Made by a program: the position numbers and the translations under genes. The notes under the pieces were generated by a model, which saw only the letters and a program-made list of their open reading frames with translations, searched no databases and had not been told where the DNA came from. DNA of 37,934 nucleotides from Deltaproteobacteria bacterium (GTDB lineage Bacteria; Desulfobacterota; GWC2-55-46). Of this stretch, positions 1 through 37,934 are shown one piece after another. Location of the stretch: assembly GCA_016182655.1 (NCBI GenBank), contig JACPGB010000053.1, positions 1-37,934 on the forward strand, written 5' to 3'. Numbering within the stretch: the first letter of the stretch is position 1; every line of letters starts with the position of its first letter.

Positions 1-69
1 ATTGCGGCTGTCAACCAAAACGTCCGAGAGACTCATCTGCCCCATTCGCTTATGCATCATCCGCTCCAT
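1..69 (-). CDS. 5' end of an unidentified gene leaving the window
   Basis: An open minus-strand frame starts near position 69 and runs off the left edge, giving up to 23 residues. It has several in-frame ATG codons. The one at 57 has GGAG (67-64) about 6 nt upstream, so the real start may be 57 or 60 rather than 69. A sigma70-like promoter lies just upstream (see 101-130), which supports a real gene start. The residues GQMSLSDVLVDSRN faintly recall the start of GspE/PilB-type secretion ATPases, but this is too short to identify. The gene lies downstream of lysC on the same strand. Confidence 0.45.
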   Translation of the reverse strand, partial: MERMMHKRMGQMSLSDVLVDSRN

Positions 70-100
70 TGGCTATATTATTTTGCTATATCTCTCTTGC

Positions 101-130
101 ATTATAATATCGCCGGAATAGTTATGCAAA
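101..130 (-). promoter_or_regulatory. Candidate sigma70 promoter for the left-edge gene
   Basis: On the minus strand a perfect TATAAT (106-101) lies 18 nt downstream of TTTGCA (130-125, 4/6 match to TTGACA). Transcription would begin near 94, ahead of the partial gene starting at 69-57. Inferred from sequence only. Confidence 0.4.
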
Positions 131-172
131 GGTCTCCTTGTAAAGGGGAGGAGCAATCATAATCTCCCCCGG

Positions 173-193
173 CCCCTCTTTAAAAAAGAGGGG
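173..193. repeat. Perfect 9-bp palindrome after lysC
   Basis: CCCCTCTTT (173-181) pairs perfectly with AAAGAGGGG (185-193) across a 3-nt loop, immediately after the lysC stop. A second weaker dyad (GGGGAG 145-150 with CTCCCC 164-169) sits beside it. Neither strand has a convincing U-run after the stem, so it is either a poor lysC terminator or a dispersed intergenic repeat. A genome-wide copy count would tell. Confidence 0.45.
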
Positions 194-198
194 AGAAA

Positions 199-1440
199 CT
201 AATCTTTTTCCTCTACTATCTCATTCGTCCCCAGCCCAAAGGCGTCGTGGAGGACTCTTACGGCGAGCTCCGTGTACTTCACATCTATTACGCACGAGAC
301 CTTTATCTCGGAGGTCGATATCATCTGAATGTTGATGCCTTCGTTGGCCAGCACCTCGAACATCTTCGAGGCCACACCCGCGTGGCTCCTCATGCCCGCG
401 CCTATTATCGAGACCTTCGAGATGTTCGGGTCTCCCACGACCTCCTCGGCGCCGATGACAGCGGCTGTGGACTCCTTTATGAGCTTAAGCGCGCGCTTGT
501 AGTCGGCGTTGGAGACCGTGAAGGTAAGGTCGGTGTGCGCGTCATGGCTTATGTTCTGCACTATCATGTCGACGTTTATGCCCTCTTCGGTAAGGGGCCT
601 GAATAGCTTCGCCGCTATCCCCGGCCTGTCCGGCACACGGAGGACCGAGATCTTGGCCTCGCCCTTGTTGTAGGTGACCCCGGATACAACGACCTTTTCC
701 ATTTCCTTGTCCTCCTTGCAGACCAGCGTGCCAGGCGCATCATTAAAGGATGACCGCACCATGACCGGGATTTCGTACTTCTTGGCGAACTCGACCGACC
801 GGGTCTGGAGCACCTTCGCCCCGAGGCTCGCCATCTCGAGCATCTCGTCGTACGAGACCTTCTCGAGCTTTCTGGCGTTCGGGCAAAAATTCGGGTCTGT
901 CGTGTAAACGCCCTCGACATCGGTATATATCTCGCAGAGGTCGGCCTTCAATGCGGCGGCAAGGGCCACGGCCGTGGTGTCCGACCCGCCCCTGCCGAGG
1001 GTCGTGATGTTCCCCTCCGGGTCAACGCCCTGGAAGCCCGCGACGACAGCTATGACGCCGTCGTTCAGCACGGCGCGGAGCCTCTCGTCCTCGATCGATT
1101 CGATCCGGGCCGAGCCGAACTGCGAGTCGGTCACTATCGGCACCTGCGAGCCGAGAAAGCTCTTTGCCTTGTAACCCATCTCTTTAAGTATCAGCGCGAG
1201 CAGCCCCACGGTCACCTGCTCGCCTGTGGATATGATGACGTCGTACTCGCGCCCTATCGGGAACTCGCTCACCTCCTGCGTGAGCGCCACAAGCTTGTTC
1301 GTCTCGCCTGACATGGCCGAGAGGACGACGACGACGGCGTTGCCTTCGTCATAGGACCTCGCCACCCTTTTCGCGACGTTCTTGATCCGCTCGATGTTGC
1401 CTACCGAAGTGCCGCCGTATTTCTGTACTATTAAAGCCAC
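199..1440 (-). CDS. lysC: Aspartate kinase
   Basis: Cytoplasmic aspartokinase phosphorylates L-aspartate with ATP, the first step toward lysine, threonine, methionine and diaminopimelate. At 413 aa it matches the monofunctional LysC family. The N-terminal kinase domain opens with KYGGTSV (residues 8-14) and contains [11 protein letters not shown] near residue 147. Two ACT regulatory domains follow from about residue 265 and normally give feedback control by end products. The start is GTG at 1440, with AGGAGG five bases upstream. It is the last gene of the folP-lysC operon, 21 nt behind lpdA. In Geobacter-type genomes a lysC lies in the same neighbourhood, downstream of tsaE. Confidence 0.95.
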
Positions 1441-1461
1441 AACCGCCTCCTGTAAAAACGA

Positions 1462-2853
1462 CTACTTCTTCCTGCCTATCTTGTGAATAGAGAGGCCGTG
1501 GACATCCTCGGCGGCCTCCATGACTATCTCGGGCAAAGTCGGATGGGCGTGGATCGTCTCGGTTATGTCCTTTACCTTGGCGCCCGAGCGTATCGCGAGC
1601 GTCACCTCGCCGAGTAAATCGGTCGCGTGCGCGCCGACTATCGAGCACCCAAGGACCTTATCCGTCCCCGGGTCGGCGAGTATCTGGCAGAAGCCTTCTG
1701 TCTCGCCCATGCCGAGCGCCTTGCCGCTTGCCGCGTAAGGGAACCTGCCGATGGAGACCGGGATGTTCTTTTCAGCCGCCTCTTTTTCGCGGAGTCCCAC
1801 GGAGGCGATCTCAGGGTCGGTGAATATGCCCGCCGGGACCGCCGAATAGTCCATCGCAGAGTTCTTTCCGAGCGCGTTGTTCACGGCGACGATCCCCTGG
1901 ACGGACGCCACATGCGCAAGGAGCATCTTGCCGGTCACGTCCCCTATGGCGTATACGCCCAATATGTTCGTCTCCATCTTCTCGTTAACGACTATCTTCC
2001 CGCGGTCGGTTGCCACGCCTGCCTTCTCAAGGCCTATTCCGACGGAATTGAACGATCTCCCTATGGAGACCATGACCTTCTCGGTTATGAACTCTCTCCC
2101 GTCCTTGAGCGTCGTCTTAACTCTCCCCTCCTCGATTATCACCTTGTCGACGGATACTTCGGTGAGTACGGAGACACCCGTCTCCTTGAACCTCTTCATG
2201 ATGACGCGCGATACCATCTTGTCTTCGGTAGAGAGTATCGTCGGCAACAGCTCTACTATCATGACCTTGCTTCCGAATGAAGAGAAGAGGGTCGCGAACT
2301 CGCACCCCATGACACCGCCGCCTATGATGAGGAGGCTTTCCGGGACCTTCTTTATATCGAGCATCTCGGTCGAGGTTAAGACATTTATTCTGTCGATATT
2401 GAAGGCCGGTATCATGGCAGGCTCGGAGCCGGTCGCGATGATGACGGACTTGGCCGCTATCTCCTCAACGCCGTCGGCCTTTTTTACGACGACCTTCCCG
2501 GCAGACTCTATCATTGCGTCTCCGCGGACCACCTCGACGCCGTTGCCCTTCAACAACTGCTCGACGCCTCCGACGAGCTTCTTTACGACCTCGTCTTTTC
2601 TCGCGACGGCCCTCCCGATGTCGAAGCTGACTTCACCCACGTTCACCCCGAAGTCAGCGGCGTGCCGCGCGGCGTTGAGTGACTTCGCCGAATAATAGAG
2701 CGCCTTTGTCGGTATGCAGCCACGGTTGAGGCACGTGCCGCCGACCTTGTCCCTTTCAATGAGCGCGACCTTGCCGCCGAGCTCAGCCCCTCTTATCGCC
2801 GCGACGTATCCGCCGGGCCCGCCTCCGATTACTACGCAATCGAACTCTCTCAT
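1462..2853 (-). CDS. lpdA: Dihydrolipoyl dehydrogenase (E3)
   Basis: A flavoprotein of 463 aa that reoxidises dihydrolipoamide with NAD+ for 2-oxoacid dehydrogenase complexes or the glycine cleavage system. The FAD-binding GGGPGG lies at residues 10-15, the redox disulfide is C41-LNRG-C46, the second dinucleotide fold contains GGGVMGCEFA, and the C-terminal HAHPTLPE supplies the catalytic His437/Glu442 pair. I start at ATG 2853, which overlaps the tsaE stop as ATGA and has GGAG upstream. The frame stays open a further 40 codons upstream inside tsaE, but that extension lacks family similarity. No E1/E2 or glycine-cleavage genes are nearby, so the partner complex is unknown. Its insertion between tsaE and lysC is not something I know as standard. 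Confidence 0.95.
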   Translation of the reverse strand: MREFDCVVIGGGPGGYVAAIRGAELGGKVALIERDKVGGTCLNRGCIPTKALYYSAKSLNAARHAADFGVNVGEVSFDIGRAVARKDEVVKKLVGGVEQLLKGNGVEVVRGDAMIESAGKVVVKKADGVEEIAAKSVIIATGSEPAMIPAFNIDRINVLTSTEMLDIKKVPESLLIIGGGVMGCEFATLFSSFGSKVMIVELLPTILSTEDKMVSRVIMKRFKETGVSVLTEVSVDKVIIEEGRVKTTLKDGREFITEKVMVSIGRSFNSVGIGLEKAGVATDRGKIVVNEKMETNILGVYAIGDVTGKMLLAHVASVQGIVAVNNALGKNSAMDYSAVPAGIFTDPEIASVGLREKEAAEKNIPVSIGRFPYAASGKALGMGETEGFCQILADPGTDKVLGCSIVGAHATDLLGEVTLAIRSGAKVKDITETIHAHPTLPEIVMEAAEDVHGLSIHKIGRKK

Positions 2854-3299
2854 CCTTTTCTCTCCGTTACTCCGCGTTCCTCGATTATAATTTCCCGCTC
2901 GTGTTCGCCGAGGTACTTGAACGTTATCACATACATGCAATCCCGGACGAGGGCCGGGTGCCTTTCCGCCCATTCTATTACAGAAACACCCTTTCCGTAA
3001 ATAAATTCTTCGAGCCCCGAGAAGAAAAACTCGTCATCCCCGCCTATCCTGTAAAGGTCGATGTGATAGAGCGGGAGCCTGCCGCCCTGGTACATATTCA
3101 TGATGGTAAAAGACGGGCTCTTTATGAAACCCCTTGAGCCGAGCCCTTTTGCAATGCCCCTTACGAAGCGCGTCTTGCCGCCTCCGAGGTCGCCTATGAG
3201 CGCGACGCGGTCGCCTTCATTCAATCTGTCCGAGAGCCTCTCACCGAGCGATTCGGTCTCCTCAGTGGAGCGGGTTATCACCCTCTCAACACTATCCAT
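2850..3299 (-). CDS. tsaE: tRNA t6A biosynthesis ATPase TsaE
   Basis: TsaE is the small P-loop ATPase that works with TsaB and TsaD to install threonylcarbamoyl on A37 of ANN-decoding tRNAs. The 149-aa protein is of usual size. It has Walker A GDLGGGKT at residues 36-43 and the family phrases SPSFTIMNMY and HIDLYRI. ATG 3299 lies inside the end of the NAD(P)HX repair gene (8-nt overlap), and the stop overlaps the lpdA start, so translation is probably coupled. TsaB and TsaD genes are not in the window. Confidence 0.93.
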   Translation of the reverse strand: MDSVERVITRSTEETESLGERLSDRLNEGDRVALIGDLGGGKTRFVRGIAKGLGSRGFIKSPSFTIMNMYQGGRLPLYHIDLYRIGGDDEFFFSGLEEFIYGKGVSVIEWAERHPALVRDCMYVITFKYLGEHEREIIIEERGVTERKG

Positions 3300-4854
3300 T
3301 CGTCTTCCGGGTAAACGAATTGAGTATCAACGGTATGCGGGGGAGCAGGTCTGTCGCTATCATACCTGTCTCGCCTGTCGCGTCCTTTACGGCGTCCCCG
3401 GCAAGGCCATGCACATGCGCCCCGGCAATAGAGGCCTCAAGAGGCGCGTAACCTTGCGCCAGAAGAGATCCTATCATCCCGGCGAGTATGTCGCCTGTCC
3501 CGGCTGTGGCGAGCCCGGCGTTGCCCGTGGTGTTTATGTAGACCTGCCCGTCGGCCCCGGCTATGACCGTGCCCGCGCCTTTAAGGACGATCGTCGCGCC
3601 GGTAAGTGTTGCGAGCCTTGTAGCCGCGCCTATCCTGTCCGCCTGTACTTCGCCTGCCGTTGTCTTGAGGAGCCGCGCCATCTCCCCGGGGTGCGGCGTA
3701 AGCACGACCGGAATGGACACCGTCTTCAATACGGATGCATCCTCTGCAAGTGCGTTCAGCCCGTCGGCGTCTATGAGAAGCGGCACTTCTATCTCAGACG
3801 CAATCTTTTCGATGAGGAGATAGATATCTTTTCTGTTGCCAACGCCAGGCCCCATGACGAGGGCGGTCTTGTTCTTGATGATCTCCCTTATGCGCGGCCA
3901 TGACACGGGGCCGAGCGCCTTGTCCGTCGTCTCGGGGAGCGCGGCCGTCATCACCTCGATTGTCTTCGCCTCCATTATATTATGGAGGCTCTCAGGCACG
4001 CCTGCCGTAACAAGCCCCGCGCCGGTCCTCATCGCGGCCATCGCGGTCATGTACGCCGCGCCAGTCATGCCCGGAGACCCCGCGAGCACAAGGAGGTGGC
4101 CGTATGTCGTCTTGTGCGTGTCAGGCCTCCGGGGCTTAAGAATTCCCCGGAGCATTTCGGCGGTTATGAGGTTGTATTTTATATCAGTGTCGTCGATGAG
4201 CCCTCTTGGCGCTCCGATGTCTACTATCTCAAAAGGTCCGGCATAGTCTCTCCCGGGATACAGGACCAGCCCGACCTTGGGCATGGCCATCGTGACCGTG
4301 AAAGACGCCTTTATCGCGCGCCCGAGTATGCGCCCGCTCCCGGCGTCTATGCCGGAGGGGATATCGACGGCCACGACCGTTTTATCGAGGCCGTTCACAA
4401 AATCTATTAATACAGCGGCAACGCCCTCGACATCTGATCTGAGCCCTGTGCCGAATATCGCGTCGACTATAATGGAAGAATGCTTAAGCGCAGGCTTGGA
4501 CTTCTCAAGGTCTTCGGGGGTTAATATTGCAACCGTCTGCCCGCCCATGAGCGCCCACTCTCCGGCATTAGCGAGCGCGTCGCCTTTAAGCTCCTCAACC
4601 CTTGAGAGCGCAAAGACCGTCACATCGGCCCCGGCGTTCTTCAATCTCCGGGCCGCGACATACCCGTCCCCGCCGTTGTTGCCTTTACCGGCGAGTATTG
4701 AAACGCGCTTGGAGGAAAACGCGGCAAGCACCCGGAGCACTGCCTCTGCCACGCCCCTCCCGGCGTTCTCCATGAGCTGGATGGACTCGATGCCGTAGTC
4801 GGCGACAGCCCTTCTGTCCATCTCGCGGATTATCGCGGAGTCGGCAAGCTTCAT
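3292..4854 (-). CDS. nnr: Bifunctional NAD(P)HX epimerase / ADP-dependent NAD(P)HX dehydratase
   Basis: This repairs hydrated NAD(P)H: the N-terminal YjeF/NnrE domain epimerises R- and S-NAD(P)HX, and the C-terminal NnrD domain dehydrates the S form using ADP. In this 520-aa protein the epimerase domain spans roughly 1-215, with GKGNNGGDGYV at 56-66. The dehydratase domain spans roughly 230-515, with HLLVLAGSPGMTGAA, LTPHPGEMARL and GTGD at 452-455. Both halves look complete. Its ATG overlaps the acpS stop as ATGA. Confidence 0.95.
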   Translation of the reverse strand: MKLADSAIIREMDRRAVADYGIESIQLMENAGRGVAEAVLRVLAAFSSKRVSILAGKGNNGGDGYVAARRLKNAGADVTVFALSRVEELKGDALANAGEWALMGGQTVAILTPEDLEKSKPALKHSSIIVDAIFGTGLRSDVEGVAAVLIDFVNGLDKTVVAVDIPSGIDAGSGRILGRAIKASFTVTMAMPKVGLVLYPGRDYAGPFEIVDIGAPRGLIDDTDIKYNLITAEMLRGILKPRRPDTHKTTYGHLLVLAGSPGMTGAAYMTAMAAMRTGAGLVTAGVPESLHNIMEAKTIEVMTAALPETTDKALGPVSWPRIREIIKNKTALVMGPGVGNRKDIYLLIEKIASEIEVPLLIDADGLNALAEDASVLKTVSIPVVLTPHPGEMARLLKTTAGEVQADRIGAATRLATLTGATIVLKGAGTVIAGADGQVYINTTGNAGLATAGTGDILAGMIGSLLAQGYAPLEASIAGAHVHGLAGDAVKDATGETGMIATDLLPRIPLILNSFTRKTNG

Positions 4855-5198
4855 AGCCTCTCTATGACGGCCTTTGCTACGGCAAGCCCGCCGTCGTGGG
4901 TGATCGAAATCGATATCCTGAGATTTTTATCGAGGCCCGATGCTTCGGCCACAGGCCTCCCGGAGCCGTCGTTCGTTATCTCGATAGACCTGAGATTTTG
5001 ATGCGCGCCTACGGCCTTCATGACGCTCACCTTGGCCGCGAACCTCGCGGCAAGGTGCGTTTCAGTACGCTTCTTTCCGCGCGCGTAAAGGAGCTCGCTA
5101 TCGGTAAAGAGCCTCCTCAAAAACCTCTCGCCGCGCCTCTCCACCGCCCCCTTGAACCTCTCTACATCTACTATGTCTATGCCTATGCCTTCGATCAC
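4851..5198 (-). CDS. acpS: Holo-[acyl-carrier-protein] synthase, divergent at the metal-binding Glu
   Basis: AcpS transfers phosphopantetheine from CoA to the Ser of acyl carrier protein. The 115-aa protein has the N-terminal GIDIVDVERF block and the C-terminal SISITHDGGLAVA block. The central family motif, normally RFAxKE...KA.G, reads RFAAKVSVMKAVG: the glutamate equivalent to E. coli Glu58, which binds the catalytic Mg2+, is a Val (codon GTG where GAG is expected). The usual GTG(I/L) loop after KA.G also differs and the protein is slightly short. The start is GTG 5198 with a weak ribosome site, 3 nt behind pdxJ, so it probably depends on coupling. Position in the operon supports the AcpS identity; activity is uncertain. 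Confidence 0.88.
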   Translation of the reverse strand: MIEGIGIDIVDVERFKGAVERRGERFLRRLFTDSELLYARGKKRTETHLAARFAAKVSVMKAVGAHQNLRSIEITNDGSGRPVAEASGLDKNLRISISITHDGGLAVAKAVIERL

Positions 5199-5201
5199 GG
5201 G

Positions 5202-5930
5202 TTATCCGGCGCGTCCTTCGATTATAAGCCGCTTCATCTCGCGCACAGCTTCATCGATACCCGTGTATATCGAGCGCGCGATGATGGAAAAGCCTATGGC
5301 GAACTCGTCTATCTCTTTTATCGCGGCTATCGGCTTTATGTTCCTGTAGTCGAGCCCGTGGCCCGCGTGGGTCTTTAGCCCGAGCCTCCTGGATAGCGCG
5401 GCGGCCTCTATCACCCTTTTAAGCTCGGATTCCCGCGCCTTTCCGTCTTTCGCGTCCGCGTATGTGCCTGTGTGGAGCTCGACACCGTCGGAGCCTATCT
5501 TGTGGCTGAGCTTCACCGCGTCGAGCGTGGGGTCTATGAAGAGGTTAACAGGTATTTTCGCGTCGCGGAGACCCTCGACGAACTTTTTGAGGTAATCGAA
5601 GTTAGCCTTCACGTCGAGCCCGCCCTCTGTCGTAAGCTCCTGCCTCTTCTCCGGCACGAGCGTCACCATGTCTGGCTTGACTTCGAGCGCTATGCCGAAC
5701 ATCTCCTTTGTGGCGGCCATCTCGAGGTTCAGGCGCGTCTTCGCCGTCTTCCTCAAGACCGTCAAGTCCCTGTCCTGTATGTGCCGCCTGTCCTCTCTTA
5801 GATGGACCGTTATCCCGTCCGCGCCCGCGAGCTCTGCCATTAGCGCCGCCGCGACCGGGTCGGGCTCGGAGGCGAGCCTCGCCTGCCTGACCGTAGCAAC
5901 ATGATCCACATTTACCGAAAGCCTCGACAT
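5202..5930 (-). CDS. pdxJ: Pyridoxine 5'-phosphate synthase
   Basis: PdxJ condenses 1-deoxyxylulose 5-phosphate with 3-amino-2-oxopropyl phosphate to give pyridoxine 5'-phosphate in the DXP-dependent vitamin B6 route. At 242 aa it has normal length. The start NVDHVATVRQAR and the block GADGITVHLREDRRHIQ are diagnostic, as are LVPEKRQELTTEGG and GHGLDYRN. It lies between glmM and acpS, the usual order in this lineage, with 50 nt separating it from glmM. Confidence 0.96.
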   Translation of the reverse strand: MSRLSVNVDHVATVRQARLASEPDPVAAALMAELAGADGITVHLREDRRHIQDRDLTVLRKTAKTRLNLEMAATKEMFGIALEVKPDMVTLVPEKRQELTTEGGLDVKANFDYLKKFVEGLRDAKIPVNLFIDPTLDAVKLSHKIGSDGVELHTGTYADAKDGKARESELKRVIEAAALSRRLGLKTHAGHGLDYRNIKPIAAIKEIDEFAIGFSIIARSIYTGIDEAVREMKRLIIEGRAG

Positions 5931-5980
5931 CTACGCCACCTCAACTTGAAATTTCATCACGGTATTATGCGGGGGGAACC

Positions 5981-7333
5981 TTAGCCTATCTCCTTCTTCA
6001 ATACTTCCGCCAACTCATTTGCCATCGTAATTATCTCGTCCTTTCGCTCGCCTTCAATCGTTATGCGCGCGAGCGGCTCGGTACCAGAGTACCTTATAAA
6101 GGCCCTGCCCCTGTTCTTGAGCCTCTCCTCTACGGCCTTTATGGCGTTCACGACCGACGGGAGCGCGGAGAGGTCCTTCTTCTCCCTGACCTTCACATTA
6201 AGGAGTATCTGCGGGTAGATGCGCAGGCACGAGGCGAGCTCCGAGAGCTTCTTGCCTTCCTTGACCATCCTTCTCAATACCTGCAGGGCGGTGATGACGC
6301 CGTCGCCTGTGGTCGTGTGGTCGAGAAAGACGATGTGCCCGGACTGCTCTCCGCCGAAGTTGTAGCCGTTCTTAAGCATCTCTTCGACCACATACCTGTC
6401 GCCGACCCTGGTCCGGACGACGCGCCCGCCGGCGGACTCTATCGCTTCCTCTAAACCGGAGTTGCTCATGATGGTGGAGACGAGCGTATTATTCTTGAGC
6501 GTCCCGTCCTTCAACATCGAAATAGCGGTTATGGCCATGATGAAGTCTCCGTCGATTATCTCGCCGTTCTCATCGACCATGATGCACCTGTCGCCGTCGC
6601 CGTCGAGCGCAAGGCCGATGTCAGCCCCTGTCTCCCTCACGAGTGAGGCGACCTTCTCGGGGTAGAGCGCGCCGGATTCGAGATTTATGTTCTCTCCGTC
6701 CGGCTTTACCGAGATGGAGACGACCTCTGCCCCGAGCTCGGAAAATACCGCCGGGGCCACCTTGTAGGTCGCGCCGTTCGCGCAGTCGAGGGCGATTTTC
6801 AGCCCGTCGAGCGTAAGTTCCTTCGGGAACGTGTTCTTCGCGAATACTATGTACCTGCCTATGGCGTCGTCGACCCTGTAGGCCTTGCCGACCTCTCTTG
6901 CCGTCGGCCTGTGTGAGGGGTCGTGGTTCTCGAATATGAACCGCTCTATCTCGAGCTCTACTTCATCCGGGAGCTTAAGGCCGTCGCGGCTGAAAAATTT
7001 TATCCCGTTGTCCTGATAGGGGTTGTGCGAGGCCGAGATGACGACCCCGGCGTCGGCCCTCATCGAAGATGTTATGAAGGCTATGCCCGGCGTGGGTAGA
7101 GGCCCGACCATGAGCGCGTCGACGCCCATCGAGCATATCCCGGCCATCATCGCGCTCTCGAGCATGTAGCCGGACAGGCGCGTGTCCTTGCCTACGACTA
7201 TCTTGTGGCGGCGCGGCTCCTTCTTGAAGACATGGGCGATGGCGCGGCCGAGTTGGAGGGCCATCTCGGCGGTCATCGGCTCGATGTTGGCCACACCCCT
7301 TACGCCGTCGGTCCCGAAAAGCCTCTTTTTCAT
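5981..7333 (-). CDS. glmM: Phosphoglucosamine mutase
   Basis: GlmM interconverts glucosamine 6-phosphate and glucosamine 1-phosphate on the way to UDP-GlcNAc for peptidoglycan and LPS. The 450-aa alpha-D-phosphohexomutase has FGTDGVRG at residues 6-13, the phosphoserine loop SASHNP with catalytic Ser102, the Mg2+ loop DGDGD at 244-248 and the sugar-binding GGEQSGH. The final [11 protein letters not shown] is the phosphate-binding loop. It follows cdaR by 2 nt. The cdaA-cdaR-glmM order is the known c-di-AMP synthesis module, in which GlmM can inhibit CdaA in Firmicutes. Confidence 0.97.
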
Positions 7334-7335
7334 CT

Positions 7336-7995
7336 CTACCCCTCTTTCCTGATTATGACCTTCACTTCGACCTTGTTCACGCTCAAGGACCTTATCTCGT
7401 GGTCCGATATGTCGAGCGGCACCGTGATCGAGGCCGACGCGTCGAGCCCGCTCACATCGACCGGTTTCGTGTATATGGCTTCCAGCCTTTTCAATTCCCG
7501 CCTCCCGGTGACCGATACGACCCTGGGGTATACTATGACGTCGGCGACCCTGTAGCCCGGTGCGGCCCTGCCCGAGACGCGCGGGCGTACCCTCAAGTCC
7601 ACGGCTACGAGCTTTTCCATCTTGAGCTCCACCGACGAGGGGCGGAGCCGGAGGACCTCGACCCCCATGGGAGTCACGATGTCGGCCGGGGTGAGCCTGT
7701 AGGAATTCGTCCCCTCCTTGGCGCCGCTAAGATCGAGCTCGGCGGTTATCTGCGAGGGCGAAAGGTTGCTTACGAAGAGCTTGGGCCCCGAGACCCTCAC
7801 CTCGACCTCATCCGGCGGCGTGGAGGCCATTGCCAGGTCCTTCGGTATGGACTTGAAACCGAGCGGCACGAAGAAGCCGACCTCCATTTTACTCTGCCCT
7901 GCCACAAAAAACCAGAGCGCGGCGGCGAAGGCCACGGCGAATATCTTTAGTTTGAGGTTCGAGAGAACGAAGTTCTTCAACTCTCCGCCCTCCAC
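7336..7995 (-). CDS. cdaR: YbbR-domain CdaA regulator
   Basis: This 219-aa protein has one N-terminal membrane helix (about residues 14-32, [17 protein letters not shown]) followed by YbbR-type beta domains predicted to lie outside the membrane. CdaR/YbbR proteins bind and modulate the membrane diadenylate cyclase encoded next door. The given start is GTG 7995, overlapping cdaA by 19 nt. An alternative TTG at 7980 forms a TTGA overlap with the cdaA stop, has a GGAGG-type site upstream, and matches the coupling seen throughout this operon; it would shorten the protein by five residues. Identity is secure from position and domain type, the start less so. Confidence 0.9.
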
Positions 7996-8768
7996 GGTAT
8001 TATCGACTTTTTCCGGTAGCCCTTGCCGGTAAAGAGCTTCTTAAGGTCGTTCAAGAGCCTGTCGGGCCCGAGGTCCACATGCAAGGCGTCCTCTACGACG
8101 AGCGTTACTTCGCCCGTCTCTTCGGACACGACGATGATCGCCGCGTCGGTCTCTTCAGATAGCCCTATGGCCGCCCTGTGCCTCGTCCCCATGGACTTTG
8201 TGAGCTCCTTATCCGTCAAAGGCAGTATGCACCCGGCCTTGAATATCCTCCCTGCGCGGACGACGACGGCGCCGTCGTGCATGGGGGACGAGGTGTTGAA
8301 TATCGAGAGTATGAGCTCCTTCGAGAGCTTCGCGTCTATCTCAACGCCTACATCGAGGAAGTCGCTGAGTTCTATCCCGCGCTCTATGACGATTATGCCG
8401 CCGGTCCGCGTCTTCGACATCGAGGCCGCGGCCCTGGTTATCTCCTCGAGGGATTCACGCGACCCCGCGACATCGCGCGTGGAGAAGGGCTTGCCCATCT
8501 GGATGAGCGCCTTCCTTATGTCCTGCTGGAAGACGACTATGATGAATATGGCGATGGAGCCGAGGAAATTGCTCAATATCCAGTGGAGCGTCAAGAGCTC
8601 GGCCCTCTGCGAGACGAAATAGACGATGATGATCACGCCTATGCCCCAGAGCATGCGCTCGGCCCTCGTCCCCTTGAACATGAGCATGAACCAGTAGAGA
8701 AGGAACGCGACGAGCGAGATATCGGCGACGGTTATGAGGTTGTTGTAGCTGAATATATGTTCGAGCAT
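7977..8768 (-). CDS. cdaA: Membrane diadenylate cyclase (c-di-AMP synthase)
   Basis: CdaA makes cyclic di-AMP from two ATP. The 263-aa protein has three N-terminal membrane helices (about 13-31, 39-54, 64-80) and then a cytoplasmic DAC domain with the two catalytic signatures, DGA at 165-167 and RHR at 196-198, both intact. Length and topology fit the CdaA/DacA class. It lies 3 nt behind folP and overlaps cdaR. No recognisable c-di-AMP phosphodiesterase or receptor gene is in the window. Confidence 0.96.
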   Translation of the reverse strand: MLEHIFSYNNLITVADISLVAFLLYWFMLMFKGTRAERMLWGIGVIIIVYFVSQRAELLTLHWILSNFLGSIAIFIIVVFQQDIRKALIQMGKPFSTRDVAGSRESLEEITRAAASMSKTRTGGIIVIERGIELSDFLDVGVEIDAKLSKELILSIFNTSSPMHDGAVVVRAGRIFKAGCILPLTDKELTKSMGTRHRAAIGLSEETDAAIIVVSEETGEVTLVVEDALHVDLGPDRLLNDLKKLFTGKGYRKKSIIPWRAES

Positions 8769-8771
8769 CTA

Positions 8772-9980
8772 TTACCCGTTAAGACCCGTCATTTTGATCG
8801 CGTCGGCCATGGAAGCGGCCTCTCTCGCCTCTTTTACGTCGTGCACGCGCAGAGCGCTCGCGCCGTTAAGAACGGCTGAGGTCGAGGCCGCGAGCGTCCC
8901 GGAAAGCCTCTCCGGCTCCTTCGCGCCCGTTATCGCGCCGATAAATGACTTTCTTGAGGCACCGACGAGTATGGGCAGCCCAAGGGACGTGAACTCCCGG
9001 AGCCGCGCAATCATCTCGAGGTTCCCTTCTTTTGATTTCCCGAACCCGAGACCGGGGTCTATCATTATGCGCTCGCGCTCGATGCCTGATGCGAGAGCGT
9101 AATCGACCCTTTCGGAGAGGTACGAGAAGACCTCGCCCATGAGGTCTCCATACCGCGTATCCTTTTGCATATTCCCGGGCGTGCCGCGCATGTGCATGAG
9201 AATTACCGAGGCCTTGTGCCTGGCGCATACCTCTGCCATTGCCGGGTCGGAAAACGCGCTTACGTCGTTTATCGCCTCGGCCCCGGCTTTCAAGGCCTCG
9301 TCGGCCACACCCGCCTTTGAGGTGTCGACTGAAAAGGCGACACCCCTTTTCGAGAGCGCCTCCGCCACCGGCATTATCCTTTTAAGCTCTTCCTCTTCAG
9401 GGACCGGCCCGGCTCCCGGCCTCGTCGACTCGCCGCCGATGTCTATCCAGTCGGCCCCGTCATCGACCATTTTAAGCGCCTTCTCGATGGCGGCGTCCTT
9501 GTCAAAAAAAATCCCGCCGTCGGAGAAGGAGTCTGGCGTGACATTAAGTATTCCCATTATGAGCGTCTTTTTGCCGAGGGTCCACTCACGCGTCCGGCCT
9601 TTCAATACGAACGAGCGTTTCGCGATGTTATCAAGAGCTTCACCTATAGCCCTGCCGACATCGGGCAACGCGAACGACTGGTACTTCAACTTCTCTACGA
9701 GGAGCCCGTACTGTTTCAATGTCCCCGAGAGTATCGCGTCGGACTCCGCTATTGAGCATGACGCCGCGCCCTTTGCCACGGCCGCCTCCCCGCCCAAGGA
9801 GAGCATCTCCTGTTTGATTACATTCGCCTGGGCGGGCGTGAGCCCTGTTGCCTTAAGGTTGTAGTGGAACTGCTTGGTCGCCATGATACGCGCGCCAGAG
9901 GGGTCCACGCCCGAGCGCTCCATCTCGGCGTTGGCCTGCCCAACGGATCTTATCTCGAGACACCTGACAGGCGGCTTCAC
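8772..9980 (-). CDS. folP: Dihydropteroate synthase with N-terminal accessory domain
   Basis: FolP joins p-aminobenzoate to the pterin diphosphate to form dihydropteroate. The protein is 402 aa, longer than E. coli FolP (about 280). The catalytic TIM barrel starts at about residue 135, with MGILNVTPDSFSDGG at 142-156 and later GGESTRPGA. The first 130 residues (GVDPSGARIM, NVIKQEMLSLGG) form an extra domain of a type I recall from deltaproteobacterial FolP proteins. I chose GTG 9980 because GGAG sits six bases upstream and because a longer start at 10067 would place a strong terminator hairpin inside the coding region. It begins the folP-to-lysC operon. Confidence 0.92.
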   Translation of the reverse strand: MKPPVRCLEIRSVGQANAEMERSGVDPSGARIMATKQFHYNLKATGLTPAQANVIKQEMLSLGGEAAVAKGAASCSIAESDAILSGTLKQYGLLVEKLKYQSFALPDVGRAIGEALDNIAKRSFVLKGRTREWTLGKKTLIMGILNVTPDSFSDGGIFFDKDAAIEKALKMVDDGADWIDIGGESTRPGAGPVPEEEELKRIMPVAEALSKRGVAFSVDTSKAGVADEALKAGAEAINDVSAFSDPAMAEVCARHKASVILMHMRGTPGNMQKDTRYGDLMGEVFSYLSERVDYALASGIERERIMIDPGLGFGKSKEGNLEMIARLREFTSLGLPILVGASRKSFIGAITGAKEPERLSGTLAASTSAVLNGASALRVHDVKEAREAASMADAIKMTGLNG

Positions 9981-10023
9981 ATCTGTCTCCGGCTTTCCAC
10001 AATAACAATATCCCCATAAAAGC

Positions 10024-10045
10024 GCGGCCCCTTGGAAGGGGCCGC
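10024..10045 (-). terminator. Strong hairpin between ftsH and folP
   Basis: On the minus strand GCGGCCCCTT pairs perfectly with AAGGGGCCGC around a 2-4 nt loop, followed by GCUUUUAU. This is a good intrinsic terminator about 80 nt after the ftsH stop. It is also only 44 nt before the folP start, with no obvious promoter in between, so it could act as an attenuator rather than a full stop. Confidence 0.75.
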
Positions 10046-10050
10046 TTAAA

Positions 10051-10080
10051 ACGGATGATACCCGCATTCGCAGGTTCCGT
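10051..10080 (-). promoter_or_regulatory. Structured RNA element upstream of the folP hairpin
   Basis: In the minus-strand transcript ACGGA (10080-10076) pairs with UCCGU (10055-10051), and inside it CCUGC (10074-10070) pairs with GCGGG (10065-10061) around a GAAU loop, leaving an asymmetric internal loop (A opposite UAUCA). Only a UUUAA linker separates it from the terminator. This may be the first of two stacked terminators or an attenuator sensor. I recognise no known riboswitch class. Confidence 0.35.
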
Positions 10081-10121
10081 AAGTGTCTTGTACTTAACCG
10101 TTCCGCCTCTCTCCCGGCCCC

Positions 10122-11987
10122 CTACTTTGCGGCCACGCCGAGCGCCGCGGCGTCCTCGGGCTTCAGGGATTCGGGAACGGGCGCCCCCGGAGGCGTTGAC
10201 CCGTCGGAGAAGATGAGCTTGTCTATCTCGGGGCCGTCGAGGGCCTCTTTTTCGAGGAGCGAGCTCGCGAGCCTGTGGAGGGCGTCTACCCTCGAGACAA
10301 TGAGGCTCTTGGCCCTCTCGTAGTTCTCCATCACTACCTTCTTTATCTCGGAGTCTATGTCCTCGGCGGTCCCTTCGCTGAAGTCGCGCCTCTGGGTCAT
10401 TTCCTTGCCGAGGAAGATGTGCTCTTCCTTCTTGCCGAAGGTGAGAGGGCCGAGCTTCTCGCTCATGCCCCATTCGCAGACCATCTTCCGGGCTATTTCG
10501 GTCGCGCGCTCGATGTCGTTGCCCGCGCCGGTAGTCATGTGCTTCAAGATCAGCTCTTCGGCGGCCCTGCCGCCCATGAGGATCGAGATGTTGTTCTGGA
10601 GGTACTCTTTATTATAAGTATGGCGCTCGTCTATCGGCAGCTGCTGAGTGAGCCCGAGGGCCATGCCGCGGGGGATGATCGAGACCTTGTGTATCGGGTC
10701 GGTCCCCGGGATGAGCCGCGCCACAAGCGTGTGCCCTGCCTCGTGGTACGCCGTGTTCTTCTTCTCGGACTCGCTTATTATCATGGAGCGGCGCTCGGTC
10801 CCCATGAGGAGCTTGTCCTTGGCCTCGTCGAACTCGGCCTTGTTCACCTTGTCCTTGCCCCTGCGGGCGGCGAGCAACGCCGCTTCGTTCACGAGGTTCG
10901 AGAGGTCCGCGCCGGAAAACCCCGGCGTGCCGCGCGCCACGACGTCGAGCTCGACGTCGTCCCCGATAGGCGTCTTCGATGCGTGAACGCGGAGTATCTC
11001 TTCCCTGCCCTTTATGTCGGGCTTGGGCACGACGACGTTCCTGTCGAACCTGCCGGGCCGGAGGAGCGCGGGGTCCAATACGTCCGGCCTGTTCGTCGCC
11101 GCTATTATTATGACGCCCTCGTTCGACTCGAACCCGTCCATCTCGACGAGGAGCTGGTTCAGAGTCTGCTCCCGTTCGTCATGGCCGCCGCCGAGCCCGG
11201 CGCCCCTGTGGCGGCCGACCGCGTCTATCTCGTCTATGAATATGATGCAGGGCGCGTTCTTCTTGCCCTGCACAAAGAGGTCTCTTACACGGGACGCGCC
11301 GACACCCACGAACATCTCGACGAAGTCGGAGCCGGAAATGGAGAAGAACGGCACCCCGGCCTCTCCGGCTATGGCCTTTGCCAGAAGCGTCTTACCCGTG
11401 CCCGGAGAGCCGACGAGGAGGACGCCCTTGGGGATGCGCCCGCCGAGCTTCGTGAACTTCTTGGGGTCTTTCAGAAACTCTATTATTTCCTCGACCTCTT
11501 CCTTGGCCTCGTCTATACCGGCGACGTCCTTGAACGTAATCTTGTGCTGGTTCTCGGTGAGTAACTTCGCCTTGGACTTTCCGAAACTCATCGCCTTGCC
11601 GCCGCCGCCCTGCATCTGGCGCATGAAGAATATCCAGACGCCGATCAAGAGTATCATCGGGAACCAGGAGACGAAGATCGTCCCCCATGACGGCGTCTCC
11701 ACCACCGGCTCGGCCGATATCTTCACGCCTTTTTCGCGAAGCTTGGAGATGAGGTCGGGGTACGCGGGCGAATAGCTCTTGAACTGCTTGCCGTCCTTGA
11801 GCTTTCCGAGGATGTCGCTCCCCTGTATGGTGACCTCGACGACGTTGCCGTTCTCGACCTCGTGGATGAAGTCGCTGAAGATGACCTTTTCGGAGGACGG
11901 CTGCTTATAGCTTATAAGGTTGAACATGAGGACGACGGTGGCGATAATGATGAGCCACATCGCTATGTTCTTGTATAACTGGTTCAT
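10122..11987 (-). CDS. ftsH: ATP-dependent zinc metalloprotease FtsH
   Basis: FtsH is a hexameric inner-membrane AAA+ protease that degrades misfolded membrane proteins and short-lived regulators. The 621-aa protein has two membrane helices (about 8-26 and 103-122) flanking a periplasmic domain. The AAA domain has Walker A GSPGTGKT 193-200, Walker B IIFIDE ending at 253 and the second region of homology near 299-313. The peptidase domain has zinc motif HEAGH at 415-419. GAGGA lies 7 nt before ATG 11987. It forms its own transcription unit with a heat-shock-like promoter upstream and a hairpin downstream. The tilS gene that often precedes ftsH in related genomes is absent here. Confidence 0.97.
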
Positions 11988-12027
11988 CTATAAGTCCTCT
12001 TCGACAGTGGGTTGGATGGTGTACTCC

Positions 12028-12056
12028 AAATGGAATTATTCTGTCACATGTTCAAG
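12028..12056 (-). promoter_or_regulatory. Candidate sigma32-type promoter of ftsH
   Basis: CTTGAAC (12056-12050) and TTCCATTT (12035-12028) are separated by 14 nt, close to the heat-shock consensus CTTGAA-N11-16-CCCCATNT, and sit about 40 nt before the ftsH ATG. E. coli ftsH is known to be sigma32-controlled. A weaker sigma70 pair, TTGTAA (12066-12061) and CAGAAT (12043-12038), overlaps it. Confidence 0.45.
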
Positions 12057-12063
12057 CGTTTTA

Positions 12064-12087
12064 CAATAAAAATATTTCATTGAAATA
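12064..12087 (-). terminator. Weak AT-rich hairpin after yihY
   Basis: On the minus strand TATTTC and GAAATA form a 6-bp stem (12087-12073, 3-nt loop) followed directly by TTTTTATTG. It is 33 nt past the yihY stop and ahead of the ftsH promoter. The stem is AT-rich, so termination would be inefficient. Confidence 0.35.
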
Positions 12088-12119
12088 CGGACTGTTGCGC
12101 CGATTTCTCATGATAAAAA

Positions 12120-12974
12120 TCATGTTTTCCGGCCTTTGCCCCCGTCCCTTCCGTTGCCCATGCCGTAGGAGGCCCTGGCAAGGGAGGCCGAAAGAAGGAG
12201 GAGGTTCGCCGAGTAGAACATCCAGAGAAGGAGGAGCATGAGCGTCCCGAGAGACCCGTAGACCTTGTTGTAGGCCGGAAAGTTCGAGACGTACCACGCA
12301 AAGACGTGCTTGGCCGCCTCCCATAGGGCGGAAAAGAATAGCGACCCGTAAAAAGCGTGCCTGAAGTCGAGGTGCGGGCCGGAAAAAGCCCTGAAGACGA
12401 CGGCGACGACGAAGGCCACGAGGAAGAACGGGACGAGGACCTCGAAGGTGAAACCCTGTACGTACTGATAAAGCACGTTTTGGCGGAGGAACGTTAACGG
12501 CACCTTCTTAAGGAGTATCGCCGCGGCCGTCATGATTATGGAGATAAGCGCCGCAAGCACCCCCAAGAGCAGTATGAAGAGGTTAACGACCTTCCGCCTT
12601 AAGAATCCGAACTTCTTCTCGGTCCCGAAGATCTTCGTGAGCGCCTCGGCCATGGCTTCCAGCACGAACTCGGCGCTCCATACGAGGGTTATGGCGCCGA
12701 GCCATCCTATCTTCTTCCAGTCGGTCGCGAGCCCCCGGACGTCCCCTATGAGCTTGTCGCTTAAGTAAGGCAGGTACTCCCTTATCATCCCTATGACGCG
12801 ATCGAGGAGCCCGGCCTTCGCGCCCATGATGAAGCCGAGCGAAGCCGTCACAAGGAGCATTATCGGGATGAGAGAGAAAAAGGCGTAGAACGATATCGCC
12901 GCCGCGCTCGTGAGCGAGTTCGCCCTGTTGAATATCTTTAACCCGTCCCACGCGATCGAGAGGTATCTGAGCAT
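12120..12974 (-). CDS. YihY/BrkB-family inner-membrane protein
   Basis: A 284-aa polytopic membrane protein of the YihY family (formerly called ribonuclease BN by mistake). The family opening LTSAAAISFYAFFSLIPIMLLV lies at about residues 22-43. Around six hydrophobic helices follow, the last being LGTLMLLLLWMFYSANLLLLSA, with a charged Gly/Arg/Lys-rich cytoplasmic tail. The molecular role of the family is not established. Its ATG overlaps the der stop by one base, so it is the last gene of the era-der-yihY unit. Confidence 0.88.
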   Translation of the reverse strand: MLRYLSIAWDGLKIFNRANSLTSAAAISFYAFFSLIPIMLLVTASLGFIMGAKAGLLDRVIGMIREYLPYLSDKLIGDVRGLATDWKKIGWLGAITLVWSAEFVLEAMAEALTKIFGTEKKFGFLRRKVVNLFILLLGVLAALISIIMTAAAILLKKVPLTFLRQNVLYQYVQGFTFEVLVPFFLVAFVVAVVFRAFSGPHLDFRHAFYGSLFFSALWEAAKHVFAWYVSNFPAYNKVYGSLGTLMLLLLWMFYSANLLLLSASLARASYGMGNGRDGGKGRKT

Positions 12975-14284
12975 CAGTGCCTTGCCCTGAAAAAAAGCCT
13001 TATGGCCACGCCTTCGAGCGAAAACGCCTCCCGGAGGCCGTTTACGAGATACCTCTTGTACTGGTCGGCGACACCCTCGGGGATGTTCGTGAATATGACG
13101 AAGGTCGCCGGGGCCACGCCTGTCTGCGTGACGTAGTAGAACTTGACCTCCTTGGACTTGTACGCGGGCGGCCTGTGCTTTTGATAGAGGGTCTCGAATG
13201 CGTCGTTAAGCCTCGAGGTCTGTATCCTCTCGCTCGCCTTGGACATGACCTCGTTTACGACGTCGAGCACCTTCGGCACCCTCTGGCCCGTCAAAGCCGA
13301 GGTAAAGACGACCGGCGCCCACGACAGGAACGGCAGCCTCTTTCTTATCGTATCCTTGGCGTGTTCGGTGGTCATCGTGTCCTTCTCGACGATGTCCCAC
13401 TTGTTCACCACGATGACCGCGCACCTGCCCCTGTCCTCTATGAGCCCGGCTATCTTTTCGTCCTGCATCGTCACGCCGCTCTTGCCGTCGAGCACAAGAA
13501 GGGCGCAGTCGCACCGCTCTATCGACCTTATCGCCTCCATGACGCAGTAGGTCTCGACCTTGAGGCTGACCTTGTTCTTTTTCCTTATCCCGGCGGTGTC
13601 TATAAAGAGGTACTTGCGCTCGAGCGAGTCGTATTGCGTATCCACCGGGTCACGGGTCGTGCCAGCGATATCGCTCACGATGGCTCGGGGCCTGCCTATG
13701 AGCCTGTTCAAGAGCGACGATTTGCCGACGTTGGGCCTCCCCACTATCGCTATCCTAACCCTCTCCGTCTCGGCCTCCTCGGGCAAGACCGGAGGGAGTG
13801 TTGCGGCGACGGCCTCAAGGAGGTCGCTTACGCCTCTGCCATGCTCGGCCGAGATCGGGAAGATCTCCTTCAGCCCGAGCGAGTAGAACTCCGTTGCGCT
13901 CGTCTCAAGGCTTGCGGAGTCGGCCTTGTTCACGGCGTACAGCACGGGCTTACCGGATTTCCTGAGCATGCCTATGAGCTCGCCGTCCTCTACGGCAGGG
14001 CCGGACCTCGCGTCCATGACGAAGACTATCGTGTCGGCGTCCTCGACGGCCAGGAGCGCCTGCTCCCTCACCTGCGAGAGTATGATATCCTTGGCCCCTG
14101 GCTCGAAGCCGCCGGTATCGACGAGTGTGAACGAGCGCCCGGCCTCCTCGACGTCCGCGTAGTTAAGGTCCCGCGTAACGCCGGGCTCGTCGGCGGTTAT
14201 CGCGACCTTCCGCCCGATTATCTTATTAAAAAGTGTGGACTTGCCCACGTTGGGGCGTCCTACTATTGCAACGACCGGCTTCAT
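12974..14284 (-). CDS. der: Ribosome biogenesis GTPase Der (EngA)
   Basis: Der is an essential double-GTPase needed for 50S subunit maturation. The 436-aa protein has two G domains, each with GRPNVGKS (residues 9-16 and about 182-189), matching DTGG and DTAG switch regions and NKAD/NKWD guanine motifs. A C-terminal KH-like domain begins near 350. I start at ATG 14284; a TTG one codon earlier is also in frame. GGAGG lies 13 nt upstream, an unusually long spacing. It follows era by 28 nt. Confidence 0.96.
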   Translation of the reverse strand: MKPVVAIVGRPNVGKSTLFNKIIGRKVAITADEPGVTRDLNYADVEEAGRSFTLVDTGGFEPGAKDIILSQVREQALLAVEDADTIVFVMDARSGPAVEDGELIGMLRKSGKPVLYAVNKADSASLETSATEFYSLGLKEIFPISAEHGRGVSDLLEAVAATLPPVLPEEAETERVRIAIVGRPNVGKSSLLNRLIGRPRAIVSDIAGTTRDPVDTQYDSLERKYLFIDTAGIRKKNKVSLKVETYCVMEAIRSIERCDCALLVLDGKSGVTMQDEKIAGLIEDRGRCAVIVVNKWDIVEKDTMTTEHAKDTIRKRLPFLSWAPVVFTSALTGQRVPKVLDVVNEVMSKASERIQTSRLNDAFETLYQKHRPPAYKSKEVKFYYVTQTGVAPATFVIFTNIPEGVADQYKRYLVNGLREAFSLEGVAIRLFFRARH

Positions 14285-14312
14285 CAATTAAGTAACGCCT
14301 CCATTTTAAACA

Positions 14313-15197
14313 TCAATACCCGAACTCCTTCAACGCTCCCGGTTTCTTCGTCCACTCCTCCTGGACCCTGACGAAGAGCTCGAGAAAGACCCTCGCGCCG
14401 AGGAGCTTCTCTATGTCCTCGCGCGCGGCAGTGCCTATCTTCTTGAGCATCTCGCCCTTCTTGCCTATGACTATAGCCTTCTGCGAGTCCCGCTCGACGG
14501 TAATGGTCGCCGAGATCGAGACGAGGGAGCCGCCCTTCTTCTCCTCGAACCTCTCTACCGCGACGGCGGTCGAGTACGGGACCTCCTCGTGCGTGAACCT
14601 GAATACCTTTTCCCTCACGATCTCGGCGACGACGAACCTCTCGGGCTGGTCGGTCAGGATATCGTCCGGGAAATACTTCGGCCCCTCCGGCAGAAGCCCC
14701 GAGACTATTTCAAGAAGGATGTCCACGCCGTCGCCCTTAAGCGCCGATATCGGGACTATATCCTTGAACGTGAAGAGCTTCGAGAATGTATCTATGAGAG
14801 GCAGGGCCTCGCGCTTGTCTATCGTATCTATCTTGTTTATGCCGAGGATGACCGGGCAGTCGAGTTTCTTGAGCCCCTCTATGATGAAACGGTCGTCACC
14901 GGAGATGCGCCCCGCCTCGACGAGGTAGATGACTGCGTCGACGTCCCGTAACGACTGTAATGCCGCCTTCACCATGAACTCGTTAAGGAGCCCCCTCCCC
15001 TTGTGGATGCCGGGGGTGTCGAGAAAGACTATCTGGCACTCTGTGAAGTTCTTTATCCCCCGGATCACGTTCCTCGTCGTCTGGGGCTTTGACGAGACTA
15101 TCGAGACCTTCTCGCCGAGTATCGAGTTCAACAGGGTCGATTTCCCGGCGTTGGGCCTGCCGATGATCGAGACAAAACCGGATCTGAAAGACATCAT
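14313..15197 (-). CDS. era: Ribosome assembly GTPase Era
   Basis: Era is a GTPase that binds the 3' end of 16S rRNA during 30S assembly. The 294-aa protein has P-loop GRPNAGKST at 13-21, DTPG at about 60-63, NKID at about 121-124, and a C-terminal KH domain containing GKKGEMLKKIGTAAREDIE. Two adjacent ATGs (15197 and 15194) are possible starts, with AAAGG upstream. It leads the era-der-yihY operon behind a strong sigma70 promoter at 15227-15255. Confidence 0.96.
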   Translation of the reverse strand: MMSFRSGFVSIIGRPNAGKSTLLNSILGEKVSIVSSKPQTTRNVIRGIKNFTECQIVFLDTPGIHKGRGLLNEFMVKAALQSLRDVDAVIYLVEAGRISGDDRFIIEGLKKLDCPVILGINKIDTIDKREALPLIDTFSKLFTFKDIVPISALKGDGVDILLEIVSGLLPEGPKYFPDDILTDQPERFVVAEIVREKVFRFTHEEVPYSTAVAVERFEEKKGGSLVSISATITVERDSQKAIVIGKKGEMLKKIGTAAREDIEKLLGARVFLELFVRVQEEWTKKPGALKEFGY

Positions 15198-15226
15198 GCC
15201 GCCTTTGAAAAAGTATTTAATCTATC

Positions 15227-15255
15227 AGGATATCATTAAGGCCGAAGCATGTCAA
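15227..15255 (-). promoter_or_regulatory. Sigma70 promoter of era-der-yihY
   Basis: A perfect TTGACA (15255-15250) is followed after exactly 17 nt by TATCCT (15232-15227, 4/6). Transcription would start near 15220, about 23 nt before the first era ATG. Confidence 0.7.
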
Positions 15256-15339
15256 AAGTCCTCGCCGGACCGGCAAATCCGTATCGGACGGCTGTGCCTT
15301 TTGGCGCCCTTAAGCGGCCCGCGTCTGAGATTCGCCTAT

Positions 15340-16752
15340 TCAGTCCTCTGACGGGGGCTCAACACCCGCCCTTATGAACGAGCCGGTGTTGATCGCCATG
15401 ACGAGCAATGAGAGCGGCAGTATGTGGAGGACGACCCTGTCCAAAGAGGTGGACAACTGCCACTTCACGTCGGCCGGGGTTATCACATAGACGAAGACAT
15501 ATAACGCCGTCTGGAAAAATATCATGAGGTTGAGGATCAATACAGGCCTCTTGAAAAAACCCCGCCAGTTAAGTACAAGAGAAATCACATAGCCCCACCA
15601 GGCGAAGTTGTACAGGCTTATCTCCGTAAATAGATACGAAAGGAGCGAGCCCATCACGACCTTGAGCCGCCAGATATTCCCGGCTATGAGCGCGGGGGAC
15701 AAGTTCCCGGTGTATTCGCTCCCTATGCCGTAATACGACTTATACAGGAACCACGGGACGGTAAAGAGCGACACTATCGCGATCGAGCCCACCGTCTTCG
15801 TTACCCAGCCCTTTCTGCCGAACGCGCACCAGAAGATGAGGAGGAGTCCGAAGAGAGCGGCAGGCAGGCCTTCGTTCTTTGTCCACGCGGCAAGCGCGAA
15901 AGAGGCGGCGGAAAGCGTAACGGCGTAGCTCCCGCCCTCGCTCGCGTAGATGTAAAGGAAGGCCCCGGCCGACATGATGTAGATGGAGAGAGCCATGTCC
16001 GCGTACCCGGCGTAATTGCCGGCAGGGAGCGGTCCGAGACTTCCCAGCAGCCCCGCGGCATGGGCGAGGATCATGGGCGTAAGCGACAGGAGCGCCGTAA
16101 AGGCCACGGCCGTCCTGCCTCCGGAAGCCTTTCGCGCCGCGTAGTGGAATATGAAGAGCATGGAGACGAACTGGAGCGGCCAGAGCGTCTTTGCCGCGAC
16201 CTCCGCCACACCTCCGAATGCCGTATATACCCATGCGGCGGAAAGCGGCACGAGGAGCGGATAATCGGGGTGGGTGTACTTGAGCGCCGGATCGAGGAGG
16301 AAGTCCGTGGGGACCCCCTTGTCGACAAAGAACACCCTGGCCTTCAAGAGCCATATGTGCCACGCGTCCCACCCGCGCGCGCCGAGGAGGATGGAATATA
16401 TCAGGGAGTACGCCGCCTGCGAGAGTATCACTATCTCGAATATTATCGCGAAGGACCCGGTACTCTCCGGACGGGCGGCGTGGCCCGCAGTCTTCTTCCT
16501 CGGGAATACGAGGGATACGGCGGAGAGCGCGACCCAGGGCGCGGCTATCTGCAGATACCCGAAAGGGATGCCTGCCACGGAGTAGAGGAACATCTGGAGG
16601 GACACGGCCCCGAGCCCGAACATGAAGGCGAGAGAGAACCTCGCGCCTGTGCCTGCCTCAAGCTCTCCCCTCTTGTCCGAGACCCTGAGGACCAGAAGGC
16701 CCGGGAGCACGATGACTATGAGGGCGGTTATGACTCTCGCCGCTTCCGTCAT
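15340..16752 (-). CDS. Polytopic GT-C-type glycosyltransferase-like membrane protein
   Basis: A 470-aa inner-membrane protein with about ten or more hydrophobic helices. The segment GWDAWHIWLLKAR (residues 127-139, with an acidic residue at 129) and the later HPDYPLLVP (161-169) resemble the first outer loop of GT39/ArnT/RgtA-like GT-C enzymes, which transfer sugars from lipid-phosphate donors on the outer face of the membrane. Donor and acceptor cannot be told. Its ATG overlaps the stop of the small upstream gene (ATGA), suggesting the two are co-produced. It could also be an uncharacterised multipass protein without transferase activity. Confidence 0.65.
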   Translation of the reverse strand: MTEAARVITALIVIVLPGLLVLRVSDKRGELEAGTGARFSLAFMFGLGAVSLQMFLYSVAGIPFGYLQIAAPWVALSAVSLVFPRKKTAGHAARPESTGSFAIIFEIVILSQAAYSLIYSILLGARGWDAWHIWLLKARVFFVDKGVPTDFLLDPALKYTHPDYPLLVPLSAAWVYTAFGGVAEVAAKTLWPLQFVSMLFIFHYAARKASGGRTAVAFTALLSLTPMILAHAAGLLGSLGPLPAGNYAGYADMALSIYIMSAGAFLYIYASEGGSYAVTLSAASFALAAWTKNEGLPAALFGLLLIFWCAFGRKGWVTKTVGSIAIVSLFTVPWFLYKSYYGIGSEYTGNLSPALIAGNIWRLKVVMGSLLSYLFTEISLYNFAWWGYVISLVLNWRGFFKRPVLILNLMIFFQTALYVFVYVITPADVKWQLSTSLDRVVLHILPLSLLVMAINTGSFIRAGVEPPSED

Positions 16753-17228
16753 GGCGCAATACCTACCATGTAAATAGCCTGCCTTCCCTTCTCATCCGTA
16801 TGCTCGAATACGGGAGAGGCGGGGACGAGCCGGAGGAGGTCTCTTTCAAAGGTCGAATCCATGAACTCCGGCGGGATAAAAAACATGAGGTAATCCCCCT
16901 GCCTTATTTCAGGTAGGACTGCCCCCGTGTCGACCGATATTATCTTCTTCGGATAAAGGTAGTAGCGAGCCTTGCCGGAGTAGTGAGAAGCGCCTTCCAC
17001 CGGCGGGTTGAAAAAGTAGATGGGGGCGTCCCCGGGTATGAGTCTCGATGCCTCAATCGAGAGGTTCCGTAGCGGGCCGCCGATAAAGGCCTCCCTGCCT
17101 TCAAAGTCCATCTTTAAAAGCCCGGGGATTATCTTGTAATAGGAGACCTCGGCCTTGAGCGCGTTGAAGGCGCCGATAAGCCAGAGCGCGAGGAGGAGAT
17201 AGAGGATGGCAGAGCGCCTTTTGACCAT
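16749..17228 (-). CDS. Single-pass envelope protein, partner of the GT-C gene
   Basis: A 159-aa protein with one N-terminal hydrophobic helix (about residues 7-25) acting as a signal anchor and a soluble domain probably outside the membrane. The segment APIYFFNPPVEGASHYSGKARYYLYPKK resembles stretches I associate with small proteins encoded beside GT39-like transferases, but I cannot name a family. No catalytic motif is visible. ATG 17228 follows the TatD/radical-SAM gene by 26 nt, and its stop overlaps the GT-C start by 4 nt, so a shared function is inferred. Confidence 0.65.
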   Translation of the reverse strand: MVKRRSAILYLLLALWLIGAFNALKAEVSYYKIIPGLLKMDFEGREAFIGGPLRNLSIEASRLIPGDAPIYFFNPPVEGASHYSGKARYYLYPKKIISVDTGAVLPEIRQGDYLMFFIPPEFMDSTFERDLLRLVPASPVFEHTDEKGRQAIYMVGIAP

Positions 17229-17254
17229 AGCTCTTTAACCTTGTTCAGTGAGGG

Positions 17255-18661
17255 CTACCCGACGGTATTGTACTCCCTTATTCTGAAGGCCACGCCTATG
17301 TCGTCCTCGGCGACCTTCCTGCACGCCTCGATATCGAGGCCCGGGACTGCGACGACCGAGGCGACGACCTTCGCTATGTGCTTCTTCGCTTCTTTCAAAA
17401 AGAAGAGGACCGCCGGGTACGCGGCGTCCCCGAAAGGGGTCTTTATCAATTTCTGGTATGTCGCGGAGTCGGCGGCGTTCATGGATACCGATATCACATC
17501 GACGAAGGCGAGCTCGGATAAGACGTTCCTCTTGTGGACGAGGTTCGCGAGCCCGTCGGTGTCTATCCGTATTTTACAGCCGCGCCTCTTGAGGTGCATC
17601 CCGAGCTCTTTAACGAGGTCGAGGCGTATGAGGGGCTCGCCGAAGCCGCAGAACACTATCTCTTTGTACTTGTCTTCAGGGTCCGGGCCGATGGCGCGGA
17701 TGAGCGCGTCGAAGCCGGGCTCCTCTGAAAGTTTGAGGTAGTGGCCCTTTACCGTGTATGAGTCGAACTTGGCGCAGAACGAGCAGTGGTTAGAGCACCT
17801 GTTCGTGATGTTCAGGTAGAGCGAGTCCCTTATGGGATAGGCAATCTTCGCTTCAGGCGCGGCCTTTCCGAGGCCGAAGAGATCTTCGGCGTTCGCAGAG
17901 GTTATGCGGGCGACGTCGCCTACGGCGAGCCCCTTGATAGAGGCTATGGCGTTCGCCGTCTCGACTACAAAGGCGGGCTCGTTCCTCTTGCCCCTCATGT
18001 TTTTAGGCGCGAGATAGGGGCAGTCTGTCTCGATCAGCATCTTTTCTATAGGAGCGTATTTCACGACCTCGCGGAGCGCTTCCGCGTTAGGGAAGGTGAC
18101 GACTCCGGTAAAGGAAAGATAGAAGCCCATATCCAGCGCCTTTTTCGCGAGATCGAGCGTCCCGGAAAAGCAGTGGAAGACGCCCCCGGCCTCGATAGAG
18201 CCAGCGGCTTTCAGGATTTCAACGGTGTCCTTCTCGGCCTCCCTCGTGTGTATGATAACGGGGAGCGCGAGGTCGTTCGCCAGCGCGAGCTGTCTACCGA
18301 AGACCTCTTTTTGGACCTCTCTCGGCGAGTGGTCGTAGTGGTAGTCGAGCCCGGTCTCTCCTATGCCGACGACCCGCCCCTTGCCTTCGATGGCGAACTT
18401 TTTTATGAGGTCGAACGGCTCGTCGGAGTCGGCCTCCTTGGCCTCGTGCGGGTGTATGCCGAGCGCCGCGTAGACATTTTTATGATAGGTCAGGACTTCG
18501 TCGAGCAGGACCTTGAAGCCTTTTTTTCTGGACCAGCAACCGACCGAGATGATCTTGCCGACCCCGGCCTCCTGGGCCCTCTTTATCACGTCGGCGCAAT
18601 CGTCCTTGAACCTCCCGTCATCGAGGTGCGCGTGAGTGTCTATGAATTGGTTATTGTCCAT
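17255..18661 (-). CDS. TatD-type hydrolase fused to a radical SAM domain
   Basis: A 468-aa fusion. Residues 1-262 are a TatD-family metal-dependent hydrolase with HxH at 10/12, GIHPHE near 68, GETGLDYH near 101, HTREAEKD near 138, HCFSG near 163 and ETDCPYL near 211. TatD proteins are reported as DNases. Residues 275-468 are a compact radical SAM domain with the cluster motif C289-x3-C293-x2-C296 and FCGFGEPLIRLDLV. TatD-associated radical SAM proteins are a known family of unknown substrate and can be separate or fused. I start at ATG 18661; the frame is open 28 codons further up inside metG, without similarity. It follows metG by 4 nt with a weak ribosome site. Confidence 0.92.
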   Translation of the reverse strand: MDNNQFIDTHAHLDDGRFKDDCADVIKRAQEAGVGKIISVGCWSRKKGFKVLLDEVLTYHKNVYAALGIHPHEAKEADSDEPFDLIKKFAIEGKGRVVGIGETGLDYHYDHSPREVQKEVFGRQLALANDLALPVIIHTREAEKDTVEILKAAGSIEAGGVFHCFSGTLDLAKKALDMGFYLSFTGVVTFPNAEALREVVKYAPIEKMLIETDCPYLAPKNMRGKRNEPAFVVETANAIASIKGLAVGDVARITSANAEDLFGLGKAAPEAKIAYPIRDSLYLNITNRCSNHCSFCAKFDSYTVKGHYLKLSEEPGFDALIRAIGPDPEDKYKEIVFCGFGEPLIRLDLVKELGMHLKRRGCKIRIDTDGLANLVHKRNVLSELAFVDVISVSMNAADSATYQKLIKTPFGDAAYPAVLFFLKEAKKHIAKVVASVVAVPGLDIEACRKVAEDDIGVAFRIREYNTVG

Positions 18662-18665
18662 TGAA

Positions 18666-20171
18666 TTACTGTATTCTCGGAAAGAGCGACGGTATCTTTG
18701 TGGTCTTGCGGCCTGCCTCGCCCTTGCCGAATTCCGTTTCCTCAAAAGACTTAGCCCCCTCGACGCCGAGCGCGGCGGACATCTTCTCCGCCGTCTCGGG
18801 CATGAACGGGTAGATATAGACCGATACGACCCTCAAGCCCTCGGAGAGCGTATAGAGGACGTTCGAGAGTGTCTCTTCGTCCTTCTCCTTCCACGGGGCG
18901 GCCTTGTCCACATAGGCGTTCATCTCACGGACGGCGGCCCATACCTTCTGGAGCGCGTCGTAGAAACCTATACCGTCCATGGCTGTCGAATACTCTGCCG
19001 GAAGGGCCTTCAAGAGTGCCTTTAGATCCGCCTCAAGCTCCCTGTCCTTTTGAGGCTGAGGGGAAGGCACGATGCCAGCCCTGTACTTTTCTATCATGGT
19101 CAAAGACCTCGACAAGAGGTTGCCGAGGTCGTTCGCGAGGTCGCTGTTTATGCGAGCAACAAGCGCCTTCTCGGAAAAATCCCCGTCCGCCCCGAAGGGC
19201 ATCTCGCGGAGTAAAAAATACCTGAATGCGTCTACGCCGTACTTTCCCGCCACGGCCCCGGGGTCGACGACGTTCCCCCGCGACTTGCTCATCTTGTTGC
19301 CGTCGACGGTCCACCAGCCGTGGGCAAAGACCTTCTTTGGAAGAGGCATCCCGGCGGACAACAGGAACGCGGGCCAGTAGACTGTATGGAAGCGGAGGAT
19401 GTCTTTTCCGATGAGGTGCAAGTCGGCCGGCCAGAAGCCGTCTTTATTGTCCGGGTAACCCGAGGCGGTAAGATAGTTTGTGAGCGCGTCGAACCAGACA
19501 TAGATGACGTGCCCCGCGTCTCCGGGGACCGGAAGGCCCCACTTGAAGGTCGTTCGGCTGACGCTCAGATCGCGGAGGCCCTCTTTAAGGAAACTTACGA
19601 TCTCGTTCCGCTTCGATGCGGGTTGGATGAATGAGGGGTTATCCTCGATGTGCTTTAAGAGAGGTGCGCCGTATTTTGATAATTTGAAAAAGTAGCTCTC
19701 TTCCTTGAGCTTCTCGACGGCCCTGCCGCAGTCCGGGCATTTGCCGTCCACGAGCTGTGTCTCGGTGAGAAAGTTCTCGTCCGCCGTGCAGTACCAGTCC
19801 TCGTACTCGCCAAGGAATATGTCGCCCTTCTCAGCGACCGTCTCCCATATGGCGGCTACCGCTCTTTTGTGCCTCTCTTCGGTCGTCCTTATGAAGTCGT
19901 CGTTGGAGATATTAAGTTGCAGCCATAATGTCCTGAAACGACTACAGACATTATCGACGAATTCCTGAGGGCTCAACCCTGAGGCCTCTGCCGCCTTCTC
20001 GACCTTCTGGCCGTGCTCGTCCGTGCCTGTAAGGAAGAGGACTTTATCGCCCTTAAGACGCCTGTATCTGGCGATGGCGTCGGCCGCGACGGTCGTGTAG
20101 GCGTGCCCGATGTGCGGGACGTCGTTGACGTAGTATATTGGTGTGGTTATGTAAAAGGTCTTCGGAGGCAT
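18666..20171 (-). CDS. metG: Methionyl-tRNA synthetase
   Basis: MetG charges tRNA-Met with methionine. The 501-aa protein has HIGH at residues 20-23 and KMSKS at 293-297. A zinc knuckle region carries C128, C145 and C148, where the second usual Cys position is Asp131 as in many bacterial enzymes. The C-terminal tRNA-binding (EMAP-like) domain found in the E. coli enzyme is missing; the protein ends after the anticodon-binding helical bundle, giving a minimal form. It follows ricT by 5 nt in the tmk-holB-ricT-metG operon. Confidence 0.96.
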   Translation of the reverse strand: MPPKTFYITTPIYYVNDVPHIGHAYTTVAADAIARYRRLKGDKVLFLTGTDEHGQKVEKAAEASGLSPQEFVDNVCSRFRTLWLQLNISNDDFIRTTEERHKRAVAAIWETVAEKGDIFLGEYEDWYCTADENFLTETQLVDGKCPDCGRAVEKLKEESYFFKLSKYGAPLLKHIEDNPSFIQPASKRNEIVSFLKEGLRDLSVSRTTFKWGLPVPGDAGHVIYVWFDALTNYLTASGYPDNKDGFWPADLHLIGKDILRFHTVYWPAFLLSAGMPLPKKVFAHGWWTVDGNKMSKSRGNVVDPGAVAGKYGVDAFRYFLLREMPFGADGDFSEKALVARINSDLANDLGNLLSRSLTMIEKYRAGIVPSPQPQKDRELEADLKALLKALPAEYSTAMDGIGFYDALQKVWAAVREMNAYVDKAAPWKEKDEETLSNVLYTLSEGLRVVSVYIYPFMPETAEKMSAALGVEGAKSFEETEFGKGEAGRKTTKIPSLFPRIQ

Positions 20172-20176
20172 GATAC

Positions 20177-21379
20177 TTAAGGCCTTTCCTCGGGTTCTCC
20201 GGGACGGCCCTTGTCATTGCCTTCCGACACCTCAGGCGCCTTTTCAGCGGCCTGTACGTCCTGCCTTGCCGGTCCGGGTCCTGCCTGCGGCGCGCCCTGG
20301 GCGTCAGGGCCAGAGGCCTTATCTACCCTGCCGGCGTTGTCGCTTCTCGCGCGTCTCTCCTGCCTATCGGGCCTCGGGGGTCTGTCAGGCCTCGGCGGCC
20401 TCGAAGATCTCTCGGGCCTCGGGCCCCTCTCCTGCCTCTCGGGCCTTCCGGACTTATCCGGTCTTTCGGTCCTCTCGGGCCGCCCCTGCCTCTCGGGCCT
20501 TTCATTCCTTTGAGGCCTCTCCGTCCGTTTCTCGCCGGGCTGTTTTTCAGGGCCATGCTTGCCGCAACCGCCGCAGGCGTGCCCGCCCTCTTCCCCGGCC
20601 GGTCTTTCCCGGTCCCTGCCTCTCCCTCTGTCCCGTGGGCCCCTGTCCTTGTTATCCTTGTCCTTCTCGCCCTCGGGCGGATTTTCACCGGCATTCTCGG
20701 CGGCGGCGCGCTCCCTTTCCCGCTTCTCCCTCTTCTCGCCCTGGTACATGCCGTGCTCGTAGCTCAAGCAACACATGAGTCTCCCGCAGATGCCGGAGAT
20801 CTTGACCGGGTTTAAAGCGAGGTTCTGGTCCTTCGCCATCTTTATGGTCACGGGCTCGAAGTCGGAGAGGAAACCCGAACAGCAGAGCTCCCTGCCGCAG
20901 GGGCCGAGCCCGCCTATCATCTTCGCCTCGTCGCGGACGCCGATCTGCCGCATCTCGATCCGCGTGTGGAACCCTGCCGCGAGGTCCTTGACGAGTTCCC
21001 TGAAGTCCACTCTTATTTCAGATGTGAAGTAGAATATCGCCTTGGAGGAGTCGAAGAGGTACTCGACCCTTATGAGCTTCATCGGGAGCTTGTACTGTAC
21101 TATCTTCTCCCTGCATATCCTGAAGGCCTCGTTCTCCCTCTCGGTATTGAAGCCGTACCTCTCGAGATCCACGGAGTCGGCCTTGCGGACGACCTTCTTG
21201 AGCTGTCTTCCGAGTGTGGTCTCGTCGACCTCCCTCGGCCTGTAGACGACTGTCCCCATGCCGAGGCCCTTTTCCACCTCGACTATGACCATATCGTTCG
21301 GAACGAGATCAAGGCCGTTGGCTTCAAAGTCGTAGACCTTGCACGCCTTCTTGAACCTGATACCCACTATCATCGTCAT
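20177..21379 (-). CDS. ricT: PSP1/RicT-family protein with a long Arg/Pro/Glu-rich tail
   Basis: A 400-aa protein. Residues 1-214 are a complete PSP1/RicT domain with the paired cysteine sets C161, C166/C167 and C198, C203/C204, which in B. subtilis RicT help hold Fe-S clusters in the RicAFT complex governing RNase Y-dependent RNA processing. Residues 215-400 are a low-complexity, highly charged tail: KREKRERER at its start, then many repeats of the form ERPxRxxRPER, and one HACGGCGKHG metal-binding-like segment near residue 270. The tail is probably disordered; such RGR/RPE-rich regions suggest RNA binding. It sits between holB and metG, the usual place in this lineage. No RicA/RicF-like genes are present. 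Confidence 0.9.
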   Translation of the reverse strand: MTMIVGIRFKKACKVYDFEANGLDLVPNDMVIVEVEKGLGMGTVVYRPREVDETTLGRQLKKVVRKADSVDLERYGFNTERENEAFRICREKIVQYKLPMKLIRVEYLFDSSKAIFYFTSEIRVDFRELVKDLAAGFHTRIEMRQIGVRDEAKMIGGLGPCGRELCCSGFLSDFEPVTIKMAKDQNLALNPVKISGICGRLMCCLSYEHGMYQGEKREKRERERAAAENAGENPPEGEKDKDNKDRGPRDRGRGRDRERPAGEEGGHACGGCGKHGPEKQPGEKRTERPQRNERPERQGRPERTERPDKSGRPERQERGPRPERSSRPPRPDRPPRPDRQERRARSDNAGRVDKASGPDAQGAPQAGPGPARQDVQAAEKAPEVSEGNDKGRPGEPEERP

Positions 21380-21422
21380 AATATATTAACCTTCCGGTAA
21401 TCGACTTTTTGTGCCACGGCCT

Positions 21423-22418
21423 TTACGCCGTGAGCCTCAGCAGGAGCGCCTCCATGGCGAGGAGCTTGTTCGCGTACCTCGGAGGCGCTATCATCCTCCT
21501 CGTCTCCTCTATGCTGAAAAAATCATCGACGAGCCTCTCTCGCCTGCCTTCGAAAGACCCGCCACTATAACCGTAATAGGCCCCGTTTGCCAGAAGATTC
21601 TCGGCCCCGGCGGCTGAGACGGCCCTGTCCCTGTACCAGCCCTTCAGTATCTCGAGGGCCTCCAAAAGGTCGTCCCTCTTGGACAACTCCTCGGCGAGCT
21701 TCAACGCCTCGAAGGCGTCCGATACCGATGAGAGCCTCTTCATGAGCTCCCTGCCTTTTTCGCCATGCCCTTCGCCTATGTATTTCAGCGCGAGCGACAA
21801 GGACCTGCCGGTCATCCTCGCGGCAGTAGCCGCCTCTTCCCTTGATACACCGGTCTTCTCGACGATGGCCCCTATGAGCGCGTCCTCCGGCAATGGCCTA
21901 AAGGCTATCCTCTGGCACCTCGAGATTATCGTCGGCAAAAGGTCGGCCGGGCGCGCGGATACGAGGATGATAAGAGACCCCGCGGGCGGCTCCTCGAGCG
22001 TTTTAAGGAACGCGTTAGCGGCCTGGGGCATGAGCCTCTCGGCCCCGTCGACTATGACGACCTTTCTCCCCCCTTCGGCCCTGTACCTGAGGAGAGAGAG
22101 GACGTCCCTTATCTGCTCTATCCTTATAACCCCCGAAGGGTCGGGGACGAGTTCGTCCTTATCCTTTACGGTCGGCACGACCTCGACGATGTTCGTGTGC
22201 GTGCCGGAAGCGGCCCTCAAGCATGAGGTACACTCGCCGCAGGCGTCATTGGAGGCGGAGGCGCAGTTAAGGGCTCTGGCGAGCTCAAAGGCGGTCTTTC
22301 TCTTGCCTATCCCCTCGGGGCCGGCAAAGAGGTACGAGTGGGCGAGACGCCCGCTTCTAAGCGCTTCGCTTATGATCCGCAGTTCTTTTTCGTGGCCGAG
22401 TATATCTTTAAAGGGCAT
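21423..22418 (-). CDS. holB: DNA polymerase III delta' subunit
   Basis: HolB is the delta' subunit of the clamp loader, loading the beta clamp on DNA. In the 331-aa protein, GPEGIGKRKT at 33-42 is the Walker A region, C52/C60/C63/C66 form the zinc module typical of the family, and LEEPPAGSLIILVSA plus TIISRCQ (SRC motif) follow. It lies between tmk and ricT, 17 nt behind tmk, a widespread bacterial arrangement. Confidence 0.93.
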   Translation of the reverse strand: MPFKDILGHEKELRIISEALRSGRLAHSYLFAGPEGIGKRKTAFELARALNCASASNDACGECTSCLRAASGTHTNIVEVVPTVKDKDELVPDPSGVIRIEQIRDVLSLLRYRAEGGRKVVIVDGAERLMPQAANAFLKTLEEPPAGSLIILVSARPADLLPTIISRCQRIAFRPLPEDALIGAIVEKTGVSREEAATAARMTGRSLSLALKYIGEGHGEKGRELMKRLSSVSDAFEALKLAEELSKRDDLLEALEILKGWYRDRAVSAAGAENLLANGAYYGYSGGSFEGRRERLVDDFFSIEETRRMIAPPRYANKLLAMEALLLRLTA

Positions 22419-22435
22419 GGGAAAGACAAGAGGGG

Positions 22436-23071
22436 TTAGTACCCCATTTTTTCCATGATATCACAGATTTCCCCGTGTATCGAGGCTATTTCTCGGGGCG
22501 GGGAGGCGTAGACCACAGAGACCCTCTTCTCCTCTTTCGCTATACGCAAAAAGCCCTCCCTGACCCTGTTGTGGAAGGTAAGCTCTTCCCTCTCGAAGCG
22601 GTCCTCCCTCGGGCCCTTTCCGTTCTCTATCCTTGAAAGGGCGCGTCTTAAGCCCGCCTCCGGGTCGCAGTCGAGGAGGATTGTAAGGTCCGGCACGGTC
22701 CCGCCGACTGCGAGCCTGTTAAGCCTTTTTATCGCCTCTATGTCGAGCCCCCTCCCAAACCCCTGGTACGCGACGGTCGAGTCCATGAAGCGGTCTGATA
22801 TGACGACCTTTCCGGCTTTCAACGCGGGCCTTATGACCTTTTCCACGAGCTCGGCCCTGCACGCCTCGTAGAGGAGGAGTTCAGCCATCGGCCCTATCTC
22901 GCTTTTCGCGTCGAGTAGTATGGACCTCACCGCCTCCCCAATGGGGGTGCCGCCAGGCTCACGGATAGTGATAACATCTAAACCTTTTTTTCCGATATAC
23001 TCGCCGAGGAGCGCAATCTGGGTCGATTTGCCGCACCCCTCGACACCCTCGAATGTAATAAAAAGCCCCAT
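22436..23071 (-). CDS. tmk: Thymidylate kinase
   Basis: Tmk phosphorylates dTMP to dTDP. The 211-aa protein has P-loop GVEGCGKST at residues 9-17, the DR motif in SDRFMDSTVAYQGFGRG and a lid near ENGKGPREDRFERE. ATG 23071 is preceded by AAGGG with 6 nt spacing. The frame is open 21 codons further upstream, but these overlap the promoter region and lack similarity. First gene of the tmk-holB-ricT-metG-tatD series, divergent from blaI. Confidence 0.95.
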   Translation of the reverse strand: MGLFITFEGVEGCGKSTQIALLGEYIGKKGLDVITIREPGGTPIGEAVRSILLDAKSEIGPMAELLLYEACRAELVEKVIRPALKAGKVVISDRFMDSTVAYQGFGRGLDIEAIKRLNRLAVGGTVPDLTILLDCDPEAGLRRALSRIENGKGPREDRFEREELTFHNRVREGFLRIAKEEKRVSVVYASPPREIASIHGEICDIMEKMGY

Positions 23072-23105
23072 ATCGAGCCCTTTTAACCAAATTTTAATGT
23101 TGCCA

Positions 23106-23134
23106 ATATTACAGTAATCAGCAGGATTCCGCAA
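23106..23134 (-). promoter_or_regulatory. Candidate sigma70 promoter of the tmk operon
   Basis: TTGCGG (23134-23129) and TAATAT (23111-23106) are spaced by exactly 17 nt on the minus strand, about 35-60 nt before the tmk start. Each box matches 4/6 of consensus. Confidence 0.45.
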
Positions 23135-23149
23135 GACGCTTATTAGTCC

Positions 23150-23178
23150 TTGACATTCTACACATTGTCGAATATCAT
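23150..23178 (+). promoter_or_regulatory. Sigma70 promoter of blaI-M56
   Basis: Perfect TTGACA (23150-23155) and TATCAT (23173-23178, 5/6) with an ideal 17-nt spacer. The start point would be near 23185, giving a very short leader before ATG 23195. The spacer is wholly occupied by the dyad at 23156-23172, so a bound repressor would block RNA polymerase. Confidence 0.75.
23156..23172. promoter_or_regulatory. Putative BlaI operator 1
   Basis: The 17-mer TTCTACACATTGTCGAA is an inverted repeat, TTCTAC-N5-GTCGAA, with one mismatch between arms. It contains ACA-N3-TGT, reminiscent of the TACA/TGTA core of known BlaI/MecI/CopY operators. It exactly fills the spacer of the blaI promoter, implying autorepression. 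A perfect-dyad relative lies at 24552-24568. Confidence 0.65.
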
Positions 23179-23194
23179 TCAGGTGGAGGCTATC

Positions 23195-23614
23195 ATGATG
23201 GGAAGCGCAAAGTCAAAGGAAGGATCAAGCAAGGTCCTGGGGCCTCTCGAACAGGAGATACTCGACGTCCTCTGGAATAGGGGCGAGGCTACAGGCAAGG
23301 CCGTACATGCCGATATAAAGTCAGTGAGGGAGATAGCGATAACCACGGTCCTCACGGTCCTTGAAAGACTCGCCAAAAAAGGTTACATCAGCAAGAGCAA
23401 GGGCGATAGCGTATTCGTCTTCAGGCCGGCCTTCAGCAAGGAGGAGTTCGCCAGGGAGGTCTCTAACGGCGTTCTCAAGGACATCTTCGAAATATCGAGG
23501 TCCGGGGCATGCGCGTCGTTCGTGGACGCCCTTGCCGAGACCGACCCCCTTGAGCTCGACAAGCTCTCGGCCATGATAGAGCACAAGAAAAAGGAACTCG
23601 CGGAAAGAAGGTAA
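23195..23614 (+). CDS. blaI: BlaI/MecI-type winged-helix repressor
   Basis: A 139-aa transcription factor of the BlaI/MecI/CopY family. The N-terminal winged helix (LGPLEQEILDVLWNRGEATGKAV, then TTVLTVLERLAKKGYISKSK) binds DNA, and the C-terminal helices (SKEEFAREVSNGVLKDIF onward) should dimerise. The copper-binding CxC pairs of CopY are absent (only one Cys), so it is unlikely to sense metal by itself. I start at ATG 23195 because GGAGG lies 5 nt upstream; an earlier in-frame TTG is part of the promoter -35 box. The M56 peptidase follows 3 nt after the stop. In BlaR1 systems the peptidase cleaves the repressor when a signal binds. Confidence 0.92.
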   Translation: MMGSAKSKEGSSKVLGPLEQEILDVLWNRGEATGKAVHADIKSVREIAITTVLTVLERLAKKGYISKSKGDSVFVFRPAFSKEEFAREVSNGVLKDIFEISRSGACASFVDALAETDPLELDKLSAMIEHKKKELAERR

Positions 23615-23617
23615 CGC

Positions 23618-24529
23618 TTGAGCGCATTAGCCTCTATTATACTCGCGTTTTCGTTCACTGCCGCAACCGCGCTCTGGGGCTATTACGGGCTCCCGGGTCT
23701 CATCGAGGCGACTTCAGGGTTCACAGAGCTCTGCCAATCTCTTTTCGCGCGCTGTCTGGAATATTACGAAATAATAACATTCATCGCCATGTGGCTCGGG
23801 GCCGCGCTCCTCGCTTCCGGCCTCCTCTACTCCCTCATCAGGAACTCCCTGCGGACGGTACAGTCTTACTACGCCGTCTCCCGGCTCCCGGTCAGAAGCA
23901 AAAAAAGCCCGGTCGTCTTAATAGACGACCTATCGGAGGCCGCCTTCACGCACGGCATATTCAGGCCCCGCATATACTTGACGCTCGGGCTTCTAAAAGG
24001 GTTGGATAAGGACGAGCTCAGGGCCGTATTCCTCCACGAGCTCCACCATAAGAGGGAGCGGGACCCGCTCCGGCTCTTGCTCCTCTCGTTTTTCAGGGAC
24101 CTCTTCTTCTATGCGCCCGTGGTCAAGGACATCGCCGCGAACCTTAAGATAAAGATGGAGCACGCCTCCGACGACGCCGCGGCGAAAAAAGAAGGTGAGA
24201 GGCTCGTCCTCGCCTCCGCGCTTATAAAGGTCGCGCGGGGCAATTACTCGGCCTTTGTGCCCTCCATTACAGGGAACAGCCAGGTGTCCGCCAGGGTACG
24301 GAGGCTCGTAGATGGAAAAGAGCCTCGGTTCAGCCGCCCGACATCGAGGGCGGTCGTATTGAGTGTCGCGGCCGCCGCCTTCCTCGCCTTCTCTCTCGCC
24401 TACCCCGTAGGCGCGAAGACGATGGACCACGAGTGCACCCTGAAGCAGTGCTCGGTCCATGTCGATAAGGTCGCCAAATGCAGGGAACACTGCGACGCGC
24501 ACGATACGCGTAGCAGGCACGCGCACTGA
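23618..24529 (+). CDS. BlaR1-like M56 membrane metallopeptidase with Cys/His-rich outer tail
   Basis: A 303-aa integral membrane zinc peptidase. Hydrophobic helices lie at about 3-20, 52-73, 150-170 (weak) and 245-264. The active site HELHH is at 140-144 with likely third ligand E181 (EHASDD). BlaR1 ends in a penicillin-binding sensor domain outside the cell; here the final helix is followed by only about 38 residues containing C273, C278, C288, C292 and six His, a probable metal-binding tail. The start is TTG 23618, with AAGG 7 nt upstream and 3 nt after blaI. By analogy it would cleave BlaI on sensing a periplasmic signal; linkage to a Cu/Ag pump suggests the signal is a metal. Family secure, signal inferred. 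Confidence 0.88.
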   Translation: MSALASIILAFSFTAATALWGYYGLPGLIEATSGFTELCQSLFARCLEYYEIITFIAMWLGAALLASGLLYSLIRNSLRTVQSYYAVSRLPVRSKKSPVVLIDDLSEAAFTHGIFRPRIYLTLGLLKGLDKDELRAVFLHELHHKRERDPLRLLLLSFFRDLFFYAPVVKDIAANLKIKMEHASDDAAAKKEGERLVLASALIKVARGNYSAFVPSITGNSQVSARVRRLVDGKEPRFSRPTSRAVVLSVAAAAFLAFSLAYPVGAKTMDHECTLKQCSVHVDKVAKCREHCDAHDTRSRHAH

Positions 24530-24555
24530 GACAAAATTTTTTGGCCGCATATTCT
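24528..24555 (+). promoter_or_regulatory. Candidate promoter for the periplasmic protein and cus genes
   Basis: GAGACA (24528-24533, 4/6) and TATTCT (24550-24555, 4/6) are separated by 16 nt in the gap after the M56 gene. The operator-like dyad at 24552-24568 overlaps the -10 box. A weak promoter on its own merit; the dyad makes it more credible. Confidence 0.4.
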
Positions 24556-24568
24556 ACCCGCAGTAGAA
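24552..24568. promoter_or_regulatory. Putative BlaI operator 2
   Basis: TTCTAC-CCGCA-GTAGAA is a perfect 6-bp inverted repeat with a 5-nt spacer, the same arm sequence and spacing as the dyad in the blaI promoter. It abuts the ribosome-binding site (AAGGAGGG, 24567-24574) of the next gene, so bound repressor could block initiation of the pump operon. Confidence 0.62.
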
Positions 24569-24578
24569 GGAGGGATGG

Positions 24579-24953
24579 ATGATGTATAGGACTTTATTGG
24601 CGATTCTGGCGCTCTTATTTCTTGCTCTTCCCGCAGAGTCCTCCGAGATGAAGGAGCGGGCGGCAGGGATAGAGGCCACACTCAAGGTCACTCCTGAAAA
24701 ATCGATGGTAGACCTGTTCCTCAAGGACTACTCCAAGGCATTAAGACCGGTAAAAAACGCGAAGGTAAAGGCGATTATCAAGACCCCGGACAAGAAGACG
24801 GTTCAGAAGGAGCTCCTCGGCATGGAGATGGAAGGCGTCTTTTCCTACATGAACTCTCTGGACTTATCGAAAAAAGGCGGCTATATTTTCGATATCACCG
24901 TTGACGCGGACGGAGTAAAAAGGGGGTTCTCGTTCAGGTATGAGAACAAATAG
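24579..24953 (+). CDS. Small secreted periplasmic protein of the efflux locus
   Basis: A 124-aa protein with a clear N-terminal signal (MMYRTLLAILALLFLALPA) and a mature domain of about 100 residues predicted to be mostly beta. Its outline (VDLFLKDYSKALRPVKNAKVKAII, ending DGVKRGFSFRYE) resembles FixH/YtkA-like immunoglobulin-fold proteins often found beside metal RND pumps; I cannot confirm this. It has no Cys or His but several Met (LGMEMEG), so a CusF-like Cu(I)/Ag(I) chaperone role is conceivable, not shown. AAGGAGGG lies 4-7 nt before two adjacent ATGs. It overlaps the TolC-like gene by 14 nt. Confidence 0.75.
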   Translation: MMYRTLLAILALLFLALPAESSEMKERAAGIEATLKVTPEKSMVDLFLKDYSKALRPVKNAKVKAIIKTPDKKTVQKELLGMEMEGVFSYMNSLDLSKKGGYIFDITVDADGVKRGFSFRYENK

Positions 24954-26241
24954 ATGGCGCGCGCCTTTATTTAAGGCCATCGCGCCGTTCATTTTTGCGG
25001 CGGCCGCGCTCTTCTCTCCCATGCCCTCGATCGCCGCCGAGGCCTCGGTAAGGGACCTCGTTATAATGGCCCGCGAGAAGAACCCGGAATTGAAGGCGCT
25101 CTCCGAAAGGGCCCGGGCCGCGAGATCCCGCGCCCGCGCCGAAGGCGCGCTCGACGACCCCACGCTTAAGGTCGAGCTCGAAGACCTCTCGACGGACGAC
25201 CCGCTCTCCATATCTCCGTCGAGCGCGATGCTCACAAGGTACACCGTAAGCCAGATGTTCCCCTTCCCCGGAAAGAGGTCTTTAAAGAGACGGATGGCCG
25301 AGAAAGAGGCGCTCTCGATGGACTCGGAGCTGAAGGCAAAGGCGCTCGAGATAGAGACCGGGGTCAAGGAGGCGTACTACGAGGTAGCGTTTCTGAAAGA
25401 GTCTATCCAGCGTACGGCTGAAATAAAGGAGCTACTCTCCTACATGGCGAAGGTCGCGGAGACAAGGTACGCAACCGGCCAGGTCTCGCAACAGGACGTC
25501 ATAAAAGTGAACGTCGAGACGACCATGTTATCGAACGACCTCATAACCATGGAGGCCGAAAAGGCCATAGCCGTATCGCGCCTGAAATCCCTCATAGGGC
25601 TCGACCAGTCGGACGAAGTAGCCGAGCCCTCGGCGCTCCCGAAGGGCAGGGTCGAGTTCTCGACCGACGGCCTCATACGGAGGGCGGTCCAGGAAAACCC
25701 GGAAGTGAGGATGGTCGAGTACGAGGCAGAGGCTAACGAGCTCGGGGTCGACCTCGCCAGAAAAGATTATTGGCCGGACCTCATGGTCGGGGTAGCGCCG
25801 ATACAGAGAGACGGGGCGTTCGACAATTACGACCTGATGTTCCAGATCAATCTCCCGATATGGAGGTCGAAGTACGATGCGCGGCATGAGGAGGCCTCAG
25901 CCAACGCGAGTGCGCTCCGGGCGCGGGCGGCTTCCATGAAGAACATGAAAGCCTTCGAGGTAAAGGAGGCGGCGCTCATGGTCGAGGCCGCCGACAGGAT
26001 GAGGACGCTCTTTGAGACGAGCCTCGTGCCTCAGGTGGAGCTCGCGTTTGAATCCGCCCTCAAGAACTACCAGACCGGAAAGATCGACTTCCTCGCGCTT
26101 CTGGATACCGAACGGGACCTTAAAAGGACCCGGATAGAATATTTCAAGTCGCTCCTCGAATACAACAAACGGGTCTCGCTCCTGGAAAAGGCATCAGGCG
26201 AGGACCTGAGGGCGGGGCGTATTTTGCCGGAGGCGAGATGA
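24940..26241 (+). CDS. cusC: TolC/CusC-type outer-membrane efflux channel
   Basis: A 433-aa outer-membrane factor with an N-terminal signal peptide (about residues 1-33, ending PSIAA). Two OEP repeats follow, with the family pattern NPELKALSERARAARSRARA near residue 50, a long coiled-coil helix, and a second half beginning NPEVRMVEYEAEA. It forms the exit duct for the RND pump across the outer membrane. It overlaps the upstream gene by 14 nt and cusB by 4 nt (ATGA). Substrate identity comes from the neighbouring CusA-like transporter. Confidence 0.88.
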   Translation: MRTNRWRAPLFKAIAPFIFAAAALFSPMPSIAAEASVRDLVIMAREKNPELKALSERARAARSRARAEGALDDPTLKVELEDLSTDDPLSISPSSAMLTRYTVSQMFPFPGKRSLKRRMAEKEALSMDSELKAKALEIETGVKEAYYEVAFLKESIQRTAEIKELLSYMAKVAETRYATGQVSQQDVIKVNVETTMLSNDLITMEAEKAIAVSRLKSLIGLDQSDEVAEPSALPKGRVEFSTDGLIRRAVQENPEVRMVEYEAEANELGVDLARKDYWPDLMVGVAPIQRDGAFDNYDLMFQINLPIWRSKYDARHEEASANASALRARAASMKNMKAFEVKEAALMVEAADRMRTLFETSLVPQVELAFESALKNYQTGKIDFLALLDTERDLKRTRIEYFKSLLEYNKRVSLLEKASGEDLRAGRILPEAR

Positions 26242-27659
26242 ACAACAGGTTTATCGGCATAATATTGCTCTTCGTGGGCCTCGTCATCGGCGGCGCGGCG
26301 GTATACATATACTCGGGCGCAACACACCCGAAGGAAGCCCCTCCAAAAGAGGCGAAGGCCGAGCGGAAGATCATCTATTACCGGAACCCCATGAACCCCG
26401 AGGTCACCTCGCCCACGCCCATGAAAGACCCGATGGGCATGGACTACGTCCCGGTATATGAAGACGAGATGAAGGAGGCAAAAGAAGCCCCCGGCGTCGT
26501 GCGGATAACGCCTGAGAGGATACAAAAGACCGGAGTCAAATCAGAGGAGGCTCAAATCCGGGAGCTCAAGCGGGTCATAAGGACCGTCGGCAGGGTCGAG
26601 CCCGTCGAGGACAAGATATTCGTCATAAACGCCAAGGTCCCGGGGTGGGTCGAAAAGCTCTATGTCAGCCAGACCGACGAGATGGTGAGACAGGGACAAA
26701 AGCTCCTCGAGCTCTATAGCCCGGACCTCGTCTCGGCTCAAGAGGAATACCTTCTTGCCCTTAAGTCCCTTGAGGACGTGAAGATGAGCCCCTACGAAGA
26801 GGTCAGGACCGGCGCGGCCTCGCTCCTGAAGGCCGCGCGCCAGAGGCTCAAATACTGGGACATCTCCGACGACCAGATAAAAAAGCTCTCGGAGACCGGA
26901 CGGATAAGCCGGACGCTCGCCATAAGGGCGCCGTCGACCGGGTCGGTGACGGAAAAGATGGTCGTCGAGGGGCAAAAGATCGAGGCAGGCGAGCCGCTCT
27001 TCAAGATCATCGACCACTCGAAGGTCTGGGTCTATGGAGAGATATACGAGTACGAGATACCGTATATAAAGGTCGGACAGAAGGCGCTCCTTTCCCCTTC
27101 CTATTCTCCGAATGAAGCGTACACTGGCCGTATCGAGCACATCTACAGCCACCTGGGCTCTATCAGGTACACGCAGGAGGAAGGGACCGAAGTGCGGACC
27201 GCGAAGGTCAGGTTCGCGCTACCGAATAAAGACCATAAATTGAAGCTCGGCATGTACCTGAACGTCGAGATAGCGGCGCGGGTCGCGAAGGATGCTCTCT
27301 CCGTCCCGGACTCCGCCGTAATAGACACCGGCACGAGGAAGGTCGTCATAATAGACAGGCGCGACGGCACTTTCGAGCCGCGAGTCATCGAGACAGGCGC
27401 AAAGGCCGAGGCCTACTATGAAGTAAAGGACGGGCTCAAGGAAGGCGAGTGGGTCGTGACATCGGCCAACTTCCTCATAGACTCGGAATCGAACCTCAAG
27501 GCCGCTATCGGCTCTTTGACAGGCCACCGGCACGGAGCACCGCCTGAGTCGGCAAAGGCCGAGCCTCAAGCACCCGCCGCGCCGGGCGCAGGTGAAGGCG
27601 CTCTGAAAGAATCCCCGCTCGGGCCAAAGGCGCCGAGGACATCGCACGAGGGGCACTGA
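26238..27659 (+). CDS. cusB: CusB-type periplasmic adaptor with heavy-metal-binding motif
   Basis: A 473-aa membrane-fusion protein linking CusA to CusC. An N-terminal membrane anchor (about residues 5-25) is followed by a heavy-metal-binding domain at about 47-75 (YYRNPMNPEV, then PMKDPMGMDYVPVY). The CPMHP found in many such domains is here NPMNP, the Met-only version seen in Cu(I)/Ag(I) adaptors. Lipoyl/hairpin and beta-barrel parts follow (VPGWVEKLYVSQTDEMVRQGQKL; IRAPSTGSVTEKMVVEGQ). The last 45 residues are Ala/Pro-rich with several His. The cusA start is 6 nt downstream. Confidence 0.92.
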   Translation: MNNRFIGIILLFVGLVIGGAAVYIYSGATHPKEAPPKEAKAERKIIYYRNPMNPEVTSPTPMKDPMGMDYVPVYEDEMKEAKEAPGVVRITPERIQKTGVKSEEAQIRELKRVIRTVGRVEPVEDKIFVINAKVPGWVEKLYVSQTDEMVRQGQKLLELYSPDLVSAQEEYLLALKSLEDVKMSPYEEVRTGAASLLKAARQRLKYWDISDDQIKKLSETGRISRTLAIRAPSTGSVTEKMVVEGQKIEAGEPLFKIIDHSKVWVYGEIYEYEIPYIKVGQKALLSPSYSPNEAYTGRIEHIYSHLGSIRYTQEEGTEVRTAKVRFALPNKDHKLKLGMYLNVEIAARVAKDALSVPDSAVIDTGTRKVVIIDRRDGTFEPRVIETGAKAEAYYEVKDGLKEGEWVVTSANFLIDSESNLKAAIGSLTGHRHGAPPESAKAEPQAPAAPGAGEGALKESPLGPKAPRTSHEGH

Positions 27660-27665
27660 TCCGGT

Positions 27666-30600
27666 ATGCTCAAGCGCGTAATCGAGCTCTCGGTAAAGAA
27701 CAAGCTCATCGTAATACTCCTGACCCTCTTTGCGGTCGTCTGGGGCGTCTACTCGATCTATCATACCCCCATCGACGCCATCCCCGACCTATCCGACGTT
27801 CAGGTCATAGTCTACACCGAGTACCCCGGACAGGCCCCCCAGGTCGTCGAAGACCAGATAACATACCCGCTCACTACGGCCATGCTCGCGGTCCCCAAGG
27901 CCAAGGTCGTCCGTGGCTACTCGTTCTTCGGCGTCTCTTTCGTATACATCATATTCGAGGACGGGACAGACATGTACTGGGCGCGCTCCAGGGTCCTTGA
28001 GTACCTGAACTTCGCCTCTGGCAAGCTCCCGCGCGGGGTCACGCCGTCGTTGGGCCCGGACGCAACGGGTGTGGGCTGGGTATACGAATATACGGTAGAG
28101 GGCGAAGGCTACAACCTCGCGGAGCTCCGCTCCATACAGGACTGGTACGTGAGATACCAGCTGACGACCGTCCCCGGAGTCTCCGAAGTCGCCTCCATCG
28201 GCGGCTTCGTAAAACAGTATCAGGTAAACATCGACCCTAACCGGCTGCTCACCTACGGCATCTCGATAGGAGACGTTGTGAAGTCCCTCGAGATGTCGAA
28301 CCGCGACGTCGGAGGCCGCGTCGTAGAGCTCTCCGAGCGCGAGTACATGGTCCGGGGGCTCGGCTACATAAAGTCGGTCCCCGACATAGAAGACGTCGTG
28401 CTCAAGGTCGACAGGACCGGCACTCCCATCAAGATACGCGACATCGCGCGCGTGGAGATCGGCCCTGACGAGAGGCGAGGCATCGCCGAGAAGGACGGCG
28501 AAGGGGAAGTAGCCGGCGGCGTCGTAGTCATGCGCTTCGGGGAGAACGCGCTCGACGTGATAGAGGGCGTAAAGGCGAAGATCAAGGAACTTCAAGCGGG
28601 GCTCCCGCCCGGAGTAAAGATACACTCCGTCTACGACAGGAGCGACCTCATCTACCGGGCGATAGACACCCTCAAAGAGAAGCTCCTTGAGGAGTCTATC
28701 GTCGTCTCCATCGTCTGCATCGTCTTCCTCCTGCACTTCAGGAGCGCGCTCGTCGCCATACTCATGCTGCCCGTTGCCATCCTCATCTCGTTCGGGGTCA
28801 TGCGCGCGATCGGCATAAACGCGAACATCATGTCGCTCGGCGGCATCGCCATAGCCATAGGCGCGATGATAGACGGCGCGATCATAATGATAGAGAACGC
28901 GCACAAGCACCTCGAGAAGAACGAAGGGAGGCCCTTCGACCGCTGGGACGCGATAACGGAAGCGGCCAAAGAGGTCGGCCCCGCGCTCTTCTTCTCGCTC
29001 CTTATTATCACAGTCTCCTTCATGCCGATATTCACGCTCGAGGCGCAGGAAGGCAGGCTCTTTAAGCCGCTGGCCTTCACCAAGACGTTCGCCATGGCCT
29101 CGGCCGCGCTCCTCTCCATAACGCTCGTGCCTGTGCTTATGGGCTACTTCATACGAGGGAAAATACTCCCCGAGTCAAGGAACCCCATAACCCGCTTCCT
29201 CATCTGGATATACGCGCCGATGATACGGTGGGTATTGAAGTACAAGAAGACGACGATAGTCCTCGCGCTTGTCGCGCTCGCCGCTACCGCGTACCCGCTC
29301 TCGAAGATAGGGAGCGAGTTCATGCCCCCGCTGAACGAAGGCACGCTCATGTACATGCCGGTGACGCTCCCCGGCGTCTCGGTCACAAAGGCGGCGGAGA
29401 TACTACAGACGCAGGACAGGATAATAAAGGGCTTCCCGGAGGTGGAATCCGTCTTCGGCAAGGCAGGAAGGGCCCTGACCGCGACAGACCCCGCGCCGTT
29501 CGAGATGTTCGAGACGATCATAAATCTAAAGCCCGAGGACCAGTGGCGTCCGGGGATGACGACTGAAAAGCTCGTCGAAGAGATGGACGAATCACTCAAG
29601 ATGCCCGGCATCACGAACGCGTGGACGATGCCTATAAAGGCGCGTACCGATATGCTCTCTACCGGCATAAGGACGCCGGTGGGGGTAAAGGTCTTCGGCA
29701 AGGACCTTGCGGAACTCGAAAGGGTCGCGCTTGAAGTCGAGGCCGCGATAAAGAAGGTCCCGGGGACCGCCTCTGCCTACGCCGAGAGGATAATAGGCGG
29801 GTATTATATAGACATAAAGATAAAGCGCGATGAGGCGGCGAGGTTTGGGCTTAAGGCCGAGGACGTGCAAAGTGTGATCATGTCGGCCATAGGCGGCGAA
29901 AATGTGACCATGACGATAGAAGGGTTAGAGCGCTACCCGGTGAACGTCAGGTACAAGAGGGAGCTCCGCGACGACTTGAACAAACTCGGCCGGGTCCTTA
30001 TCCCCACGATGATGGGCGGGACCCATGTGCCGCTCTCGCAGGTGGCGGACATCGAGATAAAGATGGGGCCGCCGACCATCAGGACCGAGAACGCCCTCCT
30101 TACGACGTGGATATTCGTCGACGTGCGGGGGCGCGACATCGGGAGCTATGTGAAGGACGCCAAGGCCGCGGTCGCCTCATCCGTCAGCTTCCCCTCCGGC
30201 TACTACGCGACGTGGTCCGGCCAGTACGAATACATGGAGAGGGCGTATTCCAAGCTAAAGGTGATAATCCCGCTTACGCTCGGGATCATCTTCCTCCTCC
30301 TCTATCTGAACTTCAAGTCCGTTACCGAGTGCCTGATCATATTCCTCGCCATCCCGTTCTCGGTCATTGGCGCGTCGTGGATACTCTACATCCTCGGATA
30401 TAACCTATCCATAGGTGTGGCCGTCGGGTTCCTCGCGCTCGCCGGACTCGACGCAGAGACCGGGATAGTCATGCTCATCTACCTCATACATTCGTATGAC
30501 AAACGCGTATCTGAGAACAAGATGAATACAAAGGCCGACCTATACGCCTCTATCATGGACGGGACGGTCCTCCGGGTACGGCCCAAGCTCATGACGGTTG

Positions 30601-30794
30601 TGGCCATCATCGCCGGTCTTCTCCCCATAATGTGGTCTACTGGGGCCGGGGCAGACGTCATGAAGAGGATAGCCGCGCCGATGATAGGCGGCATGTTCAC
30701 CTCGGCGCTCCTTGAACTCCTCGTCCTACCGGTCATATTCGCCTTCTGGAAGGGGTGGGAGATGAAGAGGAAGCATGGTCCAGAGAGGCGTTAG
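27666..30794 (+). CDS. cusA: CusA-type heavy-metal RND transporter, Cu(I)/Ag(I) class
   Basis: A 1042-aa inner-membrane proton-driven pump with about 12 helices and two large periplasmic loops. The proton-relay region GAMIDGAIIMIENAHK carries D403 and E410. The three methionines that bind Cu/Ag in E. coli CusA (573, 623, 672) have counterparts at M564 (LMYMP), M614 (PFEMFET) and M663 (TDMLSTGIRTPVG), all at a constant offset of nine residues. This points to monovalent Cu(I)/Ag(I) rather than Zn/Co/Cd. The gene is complete and last in the operon. Confidence 0.94.
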   Translation: MLKRVIELSVKNKLIVILLTLFAVVWGVYSIYHTPIDAIPDLSDVQVIVYTEYPGQAPQVVEDQITYPLTTAMLAVPKAKVVRGYSFFGVSFVYIIFEDGTDMYWARSRVLEYLNFASGKLPRGVTPSLGPDATGVGWVYEYTVEGEGYNLAELRSIQDWYVRYQLTTVPGVSEVASIGGFVKQYQVNIDPNRLLTYGISIGDVVKSLEMSNRDVGGRVVELSEREYMVRGLGYIKSVPDIEDVVLKVDRTGTPIKIRDIARVEIGPDERRGIAEKDGEGEVAGGVVVMRFGENALDVIEGVKAKIKELQAGLPPGVKIHSVYDRSDLIYRAIDTLKEKLLEESIVVSIVCIVFLLHFRSALVAILMLPVAILISFGVMRAIGINANIMSLGGIAIAIGAMIDGAIIMIENAHKHLEKNEGRPFDRWDAITEAAKEVGPALFFSLLIITVSFMPIFTLEAQEGRLFKPLAFTKTFAMASAALLSITLVPVLMGYFIRGKILPESRNPITRFLIWIYAPMIRWVLKYKKTTIVLALVALAATAYPLSKIGSEFMPPLNEGTLMYMPVTLPGVSVTKAAEILQTQDRIIKGFPEVESVFGKAGRALTATDPAPFEMFETIINLKPEDQWRPGMTTEKLVEEMDESLKMPGITNAWTMPIKARTDMLSTGIRTPVGVKVFGKDLAELERVALEVEAAIKKVPGTASAYAERIIGGYYIDIKIKRDEAARFGLKAEDVQSVIMSAIGGENVTMTIEGLERYPVNVRYKRELRDDLNKLGRVLIPTMMGGTHVPLSQVADIEIKMGPPTIRTENALLTTWIFVDVRGRDIGSYVKDAKAAVASSVSFPSGYYATWSGQYEYMERAYSKLKVIIPLTLGIIFLLLYLNFKSVTECLIIFLAIPFSVIGASWILYILGYNLSIGVAVGFLALAGLDAETGIVMLIYLIHSYDKRVSENKMNTKADLYASIMDGTVLRVRPKLMTVVAIIAGLLPIMWSTGAGADVMKRIAAPMIGGMFTSALLELLVLPVIFAFWKGWEMKRKHGPERR

Positions 30795-31293
30795 ACGCGC
30801 TGTTACTCTATAAAACCAAAAACAATACTCACACCAGGGTTGGATCATTAAACAGGTGCATTCCGAACTTCAGCCCCCGGCAATATACGTTTCAAAACAC
30901 GCGCTATTAGAAACAAACGCTGAATAGCGTTGCCTTAACCATTACCTCGCCGCTCGCCCCCATATTCTCCGCAAATTATTTTTCCTTGAAACTTATCTTG
31001 GATTTTAAACATACCCTGAATTCTTCCTTTTGTGATTTGCCTCCCCAGTTTTTTTGGAGCAGGGAGCGTGACGGAAGGCCTTTTTGAGAAAAGTCCTGAC
31101 CCTCAACCTATAGCTGCAATTTAGAAATTCCATCCGTCGCATATCTAAATCATTTAATAAATTCTTATTTTTCTTGTATTTATATTTTAATAGTTTTAAA
31201 AATTAAAATTATTTATTGACACGTTTTCTATATAATGATATAAGCCGTCAAGTTCTTTTAATAACAATTCTGATCTGGAAGATAGCGGCCAGA
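30795..31293. other. AT-rich intergenic stretch between the cus operon and the RHS gene
   Basis: About 500 nt with no convincing gene. It contains an inverted repeat CGCTATT/AATAGCG (30902-30908 and 30923-30929), a possible weak terminator for cusA, and a 9-bp hairpin with one mismatch (31076-31084 with 31089-31097). The final 150 nt are strongly AT-rich and lead into the RHS promoter. The drop in GC relative to the cus genes marks the boundary of the accessory island. Confidence 0.6.
31216..31244 (+). promoter_or_regulatory. Near-consensus sigma70 promoter of the RHS gene
   Basis: Perfect TTGACA (31216-31221) and TATAAG (31239-31244, 5/6) with a 17-nt spacer, embedded in AT-rich DNA. The expected start is near 31251, about 43 nt before ATG 31294. 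Such a strong unregulated-looking promoter is notable for an RHS toxin gene. Confidence 0.7.
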
Positions 31294-34200
31294 ATGTCGA
31301 CTCCGTGCAGGCTCCTGAAAACCTCCGTCTACCTCCTTTTCTTCCTTCTTGTAACCGGAATATTAATTCCCGTTTCGGGTCATGCGGCGTATACTTATGC
31401 CGATGTGGAAAACTACATGAAAAACAACCCGGCGCCAAATGGGTGTATACGCTGGGTGCAGGGCATTGTCAACTCGAATGGGTCTGGATATGAGGTAAGG
31501 CAAAGGTGCAACGGCGCGGGGGTCTCGACTTATGAGAAAAGGGAATTTGTATATACCCCGGTAATTAATTGCGGCTATGTCTGCGGCTGCTATTACGCTA
31601 CAGGATACATTTGTTGGATTACTACATACGATGGCAATGGTCAACAGCTCGGCCCACCGCACGATGACAGCGGTAGAAGTTATTATTCATGTTCTTCGCC
31701 TGTAAATCCTCCACAGTCTTATTTTACCAATTGTAGCGGTGTCATAGAACTAAGCAATTATGATACCCAGGTAGCTCTATTCGTTCCGGTAACTCAATGC
31801 ACGAATAAAACAACAGGGGCTCCCACTTCCTGCATCCAGAATTGCGGCGACCCGGCTAATCCGACTTATGCTGGAAGCACAGAGACTTCCGGCGACGGTT
31901 TAGACAACAACTGCAACGGCCAGATAGACGAAGGCATAGAGATCTGCGACAACAGGGACAATGATAATAACGGTGAAGTAGACGATGCATGCATAGGCGA
32001 AAGCTGCGAAACTAACAAGCAAGCAGGCTCCTCCGCCCGAATCTCCAGCGGCAACCTGTTCCAAGACCAGTACCTGCACAGGCCCGACTTCCAGATATTC
32101 TACAACTCCCTTTCCACCTACTCCGGCCCCCTCGGCAGGGGCTGGACGCACGACTACAACATAAACATCTCCGAGGACAACGGCAGCTCACTCGCCCTCA
32201 TGAAGCCGGACGGCAACAAGGTCTATTTCTGGCTTAGCGGCGGCACCTATAACCCGGAAGCCCGGACCCCCGAGTATTCGACCATCGTCAAGAACGGGAA
32301 CGGCACATATACGAGGACGACAAAGGGCGGTACCGTTTATAACTTCAATTCCTCAGGACAGCTTACTTCCATTATTGACAGGAACGGCAACACCACGGCC
32401 CTTGCCTACACTAACGGCGACCTCACCTCGGTTACCGACAAAAACGGCAGGGTGAGCCAGCTTTCGTATGACGGAAGCCACCGTATCATCCAGTTCACCG
32501 GGATAGACTCCCAGGCCTCAATGCTTGCCTATAACGCGAGCGGGTATCTGACCTCCGTCATGGACCCTGCCAATAATTCCTGGAACTATACCTACGACGC
32601 TAACGGCAGGATGCTCACCAAGAGGGACCCTGCCGGCAACCAGGTCAGCTACGCCTATGACTCACAGGGCAGGATGATTGCCTCGACCGACGCCCAGAAC
32701 AGGGTAAAGACATTCGCATACGACCAGACGAACGATATCGCGACCGTCACCGAGCGCGACGGTGGCGTCTGGACGTTCAAGTACGACGCTGTCTATGATG
32801 TCGTCCTTGAGATGAACGACCCCCTCGGCAATGTTACGAAGCACACATACGATACCGAGAGGAACTTGACCCGGAAGACGAACCCGGACAACACATATTC
32901 CACCTATACATACGATTCCTCCGGGAACATGCTTACGAAGACCGATGAGCTCGGACAGACCACCGAGTATACCTACAACTCCTTCGGCCAGGTCACGAGC
33001 GAAAAGGATGTGGCAAGCAATACCATCAAATCTTTCGCTTACGACTCAAACGGCAATCTCACATCCTCGACCGACGCCTCGGGCGCAGTCAGCCAGTTCC
33101 AGTATGACGCAAGGGGCAACCTCACCAGGACCATAGACCCTGCATTGAACGAAACCACGCTCGTCTACAACGCCAATAACAACCTTCTTTCCATCACTGA
33201 CCCTGCCAGCGGCGTTATAAGCATCACCTATGATTCCGCCGGAAGGCCTTCAAGCCAGACTAACGCCGCAGGCGCGACCACTGCATTCGTCTACGACAAC
33301 CTCGGCAGGCTTACGACTATAACCGAGCCCGGCAATGCCGTGACCCAGTTCTCCTATGACGCCAACGGCAACACGACATCCGTTACGGACGCCAACAACA
33401 GGACCACAACATACGCCTATAATCCTGACAACCTCGTCACCTCCGAAACGAACGCCCTCGGCCATGTGACTACTTATACATACGGCAGTACCGGTTGCGG
33501 CACATGCAACGGAGGGGTGAACAAGCTTACCGCCCTTACCGACGCCCGTACGAACGCAACCAATTTTACCTATGACAGGCTCGGCAGGGTGCTTACAGAG
33601 ACGGACCCGCTCGGGAATACCTTTACCTATACCTATGATTCTGAGGGCAACCTTTCATCAAGGCGTGACGCCAACCTTGCAACCACCACATATACCTATG
33701 ACGATATAAACAGGCTCACGAGTATAAACTACCCGGACTCTACCTCGGTCACTTACCAGTACGACTCCAAAAATAATATAACGGGCGTAGCAAACGCCAA
33801 TATCTCATACACCTACGCCTATGACGCGAACGGCCGCGTAACATCCGTTACGGACTCCAGCAACCGCACGATAAGCTACACTTACGACTCACGCGGAAAC
33901 AGGACGCAGATGACCACCCCTGACGGGAGGGTCTTACAGTACGCGTATGACAGCAATAATAGGCTCACAGGGATAACCCCTGCAACCGGCCAGACCTTTG
34001 CATTTGCATACGACTCCGCCGACAGAAGGACCTCATTGACATATCCGAACGGGGTCACTGCGACCTACTCCTATGACACCCGGTCAAGGCTCACCAGCCT
34101 TGTATACAACACCTCGACTGCCTCGACCATAGACACCTTCGCCTACACGCTCGACAATGTCGGCAACCGGCTCACTCGGATTGACAGGGACTATCAGTAC

Positions 34201-35322
34201 GCATATTCATACGATGCCACCTACAGGCTGACCCAGTCCGAGCCGACCCCGGTGGCCCAGGGGCCGTTGTTCTCACAGTCGATGGAGGCCTTCACCTATG
34301 ACGCGGTCGGCAATAGATTGACCGCCCCGGCGTACCCGAAGTCTTCCGCCTATAGCCAGAACTATACATACGATTACGATAATCGGCTTATAGGTGTGAC
34401 AAAACAGATAACCGGCAACCCCAATGCCGACACGATCTCGTTCAAGTACGACCCGTTCGGCAGGAGGATAGAGAAGAGCGTATCCACCTATGAAAACGGG
34501 ACCACGACGACCTACAAATATACCTATGTCTACGACAATGAGGACATAATCCTTGAGATACAGGAAAAGACCCAGAACGGCAATACCGTCACGACGAACA
34601 CGGCCTATACACACGGCCCAGGCATAGATGAGCCGCTCTCATTGGAAAGGGGCGGCAACAAATACTACTACCACACCGACGGCCTCGGCTCCATAACCTC
34701 GATAACGGACAGCTCAGAAGCAACAGTTAACAGATATACCTACAACTCCTTCGGGGCGATCAATAAATCGGAGACAATAAGAAACGCCTACACTTACACC
34801 GGCAGGGAGTATGATAACGAAACGGGCCTCTATTACTACAGAGCCAGATATTACGACCCCGAGGCTGGGAGGTTTGTAAGCAAGGACCCGATCGGGTTTG
34901 TGGGTGGGGATGTGAATGTGTATGGGTATGTGGAGAATGGCCCTAATAGCTGGTTAGATCCTTGGGGGTTATTTAAATTACCAAAGGACCCGAGTGGCTT
35001 GCCACCAGAGTGGAATCCAGACCCATCATATCGTCATCCGCATGGTGAAAAATTTATAGATCCATCAGGTCGGGATATCTATTGTCACAAAGGTAGACCA
35101 GGTCTACCCGGTTGGAGAGGGAAAGACCATTGGCATGATCCAAAAAATTTTGGTGATGAGCATCTTCCTCCTGGAACGGAAATTCCTGATGCCGCCAAAC
35201 CACCCATTCCATGGTGGCAGAAAATACCCTTAAGGTGGCCGGGTCCTTTTCCAATCATCATAGATCCCTGTGTTCTAGTGCCCTCCTTACCTTGGTGTGG
35301 CAATAATGGTCCAAGTGCTTAA
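31294..35322 (+). CDS. Secreted RHS/YD-repeat protein with variable C-terminal tip
   Basis: A 1342-aa protein with a Sec signal peptide (hydrophobic YLLFFLLVTGILIPV, cleavage after GHAA near residue 32). A Cys-rich N-terminal region is followed by two DxDNNxNG-type acidic motifs (GDGLDNNCNGQIDEG, DNRDNDNNGEVDD), likely Ca2+-binding as in MopE-like proteins. After an RHS-type entry domain (FYNSLSTYSGPLGRGWTHDYN) come some two dozen YD repeats (about 32.3-34.8 kb). The RHS core ends with YYYRARYYDPEAGRFVSKDP and DPWGL at 34957-34971. The last 116 codons are more AT-rich and form a distinct tip with GRPGLPGWRGKDHWH. RHS proteins encapsulate and deliver such tips as toxins. I start at ATG 31294; an earlier TTG belongs to the promoter. 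The tip's activity is unknown. Confidence 0.9.
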   Translation: MSTPCRLLKTSVYLLFFLLVTGILIPVSGHAAYTYADVENYMKNNPAPNGCIRWVQGIVNSNGSGYEVRQRCNGAGVSTYEKREFVYTPVINCGYVCGCYYATGYICWITTYDGNGQQLGPPHDDSGRSYYSCSSPVNPPQSYFTNCSGVIELSNYDTQVALFVPVTQCTNKTTGAPTSCIQNCGDPANPTYAGSTETSGDGLDNNCNGQIDEGIEICDNRDNDNNGEVDDACIGESCETNKQAGSSARISSGNLFQDQYLHRPDFQIFYNSLSTYSGPLGRGWTHDYNINISEDNGSSLALMKPDGNKVYFWLSGGTYNPEARTPEYSTIVKNGNGTYTRTTKGGTVYNFNSSGQLTSIIDRNGNTTALAYTNGDLTSVTDKNGRVSQLSYDGSHRIIQFTGIDSQASMLAYNASGYLTSVMDPANNSWNYTYDANGRMLTKRDPAGNQVSYAYDSQGRMIASTDAQNRVKTFAYDQTNDIATVTERDGGVWTFKYDAVYDVVLEMNDPLGNVTKHTYDTERNLTRKTNPDNTYSTYTYDSSGNMLTKTDELGQTTEYTYNSFGQVTSEKDVASNTIKSFAYDSNGNLTSSTDASGAVSQFQYDARGNLTRTIDPALNETTLVYNANNNLLSITDPASGVISITYDSAGRPSSQTNAAGATTAFVYDNLGRLTTITEPGNAVTQFSYDANGNTTSVTDANNRTTTYAYNPDNLVTSETNALGHVTTYTYGSTGCGTCNGGVNKLTALTDARTNATNFTYDRLGRVLTETDPLGNTFTYTYDSEGNLSSRRDANLATTTYTYDDINRLTSINYPDSTSVTYQYDSKNNITGVANANISYTYAYDANGRVTSVTDSSNRTISYTYDSRGNRTQMTTPDGRVLQYAYDSNNRLTGITPATGQTFAFAYDSADRRTSLTYPNGVTATYSYDTRSRLTSLVYNTSTASTIDTFAYTLDNVGNRLTRIDRDYQYAYSYDATYRLTQSEPTPVAQGPLFSQSMEAFTYDAVGNRLTAPAYPKSSAYSQNYTYDYDNRLIGVTKQITGNPNADTISFKYDPFGRRIEKSVSTYENGTTTTYKYTYVYDNEDIILEIQEKTQNGNTVTTNTAYTHGPGIDEPLSLERGGNKYYYHTDGLGSITSITDSSEATVNRYTYNSFGAINKSETIRNAYTYTGREYDNETGLYYYRARYYDPEAGRFVSKDPIGFVGGDVNVYGYVENGPNSWLDPWGLFKLPKDPSGLPPEWNPDPSYRHPHGEKFIDPSGRDIYCHKGRPGLPGWRGKDHWHDPKNFGDEHLPPGTEIPDAAKPPIPWWQKIPLRWPGPFPIIIDPCVLVPSLPWCGNNGPSA

Positions 35323-35325
35323 AAA

Positions 35326-35757
35326 ATGAATGAACAGATGGAAAAAAATATGACAATTGAGCAAATTGAGAGAGGTCTTCCTAATGGCTTTCACGATGCC
35401 AAATTGAAGAGAATAGATATTGATTATGAAAAGAGAGAGGCTAAATTAGATTTACAAGCAAGTATTGGAAACCCTGAATCCGAGGATGAAAAACTTAGAG
35501 ATACTTACCGCTCTTGCAGATTGATTTTATCAGGTTTTATTTTTTGCATAATAGAGCCACCGGATACCAGATATCAGTATAAAGAGGTAAGTTTGTTATG
35601 GATTACTGATTCAGGTTCAGTATCTCCTGCAATGATTTTAACGAAATTCCCTTATCAATTGCAAAAAGGAGCATTTGTACACTACTTTTTTGTTAATGAC
35701 TGGAATGCGTTCATATACTTGTCGGCTATGGATGCACGATTTGAATGGTGCGAATAA
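35326..35757 (+). CDS. Candidate immunity protein for the RHS tip
   Basis: A 143-aa soluble protein (first in-frame ATG; starts at 35338 or 35350 are also possible, none with a strong ribosome site). No signal peptide. The opening LPNGFHDAKLKRIDIDY with later LDLQASIGNP is of a kind I recall from small orphan genes next to RHS tips, but I cannot name a family. It begins 3 nt after the RHS stop and shares the AT-rich composition of the tip, the classic layout of a toxin and its cognate immunity gene. Role inferred from position. Confidence 0.7.
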   Translation: MNEQMEKNMTIEQIERGLPNGFHDAKLKRIDIDYEKREAKLDLQASIGNPESEDEKLRDTYRSCRLILSGFIFCIIEPPDTRYQYKEVSLLWITDSGSVSPAMILTKFPYQLQKGAFVHYFFVNDWNAFIYLSAMDARFEWCE

Positions 35758-35777
35758 TTTATTAACTGGCCAGCCGG

Positions 35778-35807
35778 GTAGGTTGGGTTAGCGGAGCGTA
35801 ACCCAAC
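35778..35807 (+). repeat. GTAG-type REP hairpin upstream of the RAYT gene
   Basis: GTAG (35778-35781) followed by a perfect 9-bp palindrome, GTTGGGTTA (35782-35790) and TAACCCAAC (35799-35807), around GCGGAGCG. This is the structure of REP elements recognised by tyrosine transposases: a conserved GTAG tetranucleotide 5' of a hairpin. It ends 12 nt before the transposase start. Confidence 0.8.
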
Positions 35808-35819
35808 GCAAGCATAGAT

Positions 35820-36362
35820 ATGCGATATCGCAGGTCGAAAGCAAAAGGGGCCTCGTTTTTCTTTACGGTGGTCACGCACGGGAGAAAAAAGACATTGTGC
35901 CGCAAGGAAAATGTATTGCTGATAAAAGAGGCCTTTAAGCGCGTAATCGCCGAGCGTCCGTTTACAATCGACGCCTTTGTCCTGTTGCCGGACCACATCC
36001 ACTGCATCTGGACTCTGCCTGAAAACGACAACGATTTTTCGACCCGTTGGAGGCTGTTCAAGAGTTTTTTCACAAAAGGGTGCCGGGATGAGTTCAAAAG
36101 TGCGCAAACGGATTCGATGTTGAAAAAAGGCGAGCAGGCAATCTGGCAACGCAGATTTTGGGAGCACACGATCAGGGACGAGGATGATTTCATAAGACAC
36201 GCGGATTATATCCATTACAATCCTGTGAAGCACGGTCTTGCAGAGTCGCCGAAGGATTGGCCGCATACAAGCTTTCATAGATATGTGGATATGGGCGTAT
36301 ACGACAGGGAATGGGGCTCTGGGCGAGAGATGGCATTCGATGAATGCGTGGGACGGGAATAA
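35820..36362 (+). CDS. REP-associated tyrosine transposase (RAYT)
   Basis: A 180-aa single-strand transposase of the Y1/HUH superfamily (IS200/IS605-like TnpA_REP). The HUH motif is H59-I60-H61 in LLPDHIHCIW. The catalytic Tyr is Y130 or Y133 within HADYIHYNPVKHGL. The opening SFFFTVVTHGRKK and the FWEHTIRDEDDF block are typical. RAYTs cut and join single-stranded DNA at REP hairpins, and here inverted GTAG REPs flank the gene on both sides. All key residues look present, so it may be active. No strong ribosome site precedes ATG 35820. Confidence 0.93.
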   Translation: MRYRRSKAKGASFFFTVVTHGRKKTLCRKENVLLIKEAFKRVIAERPFTIDAFVLLPDHIHCIWTLPENDNDFSTRWRLFKSFFTKGCRDEFKSAQTDSMLKKGEQAIWQRRFWEHTIRDEDDFIRHADYIHYNPVKHGLAESPKDWPHTSFHRYVDMGVYDREWGSGREMAFDECVGRE

Positions 36363-36407
36363 TACGGATTTGTCGGGTTACGCTCCGCTAACCCGACCTA
36401 CGGGACT
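36342..36407 (+). repeat. 66-bp direct repeat, copy 1 (RAYT 3' end plus REP)
   Basis: The last seven RAYT codons including the stop and the following inverted REP are repeated without mismatch at 37188-37253, 846 nt downstream. This copy is the source context, attached to the intact transposase gene. Confidence 0.95.
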
Positions 36408-36494
36408 GCTGGGTGTATTGGTGCTACCGATAACGATACAAGCAGTTTGCGCGATGCCCTGAGGAGAGACCAAGGGCCTTTAACAGTGCGGTAA
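36363..36494 (+). other. Possible C-terminal remnant of a displaced RHS tip
   Basis: After the RAYT stop the frame is open to TAA at 36492-36494. Past the REP (from 36402) it reads as ordinary protein, including TDNDTSSLRDALRRDQ and ending GPLTVR. It ends 3 nt before the ATG of the next gene, mirroring the 3-nt gap between the intact RHS stop and its immunity gene. This could be the tail of a toxin tip whose 5' part was lost to REP/RAYT insertion. It is short and could be chance. Confidence 0.3.
36372..36401 (-). repeat. GTAG-type REP hairpin downstream of the RAYT gene, inverted
   Basis: Read on the minus strand it is GTAG followed by GTCGGGTTA and TAACCCGAC arms around the same GCGGAGCG loop as the upstream element, differing at one position per arm. 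It faces the upstream REP in inverted orientation, giving the REP-rayt-inverted REP layout. Confidence 0.8.
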
Positions 36495-36497
36495 TAG

Positions 36498-37019
36498 ATG
36501 ATGTCAAGGCTCGTTTTAATTTTTTCGTTAGTATTATTTTTTCTAACAAATAGATGTGTTGCATCTGAGATTCAGCCTGAGATAAATGATTTTATACAAT
36601 TATTGATAAAAGCTGATAACCCAACTTTGGCTGAGTATATACGATTCAGTGGTGAAAGCGATTCCAGCGAACTAGAATTGTTTTTTGAGCTTAAGGAATG
36701 TCGTTCAAGAGGCTGGGCCGATTCCTCTGATTTGTGTATTAATTTTGTTAGGAATAGGTGGCGAACTGCAGATCAACATAATTCTTTATTTCTTGGCTGG
36801 CTGAGGGAGCAATTTTCTACTGTCGGCAAGAACTACCGCATAGTTAGTGTTAAATCGAAAACCGAAGGATTTAGCCATGAGTTGGTAGAGGTGGTAATAG
36901 GCGAAAACAAATTTTTACTGTTTCATAACACTGAACATAGTAAGCCAACAGGCATAGTTATTGGTGTATCAGAAGTAAATGGCAAAAATATTAATTATTA
37001 TTTTAGCAAATTGGAATAA
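36498..37019 (+). CDS. Secreted hypothetical protein, possible orphan immunity gene
   Basis: A 173-aa protein with an N-terminal signal peptide (LVLIFSLVLFFLTNRCVAS, cleavage near residue 23; the Cys at about 20 might alternatively suggest a lipoprotein). The mature part is AT-rich in coding, with no motif I recognise; it contains three further Cys and ends in a beta-rich stretch. It begins 3 nt after a possible toxin-tail remnant. Immunity proteins against periplasm-acting toxins often carry signal peptides, so that role is possible but unproven. Base composition differs from the housekeeping part of the window, indicating transfer. Confidence 0.6.
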   Translation: MMSRLVLIFSLVLFFLTNRCVASEIQPEINDFIQLLIKADNPTLAEYIRFSGESDSSELELFFELKECRSRGWADSSDLCINFVRNRWRTADQHNSLFLGWLREQFSTVGKNYRIVSVKSKTEGFSHELVEVVIGENKFLLFHNTEHSKPTGIVIGVSEVNGKNINYYFSKLE

Positions 37020-37036
37020 TCAACCTGCGATGTACT

Positions 37037-37187
37037 CTGCGCACCATTAAAATAATTTTAATGATCTGCCTCAAAGGTGGTTTTCATGAACCCTAAAAGA
37101 TATATATCCTTCTTGGTCGTCCTTATAACCCTGCTCGCCTGCGCCCCGGCCTTTGCGGCGACCTATACCCACGACAACGCAAACCGC
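37037..37187 (+). repeat. Duplicated gene 5' end, copy 1
   Basis: The leader and first 102 coding bases closely match 37321-37472: in the coding part only two mismatches are seen (37086-37187 against 37371-37472). The leader is less conserved but shares TGCGCACCATTAAAAT and CTCAAAGGTG. Matching stops at 37187, where the 66-bp RAYT/REP copy begins. Confidence 0.85.
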
Positions 37188-37208
37188 GAATGCGTGGGAC
37201 GGGAATAA
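37086..37208 (+). pseudogene. Truncated copy of the second YD-repeat gene's start
   Basis: ATG 37086 opens with a signal peptide (MNPKRYISFLVVLITLLACA, then PAFAA) and YTHDNANR, nearly identical to the gene starting at 37371. After codon 34 the sequence switches to the RAYT tail codons ECVGRE and the RAYT stop (37206-37208). The resulting 40-residue frame is a gene fragment; its signal peptide is intact, but no functional domain remains. Confidence 0.85.
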
Positions 37209-37253
37209 TACGGATTTGTCGGGTTACGCTCCGCTAACCCGACCTACGGGACT
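37188..37253 (+). repeat. 66-bp direct repeat, copy 2
   Basis: Identical to 36342-36407: the RAYT 3' terminal codons plus the inverted REP (37218-37247), here without a transposase. It sits exactly where the truncated YD-repeat gene copy breaks off. Confidence 0.95.
37218..37247 (-). repeat. GTAG-type REP hairpin, third copy
   Basis: Same 30-bp element and orientation as 36372-36401, as part of the 66-bp repeat. GTAG lies at its right end when read on the minus strand. Confidence 0.8.
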
Positions 37254-37307
37254 TGATTTAATGGTATGTGTATCCATTGTGCGCACAAAATAATTGAAAA
37301 CAGCCGC

Positions 37308-37328
37308 GTAGGGTGCGCCGTGCGCACC
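37308..37328 (+). repeat. Second REP-like family: GTAG plus GC-rich hairpin
   Basis: GTAG (37308-37311) followed by GGTGCGC (37312-37318) and GCGCACC (37322-37328) with a 3-nt loop. Architecture resembles the other REPs but sequence differs. Copy 1 of the duplicated leader keeps only the right arm (near 37038). A nearby palindrome TTGTGCGCACAA lies at 37277-37288. Confidence 0.5.
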
Positions 37329-37370
37329 ATTAAAATGAATTCTAAGGATTGCGTCTCAAAGGTGCATTTC

Positions 37371-37934
37371 ATGAACCCTAAAAAATATATATCCTTCTTG
37401 GTCGTCCTTATAACCCTGCTCGTCTGCGCCCCGGCCTTTGCGGCGACCTATACCCACGACAACGCAAACCGCCTGACCGGCATAGACTACGGCGACGGGA
37501 CCACCATAACCTACACCTATGATGCCAACGGCAACATGACCTCCATGAGCGTGAACGATACCGCCGCGCCCGCCGGCTCCGTCATCATCAACAACGGCGC
37601 CGCGAGCACAAGCACCACCTCCGCCACGCTCACCTTGTCTGCAACCGACAACAGCGGCACCGTCTCGCAGATGAGGTTCAGCAACGACAACGCGGCCTGG
37701 TCTGCCTGGGAGACCTACTCTACCACAAAGGCATGGACCCTCTCCGACGGAAGCGGCGCAAAGACCGTCTACGCCGAGTTCAAAGACCCCTCCGGCAATA
37801 TCTCCACAACAGCCTCGGACTCCATTACTCTGAATGTCTCCGGGATCGACCTTATAGTCACCTCCGTCTCCGGGCCTGCGTCCGCGATATCCGGGACGAG
37901 CATCACGATTAACTACACCGCCCAGAACCTCGGG
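37371..37934 (+). CDS. Secreted YD-repeat protein with Ig-like and CARDB-like domains, 3' end outside window
   Basis: The first 188 codons of an open frame running off the right edge. A signal peptide (MNPKKYISFLVVLITLLVCA, then PAFAA) is followed by two YD-type repeats (TYTHDNANRLTGIDYGDG, ITYTYDANGNMTSMSV). An Ig-like segment comes next (DTAAPAGSVIINNG to VYAEFKDPSGN), then the start of a CARDB-like adhesion domain (IDLIVTSVSGPASAISG). AAAGGTG precedes ATG 37371 by 6-7 nt. It is likely a cell-surface or secreted RHS-related protein. GC content is back to the genome-like level. Confidence 0.85.
   Translation, partial: MNPKKYISFLVVLITLLVCAPAFAATYTHDNANRLTGIDYGDGTTITYTYDANGNMTSMSVNDTAAPAGSVIINNGAASTSTTSATLTLSATDNSGTVSQMRFSNDNAAWSAWETYSTTKAWTLSDGSGAKTVYAEFKDPSGNISTTASDSITLNVSGIDLIVTSVSGPASAISGTSITINYTAQNLG

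Follow-up and report, generated by a model that had tools for sequence, protein, structure and literature searches.

Tandem candidate BlaI operators flank a repressor/M56 protease gene pair and precede Cus-type efflux genes in a Deltaproteobacteria bacterium

The window analyzed here, a stretch of 37,934 nt from a Deltaproteobacteria bacterium (contig JACPGB010000053.1), contains a gene pair for a BlaI-type repressor and a BlaR1-type membrane protease, followed by genes for metal efflux. Two copies of a 17-bp dyad, referred to as operators 1 and 2 in anticipation of their proposed role, accompany these genes:

23150 to 23178, plus strand: promoter P1 of blaI-M56, TTGACA and TATCAT with a 17-nt spacer, 11/12 matches
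23156 to 23172: candidate operator 1 (type I), TTCTAC-N5-GTCGAA in the P1 spacer, right arm imperfect
23195 to 23614, plus strand: BlaI/MecI/CopY-type repressor, 139 aa (Pfam Penicillinase_R, E=7e-24)
23618 to 24529, plus strand: M56 (BlaR1-type) membrane zinc protease, 303 aa, HELHH (Pfam Peptidase_M56, E=7.5e-14)
24434 to 24493, plus strand: codons of the Cys/His tail of the M56 protein, C273-x4-C278-x2-H281-x6-C288-x2-H291-C292
24533 to 24542, plus strand: A/T tract AAAATTTTTT, ending 9 nt before operator 2
24552 to 24568: candidate operator 2 (type II), perfect TTCTAC-N5-GTAGAA, directly 5' of the efflux ribosome site
24579 to 24953, plus strand: small exported protein, 124 aa, no Pfam or NCBIfam family
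24940 to 26241, plus strand: TolC-type outer-membrane efflux protein (Pfam OEP, E=1.5e-38)
26238 to 27659, plus strand: CusB-type periplasmic adaptor (NCBIfam PRK09783, E=4e-50, under the model's cut-off)
27666 to 30794, plus strand: CusA-type Cu/Ag RND pump (TIGR00914, 1259 bits, above the cut-off)

The repressor contains a Penicillinase_R winged-helix domain (PF03965, 84.9 bits against a cut-off of 22.6), in which the TTVLTV region is nearly invariant among relatives. Its neighbor carries the M56 domain (PF05569, 52 bits against a cut-off of 31), with HELHH as its HEXXH motif between transmembrane helices, and the AlphaFold model of this protein (pLDDT 83) was matched by Foldseek to Staphylococcus aureus BlaR1 (8exq, probability 1.00). 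M56/M48 domains alone were found in the 303-aa sequence; a penicillin-binding sensor domain is absent. Alignment of the pump with E. coli CusA (3t51) scored 1269 bits and revealed conserved equivalents of M391, M403, M486, M573, M623, and M672, which we take to be the Cu/Ag methionines in the E. coli numbering; the equivalents of the three-methionine Cu/Ag site (M573, M623, M672) are thus present. CusA genes that appear split or truncated were seen in relatives (L189:5177-8500 and L077:8662-8781). Downstream of cusA, positions 31216-35322 encode a large RHS-repeat type protein that is apparently unrelated. Between blaI and the divergent tmk gene, AATATTACAGTA (23105-23125, minus strand) is kept in relatives of the family and resembles, on the minus strand, the extended -10 of a tmk promoter.

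The first-pass annotation of this DNA had described two dyads with shared arms and spacing, one of them filling the spacer of a near-perfect promoter, and had seen no third copy in the window. Our scan confirmed the positions, arms, and spacing of TTCTACACATTGTCGAA (23156-23172, form TTCTAC-N5-GTCGAA) and TTCTACCCGCAGTAGAA (24552-24568, form TTCTAC-N5-GTAGAA), and dyad 1 indeed occupies the whole spacer of P1, which is the sole sigma-70-type match of a promoter scan within 23050-24640. Scanning the genome (2,909,985 bases, 60 contigs) with TTCTACNNNNNGTMGAA returned two places, both flanking the repressor/protease pair, and 0 matches were obtained with the reversed pattern as a control; base composition predicts approximately 0.44 occurrences by chance. 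A third copy was therefore found neither in the window nor elsewhere in the 2.91-Mb genome.

The dyad is also preserved among relatives. Of 59 related genomes, 47 yielded BlaI homologues in a protein search, and a single one was found in the window genome. At nearly all blaI loci of these relatives, the promoter 5' of blaI is TTGAC(A/T)/TATAAT-like and its spacer contains TTCTAC-N5-GT(A/C)GAA; most of these loci have a second dyad, located after the M56 gene and ahead of the outer-membrane/CusB/CusA genes. Alignment of the dyads disclosed constant arms around five central bases that are free to vary. Of the 47 genomes with a BlaI homologue, 46 contain the exact dyad, as do 3 of the 12 in which no homologue was detected (Fisher p=1.7e-7, kinship ignored); this p value overstates the association because relatives are not independent data points. 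The one genome of the 47 that lacks the exact dyad (G053) carries TACTAC-N5-GTAGTA as a variant 5' of its blaI, and the exact sites without a detected blaI belong to G016, where they lie near contig ends, G038, and G040. In one relative (L132, G028:C4), in-frame stops break blaI, and the M56 gene and both operators are retained. Across the phylum, the type I motif was found in 14/17 in-class genomes and 0/378 outside the class. The genomes used in this work are mostly fragmented draft assemblies, and their class membership comes from kinship labels alone. Some of the sites counted in this work come from loci chosen by BlaI similarity, which biases them toward operator-bearing loci; the phylum scan of 17 and 378 genomes is free of this bias. 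The genome and relatives, scanned as the first-pass annotation had advised, thus hold the dyad at orthologous loci and rarely at random sites, and the genome, relative, and phylum scans together with the expected count rule out a chance origin.

Within the genome set, 60 type I sites share the frame TTGAC(A/T)-[dyad]-TATAAT-like, with GTCGAA as the right arm in 26/60 and GTAGAA in 33/60. In the family of the window genome the right arm of operator 1 departs from symmetry (GTCGAA), and operator 2 is a perfect dyad; outside this family operator 1 is frequently perfect as well. The combination of an imperfect operator 1 and a perfect operator 2 would fit a regulator promoter that leaks and a pump under stricter control.

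Further type I sites in relatives precede heavy-metal P-type ATPases with high copper-model scores and N-terminal YHS or HMA domains, as well as genes for small YHS proteins, TRASH-like secreted proteins, and an HMA domain protein (chaperone). The small exported protein precedes the efflux genes in many relatives, and in L106 it follows a type I operator on its own. Additional units, in which a type I operator and a gene are followed by another operator preceded by a T or A/T tract, were observed at L104:2038-2592 and L041:8884-9373. In the window genome, a CopA-like ATPase gene is located on contig 12 (C12:69903). Its upstream region has just a half-site without a -35 box, and we therefore do not claim the full regulon for this genome.

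In the M56 protein, the Cys/His tail occupies the place of the BlaR1 sensor domain, and a further pair of cysteines, C39 and C46, lies in the loop between membrane helices one and two. Among 41 M56 sequences, C273 and C292 do not vary at all, and conservation reaches 90% or more at C39, C46, C278, H281, C288, and H291, on par with the zinc ligands. A profile search of 118 genomes sampled across the phylum found full-length relatives with the Cys tail in the class only, and a search for plasmid relatives of the protease gave none. The C terminus of BlaR1 is located outside, and its extracellular loop EL1 adjoins the sensor (PMC9834060); by analogy with this topology, the tail and first loop of the M56 protein should face the periplasm. 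At four loci, blaI is positioned 5' of efflux genes without an adjoining M56 gene (L083 in G008, L120 in G012, L103 in G010:C2, and L185 in G029:C108), and in G008 and G012 two operators are 28 bp apart. Loss of the sensor where the protease is not adjacent was ruled out for G008, G012, and G010, each of which encodes an M56 relative elsewhere.

Comparison with known repressors placed the dyad among cop-box type operators with one extra central base (N5 against N4), which agrees with the first-pass description of an operator close to the TACA/TGTA type and distinct from it. The N5 spacing is not unique, since the operator of Clostridium thermocellum BlaI_0696 also has 5-nt spacing (PMC8457756); there the arm sequence differs, whereas the window operators are paired in tandem and have other targets. 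CopY/CopR copper repressors (operator RNYKACANNTGTMRNY, N4) share the repressor family and copper-export targets with the window system (PMC7253601). The CopY core TACANNTGTA, with its N4 spacing (PMC7253601), is not matched by the N5 dyads of the window. CopY senses metal itself through a C-terminal CXC, whereas no CXC motif occurs in the BlaI sequences listed, and CopY-like direct metal sensing by BlaI was ruled out on this ground. Three relatives (G031, G032, and G033) carry, besides an N5 pair, a second blaI-M56 pair with TTCTAC-N4-GTAGAA dyads (L182 in G031:C27, L189 in G032:C14, and L184 in G033:C259), which are related to the CopY/CopR operator; the operator-2 dyads of L182 and L189 contain TACANNTGTA. 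The BlaI proteins of the N4 pairs form one clade (100/100) and have a near-identical TTVLTV-ERL recognition helix. At L182 and L189, the two N4 loci with a visible operator 2, the A/T tract likewise stops 9 nt short of the dyad; the dyad spacing therefore shifts while the tract distance stays.

The tract itself is a constant companion of the internal dyads. At all 47 internal sites it has the form A_nT_m, spans 7-12 bp, and contains no TpA step, and at 43/47 it ends exactly 9 nt 5' of the dyad. The T run occupies positions -15 to -10, with at least 5 T in 43/47; the other form, A7-8T2-3, appears at 4/47. When the 40 nt upstream of each site were shuffled, a T run ended there in 0.28% of trials, and a class-wide search for T5-N4-16-dyad returned 40/63 genomes and next to nothing with the control. 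The T run follows the M56 stop codon at a median of 3 nt (it begins 7 nt past the stop codon in the window), with the next gene 3 to 305 nt away. The A immediately before the dyad is kept in 40/47 internal sites, and its mirror base is not conserved. The weak -10 box that the first-pass annotation had placed 5' of dyad 2 was not borne out: the scan of 23050-24640 gave no sigma-70 promoter at operator 2, and the aligned relatives have no -35/-10 consensus, which rules out a standard promoter. An intrinsic terminator with a GC-rich hairpin was likewise ruled out, as no consistent hairpin precedes the tract in relatives; clear ones exist at L083 and L120 only, both belonging to upstream genes, and none was reported on the plus strand of the window. 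A role of the tract as a U-rich ribosome-binding enhancer is unlikely because its spacing to the operator is fixed while that to the next gene ranges from 3 to 305 nt.

We consider it probable (roughly 0.85) that the BlaI-type repressor whose gene lies between the two dyads uses both as its operators, and that they form one regulon relieved by the adjacent M56 protease upon exposure to Cu or Ag. The proposal of the first-pass annotation that one operator sequence serves both units is supported by recurrence of the dyad at orthologous loci in the genus, family, order, and class, from which binding by BlaI is predicted. In the mechanism that we infer, which comprises BlaI binding, the identity of the metal, protease activation, and cleavage, BlaI on operator 1 would exclude RNA polymerase, given the location of this operator within the P1 spacer, and thereby repress blaI-M56, and operator 2, between M56 and the efflux genes, would add a second block. 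Rising periplasmic Cu(I) or Ag(I) may then bind the Cys/His tail and the first-loop Cys pair of the M56 protein, and the metal-bound form would activate the cytoplasmic zinc protease to cleave BlaI and free both operators. Cleavage would probably occur at the Ser-Phe that phmmer aligns opposite Asn-Phe of MecI, which we take to be the known cleavage position. Conservation of the protease tail, the BlaR1-like protease, the CusA methionines, and this alignment, taken together, support Cu or Ag as the likely signal.

The staphylococcal BlaI-BlaR1 and MecI-MecR1 systems have in common with the window system the repressor family, the M56 protease fold, and the aligned cleavage position; they differ in that the window system lacks a penicillin-binding sensor and has an N5 operator and metal-efflux targets. 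An ordinary cell-wall or beta-lactam BlaI/BlaR1 switch that happens to lie beside unrelated efflux genes is suggested by the family names alone, and it is highly improbable in view of the missing penicillin-binding sensor domain and of the dyads that recur 5' of copper-type genes. As for operator 2, the absent promoter and the fixed A/T tract suggest, with some uncertainty, that it affects polymerase that has started at P1. Operator 2 and its tract could constitute a repressor-gated terminator, a tentative reading that we put somewhat short of even odds, in which bound BlaI would halt the P1 polymerase with the RNA 3' end in the U-rich stretch, and the weak hybrid there would lead to backtracking and release. 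Leaky transcription from P1 would then yield repressor and protease without the pump. The T run at -15 to -10 and the tract end at 9 nt in 43/47 sites fit this arrangement, as do the T bias, the position of the tract right behind the stop codon even with the next gene 46-305 nt off, the lack of both a promoter and a consistent hairpin, and the retention of the 9 nt by the N4 paralogues. Roadblocking by bacterial repressors is established (PMC10310618), and RNA polymerase I halts in a T-rich stretch 15 bp before a roadblock (PMC12366685), close to the positions here. However, the Pol I roadblock with a T-rich stretch released no RNA without an RNA hairpin, which release required (PMC12366685), and the A7-8T2-3 tracts at 4/47 sites would give no U tract. 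That operator 2 is a hairpin-free BlaI roadblock with a U-rich stretch at 9 nt, analogous in bacteria to the roadblock and T-rich element of RNA polymerase I, appears somewhat unlikely; if true, a copper-sensing protease switch would decide whether transcription continues past the regulator genes into those for the pump.

The tract could instead be the upstream element of a -35-less internal promoter, with a (T/A)ATTCT -10 overlapping the left arm and BlaI occluding it. Operators over promoters are usual, and the A before the dyad, conserved in 40/47 without a mirrored T, behaves as the key A in a -10 element would; nevertheless, this reading is rather unlikely, as the sites have neither a -35 consensus nor a TG extension, the first -10 T is present in less than half of them, the promoter scan gave no match, and the type I sites indicate a lineage that uses TTGACA. 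Bent, stiff A-tract DNA aiding BlaI on operator 2, or looping with operator 1, would account for the 47/47 A_nT_m tracts of 7-12 bp without TpA, approximately two helix turns from the dyad center, and would accommodate the four A-rich exceptions. Such a role seems fairly improbable given the strong T bias of the coding strand and a tract that is always on the upstream side; moreover, the tract is not a rule at type I sites, and the spacing between operators differs among relatives.

The closest known system is PetR/PetP of Synechocystis, a copper-responsive BlaI/BlaR1-type pair (PMC7896320, PMC12292863, PMC10141476, PMC13421787). It likewise combines an adjacent BlaI-like regulator and BlaR1-like membrane protease, and the likeness concerns the gene pair and the copper-type targets. 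PetR controls the switch between plastocyanin and cytochrome c6 and is also an activator of petJ, whereas window-type sites are found 5' of genes for Cus efflux and CopA-type proteins. Our description of the Cys/His tail and of the A/T-tract operator applies to the class of the window genome, and the comparison with PetRP covered the gene pair and its targets. Given this precedent, copper control through a BlaR1-type protease is not new in itself; our literature search for M56 together with copper gave nothing direct besides PetRP. What is new is a second operator without a recognizable sigma-70 promoter, behind an A/T tract at a fixed 9 nt.

Proteolytic signaling of the BlaI/BlaR1 type is known mainly from beta-lactam resistance and one cyanobacterial copper switch. 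Our findings, drawn from sequence comparison, indicate that it likely runs copper efflux throughout an entire class of uncultured bacteria, in which a short Cys/His tail takes the usual place of the drug sensor. The operator is sufficiently defined for regulon prediction from sequence, and a concrete question of mechanism arises from the A/T tract, which keeps a fixed distance to the internal operator. The N4 and N5 sister systems, whose recognition helices are nearly identical, form a natural experiment on how the spacing within an operator determines specificity.
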